From the NCBI GenBank assembly GCA_026129685.1, contig JAHCHO010000009.1:62001-126000 (forward strand): a stretch of DNA of 64,000 nt. The letters run 5' to 3'. Below are positions 1-64,000 of this stretch, one piece after another; position 1 is the first letter of the stretch, and each line of letters opens with the position of its first letter. Below the pieces are notes generated by a model. That model worked only from the letters and a program-made list of their open reading frames with translations. It did no database searches and was not told the origin of the DNA. Position numbers and translations under genes: made by a program. The DNA is from Fimbriimonadaceae bacterium (lineage in GTDB: Bacteria > Armatimonadota > Fimbriimonadia > Fimbriimonadales > Fimbriimonadaceae).

Positions 1-576
1 GATCACCTTCAGGAACTTGGCGTTGGCCGTCTTGTTGCCGTCCTTGTCGAACTTGGGGGCCTGGAAGTGAATTTCGTAAGTGTTCCACTCGCCGGGCGCG
101 AGGTACTTCGGGTTCTTCGGCGGTTGCGCGCCATAGAGGGCGCCCATGTCGTTCGGAGCCGGGTTCGATTCCTTGCCCACCGAGTCGAACACCTGGATTT
201 CGTACTCGCCCATCACGTAGATGCCGCTGTTCGAGCCCTTCGGGACCATCACGTCCAACCGGATGACGCAGTCACCGAAGACCGCCTCGCTGACGATGTC
301 GCGGCTGGTGCCGTGCTCGACGATGTCGTTGATCAGGGCGCGGCCGCCCTCCTCGACGACCAGTTTGGCGGGGTTGGCGGGGTCGAGCGACGGGCGGCCG
401 ACGCGCCACTTGTCGGCGGGGCCCGAATCGGCTTTGGTCTTCCAACCGGTCAGGTCGCGGCCGTTGAAGACGCGAGTTCCTCGATCCTGGCCACGGTTCG
501 GGCGGTTCTGGTCGGTTTGCGCGGCGGCGAACGCGGCGAGCGCAACAAGGGCGACGAGGGTAGCGATCGGTTTCAT
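1..576 (-). CDS. DUF1080 / 3-keto-disaccharide hydrolase domain protein, secreted (partial, 3' end outside window)
   Basis: The reading frame begins at an ATG at 576 and is still open at base 1, so only the first 192 codons are present. An AGAGGT Shine-Dalgarno lies just upstream of the start. The N-terminus is a signal peptide (MKPIATLVALVALAAFAAA), so the product is exported. The body shows DUF1080 hallmarks: FNGRDLTGWK near residue 32, then VVEEGGRALIND and a jelly-roll segment with SNSGIYVMGEYEIQVFDS. Family members are lectin-like folds or hydrolases acting on 3-keto sugars and are common in Planctomycetes, Bacteroidetes and Armatimonadota. It diverges from the DUF4127 gene across 111 bases. 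The substrate cannot be told. Confidence 0.85.
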   Translation of the reverse strand, partial: MKPIATLVALVALAAFAAAQTDQNRPNRGQDRGTRVFNGRDLTGWKTKADSGPADKWRVGRPSLDPANPAKLVVEEGGRALINDIVEHGTSRDIVSEAVFGDCVIRLDVMVPKGSNSGIYVMGEYEIQVFDSVGKESNPAPNDMGALYGAQPPKNPKYLAPGEWNTYEIHFQAPKFDKDGNKTANAKFLKVI

Positions 577-687
577 AGGGCGACCTCTGCGCCGGTGCGC
601 CCGGCGTACAACGTCGCAGTTCGCCGGATGGGAGCCAAACCCCTTCTTCCGCCTCCTACGAGAGTCCAGTTCGCCGCCCCGAGTACA

Positions 688-2352
688 ATGACGTTCCGTT
701 TGCACCCGCAAGCCCAATCCCTGGATCGCCTGATTCGTCCGCTCGCATTGCTGGGCGCAGTGTTCGCCGCCTCGCTGACGCAGGCGTCGCGCATCATCCT
801 GGTGCCGCTCGACGACCGGCCGGCCTGCTCCCAGTTCGCCCAGATGATCGGGCGCATCGCGCAGATTCAGGTTCAAACGCCGCCGAAGGAGTACCTCGGC
901 CACTTTACGACGCCCGGCGAGCCGGAGCGCATCCTCACCTGGCTCGAGTTGCAGGACCTTAGCGACGTGTCGGCCCTTGTCGCGAGCGTGGACATGGTGT
1001 GCTACGGGGGTCTGATCGCCTCTCGCGTCGGCGACGTGAGCGAGCAGAAGGCGATCGAACGTCTCGACCGGTTGGCGGCGATCCGAAAGCGCTACCCCAA
1101 CCTCTGGGTCTTCGCCTTCGGCGCGACGATGCGCCTGGCCCCGACGGGGCTGAAGTCGAACCGGGCCTGGCGCGACGATCTGGCCCGCCTGATGGAGTTG
1201 GAGTCCATGAAGACGGACGCGGGCAAGCCCGCCGTCTCCAAAGAAATCATCGCCCTTCGCCAGCGAGTGCCCGCCGGGCCCCAGCAGGCGTATCGCGACA
1301 CCCGTGCCCGAAACCATAGCGTCCAGCGCCACGCGATCCACATGGCGGTCTCGGGAGCCTTCGACTACGTCGTGATGGGCCAGGACGACGCGCGGGAGCA
1401 CGGCCCTCACAATGCCGAAACGCGCGCGCTGGTAGCGATGACGAAGCGGCTCGGCGTCGACGCGAAGGTCTACTTCTTCGAAGGGGTGGACCAGCTTTCG
1501 AGCCTACTGATCAGCCGGGTGATCGTGCGGCGCTCCGGTTGGCTGCCCCACGCCCGCATCGTCTACTCCGACGAGCGGCTCAAGACGCAACTCGCCCCCT
1601 ACGAGGCGAAGCCGATCGAACTGAGCCTGCGAGATCAGTTGCTGGCCAGCGGGGCGAGGGTCGCCGGTCCGAACGAACCCTACGACTACACCCTTTTCGT
1701 CAACGTGCCGAAGGCGCGTCCGGAATCGTTCCGGGCGTTCCTCGAGGAGATGAAACACGAGATCGACGAGGGCTTGCCGGTGGGCGTCGCCGACATCGAC
1801 CTCCAGTACAACGGAGCGGGCCGGAAAGAGGTCGTGGACGCGTTGCGCGACGGCGGTCGTCTCAGCCGCATTCTGTCGTACGCGGGCTGGAACACCGCCG
1901 GCAACACGATGGGCACCGCCATCCCCGCGTCCAACGTGTATCTGCTGGCCCGTCGGCAGAACCGAAGTCCCCTGTTGCGCGAGATCGCCCAGAACGAGTT
2001 CCTTCTGCACCGGTTTGTGAACGACTTCGTGTACCACTCGTACACGCGCCCGATCGCCTACGCCCTGCTCGACACCGAGAGCGGACTCTTTCGAGAGCAG
2101 GCCGATCCGAGGACGTTGCAGGAACTCAACACGATCGTCCGCAATGACCTGAACAAGCGCCTCCTCGCCTATTACCGTGACTATTTCGCGGGAAAACGGT
2201 TCTTCGTCGGCACCGACGAGTACGAATATGCCGGACTCGAGGGCGTCAAGATCGAACTCCCGTGGCCGAGGGCTTACGAGGTCCGTCTCGAGTTTCGCCT
2301 CGTGACGAAGCCCGTTGCGGTCGCCGCGACGATCGCGAACGGCGGCGGCTAA
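688..2352 (+). CDS. DUF4127 family protein, exported
   Basis: The product is 554 residues from ATG 688. An open frame continues upstream to base 67 but reads antisense through the DUF1080 gene, so it is not used here. A hydrophobic segment at residues 15-33 looks like a signal peptide ending near QAS. The mature protein opens with RIILVPLDDRP, the hallmark of DUF4127, and has the second family motif WNTAGNTMGTAIP near residue 405. The biochemical role of DUF4127 is not established; family proteins are often annotated as secreted and occur near carbohydrate genes. A TACAAT hexamer overlaps the chosen ATG, so the true start could lie slightly downstream. The gene converges on the aldo/keto reductase across a hairpin. 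Confidence 0.85.
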   Translation: MTFRLHPQAQSLDRLIRPLALLGAVFAASLTQASRIILVPLDDRPACSQFAQMIGRIAQIQVQTPPKEYLGHFTTPGEPERILTWLELQDLSDVSALVASVDMVCYGGLIASRVGDVSEQKAIERLDRLAAIRKRYPNLWVFAFGATMRLAPTGLKSNRAWRDDLARLMELESMKTDAGKPAVSKEIIALRQRVPAGPQQAYRDTRARNHSVQRHAIHMAVSGAFDYVVMGQDDAREHGPHNAETRALVAMTKRLGVDAKVYFFEGVDQLSSLLISRVIVRRSGWLPHARIVYSDERLKTQLAPYEAKPIELSLRDQLLASGARVAGPNEPYDYTLFVNVPKARPESFRAFLEEMKHEIDEGLPVGVADIDLQYNGAGRKEVVDALRDGGRLSRILSYAGWNTAGNTMGTAIPASNVYLLARRQNRSPLLREIAQNEFLLHRFVNDFVYHSYTRPIAYALLDTESGLFREQADPRTLQELNTIVRNDLNKRLLAYYRDYFAGKRFFVGTDEYEYAGLEGVKIELPWPRAYEVRLEFRLVTKPVAVAATIANGGG

Positions 2353-2360
2353 GGGGACTG

Positions 2361-2384
2361 TGGGGAGACCTCGCGGCCTCCCCA
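2361..2384. terminator. Hairpin between convergent genes, probable bidirectional terminator
   Basis: TGGGGAG pairs with CTCCCCA, and an inner CC/GG pair closes around TCGC. The hairpin lies in the 43 bases between the stop codons of the DUF4127 gene and the aldo/keto reductase. There is no T tract, so termination strength is uncertain. Confidence 0.5.
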
Positions 2385-2395
2385 GCGTCGTTCAG

Positions 2396-3319
2396 TTACC
2401 AGGCGTAGTGTTCGGGGGCGGTTCGAAAGCCGGGAAAGATCGCGTCCAACTTCCCGTTCAACTCGTCCGTGATCCGCAAGTCCAGCGCGCCCAAGGCTCC
2501 GTCCAACTGCGCCATCGTGCGCGGACCAATGATCGGCGCGGTGACGTAGGGTTTGCTCAGGCACCAGGCGAGGGCGACATTGGCAGGCTGTTGGCCGACC
2601 TCGTCGCACAGGTCCTCGAACGCTTGGAGTTGGGCGCTCTGCTTCTCGAGGATGCTCGTCGTCCAATGGCTCCAACGACGCGCACCCTCCTGCTTCTTCA
2701 TCACGCCGCCGAGCGCGCCGCCACCGAGGGGAGACCACGGGATAATGCCCACCCCGTAGGCCAGGCACGCCGGAGCGACCTCCATCTCGATCTCACGCTG
2801 GAGCAACGAGTACTTGGACTGCTCGCTCACGAGTCCGAACAGCCCGCGTTGCCGAGCGGTCTCGTTGGCCTGGACGATGTTCCAGGCGGCGTGGTTCGAA
2901 CTGCCAAAGTAGAGCACCTTGCCCTGGTACCGGAGCACCTCGAAAGCCTCCCAGATCTCGTCCCAGGGGGCGTCTCGGTAAACGTGGTGCATCTGGTAGA
3001 GGTCGATGTAGTCCGTTTTCATGCGACGGAGCGAGTCGTCGCACGCGCGGCGGATGTGGAGCGCGCTCAGGTTCCGGGTGTTCGGCCAGTTCTCCAACTC
3101 GTCTTTGCCCATCGGGTTGTAGCACTTGGTGGCGAGAACCACCCGCTCCCGGCGCTTCCCGCCCTGGGCGAACCAATCGCCGAGGAGTTTCTCGGTGATG
3201 CCCTCTCCCACTTTCCAGCCGTAGACGTCGGCGGTATCGAAGAAGTTGATGCCGAGCTCGAGGGCACGGTCCATAATCGCGAACGAGTCGGCTTGGTTCG
3301 TGTCGACGCCGAAATTCAT
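2396..3319 (-). CDS. Aldo/keto reductase (N-terminus disrupted or mis-framed)
   Basis: The first available start codon is ATG 3319, giving 307 residues. It encodes an NADPH-dependent (alpha/beta)8 oxidoreductase: NFFDTADVYG (catalytic Asp/Tyr region), LATKCYNPMGKD (Lys), YIDLYQMHH (His) and the cofactor end IIGPRTMAQLD. It is close to the YhdN/potassium-channel-beta-like AKR group. The oddity is that the same frame upstream of the ATG still encodes the conserved family N-terminus, EYTRLGRSG followed by LSVSRLCLGT. No ATG, GTG or TTG is in frame before a stop. Removing one G from the GGG at 3376-3378 would fuse this to TTG 3384-3386 and give MEQEYTRLGRSG. An indel or a sequence error is likely. 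Confidence 0.85.
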   Translation of the reverse strand: MNFGVDTNQADSFAIMDRALELGINFFDTADVYGWKVGEGITEKLLGDWFAQGGKRRERVVLATKCYNPMGKDELENWPNTRNLSALHIRRACDDSLRRMKTDYIDLYQMHHVYRDAPWDEIWEAFEVLRYQGKVLYFGSSNHAAWNIVQANETARQRGLFGLVSEQSKYSLLQREIEMEVAPACLAYGVGIIPWSPLGGGALGGVMKKQEGARRWSHWTTSILEKQSAQLQAFEDLCDEVGQQPANVALAWCLSKPYVTAPIIGPRTMAQLDGALGALDLRITDELNGKLDAIFPGFRTAPEHYAW

Positions 3320-3542
3320 TGTTCCGAGGCAAAGGCGACTGACGCTAAGCCCGGATCGGCCGAGGCGGGTGTACTCCCTGCTCCAAGGTTCGCACGTTCA
3401 GGGTTGCCGTCCCCGTCATTGGGGCAAAGGTCCCTGAAAAAGGGGCCCTGAATCGGACAGCTCTGCTGTATTCTCTCGGGACCCGGTGCTAGTGACCCGC
3501 ATCACGGTTCGTCGAGCCCGGTTGCCTTACCCTGGGTTCGCC

Positions 3543-6500
3543 ATGAGACTCCTGTTCACTCGCATGCTCGCGGTCTTGCTGACGATGGCGGTCGGAGCCG
3601 TCGCGCTGGCGGCCACCTTCTACGTATCCCCCGTCGGCGACGACCTCCGGGACGGACGTTCCTGGGGAAGCGCGAAGCGGACGATCGCGGCGGCGATGTC
3701 GGTCGCGGCCCGGGGTGACAACGTGTTCGTTCGGTTCGGGACGTACCACGAGAGCTTCACACTCCCGGCGGCCGTCCGGCTCTACGGTTCGTTTCGGGGT
3801 GACGAGTCCACCGTGGGCCAACGTAATCGCGAGGCCTATCCGACCTTCCTGGACGGAACGGGATTCTCAACGGTCGTGACCCTGGCCGGCGGCTCGACCT
3901 TCGAGACCGTCTTCGATGGCTTCACGATCGTCCAGGGAGAACGCGGGCTCACGAGCTCCGCGACGAACGTGACGGTACGCGCCTGCACCTTCCAAAGATG
4001 CGGAACCGGGCTGGGACACTCGGCGGGAAGCACTTCGATCCGAGTCTACAGTTGCCGTTTCCTCGGTTGCGGAATCGGGGCCACCGTATCCGGCAACGGC
4101 TCCGTCCGGGTCGAGTCCTGCCTTTTCGCCGACGGAGGGGTCGGGCTCTCGGTTGATTGGGACGGGACGGTGCCAGCCATCAACTGCACGTTTGTGGGGC
4201 ACCTGCGAGCTCCGTTCGACGGCGACTTCTCGAGCGTCCAACTCGACAACTGCATCGTGGCCTACAACGTTTTCTGCGAGGGCGACTACCAGGGGTTCGG
4301 CAAACTTGGGATTGCGGCGCGCAATACCTGCTACTTCGGCAACATCAGCGGCACTCCCCCGGTGGGCGTCAGCACGGTCGATCCTCTGTTCGCCGATCCT
4401 ATGCAACGCAACTGGCACCTGCAACCATCCAGCCCTTTGCGCGATATTGGCGACGTAACGTATGTGACCGCCGGGGTCACCGACAGCGATGGCCAGGTTA
4501 GGGTCACGAACGGTGGCGTCGACCTGGGGAGCGACGAAAGCTACGGGGAAGTTTGGCCCAAGCGCCAGACGAGGCGGTATTATGTATCTACGAGCGGCAG
4601 CGACACGCGCTCGGGCGCGTCGTGGGCCGACGCGCGGCGATCTATCGCGACCACCGCGGCTCTGACGCAACCTGGGGACGAGATTTGGGTTAAGGGTGGC
4701 AACTACGCGGAGAGCATTGCGGTCCCTTCTGGCGTTTCCTTGCACGGCGGATTCGCAGGAACCGAATCCGGACTGTCGCAACGGCATCCGTACTTGACAC
4801 CAACAATTCTGGACGGTTCCGGGCGCGCTGCCGTCGTCTCGCTTCAGGGCGGAACGGTATTCGCTATGACACTTAGCGGCTTTCGAATCTCGCAGGGAGC
4901 GACGTTTGGCGTGGCGGGATCGTGTGCCGATATCACGATGGAGAACGTATGGGTCACGGGCGCATCAACGGGTGCTTTCTTCATTGACTACCCTCGCGGC
5001 AGAAACCGAATTGCCTCGTGCCGCTTCGAGCTGTGCGGATGGGGCCTTCAGCTAGGGTCGGGCTTGGCCAATAACGCGGCGCCCGCCCTCATCGAGTCGT
5101 GCCTCTTTCGCGGAAATAGCCTTGCGTTGCGTCACGAAGCAAACGGAAGCTCGCACATCGTGCACTGCACGTTCGTCGAGAACACGTCCGCAGTGTTCTA
5201 CGGATGGTTCAGCACGGCGACCATGGATGCGAGCGTGATCGCCTACAACGCCAGCATCTTGGTCACAGGATCGGGCACCGGCCTTGCCTACAGGAACTGC
5301 TGCTTCTACGACAACCTCCTCGGCAGTCCGCCCGTCGGAGACGGGAACTTCGTCGCCGACCCGCTGTTCGTGGACCCGTTCGCGGGCGACTATCACCTCG
5401 GGATCGGAAGCCCATGCATCGATATCGGCGATCCGGCGGCGGTCACGACGGCCTACGATATGGACGGCGACCCGAGAGTGCTCCCCTACGGGACGGGACG
5501 TCCGGACCTCGGCGCCGACGAGTACCCCAATTACACCGGGAACCAGCCGCCGGTGCTCGATGCGATTCCCGACAAGCAGGGAGTGCAAGGGCTGACGCTG
5601 ACCTTCACGGCCACGGGTCGCGACCCGGAGGGACAGCCGCTGTCGTTCTCGCTCCGAGACGCTCCCGCCGGCGCAACCATCCACGGGACGACGGGCGTGT
5701 TCACGTGGACTCCGGCTTTCGAGGGTGTCTACGAGTTCAGAGTGCGCGTCACCGACTCGGGCAGCCCACCCCTCACCGACGAGAAGACGGTGCGCATCAT
5801 CGTGGTCAAGCCCTCTATCGAGAGCTTCTCGATCGCGCCCAACCCGGCAACGGGCGGCGCGAACGTCCAAGGCGCGTTCCGGCTGACCGCCGCCGCCCCC
5901 GACGGCGGCTTCCTGATCGCTCTAGGGAGCACCTTTCCGGCGCTCGCCGGAGTCCCGAACACGGTCACGGTTCCGGCAGGACAGCGTGAGGCAACTTTCC
6001 CCGTCATCGTCGCCGGCGTTACCGCCGCGACCGAGGTGGAGATCGTCGCCCAAACACCGGTCCAAACCGAGCGACGGACGCTGCAGATCGTGCCCTCGGC
6101 TCTCCAGTCTTTCTCGATCAGTCCCCATCCGCAGGAGGGGGGCCTGAGCACGACGGGCTTCATCCAACTCACCGGTCCGGCCGGGGCGGGGGGCGCCACG
6201 TTCACGGTGACTTCGGCCAGCCCTGCGCTCGTCCAGGTCCCTAGTTCCGTAACCGTCAACGCGCAGGATTCGAGCGTGCCCTTCACGATCACGACGACGC
6301 AGGTGACGATCAACACGACGGTCCGCGTAACCGTGGCGCGCGGTACCGAGACCTTGGGCTTCGATCTCACCCTCCTGCCGCCCGCCATTCGCCTGAGCCT
6401 GCCTTCCAACGTGGGTCCGGGCAGCATCTCGACCGGAACCGTCACCGTCAACGCTCGAAACAACTCCCAGACGGTCAACCTATCGAGCGGGAACGCGGCG

Positions 6501-7109
6501 ATCGCCTCGGTGAGTCCGACGAGCGTGACGATCCCTGCCGGGCAGACGAGCGCCTCCTTCACCATCACCGCCGGCAATCCCGCCTCGGCGACGTCGGTCA
6601 CGATCACCGCCACCTCGGGGAGTTCACAGACGAGCGGGACGGTGACCGTGGCACCGGGCAAAATCGTACGGGGATCGTTCAGCACGAACGGACGCGCCTC
6701 GCTTGCCGGCGAGCCCATCACCGTGGTCGTCCGAAACGTGGGTTCCGGGACCAACCTCCGCTCGTACGACGTTGTGGTAAAGGCGGACGGCACGTACGAG
6801 TTCTCGACCGACCTGGCCGCTGGAAGCTACGACCTGTACGCCAAACACCGGTCCACCTTGCGGAAGAAGTTGGCGAACGCCACCCTCGGCGCCTCCGGGC
6901 TCAACGGCGCCTCGTTCGCGCTCGTGAACGGCGACGTCAACGGCGACAACTCGATCAACGTGGCCGACTTCCTCGCGTTTCGCGCCGCCTTCGGCGCGAG
7001 TCCCGCCTCGAACAACTGGAACCCCAACGCCGACCTCAACGGTGACCGCTCGGTGAGCGTCTCGGACTTCCTGATCCTCCGAGCCGGGTTTGGGAAGAGC
7101 GGCGACTGA
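3543..7109 (+). CDS. Large secreted right-handed beta-helix protein with Ig-like and dockerin-like domains
   Basis: 1,188 residues from ATG 3543, chosen because it begins a signal peptide (MRLLFTRMLAVLLTMAVGAV) ending near ALAA. Two DUF1565/parallel beta-helix modules follow, at about 22-330 and 343-660; each opens with a similar phrase (FYVSPVGDD..DGRSWGSAKRTI; YYVSTSGSDTRSGASWADA). Residues 663-756 form a putative Ig (He_PIG-like) domain with NQPPVLDAIPD and FTWTPAFEGVYEFRVRV. Three Ser/Thr/Val-rich repeats follow (SFSIAPNPATGG, SFSISPHPQEGG), then a carboxypeptidase-regulatory-like beta sandwich (1,040-1,130) and a C-terminal dockerin-like pair of Asp/Asn loops (GDVNGDNSINVADFL; ADLNGDRSVSVSDFLILR). 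It is probably a surface or extracellular carbohydrate-binding protein. A strong hairpin follows. Confidence 0.85.
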   Translation: MRLLFTRMLAVLLTMAVGAVALAATFYVSPVGDDLRDGRSWGSAKRTIAAAMSVAARGDNVFVRFGTYHESFTLPAAVRLYGSFRGDESTVGQRNREAYPTFLDGTGFSTVVTLAGGSTFETVFDGFTIVQGERGLTSSATNVTVRACTFQRCGTGLGHSAGSTSIRVYSCRFLGCGIGATVSGNGSVRVESCLFADGGVGLSVDWDGTVPAINCTFVGHLRAPFDGDFSSVQLDNCIVAYNVFCEGDYQGFGKLGIAARNTCYFGNISGTPPVGVSTVDPLFADPMQRNWHLQPSSPLRDIGDVTYVTAGVTDSDGQVRVTNGGVDLGSDESYGEVWPKRQTRRYYVSTSGSDTRSGASWADARRSIATTAALTQPGDEIWVKGGNYAESIAVPSGVSLHGGFAGTESGLSQRHPYLTPTILDGSGRAAVVSLQGGTVFAMTLSGFRISQGATFGVAGSCADITMENVWVTGASTGAFFIDYPRGRNRIASCRFELCGWGLQLGSGLANNAAPALIESCLFRGNSLALRHEANGSSHIVHCTFVENTSAVFYGWFSTATMDASVIAYNASILVTGSGTGLAYRNCCFYDNLLGSPPVGDGNFVADPLFVDPFAGDYHLGIGSPCIDIGDPAAVTTAYDMDGDPRVLPYGTGRPDLGADEYPNYTGNQPPVLDAIPDKQGVQGLTLTFTATGRDPEGQPLSFSLRDAPAGATIHGTTGVFTWTPAFEGVYEFRVRVTDSGSPPLTDEKTVRIIVVKPSIESFSIAPNPATGGANVQGAFRLTAAAPDGGFLIALGSTFPALAGVPNTVTVPAGQREATFPVIVAGVTAATEVEIVAQTPVQTERRTLQIVPSALQSFSISPHPQEGGLSTTGFIQLTGPAGAGGATFTVTSASPALVQVPSSVTVNAQDSSVPFTITTTQVTINTTVRVTVARGTETLGFDLTLLPPAIRLSLPSNVGPGSISTGTVTVNARNNSQTVNLSSGNAAIASVSPTSVTIPAGQTSASFTITAGNPASATSVTITATSGSSQTSGTVTVAPGKIVRGSFSTNGRASLAGEPITVVVRNVGSGTNLRSYDVVVKADGTYEFSTDLAAGSYDLYAKHRSTLRKKLANATLGASGLNGASFALVNGDVNGDNSINVADFLAFRAAFGASPASNNWNPNADLNGDRSVSVSDFLILRAGFGKSGD

Positions 7110-7123
7110 CGGGTCGTGGGCCT

Positions 7124-7156
7124 TTGCGACCGGGACGCCCTGAGCCCCGGTCGCAA
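7124..7156 (+). terminator. Strong hairpin after the beta-helix gene
   Basis: TTGCGACCGGG pairs perfectly over 11 bp with CCCGGTCGCAA around an 11-base loop, starting 14 bases after the stop. No T run follows. Its right arm ends only six bases before the -10 element of the next gene. Confidence 0.6.
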
Positions 7157-7161
7157 CAGGC

Positions 7162-7167
7162 TATCGT
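7162..7167 (+). promoter_or_regulatory. -10-like element TATCGT of a probable leaderless promoter
   Basis: TATCGT ends six bases before ATG 7174, and no Shine-Dalgarno lies between. This matches the TANNNT-start spacing seen repeatedly in the window. No clear -35 is visible. Confidence 0.5.
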
Positions 7168-7173
7168 GCGGGC

Positions 7174-7941
7174 ATGGAACCGATTTCGATCGCTTCGTTC
7201 AGTTTTCACGGCGCCCTCGCGGCGGGCACGATCGACCTGTTCGGGTACCTCGAAGCGTGTCGCTATCGGTACCACCTCAACACCGCCGATATCTGGAACG
7301 GCCTGATGGACTCGACCGACGACGGCTACGTCGCGAAGGTGAAAGAGGGCCTTGAGTCGCGGGGCCTCGTCCTGGCGAACTACCACGCCGACGGCTGCCA
7401 CGTTTGGGACGACGATCCGAAGGTCCGCGCGACCAACCGCGACAAGTGCCTTCGAGAACTGGAGATCGCGACGCGCCTAGGAGCGAAGACCTTCCGGGTG
7501 GACACGGGCGGGACGGTCGCGAAGGCCACCGACGAACAGATGGCCGAACTGGTCGCGCGCTATGGCGAATACGTGAAGATCGGCAAGGACGCCGGGATGC
7601 GCGTCGGTCCCGAGAGCCACTGGGGCCTGTCCCTGATCTCGGACAACATGGCCGCCCTCGCCGAAGCGGTGAACTCCCCGTTCTACGGCTTTCTGTTGCA
7701 CCTCCACCACTGGGAGGACGGCGACGAACCGGGCGGCGACCGGAAGATGGCCAAGTACGCGATGCACACCCACGTGGACTACCGCGTGACGACGGAGTGT
7801 CTGGAGCCCGCGATGAAGACGCTGAAGGACGCGGGCTACGCGGGTTGTTGGGGCGTCGAGCATCACACGGGCAAGCACGAATACGAGAACGTGGCGTTCC
7901 AGTTGGCGTGCGTGCGCCGGGTCCTCGCCGGCTGGCGCTAG
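7174..7941 (+). CDS. Sugar phosphate isomerase/epimerase (AP endonuclease 2-like TIM barrel)
   Basis: The 255-residue product has the xylose-isomerase-like TIM-barrel pattern: ISIASFSF at strand 1, NYHADGCHVWD near residue 70, LGAKTFRVDTGG near 106, VGPESHWG near 147 and WGVEHHTGKHEYEN near the end. The conserved His, Glu and Asp residues are those that bind a divalent metal in this superfamily. Reaction and substrate are not predictable. Translation probably starts on a leaderless transcript. The stop overlaps the convergent hypA stop: both TAG codons share CTAG at 7938-7941. Confidence 0.85.
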   Translation: MEPISIASFSFHGALAAGTIDLFGYLEACRYRYHLNTADIWNGLMDSTDDGYVAKVKEGLESRGLVLANYHADGCHVWDDDPKVRATNRDKCLRELEIATRLGAKTFRVDTGGTVAKATDEQMAELVARYGEYVKIGKDAGMRVGPESHWGLSLISDNMAALAEAVNSPFYGFLLHLHHWEDGDEPGGDRKMAKYAMHTHVDYRVTTECLEPAMKTLKDAGYAGCWGVEHHTGKHEYENVAFQLACVRRVLAGWR

Positions 7942-8282
7942 GATTCGATCTCGATATCCACGAGATTGAGTTCGCGTCCCTGCAGGACGTTCCAGGAGGC
8001 GGTGCCGCAGACCGGGCACAGGAACACGGGTCCCTCCGGCTCGAAGTCCGGGCACCCGTTGGCGCACGCGCACCGAACCGGCACCTCCTCCCACTCGAAC
8101 ACCGCGCCCTCGGCGAGGGTCTCGCGGGTCACGACGTCGAAGGCGAACTCCAAGGCCTCCGGCACGACCCCCGCCATCGCCCCGATCCGGAGGCGCATGC
8201 GCGTGATCCTGCTCGCTCCCTCTCGCTCGGCGGCGTCGAGCGCCATCTCGAGCGCCTGGTTCATGATGCCGACCTCGTGCAT
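7938..8282 (-). CDS. hypA: Hydrogenase nickel incorporation protein HypA
   Basis: The start was set at ATG 8282 because the product begins MHEVGIM, the invariant HypA N-terminus whose His2 binds nickel. The product is 114 residues, normal for HypA. A zinc site follows: CACANGC near residue 74, then CPVCG near residue 96. The C-terminal LNLVDIEIE matches the family ending. HypA delivers nickel to [NiFe] hydrogenase, or to urease in some bacteria. No hydrogenase, hypB-F or urease gene is in the window, so the target is unknown. The leader is pyrimidine-rich on the coding strand and has no Shine-Dalgarno. It lies 88 bases downstream of the thioredoxin-like gene. Confidence 0.9.
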   Translation of the reverse strand: MHEVGIMNQALEMALDAAEREGASRITRMRLRIGAMAGVVPEALEFAFDVVTRETLAEGAVFEWEEVPVRCACANGCPDFEPEGPVFLCPVCGTASWNVLQGRELNLVDIEIES

Positions 8283-8304
8283 GGGGAGGGATGATGGCAG
8301 GGGT

Positions 8305-8360
8305 GAGAGGGAGAGAGAAGGGCGCCGAGACTCGCCTTCCTTTTTCCCCCTTCCTCTCTC
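8305..8360. repeat. Polypurine/polypyrimidine inverted repeat between thioredoxin-like gene and hypA
   Basis: A G/A-only run at 8305-8322 is followed, around a short GGCG/CGCC-closed turn, by a C/T-only run at 8335-8360. The arms can fold imperfectly onto each other. In the hypA leader this would form a long hairpin, and as DNA it is a candidate for non-B structure. It may act as a terminator of the upstream operon. Confidence 0.4.
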
Positions 8361-8370
8361 GTACAGCGGG

Positions 8371-8823
8371 CTACGCCTTCTTGACGACCGTTTCGGCCTT
8401 CTTGATCCAGACGGACGGTCCGCCCGCCTCATAGCCCAGCCGTCCGATCTCCTTGCCGCCGGAGTTCAGGACAAGAACCGTCGGGAAACCTTGGATCTTG
8501 TACTTTTCGGCGAGGGCCTCGTTGGTCTTCTTGACCGCCTCCGGCTGCTTCTTCTTCATCGGAAAATCGAGCGCGAGGAGAACGACGTTCGACTTGGCCC
8601 ACTGGCCGAACTCCGGCTTCGCGAACACCTCGTTGTGGAGCTTGATGCACCAAGAACACCAGTCGCTGCCCGTGAAGTCGGCAAGAATCGGCTTGCCCGT
8701 CTTCTTCGACTCCGCCATGGCGGTGTCGAGCGAGGTGTGCCACTTCAGCTCGCCCGCGAGGGCGCCGGTCGCAAGGGCAAGGACGAAGGCGGCGAGGCCG
8801 AGTTTCGTGAAAGACTTCTGCAT
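8371..8823 (-). CDS. Periplasmic thioredoxin-fold protein
   Basis: 150 residues. A signal peptide spans residues 1-23 (LGLAAFVLALATGALAG). The redox motif WCSWC sits in DFTGSDWCSWCIKLHNEVF near residue 55, where thioredoxins have WCGPC. The cis-proline segment is IQGFPTVLVLN near residue 114, followed by GYEAGG. It is probably an envelope thiol-disulfide reductase or isomerase of the thioredoxin_7/DsbD-gamma type. It lies 56 bases after a secreted coiled-coil protein, in the same direction as the rest of a minus-strand run. The partner is unknown. Confidence 0.85.
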   Translation of the reverse strand: MQKSFTKLGLAAFVLALATGALAGELKWHTSLDTAMAESKKTGKPILADFTGSDWCSWCIKLHNEVFAKPEFGQWAKSNVVLLALDFPMKKKQPEAVKKTNEALAEKYKIQGFPTVLVLNSGGKEIGRLGYEAGGPSVWIKKAETVVKKA

Positions 8824-8879
8824 GGTTGACTATCCGTAAGGCGTTTCGAGGTCGTGGGGTTCCCGGGTGGGACTTGCGG

Positions 8880-9470
8880 CTATTTCTTTCGGGCGAGGGC
8901 GACGAGAAGGTCGTAGGTGTACGGGTCGAGCAGGATGAAGCGGACGTACATGCGGAGGCGGTCGTCTTGCGTGAGCTCCTCGACCCTTACACCGGGGTCG
9001 ATCTGCTTGGGGCTAAGCGCGTTCGCGGCGGCCTTGAGTTGGCCCGCGTTCAGCTCCTTCTTCAAGGAAGCGAGCACGGACTCCGTGTTCTCGCCGACAA
9101 CGGTCTGACGACGCAGACCCATCGCCCACATCAGTTGGCGCAATCGGTCCACGAACTCGAGTTTGGGGACCTGACCCTCTTCGAGGGCCGCTTTGATGGC
9201 GGTATCCATCCGGGCTTCGATCGCGCGGAGTTCGGTCGCCTCTTTCTTCTCGACTTCCCGAACCTTGGCGCGCGCCCGCTCCACGGCGGGGAGAATCGCG
9301 TCCAACTGCTCCTTGGTCATGACCACGGGCAGAATCTGGTTGAGCAACTCCACCTTCCGAATCTTGATCAGAGGGTTGTCCTCGACCTTGGCGGCAGGCT
9401 GGCCGAAGCTCGCCACGGCGGACACCAAGAGGGCGGCGACGGTGGCGACAAGAACGGGATTACGCCTCAT
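8880..9470 (-). CDS. Secreted helical protein of unknown function
   Basis: 196 residues with a signal peptide (ATVAALLVSAVASFGQ, cleavage near residue 24). The rest is almost entirely charged helix: KVELLNQILPVVMTKEQLDAI, a coiled-coil-like stretch of alternating Glu/Arg/Lys at 65-95, and a C-terminal helical pair ending LVALARKK. No family was recognised; the composition resembles periplasmic Spy/CpxP-like helical proteins, but the LTxxQ signature is not clear. It starts four bases after the stop of the preceding membrane-protein gene, so it is co-transcribed with it and with the threonine dehydrogenase-like gene. Confidence 0.75.
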   Translation of the reverse strand: MRRNPVLVATVAALLVSAVASFGQPAAKVEDNPLIKIRKVELLNQILPVVMTKEQLDAILPAVERARAKVREVEKKEATELRAIEARMDTAIKAALEEGQVPKLEFVDRLRQLMWAMGLRRQTVVGENTESVLASLKKELNAGQLKAAANALSPKQIDPGVRVEELTQDDRLRMYVRFILLDPYTYDLLVALARKK

Positions 9471-9474
9471 ACCG

Positions 9475-9822
9475 TCATTTTGACGGACCGGACCCCCTCG
9501 CCGCGTCGGCGTTTTCCTGGACGAGGGCGACCATCAGGGCGACGGCGACCACTTGGGCGTGGACAAAGGCTAGGCCAACGACCCCAGCGAGAACCCAGCC
9601 GCCTGGTTCCAGCTTGCCTTCGCGAGCCAAACCAAGGGGTGCGAGGGAGGCAAGGCCCCCCAGCAGGACCGCCGCACCGAGAAACAGCAACCCCGTGCCT
9701 CCCACCCCCTTCGCCGTCCGCGACAGGCTCTGAACCCGAGCCCGCCAGCGGGGGGAGCGACGCCAAAGCAACGCCCCGTAAGCGATCCACGCGACGAAGC
9801 AGGCCAGCGCGGGAACGGGCAT
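9475..9822 (-). CDS. Small three-helix membrane protein, unknown
   Basis: 115 residues from an ATG at 9822 that overlaps the upstream stop by one base (TGATG), so it is translationally coupled to the SDR gene. Three hydrophobic segments are evident: ALACFVAWIAYGALLW (5-20), GLLFLGAAVLLGGLASLAPL (about 44-64) and VLAGVVGLAFVHAQVVAVAL (76-100). Between them lies a basic loop (RRSPRWRARVQSLSR). No family recognised. Confidence 0.7.
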   Translation of the reverse strand: MPVPALACFVAWIAYGALLWRRSPRWRARVQSLSRTAKGVGGTGLLFLGAAVLLGGLASLAPLGLAREGKLEPGGWVLAGVVGLAFVHAQVVAVALMVALVQENADAARGSGPSK

Positions 9823-10829
9823 CAGCGACGGCCCAGGGCGGGGACGAGGTACTCCCCGAACGCGCGCAGAAGGTCGTAGTCGGGTGCGAAGCCCCAATCG
9901 CGGCGCGCGGCCGAGTCGTCCACGTCGGCCGGCCAGGCGTCCACGATCCCTTGTCGACGAAGATCGGGCGCATAGGTGACGATGGCGTTCGGGAAAGCGT
10001 CGAGGGTCAGTCGTCGTATTTCGTCGGCGGAGGGGTTGAACGCGGCGATGTTGTAGACCTGGCGCGTCAACCTTGCCTTGGGCGCGGCCTCGAGCAGGAG
10101 GAGGGCCTTGATCGCGTCCGGCATTGCCATAAAGGGAATACGGGTGTCGGCCCGGACGAAGCAGGCGTAGGGCTCGTCCTTCGCGGCGGCGTGGAGCATT
10201 TCGGCGCCAAAGTCGCTGGTCCCGCCGGAGGGAATGGTGGCGGCGCTGATAAGGCCGGGAAACCGGATACAGCGGAAGTCCAGGTGGCCTCGGCTGGGTT
10301 CGGCATCGAGCTGGCGGTAGTGGTCGGCATAGTAGCCTCCGAGCATCTCGCAGTACCGCTTGTTGACGCCGTACATGGTGGTCGGCTCGACGTAGCTGTC
10401 CTCGTCGACCGCGGCGGCCGAGTCTTTGGTTTCGAGGTCCGGCAGTCCGTAGACGGCGATCGAACTCGGGTAGACGAACACCACGTCCTTCGCCTCGGTG
10501 CGGCACTCCGAGATCGCGAGTTCGAGCAGGTTCAGGGTGCCGTCCACGTTCACCCGGTGGGCAAGGAGCGGCTGGCGTTCCGAACGGCTCGAGAGGAGGG
10601 CCGCGAGGTGGAACACGGTGTCGATCGAATGTTCGGAGGCGAGACGTGCGAGGAGTTCGGAGTCCGTCACGTCGCCCACGACGGTGGCGTGGCACCGATG
10701 AGCGAGAGACTCCTCGAGCGGACGCAGGTCGAGGGCGACGATGCGCACGTCCGGGCGGGTCGAAAGGGCCTCGATAAGGCCGTGCCCGATCTCGCCGTTC
10801 GCGCCCGTGATCAGCACGGTCTTAGGCAT
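9822..10829 (-). CDS. NAD-dependent epimerase/dehydratase, L-threonine 3-dehydrogenase-like (SDR type)
   Basis: 335 residues, extended SDR. The Rossmann motif GANGEIGHG is at residues 8-16, the acidic NAD selector region is IVALDLRP, and the catalytic YGVNK is near residue 150. The segments RFPGLIS and IVDAWPADVDDSAARRDWG resemble SDR-type L-threonine 3-dehydrogenases, which oxidise threonine to 2-amino-3-ketobutyrate. D-erythronate-type dehydrogenases are close relatives, so substrate assignment is tentative. It is the first gene of a minus-strand run with a small membrane protein, a secreted helical protein, and perhaps the thioredoxin-like gene and hypA. TAACGT lies eight bases before the start. 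Confidence 0.85.
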   Translation of the reverse strand: MPKTVLITGANGEIGHGLIEALSTRPDVRIVALDLRPLEESLAHRCHATVVGDVTDSELLARLASEHSIDTVFHLAALLSSRSERQPLLAHRVNVDGTLNLLELAISECRTEAKDVVFVYPSSIAVYGLPDLETKDSAAAVDEDSYVEPTTMYGVNKRYCEMLGGYYADHYRQLDAEPSRGHLDFRCIRFPGLISAATIPSGGTSDFGAEMLHAAAKDEPYACFVRADTRIPFMAMPDAIKALLLLEAAPKARLTRQVYNIAAFNPSADEIRRLTLDAFPNAIVTYAPDLRRQGIVDAWPADVDDSAARRDWGFAPDYDLLRAFGEYLVPALGRR

Positions 10830-10837
10830 ACGTCGGA

Positions 10838-10843
10838 ACGTTA
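10838..10843 (-). promoter_or_regulatory. -10-like element TAACGT before the SDR gene
   Basis: Read on the minus strand, TAACGT is followed by eight bases and ATG 10829, with no Shine-Dalgarno. This fits a leaderless start. Confidence 0.45.
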
Positions 10844-10934
10844 CCCGCGAGGCAACGTCCCCTTCATGCCCAAAGGGCCGGCGACGCTGCCGACCCGGCG
10901 GGTTCGTGGGAGCTTGATGGGTCGTGAAGGGAGG

Positions 10935-12071
10935 TCAGTACTTCCAGACGAGGGCGGCGGCCAGCGTCGTCTGGGAGGACACCGCCCCGGACGAGGACGT
11001 GAAGCCCGGTTGGGAGGCGAAGTCGCGCCTCAGCTCCAAGCGAGCGTCGGCGCGCGGATTGACGCGATGGGTCCAGGTCAGAGTCGCCGAGTAAGCCTTC
11101 GCGGCGACGCCCAATCGCACCCCCGATGTGTCCTCGAAGCCTTCGAGACGGGCGGCGACGGTGTTCTTCGCGTCGTGATCGTAGGCGGCGTAGAGGCCCA
11201 GTCCGCGCCAGTTCCCCGAGTTCGGGCCCTTCGCGGAGGCGACGTCGATGTTTGCGCCCAGGCGGATCTTGTCGGTGAGTTTGCGGGTGGCGGTGATGTT
11301 GACGAGGCTCACCTCCGTATCGCCGGGGGCGCCGAAACCGATGCCGCCGAACGAACCCGCCCGGTTCGGTTGGTCGTCGCCTTCCTTGCCCAGGAACACG
11401 CCGATCCCGATCGACGTGGCGTCGTCCGGCGCGAACTTGAGCGACGCGCCGAAGGCGGGCCTGCCGTTGCCGCCGGAGGTTTCGGACCAGCCGGTTACCG
11501 CGTAGAGGCCGCCCGTCACGCCCTTGCCGAGCGGGAAGGACGCGCGAAGGCCGGTGTGGTAGAGAGGCTCGGCGGCGGTGTAGAGGAGGCCGCGACCGTA
11601 GTTGTCGTTGCCGGGACTCTCGTAACCCTCATAGCCGATCCACGAGCCGAACTTGCCCAGGTCGAGGGTGAAGGTCGGCGCGGTGTAGGTCGCGTACGCC
11701 TGAACGACGTGCTGGGCAAACCGGCTGCGGTCGGTGTCGTACATCCGGATGAGGTCGGCGTTCTTGCCCGCCCAGAGGGACAGGGTGCCGGAGAAGGGCG
11801 TGTTCTTCGGGGCGTAACCGACGTTGAGGGCGGCCGAGGCAAGGGTCGCACGCTCGTTGAGGGTGTCGAAGTTGCGGAGAGCCACGGTCGTCCCGCCGCC
11901 GGGCCGACGGAAGCTGGTCTCAAAGTAGCCGTCCAGGTAGCCGGAGACCTTGAGGGGACTCTCTTGGGCCGGGGCCGCGGTCACGAACAGGCCGCCCGTG
12001 GCCGCGACGGCAAAGAAGGGACGAAGGGTCGAGAAAGCCCGAGGGGCGCGCAGAAGCGTGGGAATAGGCAT
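10935..12071 (-). CDS. Outer-membrane beta-barrel porin (BBP2/OmpL-like)
   Basis: 378 residues with a signal peptide (RPFFAVAATGGLFVTAAPAQ). The mature chain is a series of amphipathic strands: LKVSGYLDGYFETSFRRP at the start, LDLGKFGSWIGYEGYESP near 145 (typical of beta-barrel porin-2 proteins), GLYAVTGWSE, then alternating strands to the aromatic C-terminus LVWKY that barrels need for insertion. It probably forms a general or sugar-permeable pore, and shows that the host has an outer membrane. It has the best canonical promoter in the window (12187-12215) and a leader of about 109 bases that starts with a small hairpin. Confidence 0.8.
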   Translation of the reverse strand: MPIPTLLRAPRAFSTLRPFFAVAATGGLFVTAAPAQESPLKVSGYLDGYFETSFRRPGGGTTVALRNFDTLNERATLASAALNVGYAPKNTPFSGTLSLWAGKNADLIRMYDTDRSRFAQHVVQAYATYTAPTFTLDLGKFGSWIGYEGYESPGNDNYGRGLLYTAAEPLYHTGLRASFPLGKGVTGGLYAVTGWSETSGGNGRPAFGASLKFAPDDATSIGIGVFLGKEGDDQPNRAGSFGGIGFGAPGDTEVSLVNITATRKLTDKIRLGANIDVASAKGPNSGNWRGLGLYAAYDHDAKNTVAARLEGFEDTSGVRLGVAAKAYSATLTWTHRVNPRADARLELRRDFASQPGFTSSSGAVSSQTTLAAALVWKY

Positions 12072-12161
12072 CGTTCGGCTCTTGTCTCTCCGGAGCCGGC
12101 GACGCCGCCGAACGCCCGGACTGAATGGGAATCCAAGACTCCTGCTTCAGCGCGGGAAGGA

Positions 12162-12179
12162 CGCACCCTCGACGGTGCG
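12162..12179 (-). other. 5'-end hairpin of the porin transcript
   Basis: CGCACC and GGTGCG pair over six bases around CTCGAC, immediately after the predicted transcription start (about base 12180). A 5'-terminal stem like this is known to stabilise outer-membrane protein mRNAs in other bacteria; that role is inferred here. Confidence 0.4.
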
Positions 12180-12186
12180 CGGGTCC

Positions 12187-12215
12187 AGATTAGCAGACGC
12201 GCGGCGTTTCGTCAA
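12187..12215 (-). promoter_or_regulatory. Sigma70-type promoter of the porin gene
   Basis: On the minus strand: -35 TTGACG (12210-12215), an exact 17-base spacer, then -10 TAATCT (12187-12192). It sits in a 268-base gene-free interval (12072-12339) that otherwise holds only the porin leader and the tail region of the FG-GAP gene. Confidence 0.75.
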
Positions 12216-12339
12216 GGGAAAAGAATCCCAGATGGAGGGAATGGGCTGGAGATCCACGAGACGGAAAAAGGGGTCGTCCGAGACTTTCCACGCCAGCCGA
12301 TCTTCGCTCTTTCTTTCCCCGCTTCCTACGGCTCGTTCC

Positions 12340-13782
12340 TCATAGCCCGGGACCGCTCTGCCCGAAGTTGGTCCGGAGGATCAGGAAGTCCCCGATCGCC
12401 ACGCTTCCGTTGCCGTCCAGGTCGGCGTCGGGATTGTAGGCGGGCTGGCCGACGCTAAACCCGAAGCTCGCGCGCAACTGAAGGAAGTCCTGGATGTTGA
12501 CCGAGTCGTCCCCGTTGACGTCGCCTCCTTTCAGAGTCAGCGGCCCAAGATCCAGCCCGTTGAAGACGAACACGTTGGCCACCTTGACGCCCAGAGTGTT
12601 GCGGCCCTTGATGTAGAAGCTCGAGTTGATCCCTCCGAAAGCCGTCCAACACCGCTCTCCGCCGTTCTTGTTCTCCGGGATGAAGAGGGGCGGCAACACG
12701 TGAGGCGGGACGGCGCCGAGGTGCATCTGCAGAATCTCGATGCTGACGGGAGGCGCGCCCGGCGCCCGGTGCGGCAGGTTGGCCTGAAAGCGCACCTCGT
12801 CCTTCAGTTCGTTGCCCGCGATGAACAACTCGCCGCCGAAGTCGGCGGCCCGTACCGGAAGGTCGAACATGCCGGCCGCGCCCGTCAGGGTCGGGTAGAC
12901 GCGGACGTACGGGCCAACGCCCTGCACCGTGGTGTCGCTAAGGCCGTCCCCATCCAGGTCCACGGCCGCCACCCGTGCGCCGTAGAACTTGTCCGACCCG
13001 AAGGGCGCCCAACTGAACAGGTTGAGCCCGTTAACGCCGTTGAACACGGCGGCCTGCGTGATCTCGGTACCCGCGCCGGTGCTCGTGAAGACGTCGGCAC
13101 GGCCGTCGCCGTTGTAGTCGCCCGCCGCGACGCACACCCCTCCGGCGAAGCCTGGGTCAAACGCCAGGAAGTCGAGCAGCCTCGCGTTCGTCAGCCCGTC
13201 GAACACGCGCACGCGTGGGCCGCCGCCGGGACCTGCACCCACCACGACTTCGGCGTACCCGTCGGCGTTCGTGTCGCCGCCCGCGACGAACACTCCCCCC
13301 GTGAACGAGGGCTCGTAGGCGAAGAAGTCCGCGAGGGCCGCGCCGGTCCCGCCGTCGAAGACCCGAACCCGCGGGCTCCCGCCGGGTCCGGCGCCGGCAA
13401 TGATGTCCTGGATACCGTCGCCGTTCACGTCGCCCGTCGCCACCCGGACGCCGCCGGTGAACGACGCGTCGAAGCCCATGAAGTTCTTCACGAGCAGGCC
13501 GGTCGCGCCGCTGAACACCTTGACCTCGGGCACCCCGCCCGGCCCCCGTCCGCAGACCATGTCGGGCACGCCGTCCCCGTCGATGTCGCCTTTGGCGACG
13601 GTCGTACCGCCCAGAAAGCCGGTCTCCCACGGAGCGAAGTTGTAGATGGTCCCGAACCGGCTGTCGAGCCGGACGAGCGGCGCTTGGCCCTCGCCGTTGC
13701 CGCTCAGCACCGCCGGTCCATACGCGACGACGTGGGCGCAGACAAGGGCGAGGCCGACGACGACATTGGCGAGGCGCTTCAT
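12340..13782 (-). CDS. Secreted FG-GAP/VCBS-repeat protein with dockerin-like C-terminus
   Basis: 480 residues from ATG 13782, chosen because it begins a signal peptide (MKRLANVVVGLALVCAHVVA) and follows a promoter at leaderless spacing. Residues 35-330 hold about six integrin-alpha-like FG-GAP repeats of 45-50 residues, each with a calcium loop (GDIDGDGVPD, GDVNGDGIQD, GDTNADGYAE, GDYNGDGRAD) and the phrase GAGPGG.PRVRVFDG. A unique region of about 80 residues follows (EVRFQANLPHRAPG). The end, GDVNGDDSVNIQDFL...DADLDGNGSVAIGDFLILR, is nearly the same as in the beta-helix protein at 3543-7109. It is a surface or matrix protein of unknown ligand. Confidence 0.85.
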   Translation of the reverse strand: MKRLANVVVGLALVCAHVVAYGPAVLSGNGEGQAPLVRLDSRFGTIYNFAPWETGFLGGTTVAKGDIDGDGVPDMVCGRGPGGVPEVKVFSGATGLLVKNFMGFDASFTGGVRVATGDVNGDGIQDIIAGAGPGGSPRVRVFDGGTGAALADFFAYEPSFTGGVFVAGGDTNADGYAEVVVGAGPGGGPRVRVFDGLTNARLLDFLAFDPGFAGGVCVAAGDYNGDGRADVFTSTGAGTEITQAAVFNGVNGLNLFSWAPFGSDKFYGARVAAVDLDGDGLSDTTVQGVGPYVRVYPTLTGAAGMFDLPVRAADFGGELFIAGNELKDEVRFQANLPHRAPGAPPVSIEILQMHLGAVPPHVLPPLFIPENKNGGERCWTAFGGINSSFYIKGRNTLGVKVANVFVFNGLDLGPLTLKGGDVNGDDSVNIQDFLQLRASFGFSVGQPAYNPDADLDGNGSVAIGDFLILRTNFGQSGPGL

Positions 13783-13788
13783 GGTCGG

Positions 13789-13817
13789 ACTATACGTCAG
13801 TTTTCCCAAAACGCCAA
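13789..13817 (-). promoter_or_regulatory. Leaderless promoter of the FG-GAP gene
   Basis: On the minus strand: TTGGCG (13812-13817), 17 bases, TATAGT (13789-13794), then only six bases to ATG 13782. Transcription should begin at or next to the start codon. Confidence 0.65.
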
Positions 13818-13955
13818 ACCGGTCGTCGGCCGTAGCGCCTCGGCGAGGGCAAACGGACTCTGAACCGGGACCCTCGCCGCTCGGACTCGAAGCCCTTGAA
13901 TCCGACGGCGAAAGCGGGTCGGGCCGCAAACCGGACTCGCCCCAGCGCCCCAAGT

Positions 13956-15443
13956 TCAGTTCTCGAACGCCACGAAGGCGCGTTCCAGCCGAACTTGGAT
14001 CGCCAGTTTCTCGTTCGCGTCCATCAGGCGTTTCGCCGCCGCCCCGGGAGACCAGGACGGCTTGCGCACTTCCGCGAACTCCGGTCGCAAGCGCCGGTAG
14101 TCGCGAGCGACGTACAGGCCCTCGCCGGGAAGGAAGCTGTACTCCAAGCCGTTCCGGACGAGGTCCTTCAGGCGCGCGTACGAGAAGCCGTAGGAGCGGA
14201 CGGCGCGCACGTACTCCTGGGTCAGATTGCTGCGACTCACGCCCTCGTCGTCGGTGTTCAGGTTGAGGGGGATGCCGTTGTCCAGGTAGAGATGGATCGG
14301 ATGGCGGTCGCCCTCAACCTTCAGGATGCTCGCGTTGCTCGTCAGGCAAATCTCGACGGCGACCCCTTGGTCGCGCATCAGCTTCAGGAGGCCGGGAAGA
14401 TCGTCCTCCCAAGCGACCGAAACCCCGTGGCCGATGCGCTTGGCGTGGCCGAGTTCGATCGTCTTGCGAATCCGGTCGCGCATCGTCTCGTAGGGCGAAA
14501 TCTCAAGGGTGAGTTCCCCCGCGTGGAGGGTGAGGTTCGGCCTGCCCATGCGCCGCCACAAGAAGTCGATCGCTCGCATCTGGAAATCAAAGTTCTGCCG
14601 GGCGGTCACGAAGTCTTCGGGGGCGACGATGTTCATGGCGACGACCCGCTTGTCGGCCTGGATGATCGCCATGGCCGCCGCGGCGGTGACGAAGAACTCC
14701 GCGTTCGCGCCGAGCCGATTGAGCGAGGCCACGTAGCGAACGTCGGTCGGGCCCTCCACTCCGGACACCGATTTGCGCCCAAGCCGACGGGCGACCTCCG
14801 CGTCGCGTTGGTCGAGGTAGCGTCGCGATTCCGCGCGCAGCGCCTCGAAACGGGGCTCCAGCAGGCGAAAGGCGAACTCGAAGTCGTCCACGGGCGGCGC
14901 GTCCTTCATGAAGGCCGACATCGCCGAACCGGGGGCGACGGAGGTCATCAGTTCCAGGTACTGGACGTTCTGCGCCTGGTTGCGGGCGATCACCTCCGTA
15001 AGCGAGTCGGCGGGGTTTCGACCGTTGTTCGCCGGCCCGATAAAGCCGAAGGTGTCGAAGAAGTGGTCGTGCCCACTCTTGACGGCGGGGAACGAGCCGG
15101 CCATGCTGACCGAGTACATGAAGGCGCGGTAGGCGGTCCAATCCTCGGTGAGCTTTGCGGCGGGCACGGTGTCTTCCGCCGGTTCCTTCTGGAACGCGTT
15201 CGTCTTGCGGTTGAAGTGAAGACCCGCACCGATCGCGTAGTCGAGCATGTAGTCGGAGTAGATCGCGCCCGTGACGTGGTTGTGCAGGTCCGCGCCTTTG
15301 GGCATGCTCTTGAGGAAGGCGATCAACTCCGGTTCGCTGCGCTTTGCTTTCTCCAAACGGGCGGCGGTGGAGGCCTCGTCCGGAAACGCGGTGGCAAAAG
15401 CCCCGAAGACGACGAAGGCGGCGACAATCCGGAGGATTCTCAT
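13956..15443 (-). CDS. Secreted adenosine deaminase family protein (ADGF-like)
   Basis: 495 residues with a signal peptide (RIVAAFVVFGAFATAF). All metal and catalytic motifs of the adenosine/AMP deaminase family are present: ADLHNHVTG (HxH zinc ligands, about 50), LHAGEL (catalytic Glu region, about 320), RIGHGVSV (His), CLTSNASI, and LNTDDEG (paired Asp). The length exceeds cytosolic adenosine deaminases (about 340) and matches exported ADGF-type enzymes, which hydrolyse adenosine to inosine outside the cell. A TATGAT -10-like element and a GGAAGAG Shine-Dalgarno precede the start. It diverges from rnhB. Confidence 0.85.
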   Translation of the reverse strand: MRILRIVAAFVVFGAFATAFPDEASTAARLEKAKRSEPELIAFLKSMPKGADLHNHVTGAIYSDYMLDYAIGAGLHFNRKTNAFQKEPAEDTVPAAKLTEDWTAYRAFMYSVSMAGSFPAVKSGHDHFFDTFGFIGPANNGRNPADSLTEVIARNQAQNVQYLELMTSVAPGSAMSAFMKDAPPVDDFEFAFRLLEPRFEALRAESRRYLDQRDAEVARRLGRKSVSGVEGPTDVRYVASLNRLGANAEFFVTAAAAMAIIQADKRVVAMNIVAPEDFVTARQNFDFQMRAIDFLWRRMGRPNLTLHAGELTLEISPYETMRDRIRKTIELGHAKRIGHGVSVAWEDDLPGLLKLMRDQGVAVEICLTSNASILKVEGDRHPIHLYLDNGIPLNLNTDDEGVSRSNLTQEYVRAVRSYGFSYARLKDLVRNGLEYSFLPGEGLYVARDYRRLRPEFAEVRKPSWSPGAAAKRLMDANEKLAIQVRLERAFVAFEN

Positions 15444-15535
15444 GGCTCTTCCAAGTGATCATAGACCATCCGCCGACCCGTCCCGCCGAGTTTGAGAACC
15501 CTTTTGAAGGAACCGCCCGTCCCAATCGTTGCACG

Positions 15536-16138
15536 ATGAGCGCGCTCAGACACCTTCCCGGCGTGGCGGGGATCGACGAGGCGGGCCGTGGGCCGCTGGC
15601 GGGACCCGTGGTCGTCGCCGCCGTCGTCCTCCCAGAAGAGTTCGACGCCGAGGGGCTCGACGACTCGAAACAACTTGACCGGGCGACACGCGAGTTGCTG
15701 GCCGAGCGCATTCGGCGCGACGCCCACTGGAGCATCGCCTACGCCACGATCGAGGAGATCGAGCGTCGCAACATTCTTTGGGCGACGATGGACGCGATGG
15801 AACGCGCGTACCTCGGCCTCGGCCTCCCCCACGGCTCGGCCGTCGTGGACGGCAACCGCATCCCGACCGGCCTGTTCGGCATCGCCGAAGCGGTGGTGGC
15901 GGCGGACGCGCGGATCGAGTGCGTGGCGGCGGCCTCCATCCTCGCGAAAACCGAACGCGACGACCATATGCGCGCCCTCGCCCTCGAGTTCCCCGAGTAC
16001 GGGTTCGACAAGCATTTCGGCTACGCCACCCCGCAACACATGAAGGCGATCGAGGACCACGGCCCGTGCCGCATCCACCGTCTCGGTTTCGCCCCCTTTC
16101 GGCAGGACCCCCAACTGTGTCTGGCGCTCGACGCATAG
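15536..16138 (+). CDS. rnhB: Ribonuclease HII
   Basis: 200 residues from ATG 15536; a longer open frame upstream runs antisense into the deaminase gene and is ignored. It contains the HII signature GIDEAGRGPLAGPVV (catalytic Asp-Glu at 15-16), LDDSKQL, AVVDGN and AAASILAKTERDDHM with the further catalytic Asp. It nicks RNA-DNA hybrids 5' of single ribonucleotides in genomic DNA. The C-terminal HRLGFAPF is typical. The end overlaps the start of yraN by 22 bases, a gene pairing seen in many bacteria. Confidence 0.95.
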   Translation: MSALRHLPGVAGIDEAGRGPLAGPVVVAAVVLPEEFDAEGLDDSKQLDRATRELLAERIRRDAHWSIAYATIEEIERRNILWATMDAMERAYLGLGLPHGSAVVDGNRIPTGLFGIAEAVVAADARIECVAAASILAKTERDDHMRALALEFPEYGFDKHFGYATPQHMKAIEDHGPCRIHRLGFAPFRQDPQLCLALDA

Positions 16139-16458
16139 GCACGGGCGCGGAGGATCGCGCGGCCGACTTCCTGCTGGCGAAGGGATATGTCGTCCTCCGA
16201 CGTCGCTACAAAGGCGGGGGCGGAGAACTTGATCTCGTGTTGCTCGACGGCGATACCCTCGTGTTCGCCGAGGTCAAACGCCGAAACTCCTTCGCGGAGG
16301 CGGTGGAGGCGGTGGACTCCCGCAAGGTCGATCGCATCGTGGCGGCCGCCGAAGCGTTCGCCTTCGAGGTGGGCGAGCACGAGCGGCCCCGTCGGTTCGA
16401 TCTGATCGTCGTCCTGCCGGACCGTATCGAGCACCTCGTCGCCGCCCTCGAATCATGA
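16117..16458 (+). CDS. UPF0102 / YraN family endonuclease-like protein
   Basis: 113 residues from GTG 16117, which gives MSGARRIGTGAEDRAADFL, the normal YraN opening. Motifs: AKGYVVLRRRYK, GGGGELDLVLLDGDTLVFAEVKRR (restriction-endonuclease-like core: E, D, ExK) and a C-terminal RRFDLIVV. The family is predicted to be Holliday-junction-resolvase-like; its cellular role is unproven. The 22-base overlap with rnhB implies coupled translation. Confidence 0.85.
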   Translation: MSGARRIGTGAEDRAADFLLAKGYVVLRRRYKGGGGELDLVLLDGDTLVFAEVKRRNSFAEAVEAVDSRKVDRIVAAAEAFAFEVGEHERPRRFDLIVVLPDRIEHLVAALES

Positions 16459-16521
16459 AAGAAATCTCCAGATTGGCCCGGGTAGGCTAACGCCACCGTA
16501 CTTCGCGAGGTACTTGCAGTC

Positions 16522-17247
16522 ATGGCGTCATCCCACAAGGTAACCCGACGGAGCTTTCTCGGGGCGGCGACCGCCGCCGGAATCGCCGTCGGAGCCGGTT
16601 TGCCGCTCGAGGCGCTCGCCCGCACGAAGGAGAACACCGCAATGGAACCCAAGCTTGTCACCGTTCCCGAGTCGCTGCCCGAAAAGGTCTTCACCACCGA
16701 GCGGGTCGGCATTTCCCGCAAGACGCACGAGGAGCACCTGAAGCTCTGGCAGGGCTACGCGCGCAAGACCAACGAGATCCGCACCAAACTGGCAACCCTT
16801 GACACGGACCCGGCCAAGGCGAACCAGATCTTCAGCGACGTGCGCGCCCTCAAGGCGGACTACTCGTTCGCCTACGAAGGCCTCATCAACCACAACGTCT
16901 ACTTCGACACGATCGGGGGCTCGGGCGGACCGGCCACCGGACCGATCGCCGATCGGATCGGCGCCGCCTACGGCAGTTTCGAGAACTGGGCGAAGGACTT
17001 GAAAGCCACCGCCATCGGCGCTCGTGGCTGGGTCTTCCTGGCTTACGACCACGCCGAGAAGCGCGTTTTCAACTACCTTGGCGACGCCCAGAACACCTTC
17101 CCGATCTGGGACCACACGTTGGTGCTCGCGCTGGACGTGTACGAGCACGCGTACTACCTCGACTTTGCCACGGCGCGAGCGAAGTACGTGGACGCCTACA
17201 TGCAGGTGATCGACTGGAACGCGGTGAACGCCCGCCTGCCGAAGTAG
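16522..17247 (+). CDS. Fe/Mn superoxide dismutase with Tat signal
   Basis: 241 residues. A twin-arginine leader opens the protein (TRRSFLGAATAAGIAVGAG), predicting folded export to the periplasm. The SOD part has the four metal ligands in order: His in KTHEEHLKLW, His in LINHNVYFD, and Asp/His in LDVYEHAYYLDF. The GDAQNTFP segment carries the Gln in the manganese-enzyme position, so Mn or cambialistic use is more likely than Fe. The N-terminal HEEH spacing differs from the usual HHxxH, so activity deserves a test. A palindromic element follows. Confidence 0.85.
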   Translation: MASSHKVTRRSFLGAATAAGIAVGAGLPLEALARTKENTAMEPKLVTVPESLPEKVFTTERVGISRKTHEEHLKLWQGYARKTNEIRTKLATLDTDPAKANQIFSDVRALKADYSFAYEGLINHNVYFDTIGGSGGPATGPIADRIGAAYGSFENWAKDLKATAIGARGWVFLAYDHAEKRVFNYLGDAQNTFPIWDHTLVLALDVYEHAYYLDFATARAKYVDAYMQVIDWNAVNARLPK

Positions 17248-17257
17248 TGTCCGTGTC

Positions 17258-17324
17258 ATTCTGAGGGTAGCGAAGAATCCCGAAAGGGCGCACTGACCTA
17301 CCGGGATTCCTCGTTCCTCAGAAT
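17258..17324. repeat. REP-like imperfect palindrome
   Basis: Left arm 17258-17282 begins ATTCTGAGG and ends GAATCCCG. The right arm 17301-17324 is its imperfect reverse complement (CGGGATTC ... CCTCAGAAT). The core resembles a widespread intergenic motif of the form CATTCTGAGCG...GAAGAATC found in several phyla. It lies between the convergent ends of the SOD and beta-mannosidase genes and may also act as a bidirectional terminator. No second copy was noticed in this window. Confidence 0.6.
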
Positions 17325-17333
17325 TACGGCGCT

Positions 17334-19757
17334 CTAGATCGGGGACCGGTAGACCGGGATGTCGTGAAGTCCCGCAAGCGATCGCCCGACCAGTGACCTG
17401 GGCGGCTTGGTATATCCCACTTCGTACGTCCCGCCTTCCGGTAGGGAAAGGAAGATCTGCGTGCCGGGTCCCTGGATCGGTCCACCATCCGCCAGACCGT
17501 GATCCCAGTCGTAACCGCCGAGCATCAGATCGAGCACCGGACCCTCGGCGTGGATCGCCAGCCCTTCCTCGCCGCTGAGAGTCGCGTAGATTTCAAAGTC
17601 CCCAAAGCGCGCCTGCTTCGGCTCGCACAGCAGTTGCCACGCGTCGCTACCACCCCATTCGGCGACCAGCACCGTTTCCGAGGTGTTCAGAGCCTTGAGG
17701 GGGACCTCCAAAACGACTCGGCGCTTGGTCGGCTCTAGGGAGGCGGTCTTCCTCCACTCGCCCAGCCGTTCGCCCGAAAGCAACGACACCGCGCGCACGA
17801 CGAGTTCGTCCTTCACCGGATCGCCGCCATCGTTGACGCAGTGGATCCGGGCGATCTCATTCTCCCGCTCGATCGAAACGAGGGTGGCCCCGTACAGCCG
17901 TCGCAGTTCGTAAGCGGCGGCCTTGTAGTTTCCCCGCGCGTCCACGACCGCCCAACTCTGCACGGGCCAGCAGTCGTTGAGCTGCCAGATGAGCGTGCCC
18001 CGGCAGAACTCGGAGCGACGGTAGTGCTCGATGCCGAAGCGGAGGGCGTCTCGCTGGTTCAACTGGGAGTAGTAGACGAGATCTTCGAGGGTTTCGATCT
18101 CCGGGTAGTGAAGGTGGGCCAATCCGTGATACTGATCGAGGGACTTTCCCGTCTTGTCATGCCATCGAACGACCGGGCCGCGCGGATCCAGGTCCTCCTC
18201 CCCGAGGGTTTCGGTCCAGACGTCCGCCGAGGGCGAGGCCGAGAATCCGAATTCGGAGCAGAATCGCGCGGTCGAGTCGGTGTAACGACGCCAGTCGCCA
18301 CCGTGCCACACGTCCCAGAAGTGCTGATCGCCGACCCCGCCCTGGTTGGCGTGGTCGCCGCCGTAAGGACTGGACGGGATGTAGTCGCGCTCGGGGTCCA
18401 GTTCCTTTAGCACCGACGGAATCACCTCGTCGTACAGGTGCTCTCCGTAGTAGCGAGGGGGCTGGTGCTCTTTGCCGCCCCAAGCCGAGTGCCACATGGT
18501 GAGGTTCTCGTTGTTGCCGCACCAGAGGGCCAGCGACGCATGGTTGCGGAGGCGCTTGACGTTCGACGCGGCCTCTTCTCGGGCGAGCGCTTGCCATTCG
18601 CCGGTGTCGGGGTAGTACGCGCATCCGTAGGCGAAGTCCTGCCAGATCAGCACTCCCATCTCGTCCGCAAAGTCGTAGAACGCGTCGCTCTCGTAGAGGC
18701 CCCCGCCCCAGACCCTCAGCATGTTCATGTTCATGTCGATCGCGCGCGCGAACTGATCGTGAATCTGCTGGGAGGTGATCGCCGACGGGAACGAGTGGTC
18801 GGGAATCCAGTTCGCGCCGCGTGCGTACATTGGGAAGCCGTTCAGTTCGAACTGGAAGCTCTCGCCGTGGGCGTCCGCCTCGCGCACGAGGCGCACCTCG
18901 CGGAGCCCGATGCGCTTGGTGACGGTCTGCGACTCGCCGTCCTTGCCCTCAAGGGTGATGTGGAGCCGATAGAGATGCGGTTCACCGAGGTCGTGGGTCC
19001 ACCATAGGTAGGGTTCCTTGATTGTCAGCTTGCCCGTGGGCGGGATCTTCGTTTCCTCGCCGTCGGGCGCCTCGAGAACCATCGAGACCTTCGCATCGCC
19101 CTCGATCTCGGGGACGACGGTGAGGCCGACCGACCCGCTCTCGTGGTGCTTCTGCCGAATCCAAACGTCCGTCAGGCGGGCGGCGTACTCGAGCAGGGCG
19201 ACCGGCTTCCAGATGCCGCAGGAAACGAGCCGGGGACCCCAGTCCCAGCCGAACATGTACTGTGCCTTCCGCACGAAAGACCGCTCCTCGAAGCGGGCCA
19301 CGTCGTTCGGAAGGGACTGCTCCGCGAGATAGTCGGCCATCCGTTCGTTGCCGATGCGCACCGCCGACTGGAATTCCACGCGGATTTCGTTCTCACCCTC
19401 GCGCAGCCGGTCGGTCACGTCGATCTCCAACGGGACGTGCATGTTTTCGGAGGTCGCCACCCGCTCCTCATTGAGGAAGACGTGGGCGATGGTGTCGAGC
19501 CCCTCGAAGCGGAGCACCCGCTTCGGGAGACCTTCCTTGGCGGCCCAAACGAACCGACATCGGTAGCTCCAGTCCTCCCCGTCCACCCATTGGGCGCCCG
19601 CCTCTTGCATGCGCTCGAAGGGATGGCCGATGACGCCGTGGCGCACCAAATCGAGATGCACGTGGCCGGGGACCTGGGCTTCGAGCCATTCCCCTTTGCC
19701 GACTTTGGAGCGCTGGATGAACTCCCAACCGCGAAACAGATACGTCGTTTCCACCAT
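17334..19757 (-). CDS. Beta-mannosidase, GH2 family
   Basis: 807 residues from ATG 19757. No signal peptide is seen, so it is probably cytoplasmic. The N-terminal sugar-binding jelly roll has WEFIQRSKVGKGEW and the mannosidase-typical YMFGWDWGPRLVSCGIWKP near 180. The catalytic barrel shows NMLRVWGGGLYESD, ALWCGNNENL (acid/base Glu of the NE pair, about 410), RFCSEFGFSASPS (nucleophile Glu, about 510) and LIWQLNDCWPVQSWA. It hydrolyses terminal beta-mannosyl residues from mannan or N-glycan oligosaccharides. It faces an MFS transporter across 60 bases, suggesting uptake and breakdown of the same sugar. Confidence 0.92.
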   Translation of the reverse strand: MVETTYLFRGWEFIQRSKVGKGEWLEAQVPGHVHLDLVRHGVIGHPFERMQEAGAQWVDGEDWSYRCRFVWAAKEGLPKRVLRFEGLDTIAHVFLNEERVATSENMHVPLEIDVTDRLREGENEIRVEFQSAVRIGNERMADYLAEQSLPNDVARFEERSFVRKAQYMFGWDWGPRLVSCGIWKPVALLEYAARLTDVWIRQKHHESGSVGLTVVPEIEGDAKVSMVLEAPDGEETKIPPTGKLTIKEPYLWWTHDLGEPHLYRLHITLEGKDGESQTVTKRIGLREVRLVREADAHGESFQFELNGFPMYARGANWIPDHSFPSAITSQQIHDQFARAIDMNMNMLRVWGGGLYESDAFYDFADEMGVLIWQDFAYGCAYYPDTGEWQALAREEAASNVKRLRNHASLALWCGNNENLTMWHSAWGGKEHQPPRYYGEHLYDEVIPSVLKELDPERDYIPSSPYGGDHANQGGVGDQHFWDVWHGGDWRRYTDSTARFCSEFGFSASPSADVWTETLGEEDLDPRGPVVRWHDKTGKSLDQYHGLAHLHYPEIETLEDLVYYSQLNQRDALRFGIEHYRRSEFCRGTLIWQLNDCWPVQSWAVVDARGNYKAAAYELRRLYGATLVSIERENEIARIHCVNDGGDPVKDELVVRAVSLLSGERLGEWRKTASLEPTKRRVVLEVPLKALNTSETVLVAEWGGSDAWQLLCEPKQARFGDFEIYATLSGEEGLAIHAEGPVLDLMLGGYDWDHGLADGGPIQGPGTQIFLSLPEGGTYEVGYTKPPRSLVGRSLAGLHDIPVYRSPI

Positions 19758-19765
19758 TCCCAACG

Positions 19766-19771
19766 AGGATA
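19766..19771 (-). promoter_or_regulatory. -10-like element TATCCT of the beta-mannosidase gene
   Basis: On the minus strand TATCCT is followed by eight bases and ATG 19757; there is no Shine-Dalgarno. Confidence 0.45.
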
Positions 19772-19817
19772 TCCGTTGGCGAAGGGAAACGGGGGGACGT
19801 GTCGAACGACAGCCCTC

Positions 19818-21080
19818 GTGACCGACGCCCGGACGCCCGTTTGGCGCGAATTGACCCCCTACCACCGGCTCGTGCTGTTGGTGGCCTGGCTGGGGTGGGT
19901 GTTCGACATCATGGACACCGCGCTCTTCAACTTCGCGAAAGTGCCGATGATGACGGAGTTGCTCGGCGCCGCACGGTACAAGGAGGTTGGCCCGGCGATC
20001 GAGGGACAGATCCAGACCTGGTTCCTGGTCGGCTGGGCGCTCGGGGGACTCGCGTTCGGCATCCTGGCAGACCGGTGGGGACGGACAAGGACGCTGGTGC
20101 TGACGATCCTGCTCTACTGCCTGCTCACCGGTTTCACCGCTCTGTGCCAGACCTGGGAGCAGGTAGCGGTCTTGCGCTTCCTGACCGCCCTCGGGATCGG
20201 CGGCGAGTGGGCGGCGGGGGCGGCGCTCGTCGCCGAAGTGTTGCCGAACCGGGCGCGCGCACTCGGGGCCACGGTCCTCCAGAGCGCGGCGGCCCTGGGC
20301 CCGATCCTGGCGGCGACCCTGAACCTGGGCCTCGCGACGCAGAGTTGGCGCTGGTTGTTCGTCGTCGGGGTCGCGCCCGCGCTCATCACGGTCCTGATCC
20401 GCCGTCGGGTTCGCGAGCCGGAGTCGTGGGAGAAGGCGGAACGGCGAGGATCGGTTTGGGAGCCGTTGCGCGGCCTGGTGGCGGATCGGCGCTTGCTTCG
20501 GTATCTGGTCGCGGCGACCCTTCTCGGCGTGGTCGGAGTGGCGGGCGCGCAAAATGTGAGCTTCTGGCTGCCGAACCTGGTGAACGCGGTCAGCGGCGGG
20601 TTGCCGGAGGCGGAGGTCAAGGCCCGGACGAGTTTCGCGACCTACAGCCTCCACGTCGGCACGGTCCTCGGCGTGCTCGTCTTCCCGTGGCTGTGCGAGC
20701 GTTGGGGCCGCCGGCCGGCGCTGCTCGCGTTCTTCGTGCTCAGCCCGGTTGCCATTTACGCCGCCACGCTGGGAGGCGGCACCTACGAGCGACTGCTCCT
20801 TGTCGCCCCCCTGATGTCGCTGTTCTCGATCGGCCTGACCGCCGGCTTCGCGCTTTACTTCCCCGAGCTCTTCCCCACGCGCTACCGCGCGACGGGAGCG
20901 GGATTCGCCTACAACGTCGGGCGTATTCTCGCCGCGCCGTACACCTGGATGACGGGCATGCTCATCGGCGGCGCGGCCGGCGTCGCGCAAGGGGTGGCGA
21001 CGGCCGGCCTGGTCTACGTGCTCGGCGCGCTCGCGCTCGTCCTCGCCCCCGAAACCCGTGGCAAGCCGTTGGAGGCGTAG
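19818..21080 (+). CDS. MFS transporter, sugar/metabolite:H+ symporter type
   Basis: 420 residues from GTG 19818 (MTDARTPVWREL). An in-frame extension further upstream runs antisense to the mannosidase gene and is not credible. Twelve hydrophobic segments are visible. The loop 2-3 signature is GILADRWGRTRT; the loop 8-9 counterpart is WLCERWGRRPA. LRFLTALGIGGEWAAGAALVAE is characteristic of the metabolite:H+ symporter/SHS subfamily. APETRGKPL at the end is the usual family C-terminus. The neighbouring beta-mannosidase suggests a mannosyl oligosaccharide or mannose substrate (inference). No clear promoter or Shine-Dalgarno marks the start. Confidence 0.88.
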   Translation: MTDARTPVWRELTPYHRLVLLVAWLGWVFDIMDTALFNFAKVPMMTELLGAARYKEVGPAIEGQIQTWFLVGWALGGLAFGILADRWGRTRTLVLTILLYCLLTGFTALCQTWEQVAVLRFLTALGIGGEWAAGAALVAEVLPNRARALGATVLQSAAALGPILAATLNLGLATQSWRWLFVVGVAPALITVLIRRRVREPESWEKAERRGSVWEPLRGLVADRRLLRYLVAATLLGVVGVAGAQNVSFWLPNLVNAVSGGLPEAEVKARTSFATYSLHVGTVLGVLVFPWLCERWGRRPALLAFFVLSPVAIYAATLGGGTYERLLLVAPLMSLFSIGLTAGFALYFPELFPTRYRATGAGFAYNVGRILAAPYTWMTGMLIGGAAGVAQGVATAGLVYVLGALALVLAPETRGKPLEA

Positions 21081-21091
21081 GCGCCCGGGTG

Positions 21092-21097
21092 TACACT
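21092..21097 (+). promoter_or_regulatory. -10-like element TACACT of the zinc-ribbon/hisF operon
   Basis: TACACT is followed by eight bases and ATG 21106, with no Shine-Dalgarno. It is 11 bases after the MFS stop. Confidence 0.5.
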
Positions 21098-21105
21098 CCG
21101 GCCTC

Positions 21106-21321
21106 ATGGAGCGCCTGAACTCCGAGGGCTTCCCCCGCGACCGGTTGCTATGGGTCCTGACCCAGCCTCGGTTCGTGCGCGAAGCTCGCCGGATCGACGC
21201 TTGCCTCCTCTGCCGGGCGCACCGGGTCAACGACGCCGGGCTGTGCGACGCCTGTCACGCCACCCTCTCCGACGCGGAGATGCGTCTGGTCGAGCGTTGG
21301 ATGAACGGGACGGGGCCGTGA
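21106..21321 (+). CDS. Small zinc-ribbon protein
   Basis: 71 residues from ATG 21106. Two CxxC knuckles, ACLLCRAHRVND and GLCDACHATL, about 16 residues apart, should bind one zinc. The N-terminus (GFPRDRLLWVLTQPRFVREAR) is helical and basic. Family not recognised. The last codons overlap the next gene (GTGA at 21318-21321), so the two are translationally coupled and part of an operon that ends with hisF. Confidence 0.75.
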   Translation: MERLNSEGFPRDRLLWVLTQPRFVREARRIDACLLCRAHRVNDAGLCDACHATLSDAEMRLVERWMNGTGP

Positions 21322-22163
21322 CCGCCGTCCAAATCGCCGCGTTCGTCCTCGGGGTTGGCGCGGGCGCCGGGTATTGCCTCTGGGCGCGCGCGCGCCGAAA
21401 GCGAGCGCGGCATCTGACGGTGTGCGAATACTGGGTTTACCTCCCGGGCACCGCCTTTCCCGATCAAGCGGCGGTGATGGCGCGGATGATGCGGGGGTGG
21501 GGACAGCGAGGCACACTGGCGGGGCCGATCGAGCCGAGCGAGGGACTCGTCATCGGGGACATACGGCTCCACGTGGTTTCGGTGATGCGTTCCAAGAACC
21601 GCCACGCGTTCCGGCCCGACCTCTTCGAACGGCACATCGTGGCCTCCGAAACCGTGCTGGACGCGCTCAACGCGGCGGAGTCGTTTGTCAAAGTGCGGTT
21701 CTTGGCGGAGTCGCCACTGTCGGATCGGCGGCACCTACCGTTCGTCACCCAAATGGCGGAGGCGTATGCGTTCGTCGGGGGTGGGACGGTGGTGTTCGAC
21801 GTGGTAACGGAGCGGCTGTTTTCCGCCGATGAGTTTCGTGAGGATCTCGCGCGCACGCGCGAAGAAGAGGACGAGACGTTCCACACGCGGGTACTCTGGA
21901 TCGAGGAAGCGGAAGCTTCGCGCGCCGAAACGCGCGGGCTCCTGAAGATCGGAGCGCCCGACCTCCGGTCCCCGGACGCAAACCCGGACCAGCGCGTGTT
22001 GTTGACGACGCTACTCGAGCGAGCGGTCGAAACGATCTGGAAAGAGGGAAGCGCCCCCGTCCCCTTGCGCGTCGAAGCCTATGGTGACGAGTTTCTCTTC
22101 GAGATGGGAGAATCGCGGAACAACGTCGTCCCGCTAAGAGTGCTCAGGAAACGTACGACATGA
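21318..22163 (+). CDS. Membrane-anchored protein of unknown function
   Basis: 281 residues from GTG 21318, overlapping the previous stop. A single N-terminal membrane helix ([20 protein letters not shown]) is followed by a basic patch (RRKRARH) and a soluble cytoplasmic-type domain with [31 protein letters not shown] and [18 protein letters not shown]. No catalytic motif recognised. Sharing an operon with a zinc-ribbon protein and hisF gives no obvious function. The gene overlaps hisF by four bases (ATGA). Confidence 0.75.
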
Positions 22164-22948
22164 GATCGGTCCGCCTTATTCCCTGCCTCGACGTGAACGG
22201 GGGCAGGGTGGTCAAAGGAACCCACTTCGTGGGCTTGCGCGACGCGGGCGACCCGGTCGAACTGGCCCGATTCTACGACGCCGAGGGCGCGGACGAGCTT
22301 GTCTTCCTGGACATCACCGCCACCCATGAGGGACGCCCAGCCGTCGTCGAACTCGCGTCTCGGGTGGCCGAACAGGTATTCATCCCGTTCACCGTCGGCG
22401 GCGGACTTCGCACCAAGGAAGACGTTCGGGCGGCCCTCCTCGCCGGGGCCGACAAGGTCAGTCTGAACTCGGCGGCGGTCGCCGACCCGGCCCTGATCTC
22501 GGAAGGCGCCGAGGTGTTCGGGGCCCAGTGCATCGTCGTGGCGATCGATGCCAAACGGCGCGAAGGCGGCTGGGAGGTCTTCACGCACGGTGGACGACGA
22601 CCGACGGGCCTCGACGCGATCGCCTGGGCGGTCCGTGCCGAGAGCCTCGGAGCGGGCGAAATCCTGCTGACCAGCATGGACGGCGACGGCACGCGCCAAG
22701 GTTACGACCTCGAACTCACGCGCACGGTGGCGGAGGCGGTCGGCATCCCCGTCGTCGCGAGCGGAGGAGCGGGCAACGCCGACCATATCGTGGCCGCCCT
22801 GACCCGGGGCAAGGCCGACGCGGCCCTGCTGGCGGGCATCTTGCACGACGGCGTCTACCGCATCGTGGACCTCAAGACCCAGATGCTGGTCGCGGGCCTA
22901 ACGGTGCGGATGCCGGTGGTAACCCCGCCTCGGGCCAGCGTTCTCTAG
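22160..22948 (+). CDS. hisF: Imidazole glycerol phosphate synthase subunit HisF
   Basis: 262 residues, full length. The (beta/alpha)8 cyclase has the catalytic Asp in [14 protein letters not shown] (near 11) and the second in IVVAIDAKR (near 130), plus phosphate-binding phrases [26 protein letters not shown] and [10 protein letters not shown]. With HisH it converts PRFAR and glutamine-derived ammonia to IGP and AICAR in histidine synthesis. No hisH or other his gene is nearby, so the pathway genes are scattered. It is the third gene of the operon starting at 21106. Confidence 0.95.
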
Positions 22949-22979
22949 AACGTCGTTCCGGTTCTTGCGTCGCTGGCCG

Positions 22980-23852
22980 CTAGGCGATCGGTCGCATCCG
23001 ATCGAGGTCGGGAAATCGAACCTCGGTCCCTTTGAGGTTCGGCAAGGTCTTCTGCAACCGGCGCACCGTCGCCCGGTAGGCAGCCCCGGTCCACCCGAAT
23101 TCCGTCGCCAGATCGATCGCCCATCGGCGGGTTCCGGCCGTGAACTGCCGACTCCCCGAGTGAAATGGCTGCACCACGTACCGATCGGCCCGGAGTTCGG
23201 CCAGCCGACGACCGAATTCCTCCGGATTGGTGACCGGAAGCAGCGGGCAAAGGAAGACGGCGGTCTTGACGCGCGCCTCGCGCAACCTCGCGAGGGTCTC
23301 CAGACGACGCTCAATGGAAGGGCAGCCCGGCTCGAAGCGTTGCCGAACCGCGTCGTCGTCGGTCGTCACCGACATCTGCACGCGAGCGCCGCGCAGACGC
23401 TTGAGGATCGCGATGTCTCGCTCGACGAGGGGCGACCGGGTTTGGATCACCACCTTTGGGGGAACGGACAGCCCTGCCAGGTACTCGAGAATCTCGCGCG
23501 TCAGCCCCAACTTGCCCTCCAGCGGCTGGTAGGGGTCGGTGACGGAGCCGATGTAGATCGACTTTCCCGCCAAGTCCTTGCGGCGCGCCAACAGGTCGAG
23601 GGCGTTCGTCTTCGCTTCGACCCAGGTTCCCCAGGTGCGCGCCTTCTCCGGGTCGGCCACGAAGAACGCCGCGTAGCAGTAGGCGCAACCGAACTGGCAG
23701 CCGACGTACGGATTCAGCGTGAAGTCGAAGGAGGCGACGTGACCCGTCCCCTTGGCGAGGATCTGCGTCGCCTTTCGTTCGCTGACGGCGGCGGCCCCCA
23801 TCGTCGGCGGAACCGATCGCGGCGCTTCCTCGAAGAGCGTGAGTTGAACCAT
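22980..23852 (-). CDS. SPL-family radical SAM protein (Rv2578c-like)
   Basis: 290 residues from ATG 23852, preceded by TATACT at leaderless spacing. The radical SAM cluster motif is CQFGCAYC (near residue 51) within TLNPYVGCQFGCAYCYA. IYIGSVTDPYQPLE, VVIQTRSPLVERDI and VQMSVTTDDD follow the spore-photoproduct-lyase-like family pattern. The N-terminal TLFEEAP is a short helix. It probably uses SAM cleavage to act on nucleic acid or a small molecule; family functions outside true SPL are not established. It converges with hisF across 31 bases. Confidence 0.85.
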   Translation of the reverse strand: MVQLTLFEEAPRSVPPTMGAAAVSERKATQILAKGTGHVASFDFTLNPYVGCQFGCAYCYAAFFVADPEKARTWGTWVEAKTNALDLLARRKDLAGKSIYIGSVTDPYQPLEGKLGLTREILEYLAGLSVPPKVVIQTRSPLVERDIAILKRLRGARVQMSVTTDDDAVRQRFEPGCPSIERRLETLARLREARVKTAVFLCPLLPVTNPEEFGRRLAELRADRYVVQPFHSGSRQFTAGTRRWAIDLATEFGWTGAAYRATVRRLQKTLPNLKGTEVRFPDLDRMRPIA

Positions 23853-23898
23853 CTCAACCACAGTATACGTCCGTCTAGGTATAGATGTGTCTACTATA
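23853..23898. promoter_or_regulatory. AT-rich divergent control region with repeats
   Basis: In a GC-rich genome this short stretch is unusually A/T-rich. It holds, on the minus strand, TATACT (23862-23867) nine bases before the radical SAM start. It also holds two imperfect direct repeats, GTCTAGGTATA (23873-23883) and GTCTACTATA (23889-23898), spaced 16 bases apart, and a TAGA/TCTA dyad around the plus-strand ATG at 23885. It looks like an operator for a repressor of the radical SAM gene. Confidence 0.45.
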
Positions 23899-24328
23899 TC
23901 AAGAACCTCTCGGGCGAAACCTCTCGAACGTCGCGGCTTCGGAGCAACCGGCACTCCGCCTGACGCCCGACGAATGGATGGAAGCCCTGGGCTTTGACGG
24001 CTTCGACGAGGAAGCCCGGGCAAGGGTCGAAGCGATACAGTGGCAAGTGGCGGCACGAGCGCTTACCCTCGGACTCGACGTCGTCCTCGACTTCGGGTTC
24101 TGGTCGCGCGCCGAACGAGACGACTGCCGTAGCCGGGCCCGGGCGCTCGGCGCGGCGTGCGAGGTCTGCTTCCTCGACGTGCCCCGCGCGGAGTTGCTCG
24201 CGCGGCTCGCCGGTCGAAACGAAGCGAGGCCCCCGTCCACGTTTGTCGTGGACGAGGGCCAATTGGACGCCTATGCAAAAGTCTTCGAGCCGCCCGCGCC
24301 GGACGAACTCGCGACGGACGGACCCTAG
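23885..24328 (+). pseudogene. 5'-truncated AAA/kinase-like P-loop protein lacking Walker A
   Basis: The 147 codons after ATG 23885 match the middle and end of a family of small P-loop kinases/ATPases: LRLTPDEWM, FDEEARARVEAIQW, DVVLDFGFWSRAERDDCR, CFLDVPRAELLARLAGRN and KVFEPPAPDEL. Intact members begin with a GxxGSGKS(T) loop about 20 residues before the LTPDEW phrase. Here that region is replaced by MCLLYQEPLGRNLSN, and no other frame encodes the loop before the divergent radical SAM gene. Without Walker A it should not bind ATP. It is probably a remnant, though an expressed short protein is possible. It shares its TAG with the convergent yaiO-like gene (CTAG). Confidence 0.65.
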
Positions 24329-25104
24329 AAGTCGCGGAACACGCCGAGTTCGAAGCCGTTCCGCTTGTAGTTCGGGTTTGTGTACCACTCGTAGGTGGCG
24401 TTGAAGCCCCAGTCGTTGTTGAGCCACTTTCGCAGGCCGACCGAGTAGGTGGTGCTCGAGAAGTCCACGGGGACGAGGGTGCCGCCGAGAGGCAGGTACG
24501 ACTCGCGTCCGCCGCCATAGCGGAAGGTGAGCATGTAGTCCTTTGCCTTCACGATCGAAATGGCGCCGTAGCCGGACCAACTCTTGGCGGAGCCGGGGTA
24601 GCTCACGTTGTAGCGGGTGCCCAGTTGGAGCACGACGTTGGCCACGTAGTAGGTCAGGTCGAAGAACCCGGCCCAGTCGTAGTAGGTGTCGCGCGCCTGG
24701 TTGTAGGTGGCGCCGACCGTCGTGACGACGTCCTGCTTCGCGCCCCAGATTTTGCTGACCGACCCGTCCACGCGGACCTTCGGGAAGAAGAATCCACCCG
24801 TCGAGGTACCGACGCCGAACGAGGTGTACACGTCGGGCTGAACGTAGTGCGTCCAAAGAAAGCCCAAGTAGAAGCCGTCGTCCTTGAAGCGCTTGGCCGA
24901 TCGGACCTCGAAGTTCACGATGTCCTTCTTGGGGAAGCCGTAGGATCCCCGAAGATACGCGCCGGACCAGTCGCCTTGGCCGTTGGTGACCTTGGACGCG
25001 CCGCCGCCGACCTCGACATAACCGGTGGCCTTCTGGTCCTGGGCGCTCGCGAGGGAGGCGGCGAGGGCCATGGTCAGGATTCCGTATCGTCCGATTCGCT
25101 TCAT
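24325..25104 (-). CDS. YaiO-family outer-membrane beta-barrel protein
   Basis: 259 residues with a signal peptide (YGILTMALAASLASAQ). The mature protein is a run of short amphipathic strands rich in Tyr, Gly and Trp (ATGYVEVGGGASKVTNG, YVANVVLQLGTRYNVSYPG, TTYSVGLRKWLNNDWGFN) ending VFRDF, the aromatic end of an outer-membrane barrel. The spacing of GFYLGFLWTHYVQPDVYTSFG and MLTFRYGGGRESY fits the YaiO family. In E. coli yaiO lies beside a GT2 gene (yaiP). Here it is the last gene of an operon with a GT2, 11 bases after the beta-helix protein, and could be the exit channel for the polymer. Confidence 0.75.
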   Translation of the reverse strand: MKRIGRYGILTMALAASLASAQDQKATGYVEVGGGASKVTNGQGDWSGAYLRGSYGFPKKDIVNFEVRSAKRFKDDGFYLGFLWTHYVQPDVYTSFGVGTSTGGFFFPKVRVDGSVSKIWGAKQDVVTTVGATYNQARDTYYDWAGFFDLTYYVANVVLQLGTRYNVSYPGSAKSWSGYGAISIVKAKDYMLTFRYGGGRESYLPLGGTLVPVDFSSTTYSVGLRKWLNNDWGFNATYEWYTNPNYKRNGFELGVFRDF

Positions 25105-25114
25105 GGTTGCTCCG

Positions 25115-26140
25115 TTAGCCGACCGTGCCCCCTTCTTCCGACACGATCCATCCGAACACTTCGACGCCGCGCGCGAGAAGCACGCGGGTCTGGGAAAACA
25201 CCGTCTTGAAGGCCTGCGGCCTGCCCACGACCGTGCCCGGTCCCAACTCGACGTCGCGGGAGGAAAACACGTTGCCGAAGATCGTCGCGTTGCCGATGCA
25301 GTTCACGCCGCGTTGGCCGATGACGCTGCCTTCGATGATGACACCCTCGTCGAGGGTGACGACGCCGCGAGATTTCACCGTACCGAGGACGATCGAGTTC
25401 GCGCCGATGCGGACGTCGCCGTAAGCCACGAGGTCCCGACCGACCGTCGAACCCGCCGGGATCGTCATGTCGCGGGAGGACCAGCGAGCGGCGTCCTCGA
25501 TCTCGACCCCGGAATCCTTACCGATGATCTCCTCGCGATCGCGGGGAAAGTCTGGGACGTATCGGCTGACGGGTTCTTCGCTCGTCCGCACCGGGAGTCC
25601 CCATAGTCGCTGGAATTCGCAACGCTCACCAATGGTGAGGGTCGAGGCGGAGCTCGCGGAGACCCCGAGGTTGACGCCGTTCCCTACGGTCGCGTCGCCT
25701 TCCGAGTCGATCCAGCCCCGGATCACGCTGTCGCTTTCGATCAGGAGGCTTCCATCGGCGGCCGCCGATTCGATTTCGCTCTGCTCGGCGATTCGCAGGT
25801 CACCGTAAGAGTAAGCGTCCCCGAGTTTCGACCCGCGTCCGACCTCGATGTGATCGAGGGCCATGATGGTGCCGCTCGTATTGGTGCCCGGGCCGAGGGT
25901 GACCATCGGTTGGAGCCGCGGACGGGCGCCCGGTCCTCCCTGCGCCTCGCGGGTCAGGTTCTCCTGAACGCGCTGCCGGAAAGCGAGGGCGAAGTAGCGC
26001 GGGTCGCGGATGTACTCCATGTCGATCCGCAACGGCAGATCGTCCTTGGGCGAACGCAACTCGATCAGGCCGGGGAAGAACGGCAGGAGGATGAGGATGA
26101 AGAACACCATCATCAGCAGGGTCGGTTGCCACCAGGTCAT
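25115..26140 (-). CDS. Membrane-anchored bactofilin-like / left-handed beta-helix protein
   Basis: 341 residues from ATG 26140, which overlaps the GT2 stop (ATGA). One N-terminal membrane helix (PTLLMMVFFILILLPFFPG) is followed by a long region of short Val/Ile/Gly-rich rungs: MALDHIEVGRGSKLGDAYSYG, LIESDSVIRGWIDSEG, TIPAGSTVGRDLVAYGD, VTLDEGVIIEGSVIGQRG, NCIGNATIFGN. Such rungs form beta helices as in bactofilins and polymer-forming proteins. There is no acyl- or sugar-transferase motif. Its position between a processive GT2 and an outer-membrane barrel suggests a periplasmic scaffold in polysaccharide secretion (inference). Confidence 0.7.
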   Translation of the reverse strand: MTWWQPTLLMMVFFILILLPFFPGLIELRSPKDDLPLRIDMEYIRDPRYFALAFRQRVQENLTREAQGGPGARPRLQPMVTLGPGTNTSGTIMALDHIEVGRGSKLGDAYSYGDLRIAEQSEIESAAADGSLLIESDSVIRGWIDSEGDATVGNGVNLGVSASSASTLTIGERCEFQRLWGLPVRTSEEPVSRYVPDFPRDREEIIGKDSGVEIEDAARWSSRDMTIPAGSTVGRDLVAYGDVRIGANSIVLGTVKSRGVVTLDEGVIIEGSVIGQRGVNCIGNATIFGNVFSSRDVELGPGTVVGRPQAFKTVFSQTRVLLARGVEVFGWIVSEEGGTVG

Positions 26141-27390
26141 TGTCGGAACCGCTCCGTTTTCTCCCACTGGGGGGTGCCTTCACGAGCGACGTCGAGGAGG
26201 GCGTCCTTCAGGCCGCCCACGACCGCCCAGACGTTGAACACGAAAGCGAAGGCCATGTAGGGGAGAAGCCACAGCCTTCGGTGACCGCCGTCGAGAAGCG
26301 TCGCCGACCCGACCTCGAAGAAGGGGGCGAAATTGCCGTAGGCGTTCACGATGATGAAGGCGGCCGCCAATAGAAGGGTGAAGGGGGCGACCGCGCCGGA
26401 AAGCAGTAAGACGATGTGGCAAAGGATGGCGGTCAACAGAAGCGTCGGCACCGCGTAGACGCCGAGCAACAGGACGCCGTCCAGTTTCTGCCAGAAGTTC
26501 AGGTACTTCGAGCCGAGGGTCGGAAGGAAGTGACGGAAGGCGGCTTGGGTATGCCCGCGCGCCCAACGCCGAACCTGGCGGAAGCGCACGCCCCAGTCCT
26601 CGGGGGACTCTTCGTAGCACTCGGCGCGGTTCGCGTACGCCACCTGCCAACCTCGGGTGTACAGCGCGTAGGTCAGGTCGGTGTCCTCGGCAAGGATGCG
26701 GGGGTTGAAGCCGCCGATCGAGAGGAGGACCGATTTGCGGAAACCGCCCACGGTGCCGCCGTACTGCGGAATCAGGTTGAGCGAGAACCGGGCCTGCTGG
26801 TCCACCTGGTAGCCTCCCGACCGCTCGAGGTCGATGATGCGGGTCAGCAGACTGCCCCGCGTGTTCTCCGGCACGACGCGTCCCATCACCGCGCCCACCT
26901 CCGGGTCCACGAAGGCCATCGCGAGCTGTTTGACCATATCCGCCGGGGGCTGATAGTCGGCGTCGAACACGAGGACGATCTCGTGGCTGGCCCGCTCGAT
27001 GGCGTCGTTGAGCCCGGCCGGCTTGCCGCGCATGCCGGTTCGCCGATAGAGGGGCCGGATGTAGGGATACCGTTCGCCGTACTGCCGCAGAATCTCCTCG
27101 GTGCGGTCGGTCGAGTGGTCGTCGATCGGGATGATCTCCATCAGGTCCTTCGGGTAGTCGGACTCGATGAGGGCGCGCAGGACGCCTTCGGCGACGACCT
27201 CCTCGTTGTGCATCGGCACCAGGATGGTGACGGGGGGCAACTCGGAGTCGAGAATCTCGTGGTAGAACCGGCGCTGGTTCTTGTTGAGCCGGTTGAACGT
27301 GAAGATCACGTGCCGGATCATGTAGACCATCATGATGACGGCCACGAAGTAGATGTACAGCTGGAGAATCCAGACCAGGAAGGGGTTCAC
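26137..27390 (-). CDS. Processive GT2 glycosyltransferase (cellulose/hyaluronan synthase-like)
   Basis: 417 residues from GTG 27390 (overlaps the upstream stop, GTGA). One N-terminal membrane helix (FLVWILQLYIYFVAVIMMVY) precedes the GT-A domain: VTILVPMHNEE, IIPIDDHSTDRT (first Asp), LVFDADYQPP (DxD), ILAEDTDLTYAL (catalytic base ED) and FRQVRRWARGHTQ, the QxxRW motif of processive synthases. Three or four C-terminal helices follow. It should polymerise a nucleotide sugar and pass the chain through the inner membrane. There is no PilZ domain, so c-di-GMP control would need another partner. Second gene of a four-gene operon ending in a YaiO barrel. Confidence 0.85.
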   Translation of the reverse strand: MNPFLVWILQLYIYFVAVIMMVYMIRHVIFTFNRLNKNQRRFYHEILDSELPPVTILVPMHNEEVVAEGVLRALIESDYPKDLMEIIPIDDHSTDRTEEILRQYGERYPYIRPLYRRTGMRGKPAGLNDAIERASHEIVLVFDADYQPPADMVKQLAMAFVDPEVGAVMGRVVPENTRGSLLTRIIDLERSGGYQVDQQARFSLNLIPQYGGTVGGFRKSVLLSIGGFNPRILAEDTDLTYALYTRGWQVAYANRAECYEESPEDWGVRFRQVRRWARGHTQAAFRHFLPTLGSKYLNFWQKLDGVLLLGVYAVPTLLLTAILCHIVLLLSGAVAPFTLLLAAAFIIVNAYGNFAPFFEVGSATLLDGGHRRLWLLPYMAFAFVFNVWAVVGGLKDALLDVAREGTPQWEKTERFRQ

Positions 27391-28262
27391 AGGCGCCACA
27401 CCTTGCCTTTGACCTCGTCGCGCCGCATCCGGTCCGCCACCCGCTTCATCGCGAGGCTGAAGAAGCAAATGTAGAAAACGACCATCATGAGCGGACCGAC
27501 AATAACGAAGAAGAGCGGCACCGCCCAGCCGCCGAGGGTGCTCGCCAGCCAGATCAGAACCAGGTACCGCACGATGCTGAAACCAAAGTCGTAGACGACG
27601 GGCAGAAAGGTGACGAGCAACCGCTCGATCGGATTGAAGGGGAAACCGAGGCTCAACAGCAGGAAGGGAATCGGCAGGCAGACCCAGGTAAGGAGCACCA
27701 ACCGAAGATACAGCTTGGAAATCTCAAACCCGTCGAAGCCCAAGTCCTGAACGATCGCGAGATAGAGGGTCGAGACCGTGCAGATCAGCACCGTCGTCAC
27801 GAGAAAAAGCCGGATCGGCGCGTTGAGGCCGCGCCACAGAGCCAACAGCAGGGCGATCACGCCGCAGATCAGAAAGCGGATCAGATACCCCAGCCGATCG
27901 AACTCGGGGATGTCGAAGACCAGCGGGTAGAGGCGGCGCCACATGTAGTCGTCGTAGCCAAGGCTGCCCCCCCGCGCGCCAAAGTCGAGAAAGGCGCCCG
28001 CCTGCTGCGCGTAGACGCACATCTTCCAAACGAACCACTCGACGTTCAGAAAGAAGAAGTAGTGAACGACCGCCGCGACCAGGACGGTGATCAGCAGAAC
28101 CCAGCGGTTCTGAGCAAAAAGCCGTCGGTAGGCACGGTGAAGGAGAACGCGTCCCGCGGCGACCGACGCCTCGGTCGCGACCCCTTGGGCCTGACGCAAG
28201 GACGCTTGCTCCTCGCGCGGCGTGGACTGCCGCTCCATCTCAGGGTCGTTTTCGAAACGCAT
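27387..28262 (-). CDS. Polytopic membrane protein, first gene of polysaccharide operon
   Basis: 291 residues from ATG 28262 (GGAG just upstream). An N-terminal charged region of about 65 residues (MERQSTPREEQASLRQAQG) leads to about six membrane helices: WVLLITVLVAAVVHYFFFL, LIRFLICGVIALLLALW, LFLVTTVLICTVSTLYLAIV, LVLLTWVCLPIPFLLLSLG, FSIVRYLVLIWLASTLGG, VPLFFVIVGPLMMVVFYICF. Two loops have aromatic clusters (DDYMWRRLYPLVFD). No family recognised. Coupling to the GT2 by GTGA suggests it is a partner of the synthase. The 263 bases upstream (28263-28525) hold a long leader or promoter region in which no certain element was found. Confidence 0.75.
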   Translation of the reverse strand: MRFENDPEMERQSTPREEQASLRQAQGVATEASVAAGRVLLHRAYRRLFAQNRWVLLITVLVAAVVHYFFFLNVEWFVWKMCVYAQQAGAFLDFGARGGSLGYDDYMWRRLYPLVFDIPEFDRLGYLIRFLICGVIALLLALWRGLNAPIRLFLVTTVLICTVSTLYLAIVQDLGFDGFEISKLYLRLVLLTWVCLPIPFLLLSLGFPFNPIERLLVTFLPVVYDFGFSIVRYLVLIWLASTLGGWAVPLFFVIVGPLMMVVFYICFFSLAMKRVADRMRRDEVKGKVWRL

Positions 28263-28525
28263 ACACTCCGTGATCCGCAGGGGCAGGTTTCGTAAGCCGG
28301 GTTTCGTCGAGCGATCGCCCCGGGGGCCGACTCCGCAATCGGCCAAGGCGCGTCGCCCAAGTTTTCCACAACCCCGCCCAAGTTCATTGTTGACAGTTCG
28401 CGGGCAAAACTACAGCCTTGGCCCGACATTGCCGGAAAGCCACGCTCGCGCCCGAGGCGAACCTGCCACCCCCGCAATTCTACCAACCCCGGTCGGTATG
28501 GTTGCGCGTCTGAGCCTGATTGTCC

Positions 28526-29899
28526 CTATTTCGGGTGACGGTTGCCCGCCCGACGCTTGGCCCAGGCGTCTAGGAGCCGACGCGCCTTCGCCTGATCGAG
28601 TGGCGACAACTCGCCTCGGATCACGAGTTCGGACAGATGCGCCTTCGCCGCGCCGACCGTCGGCCCCGGAGCGAGTCCGAGCGCGCTCATGATCTGTTCA
28701 CCCGAAAGGGGGCTGTCGAGGGTCTCCATCGGGGTCTCTCGGCGGACGCGAGCGACGATCGCCTCGATCGCGTCGACGTCCACCATCGGCACTCCGGGAG
28801 CGTGGCCCGCGATGTCGGCCCGGACAAGCCGGAACAGCCGGTCGAGGTTTTCGCCCATCGCACGGATCAGTCGGCGCGCGACGGTGTCGGTAAACCGTGG
28901 GGACGAACCGAGACGCATGTGGTTGCGCACGAGAAGAGCCACCTCGTCGACTTGGTCCGTCGCGAAGCGAAGCGCGCGAAGGCGTTCCCGAGCGATCTCC
29001 GCCCCCAGGGTCTCGTGGCCAAAGAACCGAACGCGACCGTCCGCTTCCACGGTTCTGGTCCTTGGCTTGGCGACGTCGTGGAAGAGGGCGGCCAACCGAA
29101 GGGTCAGATCCCGGGGGTCGGTCGCGGACAGCACGAGAAGGGTATGGCCCCACACGTCGCAGTGGTGGTGGTCGCCCTGCTCGACGCCGACCGCGTCCGC
29201 GAGTTCGGGAACCACGAACCTCAGGAGGTCCAAGTCGAGGAGGTCCTGGAGGCAGAGGGCAGCGTTCGGGAGTTCCAGCATGCGGACGAACTCGTCGCGC
29301 ACCCGCTCGGCGGAGACGATCGCGAGGCGGTCCGAGCACGCCTTGACCGCGTCCAGAAGACCTTCGGCGGGAGTGAGGCCGAATCGACGCCGAAACCGCA
29401 CCGCCCTCAGCATTCGAAGGGGGTCGTCGTCGAAGGTGGCGGCCGGGTCGAGCGGCGTTCGCAACACTCGGTCCTGAAGATCGGATAGGCCGACCCCGAG
29501 CGGGTCGGCGACTTGGCCGGTGTGAACGTTTTGGAGGATCGCGTTGAGGGTGAAGTCCCGGCGCCGCGCGTCCTCCTCGAGCGTCGCCGGCCGCACCCAG
29601 GGCTTTCTGGACTCTCGGCCATAGCTCTCGCTGCGAGCGGTGACGAGTTCAAGGTTCGCTTCGGGGAACCGAACCATCGCGGTGCCGAAGCGCGGGTAGA
29701 CGACGGGGGGTCCCGATGCACCGCTCTCGTGAACCAGTCGGGCCAGTTCCAACGCGTCCAGGTCGGTCACGACGTCCAAGTCGGTCGGCGCGGGCAATCC
29801 CAGCAGTTCGTCCCTGACCGCTCCGCCCACCAGCCAGAGTCGCCCTTCGTAGGGCGTCCCCAGCGTCACGGTTCGTAAGGCGTCAAGGGCGCGGATCAA
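28526..29899 (-). CDS. CCA tRNA nucleotidyltransferase / poly(A) polymerase family with HD domain
   Basis: 457 residues from TTG 29899. The nucleotidyltransferase head has LVGGAVRDELLG and DLDVVTD (metal-binding DxD), then RRRDFTLNAI and the fixed-template region DDPLRMLRAVRFRRRFG. The C-terminal half contains an HD phosphohydrolase site: HCDVWGHTLLVL and LAALFHDVAKPRTR. It adds or repairs the 3' CCA of tRNAs. The two tRNA genes in this window encode CCA already, so here the role would be mainly repair, unless other tRNAs lack it. Confidence 0.9.
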   Translation of the reverse strand: MIRALDALRTVTLGTPYEGRLWLVGGAVRDELLGLPAPTDLDVVTDLDALELARLVHESGASGPPVVYPRFGTAMVRFPEANLELVTARSESYGRESRKPWVRPATLEEDARRRDFTLNAILQNVHTGQVADPLGVGLSDLQDRVLRTPLDPAATFDDDPLRMLRAVRFRRRFGLTPAEGLLDAVKACSDRLAIVSAERVRDEFVRMLELPNAALCLQDLLDLDLLRFVVPELADAVGVEQGDHHHCDVWGHTLLVLSATDPRDLTLRLAALFHDVAKPRTRTVEADGRVRFFGHETLGAEIARERLRALRFATDQVDEVALLVRNHMRLGSSPRFTDTVARRLIRAMGENLDRLFRLVRADIAGHAPGVPMVDVDAIEAIVARVRRETPMETLDSPLSGEQIMSALGLAPGPTVGAAKAHLSELVIRGELSPLDQAKARRLLDAWAKRRAGNRHPK

Positions 29900-29929
29900 T
29901 GACCCGATTGTGACGCCCCTTGACGCGGG

Positions 29930-31273
29930 TCAACCGCGAACCAGCGCCAGCAACTCGTCGGTCTTCGCCTTGAGCAAGGCGGCATCGCCGCGCGTTTCGA
30001 CGTTCAGGCGGATGACGGGTTCGGTGTTCGAGGTGCGCAGGTTGAAGCGCCAATTGGCATAGCTCACGCTGAGCCCGTCGAGACGATCGATCTCGCCGTC
30101 CGCGTAAGCCGCTTCGACCCGCCGCAACGTCTCCGCCGCGTCGGCGACCGTCGAGTTGATCTCGCCCGAGCATGGGTAGTTCCGGATCATCTCGCCGACG
30201 AGATCGCCGAGCGAGCGTCCGGCTTTCGAGACGAGCCTCGCCACCAGGAGGAACGGAATCATGCCGCTGTCGCAGTACCAGTGGTCGCGGAAATAGTGGT
30301 GCGCGCTCATCTCGCCGCCGTAACTCGCGTCCACCGCTCGCATCTTCTCTTTGATGAAAGCGTGGCCGCTCTTGCAGACTTGCGCCTTGCCGCCGAGCCC
30401 CTTGACGATGTCCACCGTGTTCCAGATCAGACGCGGGTCGTACACGACCGTCTGGTCGGGGTTCTCGGTCAGGAGCGCCTGGGCGAGCAGACCGACGATG
30501 TAGTAGCCTTCAATGAACGTTCCGTGCTCGTCGAAGAAGAAGCACCTGTCGTAATCGCCGTCCCATGCGACGCCGAAGTCAAACCCGCCGCCTCTCATCC
30601 GCGCCACCGTCGAGGCGCGAGACTCCTCGAGGATTGGGTTGGGCACCCCGTTCGGGAACGCGCCGTCCGGTTCCCAGTTCATCTTCACGACGTCGAGCGG
30701 CAGGTGCGGGAGCAACCGGTCGAGCGCGATGCCCGCGGCCCCGTTGCCGGGGTTGAGGAGCACGCGCAAGGGCCGAAGGGAGCCACCGGGCACGAGGTTG
30801 AGCAGGTGGGCGACAAAGGCCTCGTACACGTCGAGGTCGGCCAGAATGCCTTCGCCCTTGCGCTCGAACTTCTGCTCGAACGCCCGCCGTTCGATCTCGT
30901 CGAGGCCGGTGTCCCCGCTGATGGGGCGGCTCTCCGCGCGGACCATTTTCATCCCGTTGTACTCGGGAGGGTTGTGGCTGGCCGTGATCATGCAGCCGCC
31001 GTCGAACCCGTAATGGGCGGCCGCGAAGTACACCATCTCCGTTCCGACCAATCCGAGGTGCGCCACGTCCACCCCCGCGTCGTTCAGCCCGCGCGCCATC
31101 GCCTCGTACAGGGCGGGCCCCGAAAGCCGGATGTCGTAACCGATGCACACCCGCTCGGGCCGGATCGCGTCGGCATAGGCCCGTCCGATCGCGTAAGCCA
31201 GTTCCGGGTTCAGTTCGCTCGGCACTTTGCCGCGCACGTCGTACGCTTTGAAGCAAGGAAGGTATCGGCCCAT
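29930..31273 (-). CDS. Phosphomannomutase/phosphoglucomutase
   Basis: 447 residues from ATG 31273. The alpha-D-phosphohexomutase motifs are complete: ITASHNPPEYNGMK with the phosphoserine near 98, the metal loop WDGDYDRC near 235, the sugar-specificity loop GEMSAHHYF near 322 and the phosphate-binding RTSNTEPVIRLNVE near 420. GEMSAHH is typical of dual PMM/PGM enzymes. It supplies Man-1-P or Glc-1-P for sugar nucleotides, consistent with nearby polysaccharide genes (24.3-28.3 kb). It diverges from the M3 peptidase across 85 bases. Confidence 0.93.
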   Translation of the reverse strand: MGRYLPCFKAYDVRGKVPSELNPELAYAIGRAYADAIRPERVCIGYDIRLSGPALYEAMARGLNDAGVDVAHLGLVGTEMVYFAAAHYGFDGGCMITASHNPPEYNGMKMVRAESRPISGDTGLDEIERRAFEQKFERKGEGILADLDVYEAFVAHLLNLVPGGSLRPLRVLLNPGNGAAGIALDRLLPHLPLDVVKMNWEPDGAFPNGVPNPILEESRASTVARMRGGGFDFGVAWDGDYDRCFFFDEHGTFIEGYYIVGLLAQALLTENPDQTVVYDPRLIWNTVDIVKGLGGKAQVCKSGHAFIKEKMRAVDASYGGEMSAHHYFRDHWYCDSGMIPFLLVARLVSKAGRSLGDLVGEMIRNYPCSGEINSTVADAAETLRRVEAAYADGEIDRLDGLSVSYANWRFNLRTSNTEPVIRLNVETRGDAALLKAKTDELLALVRG

Positions 31274-31346
31274 GGTCGCTCCGGTTGTACCTTCCCGGTC
31301 GGTCCTTCGGCGGGATTCGGAGAAGCGGCCCGGCGATGGCCGTCGG

Positions 31347-31352
31347 TACACT
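31347..31352 (+). promoter_or_regulatory. -10-like element TACACT of the M3 peptidase gene
   Basis: TACACT is followed by six bases and ATG 31359, without a Shine-Dalgarno. Confidence 0.5.
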
Positions 31353-31358
31353 CGAGGC

Positions 31359-33065
31359 ATGGCGTCTCCCCTTCCCACCACTTCCGAGGCCATCGCGCGC
31401 GTGACCTGGGCCGAACTCGAGCCGTGCTACGCCGCCCTCGAAGCCCAGACTCTTAACCCGAACAACGCCGATGCTTGGTTGCGCGAATGGACGGCCGTCG
31501 CCGAGGTCGCCAACGAGGCGTTCAGTCGCCTGAACGTGGCGACGACCGTGAACACCGCCGACCAGGAAGCGGAGACCCGCCTCAACCATTATCTCGACGA
31601 AACCTTCCCCCAGGTCGAGGCGGCCGAACAGCGGCTGAAGGAGAAGCTCCTCGCGGCGGGACTCGAACCGGCCGGGTTCGACGTGCCGCTGCGCAACATG
31701 CGGGCGGAAGCCGAACTCTATCGCGAAGCCAACGTCCCCCTGAAGTCGGCGGAGACCAAGCTGGGCATGGAGTACGACAAGCTTATCGGGGCGCAGACCG
31801 TCGTCTGGGACGGCGAAGAACGCACGATGCCTTGGATGGGGACGCTCCTGACCAACCCGGATCGCGGTGTGCGCGAGTCCGCTTGGCGCGCCGCGATGGC
31901 CCGGAGGCTCCTTGACCGAGGCGCGATCGACGACCTCTGGGGGCGCTTCCTCGACCTCCGCCTCGGCATTGCCGCCAACGCCGACCTCGGCGACGATTAC
32001 CGCGCCTACCAGTGGCGGGCGATGCAACGATTCGACTACTCGCCGGACGACGCCAAGCGATTCCAGGACTCCATCGAGGAGGTCGTCGTTCCTGCCGCCG
32101 CGCGCGTCTACCGGCGACGGGCCGACGCGATGGGCCTTTCCGCGCTGCGTCCGTGGGACCTTGACGTGGACCCCCTGGGGCGCCCGCCGCTACGACCCTT
32201 CGCGAACAACGACGACCTGAACGAGAAGTCACAGGCCGTGTTCGATCGGGTCGATCCGGCGCTTGGCGCCCACTTTCGGACCATGAGAGCCGAGGGACTC
32301 CTCGACCTGGAGAGCCGGAAGAACAAAGCCCCGGGCGGGTACTGCACCGACTTTGCCGTCCACCGACGGCCCTTCATCTTCATGAACGCGGTCGGATTGC
32401 ACGACGACGTCCAGACCCTGCTTCACGAAGGCGGGCACGCGTTCCATGTGTTCGAGTCGGCCCACCTCCCCTACCGTTCCCAGATGAACGTCCCAACCGA
32501 ATTCGCCGAGGTCGCCTCGATGAGCATGGAACTGCTCGGCGGTCCGTACCTGGCGGGCACCTTCTATTCGGAAGCGGAAGCCGCCCGCGCGCGCACCGAG
32601 CACTTCGAGTCGGGTCTTCTGTTCTGGCCCTATATGGCGGTTGTGGACGCTTTCCAGCACTGGGTCTACGAGAATCCCACCGAGGGACGCGACTCGCGCG
32701 CCTGCGACGCGACCTGGAGCCGCCTCTGGGACCGCTTCATGCCGGGAGTGGACTGGACAGGGCTGGAGGCGGAGAAACAGACCGGCTGGCACCGCAAACT
32801 CCACATCCACCAGATTCCGTTCTACTACATCGAATACGGTCTGGCCCAGCTCGGGGCGTACCAGGTGTTCGCCAACGCTCGACGCGATCGGACGGAAGCG
32901 GTGAATCGCTACCGATCGGGGCTGGCGCTTGGTGGAACCGCCACGCTGCCCGACCTGTTCGCGGCCGCCGGCGCACGGTTCTCGCTGGACGCCGATACGC
33001 TCCGAGTCGCCGTCGGACTTATCGAGGAGACCCTCGGCGAACTCGAAGCCCAATCTACAACTTGA
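31359..33065 (+). CDS. M3 family metallopeptidase (oligoendopeptidase F-like)
   Basis: 568 residues from ATG 31359. The zinc motif is LLHEGGHAFH (HExxH variant HEGGH, near residue 355), with the third ligand Glu in PTEFAEVASMSMELL about 25 residues later. The C-terminus has HIHQIPFYYIEYGLAQLGA, typical of PepF. It is cytoplasmic (no leader) and cleaves short peptides. The 3' end overlaps the convergent comEA-like gene by 11 bases. Confidence 0.92.
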   Translation: MASPLPTTSEAIARVTWAELEPCYAALEAQTLNPNNADAWLREWTAVAEVANEAFSRLNVATTVNTADQEAETRLNHYLDETFPQVEAAEQRLKEKLLAAGLEPAGFDVPLRNMRAEAELYREANVPLKSAETKLGMEYDKLIGAQTVVWDGEERTMPWMGTLLTNPDRGVRESAWRAAMARRLLDRGAIDDLWGRFLDLRLGIAANADLGDDYRAYQWRAMQRFDYSPDDAKRFQDSIEEVVVPAAARVYRRRADAMGLSALRPWDLDVDPLGRPPLRPFANNDDLNEKSQAVFDRVDPALGAHFRTMRAEGLLDLESRKNKAPGGYCTDFAVHRRPFIFMNAVGLHDDVQTLLHEGGHAFHVFESAHLPYRSQMNVPTEFAEVASMSMELLGGPYLAGTFYSEAEAARARTEHFESGLLFWPYMAVVDAFQHWVYENPTEGRDSRACDATWSRLWDRFMPGVDWTGLEAEKQTGWHRKLHIHQIPFYYIEYGLAQLGAYQVFANARRDRTEAVNRYRSGLALGGTATLPDLFAAAGARFSLDADTLRVAVGLIEETLGELEAQSTT

Positions 33066-33633
33066 CGTAAGGGCGAATGCGAACGAGCGTTTTGGGGCCG
33101 ATCCCCTTGACCGCCTCCAACTCCTCGATGGATTTGAAGCCGCCGGACGTCGCCCGGTAATCCAGAATGCGCCGGGCGAGCGAGGGACCGATGCCCGGAA
33201 TCGACTCGAGGTCGGACTGAGAGGCCTGGTTCAACGGGATGAGCCCCACGACCGCGTCGTTTCCCTGCGCGGCCGGGTCGGCGTTGACACCCGCCTCGTC
33301 CGCGAACGCCTCGCCTTGTGCCGGAACGTAGAGCTTCGAGCCGTCCTTCACCTTGGCCGCCAAGTTGAGGCGATCGGGCGCGGCTTGGTCGGTGAGTCCG
33401 CCCGCCCTCTCGATCGCGTCCGCCACCCTCGCCTCTGGGGAGAGTGTGACGAGACCGGGCGACTTGACCTGGCCGGTGACGTGGACGGCGACCTCCGTCG
33501 CCTCGCCCGGACGGCCGATCCGCTGAAACTCGACCTTGCCCGGCTCCCGCAGGTACCGCGAACCGACGTAGCCCGCGCCCGCGAGCGCCAGACCCGCCGC
33601 CACGACCGATCCGATCTTCTGAAGCACCGTCAT
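33055..33633 (-). CDS. ComEA-like helix-hairpin-helix DNA-binding protein with SLBB domain
   Basis: 192 residues from ATG 33633. The N-terminal membrane anchor is IGSVVAAGLALAGAGYVGS. An SLBB/beta-grasp domain follows (VAVHVTGQVKSPGLVTL, DAIERAGGLT), then a double helix-hairpin-helix: LESIPGIGPSLARRIL and LEAVKGIGPKTLVRIRPYV. This is the ComEA layout: the protein captures double-stranded DNA at the cell surface or periplasm during natural transformation. No other competence gene lies in the window. The gene converges on and overlaps the M3 peptidase gene. Confidence 0.88.
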   Translation of the reverse strand: MTVLQKIGSVVAAGLALAGAGYVGSRYLREPGKVEFQRIGRPGEATEVAVHVTGQVKSPGLVTLSPEARVADAIERAGGLTDQAAPDRLNLAAKVKDGSKLYVPAQGEAFADEAGVNADPAAQGNDAVVGLIPLNQASQSDLESIPGIGPSLARRILDYRATSGGFKSIEELEAVKGIGPKTLVRIRPYVKL

Positions 33634-33762
33634 CCTGGTTCGCCCTCGGTACGGACCCCATGATAGCGGATCGGATGCCTTTGGGCAAGTCCCGCCACCC
33701 GAAATCGCACTCGGTCTGCGGGCGAACCGAACGCGCTCCGAAGGATACGGTGCGGGAATCGG

Positions 33763-33836
33763 TGGCTGCCCGAGCTGGATTCGAACCAACACAAACTGAT
33801 CCAGAGTCAGTTGTCCTGCCATTAGACGATCGGGCA
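33763..33836 (-). tRNA. tRNA-Gln (CTG anticodon)
   Basis: 74 bases on the minus strand including an encoded CCA. The acceptor stem TGCCCGA pairs with TCGGGCA, the discriminator is G as in other Gln tRNAs, the anticodon loop is CTCTGGA (anticodon CTG) and the T loop is TTCGAAT. It is transcribed away from the tRNA-Ile2 gene. Confidence 0.95.
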
Positions 33837-33848
33837 ACGGCCGAGCGG

Positions 33849-33880
33849 ATTCTACCCCTGCGGGGCCGCAGGGGTAACAT
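33849..33880. promoter_or_regulatory. Palindromic back-to-back promoter of two tRNA genes
   Basis: An 11+11 bp perfect palindrome with a two-base centre (33853-33876; TACCCCTGCGG / CCGCAGGGGTA) is flanked by TAGAAT on the minus strand (33849-33854) and TAACAT on the plus strand (33875-33880). The terminal TA of each palindrome arm is also the first two bases of a -10 hexamer. The -10 elements end 12 and 10 bases before the tRNA-Gln and tRNA-Ile2 5' ends. Confidence 0.6.
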
Positions 33881-33890
33881 CGGCCCGGTC

Positions 33891-33966
33891 GGGCCTGTAG
33901 CTCAGGGGTTAGAGCGAGCGGCTCATAACCGCTTGGCCGTGGGTTCGAATCCCACCGGGCCCACCA
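33891..33966 (+). tRNA. tRNA with CAT anticodon, probably tRNA-Ile2 (lysidine-modified)
   Basis: 76 bases with encoded CCA. The anticodon loop is CTCATAA. The anticodon arm GGCTCATAACC and the acceptor bases C4 and C5 match bacterial tRNA-Ile2, the TilS substrate, rather than elongator Met (which usually has GTTCATACC). It could be annotated as tRNA-Met by anticodon alone. Confidence 0.85.
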
Positions 33967-33993
33967 TGGTGCGATCGGCCCGATCGGATCAGG

Positions 33994-34476
33994 GTGAGTC
34001 CGTCGGGGCCAGGGTTCGGCGAGCGGGCCTACGAGATGGTTGACTATTCCGCACACGAGCGCCTCGCCTTCGGCGAGTACCTTGAGTTCCTGACGCGCAC
34101 CGACCTCGGTTCGCAGTACCCATCGGACCGCTTTCAGGATCGCATCGCCGGGTTGCTGAAGTCGGCCTCGGTGTGCGTCACCGCCCGGGCGGGCCGCTTG
34201 GTCGGCGTCTGTCTTGCCATCACCGACTGGAACTACTTCGTCTTCATCACCGACCTCGGGGTTGACCGAGCGTTTGTCGGCCAAGGCATCGGCCGGCGGT
34301 TGCTCGAGCTTGCCATCGAACAGATCGGCGACGTCGACGAACTCACCGTGGTCACCCTCAGCAACGAGGAGGCCGTCGGGTTCTACCGTAAGCAAGGGAT
34401 GGAACCGGACTTCCATCTGCTCGTGCGTTACTGCAAGAACTGGGACTCGGTGGACCTGACCCGGTTCGTGCCGTGA
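33994..34476 (+). CDS. GNAT family N-acetyltransferase
   Basis: 160 residues from GTG 33994; ATG 34036 is an alternative that would shorten beta strand 1 (AYEMVDYS), so the longer form is preferred. Neither start has a Shine-Dalgarno. The fold is clear: LKSASVCVTARAGRLVGVCLAI, VFITDLGVDRAFVGQGIGRRLL (acetyl-CoA loop QGIGRR), LTVVTLSNEEAVGFYRKQGM. It transfers acetyl from acetyl-CoA to an unknown amine. It begins 28 bases after the tRNA and could be read from the same transcript. Confidence 0.8.
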   Translation: MSPSGPGFGERAYEMVDYSAHERLAFGEYLEFLTRTDLGSQYPSDRFQDRIAGLLKSASVCVTARAGRLVGVCLAITDWNYFVFITDLGVDRAFVGQGIGRRLLELAIEQIGDVDELTVVTLSNEEAVGFYRKQGMEPDFHLLVRYCKNWDSVDLTRFVP

Positions 34477-34552
34477 GCGGACCGGCCCCGGCGACGGCGG
34501 TTCCCTCCGCAAGGCGTCGCGCCAAGTTGGGGCGAGCGGCGTCCGTCTCGGC

Positions 34553-35200
34553 CTACGGACCCGGGCGAACTCCCTCGGCCTTGCGGACCTGGAGGTACTG
34601 CCGCCAGTCCCAGTTCGCGGCGTCGTCGCAACACCGCAGCGGGCCGGGTGCCCCGACGCGGACGGCGAACTCGCCGAGTCGCCTCCCAAAGCACGGATCG
34701 GCCACCAGACCAGGGTCGCCGAAGGGGCGGGTCCTCGTGCATCGCGCGCACACGGCGCGCAGGTTGATGGGGCGGTTGCAGCCCGTCGCGATGTGGTCCA
34801 CCGTCGTCGCAGCCTCGCCGCATTCCTGACAGAGTCCTCCTTCCCGGGCGATCACCCTCGCGATCGCCCGATCGGGGACGAGGCGGAGCCGCAGAGGACG
34901 CCCGCCGCCCAGCAGGTACCAGAGAATCTGGCCGAGCGCGACCTGCCGATCCGGGTCTTCGAGCGATCCCTCCGCCAAACCCGCCCGCACGTGCCGCACG
35001 AACGCCGCCGTCTCGCGGCAGCCCTCCCCGCAGTAAGGGCTGCGGAGCGACTCGACCGGCGCGTCGCAGTTTGGGCACGTCCTTGGGTCGATGAGCACGG
35101 CCGACGGGTACGGGCCGTCCGGGATGGCGGCGAGCAGACCCGCCAGAACGGCCCGCGCTTGCTCCTCGATCGTCGCCCCTTCCAAGGGCGGGACGGTCAT
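34553..35200 (-). CDS. HNH endonuclease-like zinc protein
   Basis: 215 residues from ATG 35200, which overlaps the upstream acetyltransferase stop (ATGA). A first zinc site TCPNCDAP...SPYCGEGCRE (residues 42-62) is followed by a helical stretch, then a treble-clef HNH-like core: LCQECGEAATTVDHIATG, NRPINLRAVCARC. The DH and N positions match HNH nucleases; the final His is not obvious, so activity is uncertain. The first site resembles the zinc ribbon of proteins described as HNH-associated. Target unknown; it is not in a visible restriction or toxin locus. Confidence 0.7.
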   Translation of the reverse strand: MTVPPLEGATIEEQARAVLAGLLAAIPDGPYPSAVLIDPRTCPNCDAPVESLRSPYCGEGCRETAAFVRHVRAGLAEGSLEDPDRQVALGQILWYLLGGGRPLRLRLVPDRAIARVIAREGGLCQECGEAATTVDHIATGCNRPINLRAVCARCTRTRPFGDPGLVADPCFGRRLGEFAVRVGAPGPLRCCDDAANWDWRQYLQVRKAEGVRPGP

Positions 35201-35952
35201 GGTTTCCTCCGCCCGGAGCCCGGCGTCAGGTCCCCGACCATCAGGTGGCCGACCACGACGAACCCCGCTCGTTCGAGCGTCCTCCGCGAACCCGGGTTGT
35301 CCGTGTTGCACCGGGCCGCCGGACGCTTGCCCGCCTCGTAGCACGCGCGTTTGAGCTCCTGAACCAGAAACGAGCCGTAGCCGCGCCCGCGAAAAGCCTC
35401 CCCCACGCTCATGAACACGTCGGCGTAAGGCGGGTTGTAGTGGCACAGATAACCACCGTGCGCGACCACGCCATCCTCGGTTTCGAGAACGTACTGGACG
35501 GCGTTGCTCACGCTCGCGTCGAACTCGGCCGGGCCGGCTCGTCGGAAGCTCGCTTCCGGGCGGGAATGGCGAGTCGTGCGCCCCTCGGCGAACAGAATTC
35601 GGTCCGCGACAAGGTGGGCGCCGTGCTCCCGCAACGTCTCGAACATGAACGGCATGTTCGTCTGGGCTTCCATCCGGGTGGCGCCGCTTGCCTCGACGAG
35701 GGCGCGGAACGCCTCCGACGACGCCTCGCGCCGATCGGGAAGGACGTAGAACTCCATCACCATCCCCGGCTCGATCGTGTTCCAGATGCCGCCGTACCCA
35801 AAGAGCCGGCCCCCGATTTCGATCAGGTACGCGTCCGCCATCCCGCGCCGCAGGATTGAGTCGTGAACGATCTGGCAGTTCGCCTCCGCGCGGTGCAGTT
35901 CGCGAAGGGCGGCGATGGCGGCGTGGTCGGTACGGCGCGCGATGATCGGCAT
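35197..35952 (-). CDS. GNAT family N-acetyltransferase (two-lobed)
   Basis: 251 residues from ATG 35952 (MPIIARRTDHAAI). It is longer than a single GNAT domain. The N-terminal lobe has GGRLFGYGGIWNTIEPGMVME and is degenerate. The C-terminal lobe has VVAHGGYLCHYNPPYADVFMSV and the acetyl-CoA loop FRGRGYGSFLVQEL, then RCNTDNPGSRRTLERAGF. Substrate unknown. It is translationally coupled to the HNH-like gene downstream. Confidence 0.8.
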   Translation of the reverse strand: MPIIARRTDHAAIAALRELHRAEANCQIVHDSILRRGMADAYLIEIGGRLFGYGGIWNTIEPGMVMEFYVLPDRREASSEAFRALVEASGATRMEAQTNMPFMFETLREHGAHLVADRILFAEGRTTRHSRPEASFRRAGPAEFDASVSNAVQYVLETEDGVVAHGGYLCHYNPPYADVFMSVGEAFRGRGYGSFLVQELKRACYEAGKRPAARCNTDNPGSRRTLERAGFVVVGHLMVGDLTPGSGRRKP

Positions 35953-36020
35953 GGGTCGAGCCCTCTGGCGACGGTACCCCCAACCTAGCGGTGTCGCCGC
36001 CGTAGGGGGAAAAAGACGGA

Positions 36021-36043
36021 GCTTCAGGTATGGGGCTTGAAGC
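36021..36043. repeat. Small inverted repeat upstream of the transglutaminase-like gene
   Basis: GCTTCA (36021-36026) and TGAAGC (36038-36043) form a dyad in the 180-base interval between two divergent genes. A consensus TTGACA follows at 36078-36083, but no matching -10 was found at 17 bases, so the promoter is uncertain. Confidence 0.3.
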
Positions 36044-36132
36044 CGCCGGGTCTCTCGCCCCAATCCCATCGTATCTCTTGACAAAGGTGGTCGGGGGGGT
36101 AGGCCCTTGTCGCATTCGGTGGAGGGATTCGC

Positions 36133-37037
36133 TTGAGACGCGGTTTCGGGGCTTTGAGATGGTTGTTGGCGGCGGTGGCCCTGGGCCAGGCCGCCCTCGG
36201 TTCGGCGATCACCGTCGCGCTCTGGGAGCGCGACTATTCCGACAACACCGCCGCGACGGATCGCGTCTGGTTCACCAAGAACCAGGACGGGAGCGCGCGG
36301 CCCGCGGGGGGCGGCCAGACCGCCTGGACGACGGGCGGGTACCAAACCTGGGAGACCGTCTACGAAACGCAGAGCGCGCCGACCGGGCTCCAGGCGATCC
36401 CCTGGACCGACCCTGCTCGCGCTGGCCTGTACCTGGGCCCACGCCGAGGACGGCGACGACGCGGACGTGCTGAAGGAACTCACCTTCGGGCTGTTCTGGT
36501 CGGCGAAGTGGGTGTACTACGCGGGTGGCACCTCGTACGTCGTCTTCGAATCCGGCGAGCAATTCTTTGAGCTGAAAGACGCCCTCGACGACGCGAACGA
36601 CCCGTACTACCACAACATGGACTGTCGTGACGCCTCGGGGTTGTTGTTCCTCGCGGGTGAGGCGCTTGGGGTTGCTGCAGAACTGACAATCGCAACGGAC
36701 GATGATGCAGGGTTCAGAACGAACCCGATACTGTGGCATCGGCAACGAAGCGACCCAGGGGAATCTGTACTACAACAGGAACTTCGCGTATCACCGGGTC
36801 GTGACTCTCGACGGCGACGTCTTCGACGCGGCCGCCGCCCAGTACTACGATCTCAGCTACCAGGATAACGGCTACCAGAACCCGCCCGCCGGGTCGAGCT
36901 GGCCTTTGGCTGGGTACTGGCAGACCGCCTACGCCGAGGGCTATCGCGGTTTTACCAAGTGCTACGCCGTCGAACCTTACGGCCCCGAGCAAGTCGGGAT
37001 GTTGAGCGATGGCGATGCCATCTCGCACGTTAGATAG
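36133..37037 (+). pseudogene. Secreted transglutaminase-like protein, disrupted by two +1 frameshifts
   Basis: Three frames together encode one protein of about 300 residues. Frame A (from TTG 36133, seven bases after a GGAGG Shine-Dalgarno) gives a signal peptide and WERDYSDNTAAT...GLQAIPWTD. Frame B takes over near 36412 with LLALACTWAHAEDGDDADV, WSAKWVYYAGG and NMDCRDASGLLFLAGEALG. Frame C takes over near 36725 with YCGIGNEATQGNLYYN, FAYHRVVTLDGDVFDAAAAQYY and a normal stop. The Cys (DCRDAS), His (YHRVV) and Asp (VFDA) have the order and spacing of a transglutaminase-like triad. Codon choice and amino-acid make-up stay gene-like throughout, so the damage is recent or a sequencing artefact. 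Both shifts fall at CCC runs. Confidence 0.7.
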
Positions 37038-37043
37038 GAGGGG
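37036..37043 (+). promoter_or_regulatory. Strong Shine-Dalgarno AGGAGGGG
   Basis: It lies five bases before ATG 37049 and overlaps the stop of the disrupted upstream gene. It is one of the few strong Shine-Dalgarno sites in the window and fixes the start. Confidence 0.7.
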
Positions 37044-37048
37044 TTTCC

Positions 37049-37801
37049 ATGATCTCGTTGACAATACTGATGATGCTGCTTCCCAGCGGCGACATCCCCG
37101 ATTGGGTTCCGGCTGAGTTGTGCGACGCTTCGCGCTACCGCGTGCTCAATGCGTCCGAACGGCGTTTGCGCGTCGAACGTCGCGACGGCGTCCTGGTCAC
37201 GCTGAGCCATGTGACGAACCCCTCTCCGACCGAGGCGCAGAAGCCCCTCGTGATGAACGAGATCAGCCCTCGGCACGACGTCGTTCCTTACTCGACGATG
37301 CCGCTTGGCAGGCAGTTGCATGTCCGGCAGGATGAGGGCAAGCTACTTATCTATGCGGTCGGAATGTGGGAGCAACTGCACTTTGATCTGTCGGCCCCGA
37401 TCGTCTCCCAGGGTGGACGCCGTTTCAACCGCCCGGACGACCTCGCGTCCGAGGGGCGGTGGGCGGAGGCGATCGCGCGCAAGGCGTTCGCCGCCTACGC
37501 CTCGCGGCGACTCGGTTCCGCCGAGACGATCGCGGTGAACGGTCGCTCGGTCGCCCTGCGGAAAGCGGAGAAGTCGAACGCCGAGATGGTGGACCTGGGC
37601 GAATGGGCGTCGGCCGTCGGGACCGGGCTGACCCGCGACCCGAACGGCGACGCCTGGACCTTCGTCCGGGGCGGCGCGTCTCACACCCTCGCGCTCGGCG
37701 CGGACAAGGTCAAAGTCGGAACCGTCTGGAAACCGATGCCGGACGCGCCGATGCTCAAGGACGGTCGCGTCTTCGTCCCGCGCTCGATACTGCCGAACTG
37801 A
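37049..37801 (+). CDS. Exported protein with copper-amine-oxidase-N-like (stalk) C-terminus
   Basis: 250 residues. A short hydrophobic N-terminus (MISLTILMMLLPSG) is probably a signal sequence. The middle (VLNASERRLRVERRDGVLV, LLIYAVGMWEQLHFDLS) is beta-rich and unrecognised. The last 75 residues read like the stalk domain found in copper amine oxidase N-terminal (PF07833-like) proteins: TIAVNGRSVALRKAE, AWTFVRGGASHTLALG, GRVFVPRSIL. It starts 11 bases after the disrupted transglutaminase-like gene, so the two form an operon and may act together on the cell surface. Confidence 0.7.
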   Translation: MISLTILMMLLPSGDIPDWVPAELCDASRYRVLNASERRLRVERRDGVLVTLSHVTNPSPTEAQKPLVMNEISPRHDVVPYSTMPLGRQLHVRQDEGKLLIYAVGMWEQLHFDLSAPIVSQGGRRFNRPDDLASEGRWAEAIARKAFAAYASRRLGSAETIAVNGRSVALRKAEKSNAEMVDLGEWASAVGTGLTRDPNGDAWTFVRGGASHTLALGADKVKVGTVWKPMPDAPMLKDGRVFVPRSILPN

Positions 37802-37884
37802 GACCAGGGGGGCGCGGACGCCCCTTCGGGTCTGGGACGACCGGCCAGACGCCGGGACAATCGGGCGTCGCCCATAATGACGCC

Positions 37885-38262
37885 ATGCTCTCGTGGATGC
37901 TGGCGGGTTCGTTGAGGCCGGGAACGGTCGTCAGCGGGGTGTCGCGGACCGACGTGTCGCTCGCGACCGAATCGGCGGTGATGCCCCTTCAGGAGCGGGT
38001 CGAATCGCTCGAGTTGGCCTGCGCGGGGCTTTGGGAACTGCTCAAGTTCAAACTCGGGGCGACCGACGACGAACTGATCGCCGCGATCCGGGCGGTGGAC
38101 GGGCGGGACGGCACGGTGGACGGGAAAATCACGCCCGACCCGGGGCGCACCTGCCCCAAGTGCGGGCGGAAGGCGCTCGTGCGTCGCTCGGCCAAGTGCG
38201 CGTGGTGCGGGGCCGACTTGGGGAACGCTCCTTTCCCGGGAACGTCGGCGACCTCGCCTTAG
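37885..38262 (+). CDS. Small C-terminal zinc-ribbon protein, unknown
   Basis: 125 residues from ATG 37885. The middle (LQERVESLELACAGLWELLKF and KLGATDDELIAAI) is a predicted helical pair. The end has a zinc ribbon: CPKCGRKALVRRSAKCAWCGADLG. Such ribbon-tailed helical proteins are usually hypothetical. A later start at the ATG of MPLQERV is possible. It ends tail to tail with the GT4 gene, sharing TTAG (38259-38262). Confidence 0.65.
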   Translation: MLSWMLAGSLRPGTVVSGVSRTDVSLATESAVMPLQERVESLELACAGLWELLKFKLGATDDELIAAIRAVDGRDGTVDGKITPDPGRTCPKCGRKALVRRSAKCAWCGADLGNAPFPGTSATSP

Positions 38263-39359
38263 CGGTCCGGTCCGGAGTCGGCCATGGCCTCGCGGTAGAC
38301 GGCGAGCGTTTCTCGGGCCGTCTGGTCCCAGTCGAACCGTTTTCGACGGTCGTAACCCGCAGCCCGCATCGTTTCGCGGCTTGCGCCGTCGCGAAGGAGG
38401 TTTTCGATGGCGGAAGTCCAGTCTTTCGGATCCCAGCCGGGCACGACGAGCCCGGCGTCGCCGGCGATTTCGGGCAGCGAGCCGCCGGTGCTGACGGCGA
38501 CCGGGCATCCGCACGCGAAGGCTTCGACGACCGGGAGGCCGAAGCCCTCGTAGCGGCTGGGACAGACGTAGAGGTCGGCCGCGCCGTACAGGGCGGCGAG
38601 GGTCCGGTCGTCCACGTAGCCGGGACGGAGGACGCGCCGACCGGGGGCCTCCTCGCCCCAACCGGCCTTGCCGGTGAGGACGAGACGATGGGGGAGGGAC
38701 GGGTCCAGGGCTTCGCAGGCGGCGACGGCGAGGCCCATGTTCTTGCGGGGCCAGCGGGTGGAGACGGAGAGGACGTAGGGGTCCTGGATCGCCAACTCGT
38801 TCTGGACGATCCGACGGGCCTCGGCGAGGGGCAGGGGGACGAGTCCGGGGTTCGGGGCGAGGTAGGTGACGGCGATCTTGGTCGGGTCGAGGCGCAGGTG
38901 GTGGGCGACGTCGCGCTTGGAGGTCTCGCTGACGGTGATCACTTTCGCCGCGCGGCGGGCGGAGGCGGGGACGAAGCGCCGGAGAAGGGCGCGGTCTTTG
39001 GGGCGGAACCAATCGGGTCCGACAAAGAACGACACGTCGTGGATGGTGTCCACCCCGCCGCGCCGGACGAGGGGGCTGAGGTTGTACTGGGTGTGGAGGA
39101 CGCGGGCCCCCCGGCGGCGGGCGGCCAACGGAAAGGCGGCGAGACTCCACCATCTTTCGTGGAGGGCGGGGAGGCGAACCCACTCGAATCGGGGCGAGAC
39201 GGGAATTCCCGGGGGAGCGGCGGCGTTGGAGTAGAGAAGGAATCGGAATTCCGACTCGATCCGGGCGAGGCCGTGCAACAACCCGAGCCAATAGGTGCTG
39301 TCGCCGGTGCTTTGACGACCGACGAGACGAGCATCGAGGGCGACGACGGGATCGGGCAT
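38259..39359 (-). CDS. Glycosyltransferase family 4
   Basis: 366 residues. GT-B fold: N-terminal VVALDARLVGRQSTGDSTYW, then DTIHDVSFFVGPDWF, ITVSETSKRDVAHHL, VSTRWPRKNMGLAV and the C-terminal donor site SRYEGFGLPVVEAFACGCPV with the EX7E motif, followed by GGSLPEIAGDAGLVV. It is a retaining enzyme that transfers a sugar from a nucleotide donor, often a mannosyl- or glucosyltransferase in surface glycan assembly. The acceptor is unknown. Not in an obvious operon. Confidence 0.88.
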   Translation of the reverse strand: MPDPVVALDARLVGRQSTGDSTYWLGLLHGLARIESEFRFLLYSNAAAPPGIPVSPRFEWVRLPALHERWWSLAAFPLAARRRGARVLHTQYNLSPLVRRGGVDTIHDVSFFVGPDWFRPKDRALLRRFVPASARRAAKVITVSETSKRDVAHHLRLDPTKIAVTYLAPNPGLVPLPLAEARRIVQNELAIQDPYVLSVSTRWPRKNMGLAVAACEALDPSLPHRLVLTGKAGWGEEAPGRRVLRPGYVDDRTLAALYGAADLYVCPSRYEGFGLPVVEAFACGCPVAVSTGGSLPEIAGDAGLVVPGWDPKDWTSAIENLLRDGASRETMRAAGYDRRKRFDWDQTARETLAVYREAMADSGPDR

Positions 39360-39445
39360 GGACGGGCGGCGAGGCGGAAGACCGAGATCGGCTATCCTTA
39401 ATAGTAGACCGGGATCGCCGTCGGCGGCCCAGGAGATCGAATTCG

Positions 39446-39814
39446 ATGCAGAAGAAGACCACCCCGTGGATCATGTTGGCCATCCTTGTCGTCCTGGTCG
39501 GCGCGGCGGGGATCATGAACGCGACGAGCCAGACCGACCCGAACCAGCCGCCCCAGGCGCCGGTGGAAGGTCAGGGCGAGGCGGTCGGGGCGAGCCGGAA
39601 CGCGCCGGACAAGGGAACCGTGGCCAAAGCCCTCACCAGCCGAGCCCAGAAGCCGGGCGAGATGGCGGGCGGGATGCCGGAAGACATGAAGACGAACCGG
39701 CCCTCCATTCTGAAGTCGGAGAGCCTGATCCAGAAGCCGACGGTGAACGACGCGACGACCACCTCGCAGTGGTACACGAACCGCACCCACCTGGAAAGCA
39801 AGAAGGGCGACTGA
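39446..39814 (+). CDS. Small membrane-anchored protein, unknown
   Basis: 122 residues from ATG 39446, with an AGGAG Shine-Dalgarno nine bases before the start. One membrane helix (WIMLAILVVLVGAAGIMNA, residues 8-26) is followed by a Pro/Gln/Lys-rich, probably disordered tail (TDPNQPPQAPVEGQGEAVG). No family recognised. Confidence 0.7.
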   Translation: MQKKTTPWIMLAILVVLVGAAGIMNATSQTDPNQPPQAPVEGQGEAVGASRNAPDKGTVAKALTSRAQKPGEMAGGMPEDMKTNRPSILKSESLIQKPTVNDATTTSQWYTNRTHLESKKGD

Positions 39815-39848
39815 CGTCTCGGCGCGGGTCCGAGCGATGGGATCGGAG

Positions 39849-40346
39849 TCACGGGGAACCGAGACTCGAGGACCCTAGCATCGACTCGATGCTCGCCGGA
39901 GTCATCCGGCATATCTGCCATTCCGTAAGCCTTTTCGCGCCGAGGGATTCGTAGAAGGCGATCGACGGGGCGTTCCAATCCAGGACGGACCACTCGAGTC
40001 GTCCGCAGCCCCGCGCGAGGGCGCGTTCGGCGACCGCGAACAGCAGCGCTTTGCCGATCCCCCGGCCTCGGTGGGAGGGGGTGACGTAAAGGTCCTCCAT
40101 CCAGATTCCGGGGCGGGTCAGGAAGGTGGAGTAGGTGGGGAAGAAGAGGGTGTAGCCGACGACCGCGCCCGCCGTTTCGGCGACCAAGATTTCGACCACC
40201 GGGCGCGGCCCAAAGGCGTGTTCGGCAAGGGCCTCGGCGGAGCCCGTCGCGAGGTGGGCGAGTTTCTCGTAGTCGGCAAGTTCGAGAATCAGGTCCCAGA
40301 CCCGGGGCGCGTCGGCGCGGGTGGCCTCACGCACGGCGAGGCTCAC
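39849..40346 (-). CDS. GNAT acetyltransferase, diamine/spermidine N-acetyltransferase-like
   Basis: 165 residues from GTG 40346, which overlaps the DoxX stop (GTGA). The sequence follows the SSAT-like pattern: LRLLEL-type helix DLILELADYEKL, GIWMEDLYVTPSHRGRGIGKALL (acetyl-CoA loop RGRGIGK), GRLEWSVLDWNAPSIAFYESLGA. The WSVLDWN phrase is typical of the diamine acetyltransferase group. Co-expressed with DoxX. Confidence 0.82.
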   Translation of the reverse strand: MSLAVREATRADAPRVWDLILELADYEKLAHLATGSAEALAEHAFGPRPVVEILVAETAGAVVGYTLFFPTYSTFLTRPGIWMEDLYVTPSHRGRGIGKALLFAVAERALARGCGRLEWSVLDWNAPSIAFYESLGAKRLTEWQICRMTPASIESMLGSSSLGSP

Positions 40347-40780
40347 TTCTTTTTGCCGCCGCTTCGCTTGCCGAACCAGGCTTGATCGAGGGACAGGCCT
40401 CCGGCGCCGAGCATCATCAGCCCGAGGGCGACGAGGCACAACATGGCGGGGTACTCGATCGTGTGCAGGGGGGCATGGTCGCGGATGTGAAAGTACGTCG
40501 CGGTTCCCATCGCGCAGGCGATTCCGAGGGCGGCGAGGCGGGTGAGGAGGCCGACGATCAGGCCGAGCCCGCCCAGAAAGTGGGCGAAGATCGCGAGCAC
40601 GCCGAAGAGGGGGGGGATGGCCCAAGTCTTCTCGAAATGCTCGAGTTGCCGACTAAATCCGAGCCAGTCGCCCGGAGGGCCGCCGGGGATCATCATGGGC
40701 GCACCGTAGATCAGCATGATGCCGCCAAGGGCGATCCGGACCAGCAGCAGGCCAAGGTTGTTCAGCGAATCGAGCTTCAC
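40343..40780 (-). CDS. DoxX family membrane protein
   Basis: 145 residues from GTG 40780, a start supported by TACAAT eight bases upstream. Four hydrophobic helices: LLLVRIALGGIMLIYGAPMM, FGVLAIFAHFLGGLGLIVGLL, TRLAALGIACAMGTATYF, AMLCLVALGLMMLGAG. This is the DoxX/TQO-small-subunit layout; roles in redox or oxidative-stress complexes are reported for some members. The tail is basic (GKRSGGKKK). It overlaps the acetyltransferase gene by four bases. Confidence 0.82.
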   Translation of the reverse strand: MKLDSLNNLGLLLVRIALGGIMLIYGAPMMIPGGPPGDWLGFSRQLEHFEKTWAIPPLFGVLAIFAHFLGGLGLIVGLLTRLAALGIACAMGTATYFHIRDHAPLHTIEYPAMLCLVALGLMMLGAGGLSLDQAWFGKRSGGKKK

Positions 40781-40788
40781 GGTGTCCC

Positions 40789-40794
40789 ATTGTA
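40789..40794 (-). promoter_or_regulatory. -10-like element TACAAT of the DoxX gene
   Basis: On the minus strand TACAAT is followed by eight bases and GTG 40780. This helps choose the GTG start. Confidence 0.5.
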
Positions 40795-40841
40795 AGCCGG
40801 TCACAGGGGGTACCCGGGACCTGGGCCAAACTTGGGTCGCG

Positions 40842-41945
40842 ATGCGTGGAATGGCGTTCCGTCCCGCGATGCTCGCGCCCGTCGTGGCGATGGCGGCCGT
40901 GCTGACGGGGTTGTTGGTTTGGACGCGTTCGCGCGAGGATTCAAGCCCGACGGGTCTCGTCTCGGCGATCGTCGCGGGCGACGACGAGCGGGCGGCCCGC
41001 ATCGTGGCCTCGGGAGTGAACCCGGACACGTTGGCGCAGGAAGTGCCGCGAGGGCGGGCCCGGGCGTCGGTGATCGTTCTGGCGGTCGAGCGACGCCTGG
41101 TCCGGACGGTGGTGGCGCTGGTTCGCGCCAAGGCGGACGTGGCCCATTCTGTTCCAGAGCCGCCTTTGCACGCGGCCGCGCGGCTCGATCTGGACGACAT
41201 GTGCGCCTTACTCGCCGGACGGGGAGCACCGCTCGACGCCCTCAACGCGAACGGAAGGACGGCCCTTCAGGTGGCGGCGGAAGCGGGGTCGGTGCGCGCC
41301 CTGCGCATGCTGCTGCGGTTGGACCATGACCGGACGCCGACCCGTGGCACGGGAGAAAGCCTGTTGCACCTCGCGGCGCGCAGCGGTTCGCCGGAGGCTT
41401 TGCGGGCGGTTCTGGCGGAGGGCGCGACGGTGGAGGCCCGGAACGCGCGGGGGGAGACGCCGCTGATGGTGGCCGCGCGGGCCGGCCAAGCGGCGGCCCT
41501 TCGGGTCCTGATCAAGGCAGGGGCGGACGTGAACAAGACGAGCGGCGGCGAGTCGGTTCTCATGCGCGCGATGGAGCGAAACCCGGAGGCGGCGCTCGTC
41601 CTCATCGAGGCGGGGGCAAGGGTGGACGGGGAGGGGGTGGACGGTTGGACGCCGCTCCACCGCGCGGTGGCCCACCCAGAGGTCGCGCGGGCGCTGTTGG
41701 CGAAGGGGGCGAATCCCAATGCGCGCAACGCGGCCGGGCAGACGCCCCTTCACCTGGCGGCCGAGGCGGGGCAGGTCGAGTCGGTGCGGTTGTTGTTGGG
41801 GGCGGGGGCCGACGCCTCGGCGAAGGACCTCAACGGGGAGACGCCGTTGCGGTACTTGGACCGAGCCTTCTCTTCGGACAAGGGTTCGCGCCCGGCGCGG
41901 GACGAGGGGGAGATCCGCCGACTTTTGGCGCAGGCGGCGAAGTAG
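40842..41945 (+). CDS. Ankyrin-repeat protein with N-terminal membrane segment
   Basis: 367 residues from ATG 40842 (40851 is also possible). A hydrophobic signal or anchor (MLAPVVAMAAVLTGLLVWT) precedes about nine ankyrin repeats from residue 40 to 350; clear ones are NGRTALQVAAEAGSVRALRML, GETPLMVAARAGQAAALRVLI, GWTPLHRAV, GQTPLHLAAEAGQVESVRLLL. Each ends in an Ala/Gly-rich turn such as GADVNKT or GANPNARN. It probably sits in the envelope and mediates protein-protein contact; no partner is evident. It diverges from DoxX and lies 21 bases before fabD. Confidence 0.85.
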   Translation: MRGMAFRPAMLAPVVAMAAVLTGLLVWTRSREDSSPTGLVSAIVAGDDERAARIVASGVNPDTLAQEVPRGRARASVIVLAVERRLVRTVVALVRAKADVAHSVPEPPLHAAARLDLDDMCALLAGRGAPLDALNANGRTALQVAAEAGSVRALRMLLRLDHDRTPTRGTGESLLHLAARSGSPEALRAVLAEGATVEARNARGETPLMVAARAGQAAALRVLIKAGADVNKTSGGESVLMRAMERNPEAALVLIEAGARVDGEGVDGWTPLHRAVAHPEVARALLAKGANPNARNAAGQTPLHLAAEAGQVESVRLLLGAGADASAKDLNGETPLRYLDRAFSSDKGSRPARDEGEIRRLLAQAAK

Positions 41946-41953
41946 CCGCTGGG

Positions 41954-41959
41954 TACATT
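41954..41959 (+). promoter_or_regulatory. -10-like element TACATT of fabD
   Basis: TACATT is followed by seven bases and ATG 41967. No Shine-Dalgarno. Confidence 0.5.
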
Positions 41960-41966
41960 CGGCGAG

Positions 41967-42896
41967 ATGATCGCCGTCGTATTCCCCGGACAGGGGTCGC
42001 AGAAGCCGGGAATGGGTCGTGAGCTTTACGAGACGCAGCCGCTCGCGCGGGAGACTTTCGAGCGGGCCTCGGCGGCGGTCGGGCGGGATCTGACGCAGGT
42101 TTGCTTCGGGGACGACGAGGAAACGCTCCGACAGACCCAGAACGCCCAGCCCGCCCTGTTCGTGTGCGGGGTGGCGGCGTGGCGATGCTACGAGGCGCGG
42201 GTCAGCGACCGTCCGGGGGCGATGGCGGGGCACAGCGTCGGCGAGTACGCCGCCCTCGTCGCCGCCGGGGTGCTGACGCTCGAGGACGGGGCGCGGCTGG
42301 TGGCCCGACGGGGCGAGCTGATGGGCCAACTCGGGACGGAGCGTCCGGGCGGGATGGCAGCGATCTTGGGTCTGGAACGGCCGGCTTTGGAGCAGGTCTG
42401 CGCGGATTGCGCGGAGGCGGGGGAAGTCGTGGTGGCGAACGACAACTGCCCGGGCCAACTGGTGATCAGCGGCGACGTCGCGGCGGTGAAGGCGGCGTGC
42501 GCGCTGGCCCAGGAGCTGGGGGCGAAGCGGGCCTTGCCGCTGAACGTGAGCGGCGCCTTCCACAGTCCGCTCATGCACGGGGCGGCGCGCGAGCTCGGAG
42601 AAGCGATTCGGGCGACGCCGTTTGGGTCGGCGACGCCGGGGGTGAGGGTCTACAGCAACGTCACGGGCGCGCCGGTGGACGATCCCTCTCTGTGGCCCGC
42701 CCTGCTGACGCGCCAGTTGGAGCACAGCGTGCAGTGGACGGACAGCATGACCCACCTGGCGTCGTGCGGGGTCTCGCTTCTGGTCGAGTGCGGGGGCGGG
42801 GCGGTCCTGAGCGGCCTCATGAAGCGGGTGGCGCGGGAGACGCGCTGCGCGTCGGTCGAAGACGCGGCTTCGCTCGAAGCGGCGCTCGCATCATAA
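41967..42896 (+). CDS. fabD: Malonyl CoA-acyl carrier protein transacylase
   Basis: 309 residues, full length. Motifs: [14 protein letters not shown] at the N-terminus, the nucleophile elbow [10 protein letters not shown] (Ser near 92), and the catalytic His in GAFHSPLM near 200, plus [12 protein letters not shown]. It loads malonate onto ACP for fatty-acid synthesis. No other fab gene is adjacent. The CoA-transferase gene follows 40 bases later and may be co-transcribed. Confidence 0.95.
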
Positions 42897-42936
42897 TCGT
42901 CGTAACCGGTCGCCCAATCGGGCGCGGGCGGAAGCG

Positions 42937-43638
42937 ATGAACAAGGTCTACCCCTCGGCGACGGCGGCCCTCGACGGCCTGTTATTCGACGGCATGACGA
43001 TCATGGCGGGCGGTTTCGGGCTGTGCGGCATCCCCGAGAACCTGATAGTGGCCCTGCGGGACTCGGGCGTGAAGGACCTGACGGTGATCTCGAACAACTG
43101 CGGGGTGGACGATTTCGGGCTGGGTCTTCTCCTGCAGACCCGCCAGATTCGCAAGATGGTGTCGTCGTACGTGGGCGAGAACGCGGAGTTCGAGCGGCAG
43201 TACCTGAGCGGGGAACTCGAACTGGAGTTCAATCCGCAGGGCACGTTGGCGGAACGTTGCCGGGCGGGGGGCGCGGGAATCGCGGCCTTCTTTACGAAGA
43301 CGGGGGTGGGCACCTTGGTCGCGGAGGGTAAGGAGACGCGCGACTTCGGCGGGGAGACCTATGTGATGGAGACGGGACTCGTGGCCGATCTCAGCATCGT
43401 CAAGGCTTGGAAGGGCGACGCCTCGGGCAACCTGGTGTACCGAAAGACGGCGATGAACTTCAACCCGGCGATGGCGACGGCGGGCAAGGTGTGCGTCGCC
43501 GAGGTGGAGGAACTGGTCGAGGTCGGGGGCCTGGACCCCAACTTCGTTCACACTCCGAGCCTGTACGTGAACCGGATTCTGCGCGGACCCGTATACGAAA
43601 AGCGGATCGAGCGGCGCACGACGCGGCCGCTTCCGTAA
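42937..43638 (+). CDS. 3-oxoacid CoA-transferase subunit A
   Basis: 233 residues. Family I CoA-transferase A subunit: [20 protein letters not shown] (CoA-transferase 1 signature), [53 protein letters not shown] and [15 protein letters not shown]. The A subunit lacks the catalytic Glu, which lies on subunit B. Subunit B normally follows directly, but here the next gene is a DUF2752 protein and no B subunit is seen in the window. The substrate (succinyl-CoA:acetoacetate or similar) cannot be fixed. GGAAG lies before the start. Confidence 0.9.
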
Positions 43639-43653
43639 CCGGGTTTGCCCCGC

Positions 43654-44136
43654 ATGATTCGACTCGAGGGTCCTTACAGTCGCCGAGCGCTCACGAACCA
43701 GTTGCTTTGGTTCGGGGCTTGGGTGGCGGTGACGGCGGTTTCGCTTTGGGCGAACCCGGACCCTCACGGGCACGGAACCCATCGTCAGTTCGGATTGATG
43801 CCTTGTCCGAGCGTGATGATGTTCGATCGGCCCTGCCCCGGATGCGGGCTGACGACGGCGTTCGCCCACACGGTGCGCGGGCAGTTCGCGGAGGCGTGGC
43901 GGGCGCACTGGTTCGGCACGTTCCTCTACGCGCTGTTCACGGCGACGGCCTGGGTCGGCCTCTACGCGTTCGTCCGCCGGCTGTACACGAACTACGACAC
44001 GAAGGCGTACCGGGCGTTCACGATCGCCTTTTTGGGCCTGTTTCTGCTCTACGGGGCGGTGCGGTTCGCGACGATGGACGGGTTCGCCAGCCGCACCGAG
44101 CGGGCGATCGCTCACGCCAAGGAAGCGACGCGCTAG
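43654..44136 (+). CDS. DUF2752 family membrane protein
   Basis: 160 residues from ATG 43654. Three membrane segments: LLWFGAWVAVTAVSLWA, WFGTFLYALFTATAWVGLYAF and AFTIAFLGLFLLYGAVRF. The DUF2752 signature MFDRPCPGCGLTTAF is near residue 54. Function unknown. The stop shares CTAG (44133-44136) with the convergent prfA stop. Confidence 0.82.
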   Translation: MIRLEGPYSRRALTNQLLWFGAWVAVTAVSLWANPDPHGHGTHRQFGLMPCPSVMMFDRPCPGCGLTTAFAHTVRGQFAEAWRAHWFGTFLYALFTATAWVGLYAFVRRLYTNYDTKAYRAFTIAFLGLFLLYGAVRFATMDGFASRTERAIAHAKEATR

Positions 44137-45200
44137 TCGAATCCGGCGGCGGCGAGGCGTCGGGCCTCTTCTTCCTGGGTTAGGGCGGTGAGCATCTCGT
44201 CGATGTCGCCGTCCATGTAGGTGACCATGTTGTGCATCGAGAAGCCGATGCGGTGGTCGGTGATCCGGCTCTGGGGGAAGTTGTAGGTGCGGATCTTCTC
44301 GGCCCGGTCGCCGCTTCCGATCTGGCCCTTGCGCTCGGCGGCCCGTTCTTTGTGGGCGCGCTCCTGCTCCATTTCGTAGAGCTTGGCGCGCAGGACCGCC
44401 ATTCCCTTGAGCTTGTTCTGCTGTTGGCTGCGTTCGTCCTGGCAGGTGACGGCGATGCCGGTCGGCTTGTGGACGATGCGAATGGCCGTTTCGTTCTTCT
44501 GCATGTGCTGGCCTCCCGCCGAGCTTGAGCGGAAGGTGCTGATCTCGATGTCCTCGTTGCGGATGGCGACGTCGACCTCGTCGGCCTCGGGCAAGACGGC
44601 CACGGTGGCGGTCGAGGTGTGGATGCGACCACCGCTTTCGGTGGCGGGTACCCGTTGCACGCGATGGACTCCGCTTTCGTGCTTGAGACGACTGTAGGCG
44701 CCTTTCTGGTTGATGGTGAAGACCACCCGATCCGCGCCGCCGATCCCGCTCTCCTCGTGCTCGACGACCTCGAGCGGCCAGCGCTTGCGTTCGCAGTACC
44801 GCACGTAGAGGCGGAAGAGCTCGTTGGCGAAGAGGGCGGCCTCGTCGCCGCCGGCGGCGGCGCGGATTTCGACGATGACGGGTTTGTCGTCGTTCGGGTC
44901 GCGGGGGACGAGGAGGAGCTTGACCCTTCGTTCGGCTTCGGCCAGGGTCGGGCGCACCTCGTCGAGTTCACCCTGCGCGAGTTCGCGCATTTCCGGATCG
45001 GCGAGGAGTTCGACCGCCTGCCGCTCTCGCTCGATGAGTTCGCGATAGCGACGCGACGCTTCGACGATCGTCGCCACTTCGGCCCGGGCGCGACCCAGCC
45101 GCTCGAGTTCCGAGGGGTTGGTGGCGTTCGCCGGGTCCTGGAGTTGGGATTCGATCTGCTGGAAGCGGTTTTCGATCTCGGCAAGCTTGTCCAGAATCAC
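44133..45200 (-). CDS. prfA: Peptide chain release factor 1
   Basis: 355 residues from GTG 45200. Release-factor hallmarks: the codon-recognition motif PAT in QRVPATESGGRIHTSTATV (RF1-type, reads UAA/UAG) and the catalytic GGQ in SSAGGQHMQKNETAIR. RGDRAEKIRTYNFPQSRITDHR follows the family. No frameshift site, as expected for prfA. A TATCAT hexamer lies 12 bases before the GTG, so the leader is very short. Diverges from the GT39-like gene. Confidence 0.95.
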   Translation of the reverse strand: MILDKLAEIENRFQQIESQLQDPANATNPSELERLGRARAEVATIVEASRRYRELIERERQAVELLADPEMRELAQGELDEVRPTLAEAERRVKLLLVPRDPNDDKPVIVEIRAAAGGDEAALFANELFRLYVRYCERKRWPLEVVEHEESGIGGADRVVFTINQKGAYSRLKHESGVHRVQRVPATESGGRIHTSTATVAVLPEADEVDVAIRNEDIEISTFRSSSAGGQHMQKNETAIRIVHKPTGIAVTCQDERSQQQNKLKGMAVLRAKLYEMEQERAHKERAAERKGQIGSGDRAEKIRTYNFPQSRITDHRIGFSMHNMVTYMDGDIDEMLTALTQEEEARRLAAAGFD

Positions 45201-45265
45201 GGTGCGGCGGGAATGATACCTTTGGCGCGGGGAGCTCCCCCGGGGCGCGCGACGGGCGGCTCCCG

Positions 45266-45271
45266 TATACT
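45266..45271 (+). promoter_or_regulatory. -10-like element TATACT of the GT39-like gene
   Basis: TATACT is followed by nine bases and ATG 45281. No Shine-Dalgarno. Confidence 0.5.
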
Positions 45272-45280
45272 GCGGGTTCG

Positions 45281-47191
45281 ATGATCGGCGTCCTCGTCAC
45301 CCTCGCGTTCTGCCTCGCTTCTCTCGGCGGAGGACGGTGGTTGGTGCGGCGCCTGGACCCCTCGCTCGATCCGGCGCTGGCGTTCGGGCTCGGGGGGCTG
45401 TTATCGTTGGGCTTCGTCGGGCTCGGTTCGCTGTTCGTGCTCTACGCCCCGGGCGGGACGTCCTGGGGGATGGCGGTACCCATTCTGGCGGCGCTCGCGG
45501 GGCTGGCAGGCTGGCGTTTCGGCGGCCCGTTGGCGGTACGGAAGCCTTCGGGGTTCGACTGGGCGTTCGTGCTTGGTCTCACGGTCGTCGGTCTTCTCGG
45601 GCTGATCGGAACGCTCGCCCCGAGCACGGCGATGGACTGGGACAGCCTTGCCTACCACTTGGCGGTTCCCAAGCTTTGGATTCAGGCGGGCCACGCCTAC
45701 TCGGTGTCCTTTATCCATCACTCGAACTTCCCGTTCGCGTTCGACAACCTGTTCGTTTGGGGCCTGCAGTGGGGCGGCGAATCCGGGGCGAAGGCGTTCG
45801 TGCTCGTCTCGTTCGCGTACGGTTGCGCGGCCTTGTTCGGTCTCGGGCGAACCCTCTATTCGGAGAAGGCGGGGTGGTGGGGGGCGCTGGCTTTCGCGGG
45901 GATGCCGGTGGTCGCGTGGGAGTCGGGGACGGCCTATGTGGACATCGCGCACGGGCTGTACGCGGGGTTGGGTCTGGTCTTCGCGGCGATGCTGGCTTCG
46001 GGCGCAAAATCGCCGGGACCGTGGATCACCGCCTTCTGTCTCGGGCTGGCGATGGGGACGAAGTACACCGGACTGCAGACATTGTTGGTGGTCGGCTTGC
46101 TGTTCGTCGTGGCCTTGGCGGTTGGGCGGGGACGGTCGCCGGTCAGGCCTTTCGCGATCACGGTGGTCGTCGCACTCATCGTCGGCGCACCGTGGTACGC
46201 GAGGAACCAATTGCTCGTCGGGAACCCGGTTTTCCCCTTCTTCTACGAGCAACTCGGCGGGAAGAACTGGGACCAGTTTGCGGCGGACATCTACCGAGAA
46301 GAGCAGCAGACGTTCGGGGTCGGTCGGCGAGAGACGGGGGGGCGAGATTTTTCGCAATTCGCGCACGGGGTGTTCGGGCTGGCTTACCAGCCGGGCCGGT
46401 TCACAAACCCGTCGCCGACGACGGGCGCGGGGTTCCCGACCCAGGCGCTCGGGATGGCGGTGTTCGGCGGCTTGGTGCTTTGGTCGGCGTCGGGTCGGAT
46501 GAAGCGCTTCGAGGGCACCTTGGTCGGGGGGCTTCTCCTCAGCTTCGCGCTCTGGTTCGTGCTCAGCCAGCAAAGCCGGTACGCGATCAACTTCGGGGTG
46601 CCGATGGCGGCCTTGGTCGGGGGCGCGGTCGCGTCGTTACGGGCGGGCCCGGTGCTGGCGGCGTTCGTCGCGCTCCAGGCGTTCTACACGGTCTACCTGA
46701 CGCGGACACTGGTGACGGACGGGCAGGTGAAGACGGCGCTTGGGCTGCAATCGCGCGAGGCGATGGTGGCGAAGGGCCCGTTCTACACTCCGGCCAAGCT
46801 TCTGAACGAGTTGGCGGCGGGGGGGAAGGTCGCGTTGTTCGACGAGGTGTTCGGGTACTTCCTCGACGTGCCGTACTTCTGGGCGAATCCAGGGCATTCG
46901 ACGGAGATTCCCTACCCCGAGTTGAAGACGGGGGCGGAGTTCGTCGAAGCGCTGAAGGCGATGGGTTTCACGCACGTCTATCTGAACCTGCAATACCAGG
47001 AGAAGGGCTTTCGGGCGCGTTGGTTCGAGGCGATGAACCGGGGCGGACGTCCGTTCGAGGGGGAGGAGAGGGCGGCGTTGTTCGCGGATCGCCGGACGCA
47101 GTGGAAGGCGCTTTTGGCGGACGCGGTGGCCTCCGGGCGGTTCGTTCCGATTCGGCAGGGCAACGAGTGGCTGATCTTCCAGATTCAGTAA
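45281..47191 (+). CDS. Polytopic GT39/ArnT-like glycosyltransferase-family membrane protein
   Basis: 636 residues with about twelve hydrophobic helices in the first 450. The first periplasmic loop has TAMDWDSLAYHLAVPKLWIQAGH, matching the acidic loop of GT-C enzymes where an Asp acts as base. KYTGLQTLLVVG, VGAPWYARNQLLVGNPVFPFF and LSQQSRYAINFGVPMAAL are typical of this group. The soluble C-terminal part (LNELAAGGKVALFDEVFGYF, TGAEFVEALKAMGFTHVYLN) resembles those of DUF-type dolichyl-phosphate-mannose transferase relatives. It probably transfers a lipid-linked sugar to a surface acceptor. Convergent with the small gene at 47196. Confidence 0.8.
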   Translation: MIGVLVTLAFCLASLGGGRWLVRRLDPSLDPALAFGLGGLLSLGFVGLGSLFVLYAPGGTSWGMAVPILAALAGLAGWRFGGPLAVRKPSGFDWAFVLGLTVVGLLGLIGTLAPSTAMDWDSLAYHLAVPKLWIQAGHAYSVSFIHHSNFPFAFDNLFVWGLQWGGESGAKAFVLVSFAYGCAALFGLGRTLYSEKAGWWGALAFAGMPVVAWESGTAYVDIAHGLYAGLGLVFAAMLASGAKSPGPWITAFCLGLAMGTKYTGLQTLLVVGLLFVVALAVGRGRSPVRPFAITVVVALIVGAPWYARNQLLVGNPVFPFFYEQLGGKNWDQFAADIYREEQQTFGVGRRETGGRDFSQFAHGVFGLAYQPGRFTNPSPTTGAGFPTQALGMAVFGGLVLWSASGRMKRFEGTLVGGLLLSFALWFVLSQQSRYAINFGVPMAALVGGAVASLRAGPVLAAFVALQAFYTVYLTRTLVTDGQVKTALGLQSREAMVAKGPFYTPAKLLNELAAGGKVALFDEVFGYFLDVPYFWANPGHSTEIPYPELKTGAEFVEALKAMGFTHVYLNLQYQEKGFRARWFEAMNRGGRPFEGEERAALFADRRTQWKALLADAVASGRFVPIRQGNEWLIFQIQ

Positions 47192-47195
47192 GGGC

Positions 47196-47465
47196 CTACG
47201 CCCTCGCTTCGCGGGGATCGCGGAAGGCGGGATCGCTGGCAAGGTCCTCGCGCACGACGCCGACGTACCAGTCCCCGTTGTCGTTGTCGGGCGACTCGTG
47301 CCAGTCGTAGAGGTAGCCGCTCACCAGGTCGCTATGCAAGAGGTGGCGCATCAAGCGGTACCGGGGCAAGAGGGTTTCGCGCAGGATGGGGTAGCAATCG
47401 GACGGCATGGGCGGCTGTAGGAGCCGGTAGTCGTCCGTTACGTCCACGACGATGATGCGAGCCAT
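47196..47465 (-). CDS. Small conserved-looking protein, unknown
   Basis: 89 residues from ATG 47465, preceded by a GGGAG Shine-Dalgarno seven bases away. Sequence MARIIVVDVTDDYRLLQPP then YPILRETLLPRYRLMRHLLHS and YLYDWHESPDNDNGDWYVGVV: an alpha/beta mix without a recognised motif. An upstream in-frame ATG at 47546 inside the hairpin is less likely. Confidence 0.6.
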   Translation of the reverse strand: MARIIVVDVTDDYRLLQPPMPSDCYPILRETLLPRYRLMRHLLHSDLVSGYLYDWHESPDNDNGDWYVGVVREDLASDPAFRDPREARA

Positions 47466-47889
47466 ATTCAGCTCCCATAGGTTGCCGTCGAGTCGAGCCA
47501 TCCGTGGTTCCTGTTCCTTGAGCCCGCGTGGGGAACGCGGGCTCATTGGAGAGGACGGACCAGCCGCCCCGATGGGCGCGGACCGACGCGGGCAGGGTGC
47601 GAACGGGCGCGCGCGGGTCCACCCGCTTGAGCGGGGTCGGACGGCCGGCGCGGGCGTCGGCGCAGCCTCCCACGAGACTGACGGACACGCCGTTCTGCAC
47701 CAGCACCCGGCCCAGGCTGAACGCGGCGACCTCGACCGCGAGGACGAGGAGGAGCGACCGGCTCACGGGCAGGGGCCGATACCGGCGACGGTCGGCGGAC
47801 GGGTTCCCCCGCCGGACTTGCGCCCGGGGGGGATCGGGTTGTCGGCGCCCCGACGGAGGCGCCTGTTTCGGTTCGAGCAATCGGTTCAT
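47332..47889 (-). CDS. Small single-helix membrane protein (C-terminus uncertain)
   Basis: The start ATG 47889 overlaps the rsgA stop (TGATGCGATG arrangement), giving MNRLLEPKQAPPSG. A Pro/Arg-rich cytoplasmic segment is followed by one membrane helix (SLLLVLAVEVAAFSLGRVLV, near 45-64) and a short outer segment NGVSVSLVGGCADARAG. The open frame then runs another 100 codons, through a perfect hairpin and 134 bases into the next gene, where it reads as a shadow. The real protein may be shorter, with an indel hiding the stop. Unknown function; co-transcribed with rsgA. Confidence 0.4.
   Translation of the reverse strand: MNRLLEPKQAPPSGRRQPDPPRAQVRRGNPSADRRRYRPLPVSRSLLLVLAVEVAAFSLGRVLVQNGVSVSLVGGCADARAGRPTPLKRVDPRAPVRTLPASVRAHRGGWSVLSNEPAFPTRAQGTGTTDGSTRRQPMGAEYGSHHRRGRNGRLPAPTAAHAVRLLPHPARNPLAPVPLDAPPLA
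47520..47544. terminator. Perfect 10-bp hairpin
   Basis: GAGCCCGCGT pairs with ACGCGGGCTC around GGGGA. It lies between the small membrane protein and the 89-residue gene on the minus strand. No T tract. It may terminate or attenuate the rsgA operon. Confidence 0.5.
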
Positions 47890-49142
47890 CGCATCTCCGC
47901 AATCCGTTCCAGAGGGAACGGCGGGTTCGACAGGGCGCGAACGGCGAGCGACATCAAGAGCATCTCGTTGTCGTCGGCCGCCACGCGGTTGGACGAAAGC
48001 TGACCGCACGCCCGACAGCGGTGGATCAGGGCCCACTCGCCGCCGCGCCGCACCCAGACGGCGACCGGTTCCATCGCGCCCCCGCAGGCGGCGGCGCGAT
48101 CGCCCGGATTCGCGTCCAGGTGCTTGCTGTGCAGGCACTTCGGGCAGTGGTTTCGGTGTTCGGTTCCGCCGCCCGAGGCGGAAACCGGGGCGCCGCACTG
48201 CTCGCAGACGAAGTCTCTTCCTTCGTCTTCGAGCTCGACGCCCTTGACAAACTCGGCCATCAACTTCCGGTAGACCCGGTAGCGCGTTCGCGCGACGCGC
48301 CCTTCGCGAACGGCGGCGTGGACGCCGCAGTCCGGCTCGGACAGATGCCGGCAGTCGCGGTAGCGACACGGGTCGGCCAACCGGAACTCCGGGAAGGCGG
48401 CGCGCACGTCGTCGGCATCGGCGAAGTCCACGCGGAATTCGCGCACACCCGGGGTATCGACGACGCGGGTTCCGTTCGGAGCGACATACAGACGCGAACC
48501 GGTGGTGGTGTGCCGTCCGCGCTTCGAGTAGTCGGAGGTCTCGCCCGTCTTCGCGCCCGCCGTTTCGACGAGCGCGTTCAAAAGGGTGGACTTTCCGACG
48601 CCCGAATGCCCGACGAACGCCACCGTTCGGCCCTGCACAACGTGCGCCAGTTCCGGAAGACCCGATCCGCTTTCGGTCGAGGTCGCGACGACGGGAATCC
48701 CGAGGTCGCGGTACATCGCCAGTTCGCGCATCGCGTCGGCCAAGGTCGCGTCGTCGCCCAGATCGGTTTTGTTGAGGCAGATCACCGGTTCGACGCCGCC
48801 CTGCCAGAGGGCGGCGAGGTACCGATCGATCAGCCTCGGCCGAAAGGGCGGCGAGACCAACGAGACGACCACGCAGGCGGCGTCCAGGTTCGCGGCGATC
48901 GCGCGTCGGCCCGCGCGATCGGCGGGGCCGAGGCGAGCGAGTTCGGTCCGCCTCGGCAACCTTTCGACGACGCGGGCGTCGGAGGCGCCCAGGCGAACGC
49001 GAACAAGGTCGCCGGCGACCAGTTCGAGCTTCCCGAACGAAGCGCGGTGGATCGAGCCCGCCACCTCGACGTCGACGGTGGCTCCGGCGGAGAACACCAC
49101 GACGCCCTCGGCAGAGGACTCAGAACGAGACGACGGCCCCAC
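47886..49142 (-). CDS. rsgA: Ribosome small-subunit GTPase RsgA fused to a C-terminal RNHCP zinc domain
   Basis: 418 residues from GTG 49142. An upstream TTG at 49220 has AAGGA ten bases away and is an alternative start. The RsgA part has an OB fold (SFGKLELVAGDLVRVRLG), the circularly permuted G domain in order CLNKTDLGDD (G4), FVGHSGVGKSTLLNAL (G1), VDTPGVREF (G3) and the zinc knuckle CRYRDCRHLSEPDCGVH. RsgA normally ends soon after. Here about 120 more residues form an RNHCP domain: FVCEQCGAPVS, GTEHRNHCPKCLHSKHLDANPGDRAAACGGAMEPV with eight Cys/His, and IHRCRACGQLSSNR. RsgA matures 30S subunits; the added domain could bind rRNA (inference). Confidence 0.9.
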   Translation of the reverse strand: MGPSSRSESSAEGVVVFSAGATVDVEVAGSIHRASFGKLELVAGDLVRVRLGASDARVVERLPRRTELARLGPADRAGRRAIAANLDAACVVVSLVSPPFRPRLIDRYLAALWQGGVEPVICLNKTDLGDDATLADAMRELAMYRDLGIPVVATSTESGSGLPELAHVVQGRTVAFVGHSGVGKSTLLNALVETAGAKTGETSDYSKRGRHTTTGSRLYVAPNGTRVVDTPGVREFRVDFADADDVRAAFPEFRLADPCRYRDCRHLSEPDCGVHAAVREGRVARTRYRVYRKLMAEFVKGVELEDEGRDFVCEQCGAPVSASGGGTEHRNHCPKCLHSKHLDANPGDRAAACGGAMEPVAVWVRRGGEWALIHRCRACGQLSSNRVAADDNEMLLMSLAVRALSNPPFPLERIAEMR

Positions 49143-49582
49143 GGGGTGAGGCGAACGATGAACTCGGCGATTTGTCGGCCGCCGATGGCCGTCTTCTTCA
49201 TCGAGAAAACGTACGTCCAACGGGAATGATCCTTCAGGGTCTGCGGCGGAGGTCGCCGCGTCAAGGCCGATCGGGTCGGCGGGTTACGCTTCGAGAGCGT
49301 CCGACCCTGAAGGTTTCGCCCGAACGAGTCGGGTCAGGCGAAAAGGCCTTCGGAGCCGGTCGCGAGTTCGGTGGTGATTCCAAAATCGGACATTGCTTAT
49401 GCTCCTTGCTCCCCTACGTCGGGAAGCGAAGGCCATTGTATCACACCTCGCGCGTTTTGGGGAGAGGCACCGGAGGTATTCGGACCCAGCGGTGGGTACG
49501 AAGGCGGTGGCGACGGGTCGTTTGGCGCGCGACCGATCCACCGCGCGGTCTCGTTCGTTTGAACCTCGGAGGTCCTCCGGGA
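49143..49582. other. 440-base interval without a convincing gene (rsgA leader and serpin upstream region)
   Basis: No frame here has convincing coding character. The minus-strand half contains a cloverleaf-forming element (49231-49313). The plus-strand half, leading to the serpin ATG at 49583, ends with CGGAGG about 12 bases before the start. A C-run and AAAATCGG-type segments near 49380-49440 hold no clear promoter. Confidence 0.5.
49231..49313 (-). ncRNA. Candidate structured RNA / leader of rsgA: four-way-junction cloverleaf
   Basis: A perfect 11-bp closing stem (CCTTCAGGGTC 49231-49241 with GACCCTGAAGG 49303-49313) encloses three perfect hairpins, all with five-base loops: GCGGCG/CGCCGC (49243-49259), GCCGA/TCGGC (49266-49280) and ACGCT/AGCGT (49286-49300). 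Read on the minus strand, the 3' strand of the closing stem ends in AAGG, part of the AAGGA that could be the ribosome site for TTG 49220. The shape recalls a tRNA, but the stems lack most conserved tRNA bases and no CCA follows. Strand assignment is by position upstream of rsgA. Confidence 0.55.
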
Positions 49583-50788
49583 ATGTTCGTTCTGTGTATG
49601 AGCGGTGTCTTGTTGTCCGCGATGATCGGGGCGCCGCAGGGCGGCGGTGACGCGACGATGAACGCAGTGTTTCGGGATCGAGACGGTTCGCCGACGGCGG
49701 TCGCCCGGTCCGTGTTCTCCTTTGGCCACGCGATCCTGAAGAAGGTGGCGGCGAAGGAGGCGAACGTCTGCGTTTCGCCGATCAGTCTCTGGTTCCCGTT
49801 TTCGCTGGTCTATCAGGGCTCGAGCGGCGTTTCGCAACGCGATATGGCCGCTCTGCTCGTTCCGGCCGACCCCGGCCAGACCGTTCAGGGCGCCCGGGCG
49901 GCGATCGCCGTTTTGAACCGGCCGACACCCGGCTTCACGGTATCGCTCCAGAACGCGGCCTGGTTCCGGCCCGATTCGCCCCCCTCAAGGCAGTTCCAGT
50001 CCTTGGCCACGGGGCCGTTCGCCTCGCGCGTGTTCGCGGTGTCCGCCGAGAAGGCGCCGGAGGCCATCAACGCTTGGGTCAACGAGGCGACGCGGGGCAA
50101 GATTCCGTCCCTGCTCGATACGATCCATCCACAGGAGGGGATGGTTCTGGCCAATGCGGCCTATTTGAAGGCCGAATGGACCAAGCCCTTCCCGGCGTAC
50201 GCGACGACCCCGAGACCGTTTTTCGTGGACGGCGAACGCGAGGTCAAGGTGCCGACGATGAGCGGAACGTTTATCGCGCGTTACGTCGGACATCCCGACT
50301 TCTTGGTCGCGGCGATCCCCTACAAGGACGAGGCGGGTTGGCTGGTGCTCGCGATGCCCAAGGAAGGCCATGCGATGGGCGAGCTGTGGAAGGCCGATCT
50401 GGCGGCAATGCACCGCGCGGTGCTGCGCGCGACGCCGACCGAGTGCATCGTGACGATGCCGAAGTGGAAGACGGCCACGGACCTGGACCTCAAGAAGACG
50501 CTTTCCTCGATGGGAATGGTCGCGCCGTGGAGCCCTCGCGGCGAGTTCGCCGCCATTCATCGTCAAGCCTTTCTCAGTCGTGCGATCCACAAGGCTAGGA
50601 TCGAGGTGGACGAGAAGGGCACGGAGGCGGCGGCGGCGACGGCCATCGGGGTGGGTCTTGGCGGAGGGGCGTCAGACCGGAAGCTTCCCCCGATCTTGAC
50701 CTTCAACCGTCCGTTCTACTACGCGGTGGTGGAGCGGACGACGGGCTTGCCGCTGTTCGCGGGGGTTCTGAACGACCCGTCCAAGTAG
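49583..50788 (+). CDS. Serpin family serine protease inhibitor, secreted
   Basis: 401 residues from ATG 49583. An N-terminal hydrophobic segment suggests export. The fold is recognisable: ANVCVSPISLWFPFSLVYQGSSG, INAWVNEATRGKIPSLLD (helix F and strand 3A), LANAAYLKAEWTKPF, WLVLAMPKEG and the end LPPILTFNRPFYYAVVERTTGLPLFAGVLNDP. The hinge EKGTEAAAATA fits an inhibitory serpin with Thr at P14 and small residues at P12-P9. The reactive loop continues AIGVGLGGGASD; P1 is predicted to be Gly or Leu, suggesting elastase/subtilisin-like targets. Bacterial serpins usually protect from self- or foreign proteases. Confidence 0.9.
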   Translation: MFVLCMSGVLLSAMIGAPQGGGDATMNAVFRDRDGSPTAVARSVFSFGHAILKKVAAKEANVCVSPISLWFPFSLVYQGSSGVSQRDMAALLVPADPGQTVQGARAAIAVLNRPTPGFTVSLQNAAWFRPDSPPSRQFQSLATGPFASRVFAVSAEKAPEAINAWVNEATRGKIPSLLDTIHPQEGMVLANAAYLKAEWTKPFPAYATTPRPFFVDGEREVKVPTMSGTFIARYVGHPDFLVAAIPYKDEAGWLVLAMPKEGHAMGELWKADLAAMHRAVLRATPTECIVTMPKWKTATDLDLKKTLSSMGMVAPWSPRGEFAAIHRQAFLSRAIHKARIEVDEKGTEAAAATAIGVGLGGGASDRKLPPILTFNRPFYYAVVERTTGLPLFAGVLNDPSK

Positions 50789-50795
50789 GGCGTGA

Positions 50796-51143
50796 TCACT
50801 CGTCGACGCGGGAGAAGTAGATCACGGTGACCAACTGGTCGGGCGTGACGAAGTCGCCGTAGATGCGGGACAGCATGCCGATCACGTCGTCCTCGTTGCG
50901 GAACTCGGGATGTTCGCGCTCGATGTCGCGGGGCGAGAGCTCTCGAATCGGCTTGACCTCGACGCGGTCCAGGATGGCGGCGTAAAGTTTTTGGCGGCGC
51001 GAAAACCGGGCTCCGATCGTCACCCAGACGAGCATTCCGGTCCGATACTTGTCCGATTTGTCTCCCAGCCGGATGGTGACGGTCTTGCGGTAGTTGCGGA
51101 GAACGTCGCCATACAGGTCCGAGTAGAAATTGAGGGCGAACAT
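50796..51143 (-). CDS. ASCH/PUA-like domain protein
   Basis: 115 residues. FALNFYSDLYGDVLRNYRKTVTIRLGDKSDKY opens the domain, followed by VWVTIGARFSRRQKLYAAILDRVEVKPI and a short helix (DVIGMLSRIYGDFVT). The pattern matches ASCH-related proteins that bind RNA or modified nucleotides. Its start has no Shine-Dalgarno; TAGAAT on the minus strand (51161-51166) is 17 bases upstream, giving a leader of about ten bases. Convergent with the serpin gene. Confidence 0.7.
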   Translation of the reverse strand: MFALNFYSDLYGDVLRNYRKTVTIRLGDKSDKYRTGMLVWVTIGARFSRRQKLYAAILDRVEVKPIRELSPRDIEREHPEFRNEDDVIGMLSRIYGDFVTPDQLVTVIYFSRVDE

Positions 51144-51196
51144 AGTCGGGAACCGAGGCTATTCTAGCCCCTGGAAGGTTCCCGTCCGCTACCCGT

Positions 51197-52573
51197 TCAG
51201 CCGGGCTGGACGGTGAAGGCGACGATCTTGCCCTCCGGGTCCTTGGCGCCGATCAGGTTGGCGACCGCCTTCTCGAAGGTCACGCGGTAGCGCCAGGTGG
51301 TCACCCCCGCCTCGACCTTGCGTTCGAGCAGTTCGTACTTCAGGGGGGCGCCGAGCGCGGCGAGGGCGGGCCGGTTCTGCTTGATGAGGTCGAGAATCTT
51401 GGCCTCGCGGAGTTTCGCGTGGAAGAGTTCTTCCTTGATGTCGCCGGACAGCGCGTCGGCGAAGGCCCGCTTCCAGAATTCGGTTTCCGCCGGGTCGTCC
51501 TTGATCGGCTTTTCGGTCAATTGGGGGGCGTAGCGGCGGGCGACCTCGCGGGATATCGTCGTCACCGGCGCGTTGTTCTGGTTGACGAGGGCGACGACGG
51601 TGAGGCCGAGATCCGGGTAGCGCTCGATGAGGGCGGACTGACTGAGGGTGTTGCCGCCGTGGGCGACCCGGGCGTGCTTCTGGGCGGCGGTGTCGAGCGC
51701 CCACCCGAAGCCGTAGCCGGTGGACGCGCCGGAGGTCAGTCGGTAGGGGGTCCACATCTGGGCGTAGGACTCGGGCTTGAGGAGGCGCTTTTCGCGCAGG
51801 CAGGCGTCCCACTTGGCGAGGTCGAGGACGGTGGAGACGAGGGAGCCGGCGGCGTAGCCGACGGTGGGCATGATCGGGTTGGCGTTCGACCGATTCGCAC
51901 CCATCAGGAGATAGCCGCGAGCGCGGTTGGGAATGACGGCGCGCGGGTTGCTGTTCCGGGTGGCGGCCATGGCCAGGGGCTTGAACACGCGCCGGTCCAA
52001 GAAGTCCCAGTAAGTCTCGCCCGTGACCTTCTCGATGATCGTGCCGAGGAGATAGTAGCCGGTGTTGCAGTACTCCCACTTCTCTCCGGGGGCGAATCGA
52101 AGCTCGCTATTGCGGAGGCGCTCGACGACTTCGCCATCCTTGAACTCGGAGGTGGCGGCGAGGGAGGCGGGGATGGCGCTTGTGTAGTTGACGAGGCCGG
52201 AGGTGTGGGTCAGGCAGTGGCGGACGGTGATGGGCGCCCACTTTTCGGGGAGGTCGGGCAGATAGGTGCGGATCGGCTCGTCGAGTTTGACCTTGCCCTC
52301 TTCGACGAGCATCATGATGGCGAAAGCGGTGAACTGCTTGGTGACCGAACCGATCTCGAACACCGTCTCCGGGCGGACGGGGGCGGGGGTTTCGAGGTTC
52401 GCCATGCCATACCCGGCCTTCTTGACGATCTTGCCGTCCTTGATGACGCAGAGCGCGAGGCCGGGCAGGTTCTGCCTCTTGAGTTCGGCGCGGACGAAGT
52501 CGTCGACGCCGTCCGCCCGGACGACCGGGACGAGGGCGAGGGCGACGATCGGGGCGAGCAGGCGAAGGCGCAT
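51197..52573 (-). CDS. Serine hydrolase, class C beta-lactamase-like (esterase/DD-peptidase family)
   Basis: 458 residues from ATG 52573; ATG 52585 is possible. Signal peptide (LLAPIVALALVPVVRA). Active-site motifs: SVTKQ in FEIGSVTKQFTAF (SxxK Ser near 64), YCN in WEYCNTGYYLLG (YxN) and HGGNTLS (HxG-type third box). The last 100 residues form an extra beta domain. Members cleave ester or peptide bonds; this is not a resistance gene on the evidence here. It lies 61 bases after the sialate esterase gene, same direction. Confidence 0.87.
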   Translation of the reverse strand: MRLRLLAPIVALALVPVVRADGVDDFVRAELKRQNLPGLALCVIKDGKIVKKAGYGMANLETPAPVRPETVFEIGSVTKQFTAFAIMMLVEEGKVKLDEPIRTYLPDLPEKWAPITVRHCLTHTSGLVNYTSAIPASLAATSEFKDGEVVERLRNSELRFAPGEKWEYCNTGYYLLGTIIEKVTGETYWDFLDRRVFKPLAMAATRNSNPRAVIPNRARGYLLMGANRSNANPIMPTVGYAAGSLVSTVLDLAKWDACLREKRLLKPESYAQMWTPYRLTSGASTGYGFGWALDTAAQKHARVAHGGNTLSQSALIERYPDLGLTVVALVNQNNAPVTTISREVARRYAPQLTEKPIKDDPAETEFWKRAFADALSGDIKEELFHAKLREAKILDLIKQNRPALAALGAPLKYELLERKVEAGVTTWRYRVTFEKAVANLIGAKDPEGKIVAFTVQPG

Positions 52574-52634
52574 GGTGGGGGCCATTATGGGCCGGGCCCG
52601 CGACGGGCAACCGGTCTTTCGGTCCCGTCCGGGC

Positions 52635-54050
52635 TTAGCGGTGGTCGAGGGTGAAGGGGGTCCAACGATCGCTTCGGAAGGAACTCGCGGGCAACCCCGC
52701 CGCATTGGCCAGGTTCGGGGTGGCGTCGTCGGCCCAAGCGTAGCGGACGGCGACCGGGTTGGGCACGCCTTCCGCCCAGACCACCAAGGTGTCGCCTTCG
52801 ATGCGGGCTTGGGCGGGAACGAACTTCTGATCCTTGCCCGCGATGGTGAAGTGGGAAGGGGACGCCCCATCGCGGGTCCGAAGGCCGCGGGCGGCATGGT
52901 CGAACCGTAAACGGAGGGTGTTGCCCTCGACCTTGAGCGAGCGGAACTCGGGCCCGGAGAAGACGATCTCGGGAAGGCGATAGGTCTTGGCGAAGGCCCA
53001 GCGGGCCAACCGGTCGGCGACGTCGCGCTTGTTGGGCGGGTGGATGTTGGCGGGGTCGCCGATGTCCATCGTGACGGCCATGCCCGTGTCCGGCACGGTG
53101 CGCATCGCCGTGAGTTGGGCTTCGCGGAGTTCGGCGGCGGCGCGGGGGTCGGCGCCGGCATAGCGGTAGGGCGCGATCTGCACGAAATAGAAGGGCAGAC
53201 GATCTTGGCCCCAAGCGCGGCGCCAGTTCGCGATCAACATCGGAAAGAGGGTGCGGTACCGCCACGCCGCCCAGGCGTTGCTCTCGCCCTGGTACCAGAT
53301 CGCGCCCGCCAGGCGGTACGGGATCAGGGGAGCGATCATGCCGTTGTAGAGTTTGCCGGGCCGGTTCGCGGGGTGGACGTTCGGGGCTTCCAGCAGGGCG
53401 AGCGTGCTGGCGAACTCCTTCGGGTCCTTCTGGAACTCGGCGAGGTCGGTCCAGGCTTCCACCACGGTGCCGCCCCAGGTGGCGTCGATCATGCCGACGG
53501 GCAGACCAAGGCGGAGGTGGAGCAAGCGCGCGTAGTGATAGCCGACGGCGGACCAGGCCGCGACGGTGTTCGGCGCGGCAGTTTGCCACTTGCCCGAGCA
53601 GTCGGTTTGGGGGGTGTCAGCGGTCGCGTTCGTGACGGTGAACATGCGGATCGCCGGGTAGTCGGCCTTCGCGACCTCGTCTTCCGCGCCTTCGGTTCGG
53701 GAGAGCGGCCACTCCATGTTGGACTGTCCGGAACACAGCCAGACCTCGCCGACGAGGACGTTGCCGATGGCGAGTCGGTTCGTGCCCTGGACGATCAGGT
53801 CGCCCGGCGTCCGGTCGGCGCGCAGGGGACCCAGCGTCACCTTCCACGCTCCGCGCGCGTCGGCTTTGGTGGTCGCGGTTTGGCTTTGGAAACGGACGGT
53901 GACGGGTTCGCCGGGGGTGGCCCAACCCCATACGGGAACCGGCTCCCCGTGCTGGAGGACCATTCCGGGCGAGAAGAGGGCGGGGACCCGCACTTCGGCC
54001 ATGGCGCTCGTACTGAGGAGCGGAAGGAGGAGCCAGCCGAGGGGTCTCAT
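52635..54050 (-). CDS. Sialate O-acetylesterase family protein
   Basis: 471 residues with a signal peptide (MRPLGWLLLPLLSTSAMA). The SASA-domain hallmarks are present: the nucleophile block LCSGQSNMEWPLS (Ser near 105), WGGTVVEAW, IWYQGESNAW and the acid/base region with MDIGDPANIHPPNKRDV (Asp-His). Family enzymes remove acetyl groups from sialic acids or other sugars. It faces the GH36-like gene across 83 bases and precedes a serine hydrolase, suggesting a glycan breakdown locus. It diverges without visible Shine-Dalgarno. Confidence 0.9.
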   Translation of the reverse strand: MRPLGWLLLPLLSTSAMAEVRVPALFSPGMVLQHGEPVPVWGWATPGEPVTVRFQSQTATTKADARGAWKVTLGPLRADRTPGDLIVQGTNRLAIGNVLVGEVWLCSGQSNMEWPLSRTEGAEDEVAKADYPAIRMFTVTNATADTPQTDCSGKWQTAAPNTVAAWSAVGYHYARLLHLRLGLPVGMIDATWGGTVVEAWTDLAEFQKDPKEFASTLALLEAPNVHPANRPGKLYNGMIAPLIPYRLAGAIWYQGESNAWAAWRYRTLFPMLIANWRRAWGQDRLPFYFVQIAPYRYAGADPRAAAELREAQLTAMRTVPDTGMAVTMDIGDPANIHPPNKRDVADRLARWAFAKTYRLPEIVFSGPEFRSLKVEGNTLRLRFDHAARGLRTRDGASPSHFTIAGKDQKFVPAQARIEGDTLVVWAEGVPNPVAVRYAWADDATPNLANAAGLPASSFRSDRWTPFTLDHR

Positions 54051-54133
54051 GGAAGGAGCTTTCGACGGGGAGGGGGCTCGGACCTTCCCAATGCGGGAGG
54101 ACCGGCCCGGGGCGAACCGAACTGGAGCCTACG

Positions 54134-56284
54134 ATGACCTCCCTCGCGCTGGGATTGCTCCTCGCCGGTACGACCACGATGACCGCTCCATCCGACTTTC
54201 TGCTCGATCCCTCGCCGTACCGCGCCCGCCTGGTCGAAGGTCCGGGCCAAGGCGAAGTCTCGCTCGACAACGGACTGATCCGCCGAACGTTCCGGTTGGG
54301 GCCGAACATGGCGACGGTCGCCCTCGACAACCGAATGACGGGCGCCTCGATGCTTCGAGCGGTGCGGCCCGAGGTGCGGCTGACGCTGAACGGGCGCGAG
54401 GTCGAAGTGGGCGGGCTGAAGGGGCAACCCAACCAGGCGTTCCTCGCCCCCGAGTGGCTCGACCGGATGACGGCCGACCCGAACGGGTGGATGTTCCTTC
54501 GCTACGAGAGCGGGCCGATCCGTGAACGGTTCGCGTGGAAACGCGTTCGCCACCGTGCGCCCGATGCGGTCTGGCCGCCCAAGGGCGTGGAGGCTCGGTT
54601 CTTATTCGTTCCGCCCGTTGGCCACGGTTTCGACGGCGTCACCCTCACCGTCCACTATGAGATGCTCGACGGGTTGCCGGTCATCGGGAAGTGGTTCACG
54701 CTGGACAACCAGGGGAAGGACCCGGTGACGGTCGACCGCTTCGTGAGCGAAACCCTCGCCTTGGTCGAGGCGGAGTCGCGCGTGGAACACCGGGACGTGG
54801 CGACGATGCTGCCGAACGTCCACGTTCAGACGGATTACGCTTTCGGGGGCGACACCGCCACGAACGCGAACCGGTGGGCGGTCCACTGGCGCGAGGACCC
54901 GACGTACCAGACGCAGGTGAGCTACCTCCTGAAGACGCCGTGCTTGCTCGAGATCGGACCGGAAGTCGGGCCGGCGCAGGACGTGCCACCGGGCGGGAGG
55001 TTCGAGAGTCTGCGCGCATGGGTGCTGGTGCACGACACGACGGATCGGGAACGGAAGGGGCTGCAGGTGCGGAAGCTTTTGCGCGCGCTGGCCCCCTGGT
55101 CCACCGAAAACCCGTTGATGATGCACATGCGATCGGCGGAGGAGGGGGCGGTCCGAACGGCGATCGACCAGTGCGCGGCGGTCGGGTTCGAGATGTTGAT
55201 TCTGAGCTTTGGGAGCGGCTTCGATATGGAGAACGACGACCCCGGGTACTTGGCGAAATGGAAGGGTATCGCGGACTATGCGCGGTCGAAGGGGGTGGAG
55301 ATCGGTTCGTACTCGCTCCTGGCGAGCCGCCGGGTCTCGCCGGATTCGGACAACGCGATCAACCCGAAGACGGGCACCCCGGAAGGGCAGACGTTCGGGA
55401 CCGCGCCCGCGCTGGCAAGCGGATGGGGACAGGTTTATTTCCGAAAGTTGTACCGAATATTCCCAGAGACCGGGTTTTCGCTTCTCGAGCACGACGGCTC
55501 CTATCCCGGTGACTACGACGCGGCGGCCCGTCCGCCGTTGCAGAAGGGGGCGGACGACTCGCAGTGGGTGCAATGGCGCATCGTCACCGACTTCTACAAG
55601 TGGTGCCGGGCGAACGGGGTGTATCTGAATATTCCCGACTACTACTTTCTGAACGGCGGGAGCAAGATCGCGATGGGGTACCGGGAGACCAACTGGTCGC
55701 TCCCGCGCGCGCAGCAGGTGATTCACGCGCGGCAGAACATCTACGACGGCACTTGGGAGAAGGCCCCGAGCATGGGCTGGATGTTCGTTCCTCTCACGGA
55801 GTACCAGGGCGGCGGGGCGGCCGCAACGATCGAACCGCTCGACGAGAACCTTGACACTTACGAGCGCCACCTGGCGAACTGCCTGGGGATGGGGGTCCAG
55901 GCGTGCTACCGGGGGCCGCGTCTGTACGACACCGACCGCACGAAGGCGGCGGTCGGGAAGTGGGTCGCCTGGTACAAGGCGCACCGGGACATCCTCGAGT
56001 CAGACATGATCCACCTGCGACGCGCGGACGCCCGGGATTGGGACGGGATGCTGCACGTCAATCCGACGCTTTCGACGAAGGGAATGGCGGTTTTGTACAA
56101 CCCTTTGAGCGAGAGAATCAACCGTACCATCGAACTGCCGCTGTACTACACGGGGCTCAGCGATCGGGCCAAGGTGCGGGTCGAAGGCGGTCGAGCCCGT
56201 TCGTACCGTCTTGATCGCGACCGTCGCATTTCGGTGAAGGTTGGGATTCCGGCGGGCGGGATGACGTGGCTGACGATCGAGTGA
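54134..56284 (+). CDS. Secreted glycoside hydrolase, GH36/alpha-galactosidase-like
   Basis: 716 residues from ATG 54134 with a short signal peptide (MTSLALGLLLAGTTT). An N-terminal beta sandwich (EVSLDNGLIRRTFRLGP, LPVIGKWFTLDNQG) leads to a TIM barrel: FEMLILSFGSG, GVEIGSYSLLASRRV, and the likely nucleophile segment TGFSLLEHDGSYPGDYD near 450, matching the K/H-D-G pattern of clan GH-D. Further on are WCRANGVYLNIPDYYFLNGG and LTEYQGGGA. The C-terminal domain is all-beta. Substrate unclear (alpha-galactoside or alpha-N-acetylgalactosaminide). A TACGAT overlaps the ATG. Tail-to-tail with the ADP-ribosylglycohydrolase gene. Confidence 0.75.
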   Translation: MTSLALGLLLAGTTTMTAPSDFLLDPSPYRARLVEGPGQGEVSLDNGLIRRTFRLGPNMATVALDNRMTGASMLRAVRPEVRLTLNGREVEVGGLKGQPNQAFLAPEWLDRMTADPNGWMFLRYESGPIRERFAWKRVRHRAPDAVWPPKGVEARFLFVPPVGHGFDGVTLTVHYEMLDGLPVIGKWFTLDNQGKDPVTVDRFVSETLALVEAESRVEHRDVATMLPNVHVQTDYAFGGDTATNANRWAVHWREDPTYQTQVSYLLKTPCLLEIGPEVGPAQDVPPGGRFESLRAWVLVHDTTDRERKGLQVRKLLRALAPWSTENPLMMHMRSAEEGAVRTAIDQCAAVGFEMLILSFGSGFDMENDDPGYLAKWKGIADYARSKGVEIGSYSLLASRRVSPDSDNAINPKTGTPEGQTFGTAPALASGWGQVYFRKLYRIFPETGFSLLEHDGSYPGDYDAAARPPLQKGADDSQWVQWRIVTDFYKWCRANGVYLNIPDYYFLNGGSKIAMGYRETNWSLPRAQQVIHARQNIYDGTWEKAPSMGWMFVPLTEYQGGGAAATIEPLDENLDTYERHLANCLGMGVQACYRGPRLYDTDRTKAAVGKWVAWYKAHRDILESDMIHLRRADARDWDGMLHVNPTLSTKGMAVLYNPLSERINRTIELPLYYTGLSDRAKVRVEGGRARSYRLDRDRRISVKVGIPAGGMTWLTIE

Positions 56285-56285
56285 C

Positions 56286-58352
56286 TCAGGCCGGGTGGAT
56301 TCGGATGGCGCCGGCGTGGACGTTGCCGTCCCGGACGAGCAATCCGATCGCGCCTCCGTCGAGGGGTCCGGGCGTTCCTTCCAACCGAAGGCCCTCCGCT
56401 TCGGCGACGACCCGGTCGTCGACGACCTGGACCGCAAACCGGTAGGTCCGTTCGAGTTCGAATCGCAGGGGTTCTTCGGCGAGGACCGCCCGTTCGTCGC
56501 CCACGGTCCGCAACAGCCGGACGACGTGGTCGTCGGACAGGACGACCGCCAGGTGCCGCCGAAGCCCCTGGACCCGGGCGGCGAGGCCGAACGCGCGGGC
56601 GAGGCGGGGCTTGAAGGTGGTTTCGACGCGATAGTCGCGCCAGCCGTCCTCGCCGTGGATCGCCATCCCCTCGCCTTCGTCTTGCGCGGCGCGGAACTCG
56701 GCGTCCTCCCAACTGGGATCGAAGCGCGTGCAACCGGGGACCCAGGCGTCGCGCCAACGGGAGTGGCCGGATCGCCCGAAGAAGGTGGTGTCCGGCGCGC
56801 CGGTCCAGTCGATCCGATCGAGCAGCAGCCGCGATTCGCCCGAAGACGCGGACGAGAGGGCGAGCCCCACCGTTTCCACCGGTTGGGACAGCGTTTCGGG
56901 AACGAACCACTCGAGGGTCGCCTCCTTTCCGGGGGCCAGAACGGTGGCGGCCGCGTCGAGGAAGGTGGGCCGATCCTCTCCCGCCAGTCCGACGAAGAAG
57001 GCGACCTGGACGTCGTCGGCGTTGTCGGGTGGGGCCATCACCCGGGCGTGCAGCCGCTGGCCGGGATAGAGGGTGGGGCAGGCGTCGCATCGGTAGCCGC
57101 CCGCCGGGTTTAGCCTCCGCGAGGGCAAGGTTTCGGTCCCCACCCGGATCGGCTCGATCGTCGGGCCGACGATGCCGATCGAGAGGGCCCTCGAGGTTCC
57201 GTGTACCACGTTCGCAAGGCGCGCCTCGCCGACCAAGACCTCGAAACCCTGGGCCGACCCCGGGTGGTGGAAGGTGAAGCGCGCGCCGTCCTTGGGCGAC
57301 GCGTGGGTTTCTCCGGCCAGCGTCCGCCCGGCCCGCACCACCCGCTCGGCCTCGCGGACCGCGTCGGTGACGCAGCGGCCGCCGTTGGCGGTGGGGAGGT
57401 ACATGCGGTCTCGGACAGGTTCGCGCCACCGGTCGGCGACCGCGTCGAGTCCGCCGCGAATCCCCATCAGACACCCGACGTTGCCGCTGTTGCAGTCGGT
57501 GTCCCACCCGCCGGTGTTGACGATCGTCAGCGACCGGTCGAAGTCTCCGTCTCCCCACAGCAGGGCGAGTTGAATTAACCCGTGGTTCGGAATCATGTGG
57601 CATCCGCCGCCGTACCGGCGGTAGCCGTAGCGCTCATCGAGCCAGGCGAGCGCCTTCCGCCAATCCGGTTCCCGGGAGCGAAGGTCGCGCAGCTCGCGGA
57701 TCATCGTCGCGACAAGACAGTCTTTCGGAATCTGGGCGAGGGCGACCTCTCGCAGGAGGTCCAGGTTCGACTCGCCGAACGCGGCGGACTCCATCGCGGC
57801 GAGGGCCATCGCGCCGAAGAGGGCCTCTCCGTCGTGGCTCACGCTCGCGGCGCGGCGAGCGAGGTCGGCGGCGAAGGCGGGGTCGTTCGGAGCGACCATC
57901 GCCCACCCGTCGATGAAGATCTGGGCGCCGATCTGTTCGGCGACGACCTGGCCGTTGCGTTCGATGGAGCCACATTCGGGGGCGGGGACCCCCTGCTTCA
58001 TCCGCAGGAAGGCGGTGTGCTCGGTCGAGACCCCCATCCCGCCCCACCAGAGGATGGATCTGTTCTCGACGATCGCGTTGAGCCACGTTTCGCGAACCTG
58101 GTTCGGGGTGAGGTCGCGGGGGTACCCGTGCTCCTCGAGGGCGCGTAGGAAGCCGAAGGTGCCTGAGACGTCGTCGTCGGCGACGACGAGGGGCACGCCC
58201 CGCTGCTCGTGGACGTAGCCCGTGATCTCGCCGAAGGTCCGTTCGATGTCACGGTTCGACCATCCTTCGAACGGTCGCCCCAGGTAGACCCCGACGATTT
58301 TGCCCAAGACGCCGGCGTAGACGCGTTCGGAATAGTCGGACGGGAGGGGCAT
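56286..58352 (-). CDS. ADP-ribosylglycohydrolase (DraG-like) family protein with long C-terminal extension
   Basis: 688 residues from ATG 58352 (MPLPSDYSERVYAGVLG). The first 370 residues match DraG-type hydrolases: the metal Asp cluster VADDDVSGTF near 57 and GGWDTDCNSGNVG near 285, which bind two Mg ions. The remaining 300 residues (WFVPETLSQPVETVGLAL, WVPGCTRFDPSWED, GMAIHGEDGWRDYRVETTFKPR) form beta-sandwich-like domains absent from standard DraG, probably carbohydrate-binding. No signal peptide is obvious. The role may be glycan or ADP-ribose hydrolysis; uncertain. It diverges from mutS. Confidence 0.82.
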   Translation of the reverse strand: MPLPSDYSERVYAGVLGKIVGVYLGRPFEGWSNRDIERTFGEITGYVHEQRGVPLVVADDDVSGTFGFLRALEEHGYPRDLTPNQVRETWLNAIVENRSILWWGGMGVSTEHTAFLRMKQGVPAPECGSIERNGQVVAEQIGAQIFIDGWAMVAPNDPAFAADLARRAASVSHDGEALFGAMALAAMESAAFGESNLDLLREVALAQIPKDCLVATMIRELRDLRSREPDWRKALAWLDERYGYRRYGGGCHMIPNHGLIQLALLWGDGDFDRSLTIVNTGGWDTDCNSGNVGCLMGIRGGLDAVADRWREPVRDRMYLPTANGGRCVTDAVREAERVVRAGRTLAGETHASPKDGARFTFHHPGSAQGFEVLVGEARLANVVHGTSRALSIGIVGPTIEPIRVGTETLPSRRLNPAGGYRCDACPTLYPGQRLHARVMAPPDNADDVQVAFFVGLAGEDRPTFLDAAATVLAPGKEATLEWFVPETLSQPVETVGLALSSASSGESRLLLDRIDWTGAPDTTFFGRSGHSRWRDAWVPGCTRFDPSWEDAEFRAAQDEGEGMAIHGEDGWRDYRVETTFKPRLARAFGLAARVQGLRRHLAVVLSDDHVVRLLRTVGDERAVLAEEPLRFELERTYRFAVQVVDDRVVAEAEGLRLEGTPGPLDGGAIGLLVRDGNVHAGAIRIHPA

Positions 58353-58420
58353 GTTCCCCGCATTCGCCGGACCGGGTCCGGATTCCTGTCGGGCCGTTTC
58401 GGGGTCATACTCCAAGACCC

Positions 58421-60976
58421 GTGCGCGCCGAAACGCCGATGCTCCAGCAGTACTTCCGGGCCAAAGAGGCCCATCCCGGAGTGTTGCTGGCGATGCGCGT
58501 CGGCGACTTCTACGAGTTTTACGGCGAGGACGCCGAGACGGCGGCGCGGGCCTTGGAGATCACCCTCACGGGTCGCGAGGACGGGTCGAACGGGCGCATC
58601 GCGATGGCGGGGGTGCCGTACCACGCGGTCGAGAAGTACCTGGCCCGTCTCGTCCAGCAGGGCCTGAAGGTTGCGCTGTGCGACCAGATCGAGGACCCGA
58701 AGAAGGCCAAAGGCCTTGTCCAGCGCAAGGTCACCCGAGTGGTGACGCCCGGCACGATCCTCGAGGACGCGATGCTCCCGAGCGGCCAGAACAACTTCCT
58801 TGCCGCCCTGTGCATGGTGGAGGGCAAGATCGGCCTCGCCACGCTCGACCCCAGTACGGGCGAGTTTCTCGTGACGGAGTTCGGAGGCGAGGACTGGCAG
58901 GCGAAGTTGCTGCAGGAACTCGCCCGCCTGAGGCCGGCCGAACTGCTCTTGCCGAAGGACGCCGAAGGGTTCGAGGGTCCGGCGCGCGAAGCGCTCGGCA
59001 TCGCGGTGACGGAGGCGCCCGCTCCCAGCCCGGGCCAGGCGGAACGCGCCCTTCTCCGGCACTTCGACACGGCGAACCTCGGCGGCTTCGGCGTTCACGG
59101 AATGGCGGGCGGCCTGGTCGCCGCGTCGATGGTCCTCGCCTACGCGGAGCACAACGGCCTCGAACTCCGGCACGTGGACGGCCTGGCCGCCTACTCGATC
59201 GAGAGTTACATGAGGCTCGACGCCTCCACCCGCCGTAGCCTCGAACTCACGCAGAACCTGGCGGACGGGTCGCGCCGGCACACCCTCCTCGCCGTTCTCG
59301 ACGGAACCGTCTCGGCGATGGGCGCGCGGCTGATGCGGCGCTGGATCGAACAGCCCCTCCTCGACGCTCCGACCATCCAAGCCCGTCTCGACGCCGTCCA
59401 GCGCTTCACCGAACACGCCCTTCCTCGTTACGACCTGCGGGACGCGATCAAGCGCATCGCCGACATCGAGCGGCTCGTCTCGCGGGCGGCGACGGGCCTG
59501 GCCGGTCCCCGCGATCTCGCGGCCCTTCGAGCCTCGCTGCAGGCGCTCCCGTCGCTGTCCGATCCCCTGCGCAAGCTCGGGGTCGGCCGAATCCAGGAGC
59601 TACGAACGGCGATCGTGGACCATTCTGAGCTCGCGCGGGTCCTCGAACGCGCTCTGGTGCCCGACCCGCCCCCCGTCCTGCGCGACGGCGGGGTGATCCG
59701 CGAGGGACACGACGCCGAACTCGACGCCCTCCGTGAGCTCGGGCGAGGGGGCAAGGACTTCATCGCCCGCCTGGAACAGAGCGAGCGCGAACGAACCGGA
59801 ATCGCCACCCTCAAGGTCGGCTTCAACTCCGTCTTCGGCTATTACCTCGAGGTCCGGAAGGGGGACGCGGGTCGCGTGCCCGATGACTTCATCCGCAAGC
59901 AGACCACCGCCAACGCCGAACGCTATATCACCGCCGCCCTCAAGGAGCAGGAGTCGATCGTTTTGGGGGCGGACGAGAAGGCGTTCGCCCTCGAGGCCGA
60001 CCTTTTTGGCCGCCTGAGGTCCCGGGTCGCCGAGCATTCGAGCGCCCTGCTTCAGACCGCCCGCTCGATCGCCGAACTCGACGTTCTCGCGGGCCTTGCC
60101 GAGACGGCGATGCACCGGGGCTACACGAAGCCCGAGGTTCTGGCCGACGACGTGCTCGAAGTCCGCGCCGGCCGACACCCGGTGGTCGAGGCGAACGCTC
60201 CGAACTTCGTGCCGAACGACCTCGATTTCGCCGCCGACGCCCGGGCGATCGTCCTCACCGGCCCGAACATGAGCGGAAAGTCCACCTACCTGCGGCAGAC
60301 GGCGCTCATCGTGCTAATGGCCCAGATCGGAAGCTTCGTGCCGGCCAAGGCCTGCCGCCTCGGGTTGTGCGACCGCATTTTCGCCCGCATCGGGGCCAAG
60401 GACGAGATTGCGCTCGGCCAGAGCACGTTCATGGTCGAGATGCTGGAAAGCGCGAACATCCTCCATCACGCCACGGATCGTAGCCTGGTGATCCTCGACG
60501 AGGTCGGACGCGGCACCAGCACGTACGACGGGCTCGCGATCGCTTGGGCGATGGTGGAGGAACTCGCGGCAATCGGGTGCAAGACGATGTTCGCCACGCA
60601 CTACCACCAACTGAACGAGTTGGCCGACCAAGTCCCCACGGTCCGGAATTTCCGCGTCAGCGTCGAGGAGCGGGGAGAGGACGTGGTCTGGACGCACAAG
60701 GTCCTTCCCGGCGGGACGGACCGCTCCTATGGGGTCCATGTCGCGCGCATGGCGGGGGTTCCGCCGAGGGTTCTGCGGCGCGCTTCGGAGATCTTGGCGG
60801 AGTTGGAGGGTTCGGCCTCGCCGCGGGCCGTGCCGCCGACCCTTCGGTCGCTTCAACTGTCGTTGTTCGAAGCGGAGGAGTCGCCCGTCGTCGCCGAGCT
60901 TCGGCGTTTGCAGGTCGAGAATCTGACGCCGCTGGAGGCGTTGCGGCTGATCGACGCGTGGCAACGACGGGTGTAG
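58421..60976 (+). CDS. mutS: DNA mismatch repair protein MutS
   Basis: 851 residues from GTG 58421, which places TPMLQQYF at the normal N-terminus. The mismatch-reading motif is GDFYEFYGEDA (Phe-x-Glu near 27-35). The ATPase has GPNMSGKSTYLRQ (Walker A), ILDEVGRGTSTYDG (Walker B) and FATHYHQL. It recognises mismatches and starts repair with MutL; no mutL is in the window. CATACT, nine bases before the GTG, may be a leaderless -10. Confidence 0.96.
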   Translation: MRAETPMLQQYFRAKEAHPGVLLAMRVGDFYEFYGEDAETAARALEITLTGREDGSNGRIAMAGVPYHAVEKYLARLVQQGLKVALCDQIEDPKKAKGLVQRKVTRVVTPGTILEDAMLPSGQNNFLAALCMVEGKIGLATLDPSTGEFLVTEFGGEDWQAKLLQELARLRPAELLLPKDAEGFEGPAREALGIAVTEAPAPSPGQAERALLRHFDTANLGGFGVHGMAGGLVAASMVLAYAEHNGLELRHVDGLAAYSIESYMRLDASTRRSLELTQNLADGSRRHTLLAVLDGTVSAMGARLMRRWIEQPLLDAPTIQARLDAVQRFTEHALPRYDLRDAIKRIADIERLVSRAATGLAGPRDLAALRASLQALPSLSDPLRKLGVGRIQELRTAIVDHSELARVLERALVPDPPPVLRDGGVIREGHDAELDALRELGRGGKDFIARLEQSERERTGIATLKVGFNSVFGYYLEVRKGDAGRVPDDFIRKQTTANAERYITAALKEQESIVLGADEKAFALEADLFGRLRSRVAEHSSALLQTARSIAELDVLAGLAETAMHRGYTKPEVLADDVLEVRAGRHPVVEANAPNFVPNDLDFAADARAIVLTGPNMSGKSTYLRQTALIVLMAQIGSFVPAKACRLGLCDRIFARIGAKDEIALGQSTFMVEMLESANILHHATDRSLVILDEVGRGTSTYDGLAIAWAMVEELAAIGCKTMFATHYHQLNELADQVPTVRNFRVSVEERGEDVVWTHKVLPGGTDRSYGVHVARMAGVPPRVLRRASEILAELEGSASPRAVPPTLRSLQLSLFEAEESPVVAELRRLQVENLTPLEALRLIDAWQRRV

Positions 60977-60989
60977 CGGGTCGGGCGGT

Positions 60990-62093
60990 CTAGCCGACAA
61001 CGAGGCACGGCGCCCCGAGGACTTCGAGCCTTGGTTCCACCCCAAGTCCGGGGGCGAGGGAGGCGGCAAGGCGGCCTTTGGCGCGCTGGGGCGCGCCGGC
61101 GGCGATCGAGCGGGTGACGTAGCTGTTGAAGTCGGTCGCGGTGAAGAGGAACTCCGGGGGGGTGCTGTGGGCGAGGTGGGCGATGGCGGCGGTCACGATG
61201 TCGCCGCCCCAGCTGTCCTCGATCGTCATCGCGATGCCCTGGTCGGCGCAGAAGTCGCGGGCTTGGCGGGCACGGGTGAGGCCGCCGAGTTTGGAGATCT
61301 TGAGGTTCACGACGTCGCAGGCGAGGTCGGCCTTGGCGCGCACGAGCCGGTCGAGCGAGTCCACTGATTCGTCGAGGACGAACGGGTGATCGGTGCGGCG
61401 ACGGATGGCGAGGCATTCCTCGTAGGTGGCACAGGGCTGTTCGATGTACACGTCCACGTCTCGAACGCCGCGCACGACCCGGGCGGCGTCGTGCATCGTC
61501 CAGCCGGTGTTCGCGTCGGCGATCAGGCGGTCGGTGGGTTCGAGGGCGGCGCGAACCGCCTTGATGCGCTCGATGTCGGTCTCGGGCTCGCCGCCGACCT
61601 TGAGTTGGAATCGTCGGTAGCCTTCGGCCCGATACCCCGCGACCCGGTCGGCCATCGCCTCGGGGGTGTCTTGCGAGATGGCGCGATAGAGGTGGAAGTC
61701 GTCGCCGTATCGTCCACCCATCAAGGCGCACAGGGGCTGGCCAGTCGCCTTGCCAAGGAGGTCCCAGGCGGCGGTGTCGAGGGCGCTTTTGGCGTACGGG
61801 TGGCCCTTGAGGGTGGCGTCCATGCGGGCGTTGAGCTTGCCGAGTTCGAGCGGGTTCATGCCGAGGAGGGCGGGGGCGAGGGTGCGGATACCCGTGCGCG
61901 CTCCTTCCGCGTAGGCGGGCAGGTAGGCAGGGCCGAGCGGGCAGACCTCGCCCCAGCCGACGAGACCCGCGTCGGTTTCGAGGGAGACGACGGTGCTGTC
62001 GAACACTTCGACCGACTTGCCGCCGGACCACTTGTAGCTTCCTTCGTGGAGGGGGAGGTCCACCTGGTAGACGGCGACGCGGACGATCTTCAC
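60990..62093 (-). CDS. Enolase-superfamily dehydratase/racemase (mandelate racemase/muconate lactonizing group; hydroxyproline dehydratase-like)
   Basis: 367 residues from ATG 62093, with AGGGAGGTGAAG as a strong Shine-Dalgarno. The capping domain opens LPLHEGSYKWSGGKSVEVFD and has AKSALDTAAWDLLG. Barrel ligands follow: RRFQLKVGG (only the second Lys of the usual KxK), LIADANTGWT (Asp), IEQPCATYEE (Glu), FVLDESVDSLD (Glu/Asp), LKISKLGG and EDSWGGD. The missing first Lys and the SGGK loop are shared with cis-3-hydroxy-L-proline dehydratases, so that activity is favoured, unproven. It lies near pruA. Confidence 0.82.
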   Translation of the reverse strand: MKIVRVAVYQVDLPLHEGSYKWSGGKSVEVFDSTVVSLETDAGLVGWGEVCPLGPAYLPAYAEGARTGIRTLAPALLGMNPLELGKLNARMDATLKGHPYAKSALDTAAWDLLGKATGQPLCALMGGRYGDDFHLYRAISQDTPEAMADRVAGYRAEGYRRFQLKVGGEPETDIERIKAVRAALEPTDRLIADANTGWTMHDAARVVRGVRDVDVYIEQPCATYEECLAIRRRTDHPFVLDESVDSLDRLVRAKADLACDVVNLKISKLGGLTRARQARDFCADQGIAMTIEDSWGGDIVTAAIAHLAHSTPPEFLFTATDFNSYVTRSIAAGAPQRAKGRLAASLAPGLGVEPRLEVLGAPCLVVG

Positions 62094-62099
62094 CTCCCT

Positions 62100-62109
62100 A
62101 GGATAACCT
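62100..62109. promoter_or_regulatory. Overlapping divergent -10 elements
   Basis: AGGATAACCT contains TATCCT on the minus strand (62100-62105), 12 bases before the dehydratase start at 62093, and TAACCT on the plus strand (62104-62109), seven bases before ATG 62117. The two share TA, so initiation in one direction should exclude the other. Confidence 0.45.
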
Positions 62110-62116
62110 GTCGGGC

Positions 62117-62830
62117 ATGGTTCTTTCGGTGTGGACGGCGGCGCTCGGCTTGGCGACGGCTCAGTTCGCCGAACCGGTAAGGCTGGATCGGGTCGAGCGG
62201 ACGATCCAGGGCTGGAAGGTTTCGGTGGACCGTGCGTTGACCGAGGGTGCGGGCCGGCCGCTCGGCGAGGAGGCGATTCTCGTCCTCACGGCCAAACTGC
62301 ACGACATCGCGACGGTGGTGCCCGCCGAACCGCTGGCGAAGCTGCGCAAGGTGCGGATCGTGCTGGATCGGGACTACCCCACGCTGAAACGGATGCAGTA
62401 CCACCCGAGCGCCGACTGGCTTCGGCAGAACGGGCACGACCCGAAGACGCTGGCCCGGTGCGTCCACATCCCGCAAGCGGCCGACCTGGCGGGCCGATTC
62501 GCGGCGCACCAGCAGCCGTGGGCGGTGCTGCACGAGTTGGCGCACGCCTACCACGACCAGGTTCGGGGCTACGACGATCCGACGATTCGGGCGGCCTACG
62601 AGGCGTTCAAAGCGTCGTTCTCGCCGAAGGAGGCGCTCCATATCGCGGGGCGGCCGCGCGAGCACTACGGTCTCACCAACCCGATGGAGTTCTTCGCCGA
62701 GATGTCGGAGGCGTACTTCGGGACGAACGACTTCGCGCCGTTCGTACGGGCGGAACTCAAGCGGGATCTGCCCGAGGCTTTCGCGCTGATGGAGTCGGTC
62801 TGGGGGCCGATCCCTTATCCTTCGCCCTGA
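62117..62830 (+). CDS. Predicted secreted zinc metallopeptidase (HExxH...E)
   Basis: 237 residues from ATG 62117. The N-terminus is short and hydrophobic (MVLSVWTAALGLATAQ), a likely signal peptide. The zinc site is AVLHELAHAYHDQ (near residue 139), with the third ligand Glu in TNPMEFFAEMSEAYFG about 55 residues later. RIVLDRDYPTLKRMQYHPSADW is conserved-looking in related proteins of uncertain name. This layout fits lethal-factor-like or minigluzincin peptidases. Target unknown. The transcript is probably leaderless. The stop is one base before the convergent pruA stop. Confidence 0.78.
   Translation: MVLSVWTAALGLATAQFAEPVRLDRVERTIQGWKVSVDRALTEGAGRPLGEEAILVLTAKLHDIATVVPAEPLAKLRKVRIVLDRDYPTLKRMQYHPSADWLRQNGHDPKTLARCVHIPQAADLAGRFAAHQQPWAVLHELAHAYHDQVRGYDDPTIRAAYEAFKASFSPKEALHIAGRPREHYGLTNPMEFFAEMSEAYFGTNDFAPFVRAELKRDLPEAFALMESVWGPIPYPSP

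Positions 62831-64000
<1,170 letters not shown>

Follow-up and report, generated by a model that had tools for sequence, protein, structure and literature searches.

What a compact cloverleaf-forming element does directly in front of rsgA, the gene of a ribosome-assembly GTPase, is the question raised by this locus, which we analysed within a stretch of 64,000 nucleotides of a Fimbriimonadaceae genome (hereafter the window). The first-pass annotation had described an 11-bp stem and three hairpins with 5-nt loops in 83 bases; this was borne out, and the structure lies beyond what chance would give. An exact 11-nt inverted repeat has its arms at 49231-49241 (CCTTCAGGGTC) and 49303-49313 (GACCCTGAAGG), 61 nt apart, and on the minus strand the 83 bases from 49231 to 49313 fold into an 11-bp closing stem (49303-49313 with 49231-49241) around three hairpins, all with 5-nt loops and with stems of 5, 5 and 6 bp. 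The predicted energy of this fold is -44.7 kcal/mol (z = -5.25), and none of 200 shuffles was equally stable. The plus strand of the same segment also folds (z = -4.60), as is expected of inverted repeats.

The view that the element fits no recognised feature was upheld by the Rfam covariance models, which gave no match in 48900-49700 up to an E-value of 10. Besides, ARAGORN reported just a tRNA-Gln and a tRNA-Met in the window, both elsewhere and none at the cloverleaf. A mobile hairpin of the REP/MITE type found no support, the cloverleaf being single-copy, with no second copy and only short partial matches in the 3.94-Mb genome. Nor did an intrinsic terminator or transcription attenuator, as no terminator-like site (stem plus U-run criterion) was present on the minus strand in 49100-49640.

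The cloverleaf belongs to a leader of about 220 bases (49218-49443, minus strand), of which the first-pass annotation had missed the upstream ORF (uORF), the hairpin at the uORF stop and the promoter. In the direction of transcription, this leader consists of an extended -10 promoter element (TGATACAAT, 49435-49443), a strong Shine-Dalgarno sequence (SD; AAGGAGC, 49401-49407, -7.5 kcal/mol with the anti-SD), a uORF of 19 codons running from ATG to TGA (MSDFGITTELATGSEGLFA, 49334-49393), a folded spacer of 113 nt from the uORF stop to the rsgA start (49221-49333, z = -3.87), which holds the cloverleaf, and the TTG start codon of rsgA (49218-49220), all on the minus strand. A hairpin at 49314-49343 (minus strand), whose arms (49334-49343 and 49314-49323) are 90% complementary, covers the uORF stop codon, which is predicted to be paired at 0.97. 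At its other end, the cloverleaf abuts the ribosome site of rsgA as had been described, with the 3' end of the closing stem (GAAGG) running into the SD AAGGA (49230-49234, minus strand), followed by the TTG. In the predicted fold, four of the five SD bases (AAGG) are taken up by the closing stem, in its 3' arm, which supports the earlier suggestion that folding hides a ribosome site. The gene itself (47886-49220, minus strand) encodes an RsgA GTPase domain (PF03193, E 2.8e-51) fused to an RNHCP domain (PF12647, E 4.1e-38). A gene of the serpin family (PF00079; 49583-50788, plus strand) is divergent from rsgA, and the intergenic region is common to both.

We searched for RsgA in 85 genomes of the family, 113 of the order and 151 of the phylum, and then read the regions upstream of rsgA. 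This gave 44 evaluable leaders of the Fimbriimonadales, of which 42 belong to the family and the other two to a sister family within the order. All 44 share one layout, i.e., an ATG-initiated uORF of 14-23 codons, in most cases preceded by a strong SD, a spacer of 63-172 nt and then the rsgA start. Since each uORF had been chosen as the candidate with the best SD in a 290-nt search window, a choice for which only a strict filter controls, we put rsgA and a set of control genes through the same strict filter. It was passed by 34 of the 44 rsgA genes and by 4 of 333 control genes, a large contrast even though the latter are based on crude gene models; they were drawn from the window and from 20 stretches of 20 kb, so that the genome-wide frequency of such leaders is a sampled one. 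None of these four control genes is related to ribosome assembly according to Pfam, which names three of them (a DNA methylase/restriction protein, a transport permease and RNase HII). Outside the order, a similar filter was passed by 1 of 18 scored rsgA genes, and SD-led starts were common there. At the level of sequence, the rsgA leader has what marks a uORF leader, a short ORF that has its own ribosome site and is conserved in relatives.

The position of the rsgA start was aligned by homology of the RsgA N-terminus, and the codon found there is TTG in 31 leaders, ATG in 10 and GTG in 3. That only start codons occupy the aligned position argues that it would be the site of initiation rather than an internal codon, the spacer being neither skipped nor spliced. 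The SD energy at this start has a median of -2.9, close to the -1.5 at random positions inside the spacers, and it reaches -6 in only 3 of the 44 leaders versus 48% of the control genes, for which the best candidate start was taken. TTG makes up 70% of the rsgA starts and 26% of the control starts, the latter assigned by a rough rule. The rsgA gene of E. coli K-12 (L110, 4458-5510) likewise has a TTG start, preceded by an SD-like CAGGAG, so that weak start codons may be more widespread for this gene.

Across the 44 leaders, the SD of the uORF has a median energy of -9.5; in two of them (L011 and L012) it is unusually distant from the ATG. In nearly all close pairs of leaders the DNA of the uORF exceeds the spacer in conservation, and in most of them it also exceeds the initial 150 nt of rsgA. 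Its length and stop are usually kept in close pairs, and the encoded peptide differs among genera, with no conserved peptide or codon run. In 19 of the 44 leaders, an exact complement of at least 6 nt to the uORF SD lies inside the uORF, against 4.1 +/- 2.0 in 200 shuffles (maximum 11). The uORF of the window has a complement of 5 nt only, GCTCC in codons 13-14 (49352-49356, minus strand), which matches the GGAGC of its SD and has a low predicted use (0.13). Such self-complementarity may tune initiation on the uORF, and it may also explain part of the conservation of the uORF DNA. In two leaders (L010 and L013), the 3' portion of the uORF can pair at length with the spacer, in competition with the spacer's own hairpin.

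Matches to TGnTATAAT (7-8 out of 8) were found upstream of 16 of 43 leaders, where 0.6 were expected from shuffles. In 15 of these 16 strong cases the element lies 41-68 nt 5' of the uORF ATG, the distance in the window being 41 nt. A generic scan for sigma-70 sites with two hexamers gave no site at 49435-49443, and the promoter call is a comparative signal. Given the position of this extended -10 element, the mRNA probably has the uORF as its first reading frame.

In all 44 leaders, the spacers fold more stably than dinucleotide-shuffled versions of themselves (mean z -2.1, with 20 below -2). Their ends also pair with each other more than those of the shuffles do (10.7 versus 5.9; Wilcoxon p = 1.2e-7, where p-values over the 44 leaders, which are related by descent, overstate independence). 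On the other hand, the shortest path from the uORF stop to the rsgA start in the predicted folds does not really differ from that of the shuffles (mean 13.1 versus 14.3), and selection for bridging as such is therefore not supported. From genus to genus, the internal hairpins vary in their number, size and sequence, and the spacers are too divergent to be aligned for a cross-genus consensus structure. A search for compensatory changes, which had been proposed as a check on the cloverleaf, turned up some in alignments of subgroups, but they are few and many pairs are broken in some groups, so that covariation is thin. Considering the variation of the hairpins and the scarcity of compensatory changes, the exact cloverleaf is, as judged from the compared sequences, only the local form of a more general leader design. 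The first-pass annotation had also considered a tRNA- or rRNA-like mimic controlling rsgA, and a degenerate tRNA. With the negative ARAGORN and Rfam results, and with the cloverleaf shape not preserved in relatives, the mimicry finds no support, and neither does the degenerate tRNA; what stands of the proposed control element is that it looks like one acting on translation.

In the clade of the window, five genomes have an rsgA start with an SD (that of the window, two more from its genus and two from genus g7). These SDs differ in sequence and are predicted to be mostly paired (0.77-0.93 of bases), also in the four genomes other than the window, which gives the idea of a hidden ribosome site further support. 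For every simulated position of a ribosome on the uORF of the window, about 0.80 of the bases of the rsgA SD stay paired, and in this fold model a ribosome anywhere on the uORF up to its stop leaves the closing stem intact. Pairing of the SD drops to 0.41-0.63 in the model only with a ribosome at least 15 nt beyond the last codon. A predicted opening of the stem past the stop codon fits a ribosome that continues after termination better than a stalled one.

Based on these observations, we propose with moderate confidence that the region serves as a leader controlling the translation of rsgA across the Fimbriimonadales, where it is conserved, and that rsgA would be translated by coupling to the uORF. 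The support at the level of sequence consists of the order of the parts, their recurrence, the weak start, the excess of folding and the end-to-end pairing, and the recurring layout suggests that rsgA may be translated only through the uORF. Speaking against it are the stop-to-start paths, which resemble those of shuffles, the closing stem of the window that stays shut in the model for a ribosome anywhere on the uORF, the divergence of the peptide among genera, the distant uORF SD of L011 and L012 and the thin covariation. In the proposed scheme, the extended -10 promoter would give rise to an mRNA that starts with the uORF of 14-23 codons and its strong SD. Ribosomes would enter at the uORF, finish translating it close to the base of the stem and then reinitiate at rsgA after crossing the folded spacer or opening it. 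The rsgA start is a weak one, usually TTG, and either lacks an SD or, as in the window, has one that is predicted to be locked in the closing stem. The output of rsgA would then be set by translation of the uORF and by the efficiency with which terminating ribosomes reinitiate, a rate for which the supply of ribosomes, the quality of the 30S subunit and RsgA itself are candidate modulators. If rsgA is expressed only by way of the uORF and the folded spacer, an assembly factor would be directly controlled by the ribosomes on its own mRNA. A more specific version, which we put forward tentatively and consider rather doubtful, is a device resembling a ribosome shunt, in which ribosomes leaving the uORF would cross the spacer to an SD-less start, and the synthesis of RsgA would report on termination, recycling and reinitiation and so provide a feedback on 30S quality. 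The 44 natural variants of the leader also form a ready set for studying by what route bacterial ribosomes get to start codons without an SD.

The same parts could also work in the opposite direction, with the strong site of the uORF diverting ribosomes from the weak start of rsgA, so that RsgA would be made when initiation on the uORF drops, for example when mature, SD-using 30S subunits are scarce. Such a repressive uORF would agree with the concentration of SD strength on the uORF and its withholding from rsgA, with the self-complementary SD of 19 of the 44 uORFs as a way to tune initiation, and with the M. tuberculosis metE uORF, which represses its gene according to PMC11260477. However, a start without an SD and with an unfavourable codon would be poorly used by free 30S subunits anyway, making repression seem unnecessary, and the ordered closing stem beside the start is left unexplained; we therefore regard this reading as unlikely. 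The order of the parts is also that of a translation attenuator of the erm/cat type, with an SD, a leader ORF of similar length and a stem that hides a second ribosome site, in which a uORF ribosome stalled by a drug or by lack of an amino acid would switch the fold and free the rsgA start. The pairing of the uORF 3' part with the spacer in L010 and L013, an alternative to the spacer hairpin, would suit such a switch. A second SD hidden by a stem is predicted for the window and the four other genomes of its clade, most other members having no second SD. Yet the genera share no peptide or codon run, and no stalling position on the uORF of the window opens the closing stem in the fold model; attenuation by stalling thus appears improbable.

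RsgA is known to bind the 30S subunit close to its decoding centre, and a strong fold lies at the ribosome site of its mRNA, so that RsgA or a ribosomal protein could be imagined to bind the cloverleaf and block its own mRNA. A binding site would be expected to be conserved, whereas the internal hairpins are variable in all respects compared, which makes autoregulation of this kind very improbable. That the structure is a degenerate tRNA, a mobile hairpin or another decayed feature without a role would agree with its cloverleaf-like outline, but it hardly deserves credence against the negative ARAGORN and Rfam results, the single copy and the recurrence of position and layout in 44 genomes; the comparative result strongly disfavours it. 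The ordered succession of uORF, spacer and a second ORF without an SD would also be compatible with translational bypass or an intron, with RsgA taking its N terminus from the uORF while the spacer is skipped or removed. A skipped or spliced junction has no need of a start codon, but TTG, ATG or GTG stands there in 44 of 44 leaders, and no conserved take-off or splice sequence was seen; this exceedingly unlikely reading was set aside on account of the junction codon.

Translation of rsgA by coupling to the uORF, which we favour, would make the leader a variant of known uORF-controlled leaders. The translation attenuators of ermC and cat share with it a strong SD, a short leader ORF and, as predicted for the window, a stem over a second ribosome site. 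The rsgA leader differs from them in having no conserved peptide and mostly no second SD, and in preceding the gene of a ribosome-assembly GTPase; drug induction, a trait of ermC and cat, is only conjectural for it. In the ribosome shunt of plant pararetroviruses, a short ORF ends where a large stem begins, and ribosomes reinitiate on its far side at a weak start codon, much as proposed here for rsgA, but there the ribosomes are eukaryotic and scanning, while the shunt in the bacterial leader is putative. infC, like rsgA, is the gene of a factor acting on the 30S subunit with a weak start codon, and it is autoregulated through that codon; its start is AUU instead of TTG, ATG or GTG, and to our knowledge it does not have such a uORF-spacer layout.

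Among the papers compared, the closest experimentally studied case is, by analogy, ppe2 of M. tuberculosis, where a uORF and a structured leader control the downstream gene and where, according to PMC11260477, expression of PPE2 depends on translation of the uORF, primarily by termination-reinitiation. The two differ in gene and lineage, no B12 aptamer is known for the rsgA leader, and the latter, unlike ppe2, has a downstream start mostly without an SD and a spacer whose ends pair mutually. Since the ppe2 uORF is essential and the metE uORF is repressive in the same work, uORF control of either sign, activating or repressive, would be possible for rsgA as well. Among the papers searched on rsgA uORFs, rsgA autoregulation or its TTG start, none described regulation of this kind for rsgA, and no paper was found on leader peptides of the Fimbriimonadales.

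Matches to the RsgA GTPase above the Pfam cut-off were found in only 45 of the 85 genomes of the Fimbriimonadaceae and in 48 of the 113 of the order, and rsgA thus appears to have often been lost or replaced in these groups. The fusion of RsgA to RNHCP occurs in the genus of the window and in genus g7, whereas in many other genomes of the family RNHCP is a protein of its own. That the two are fused hints that RNHCP may have a role related to the ribosome.
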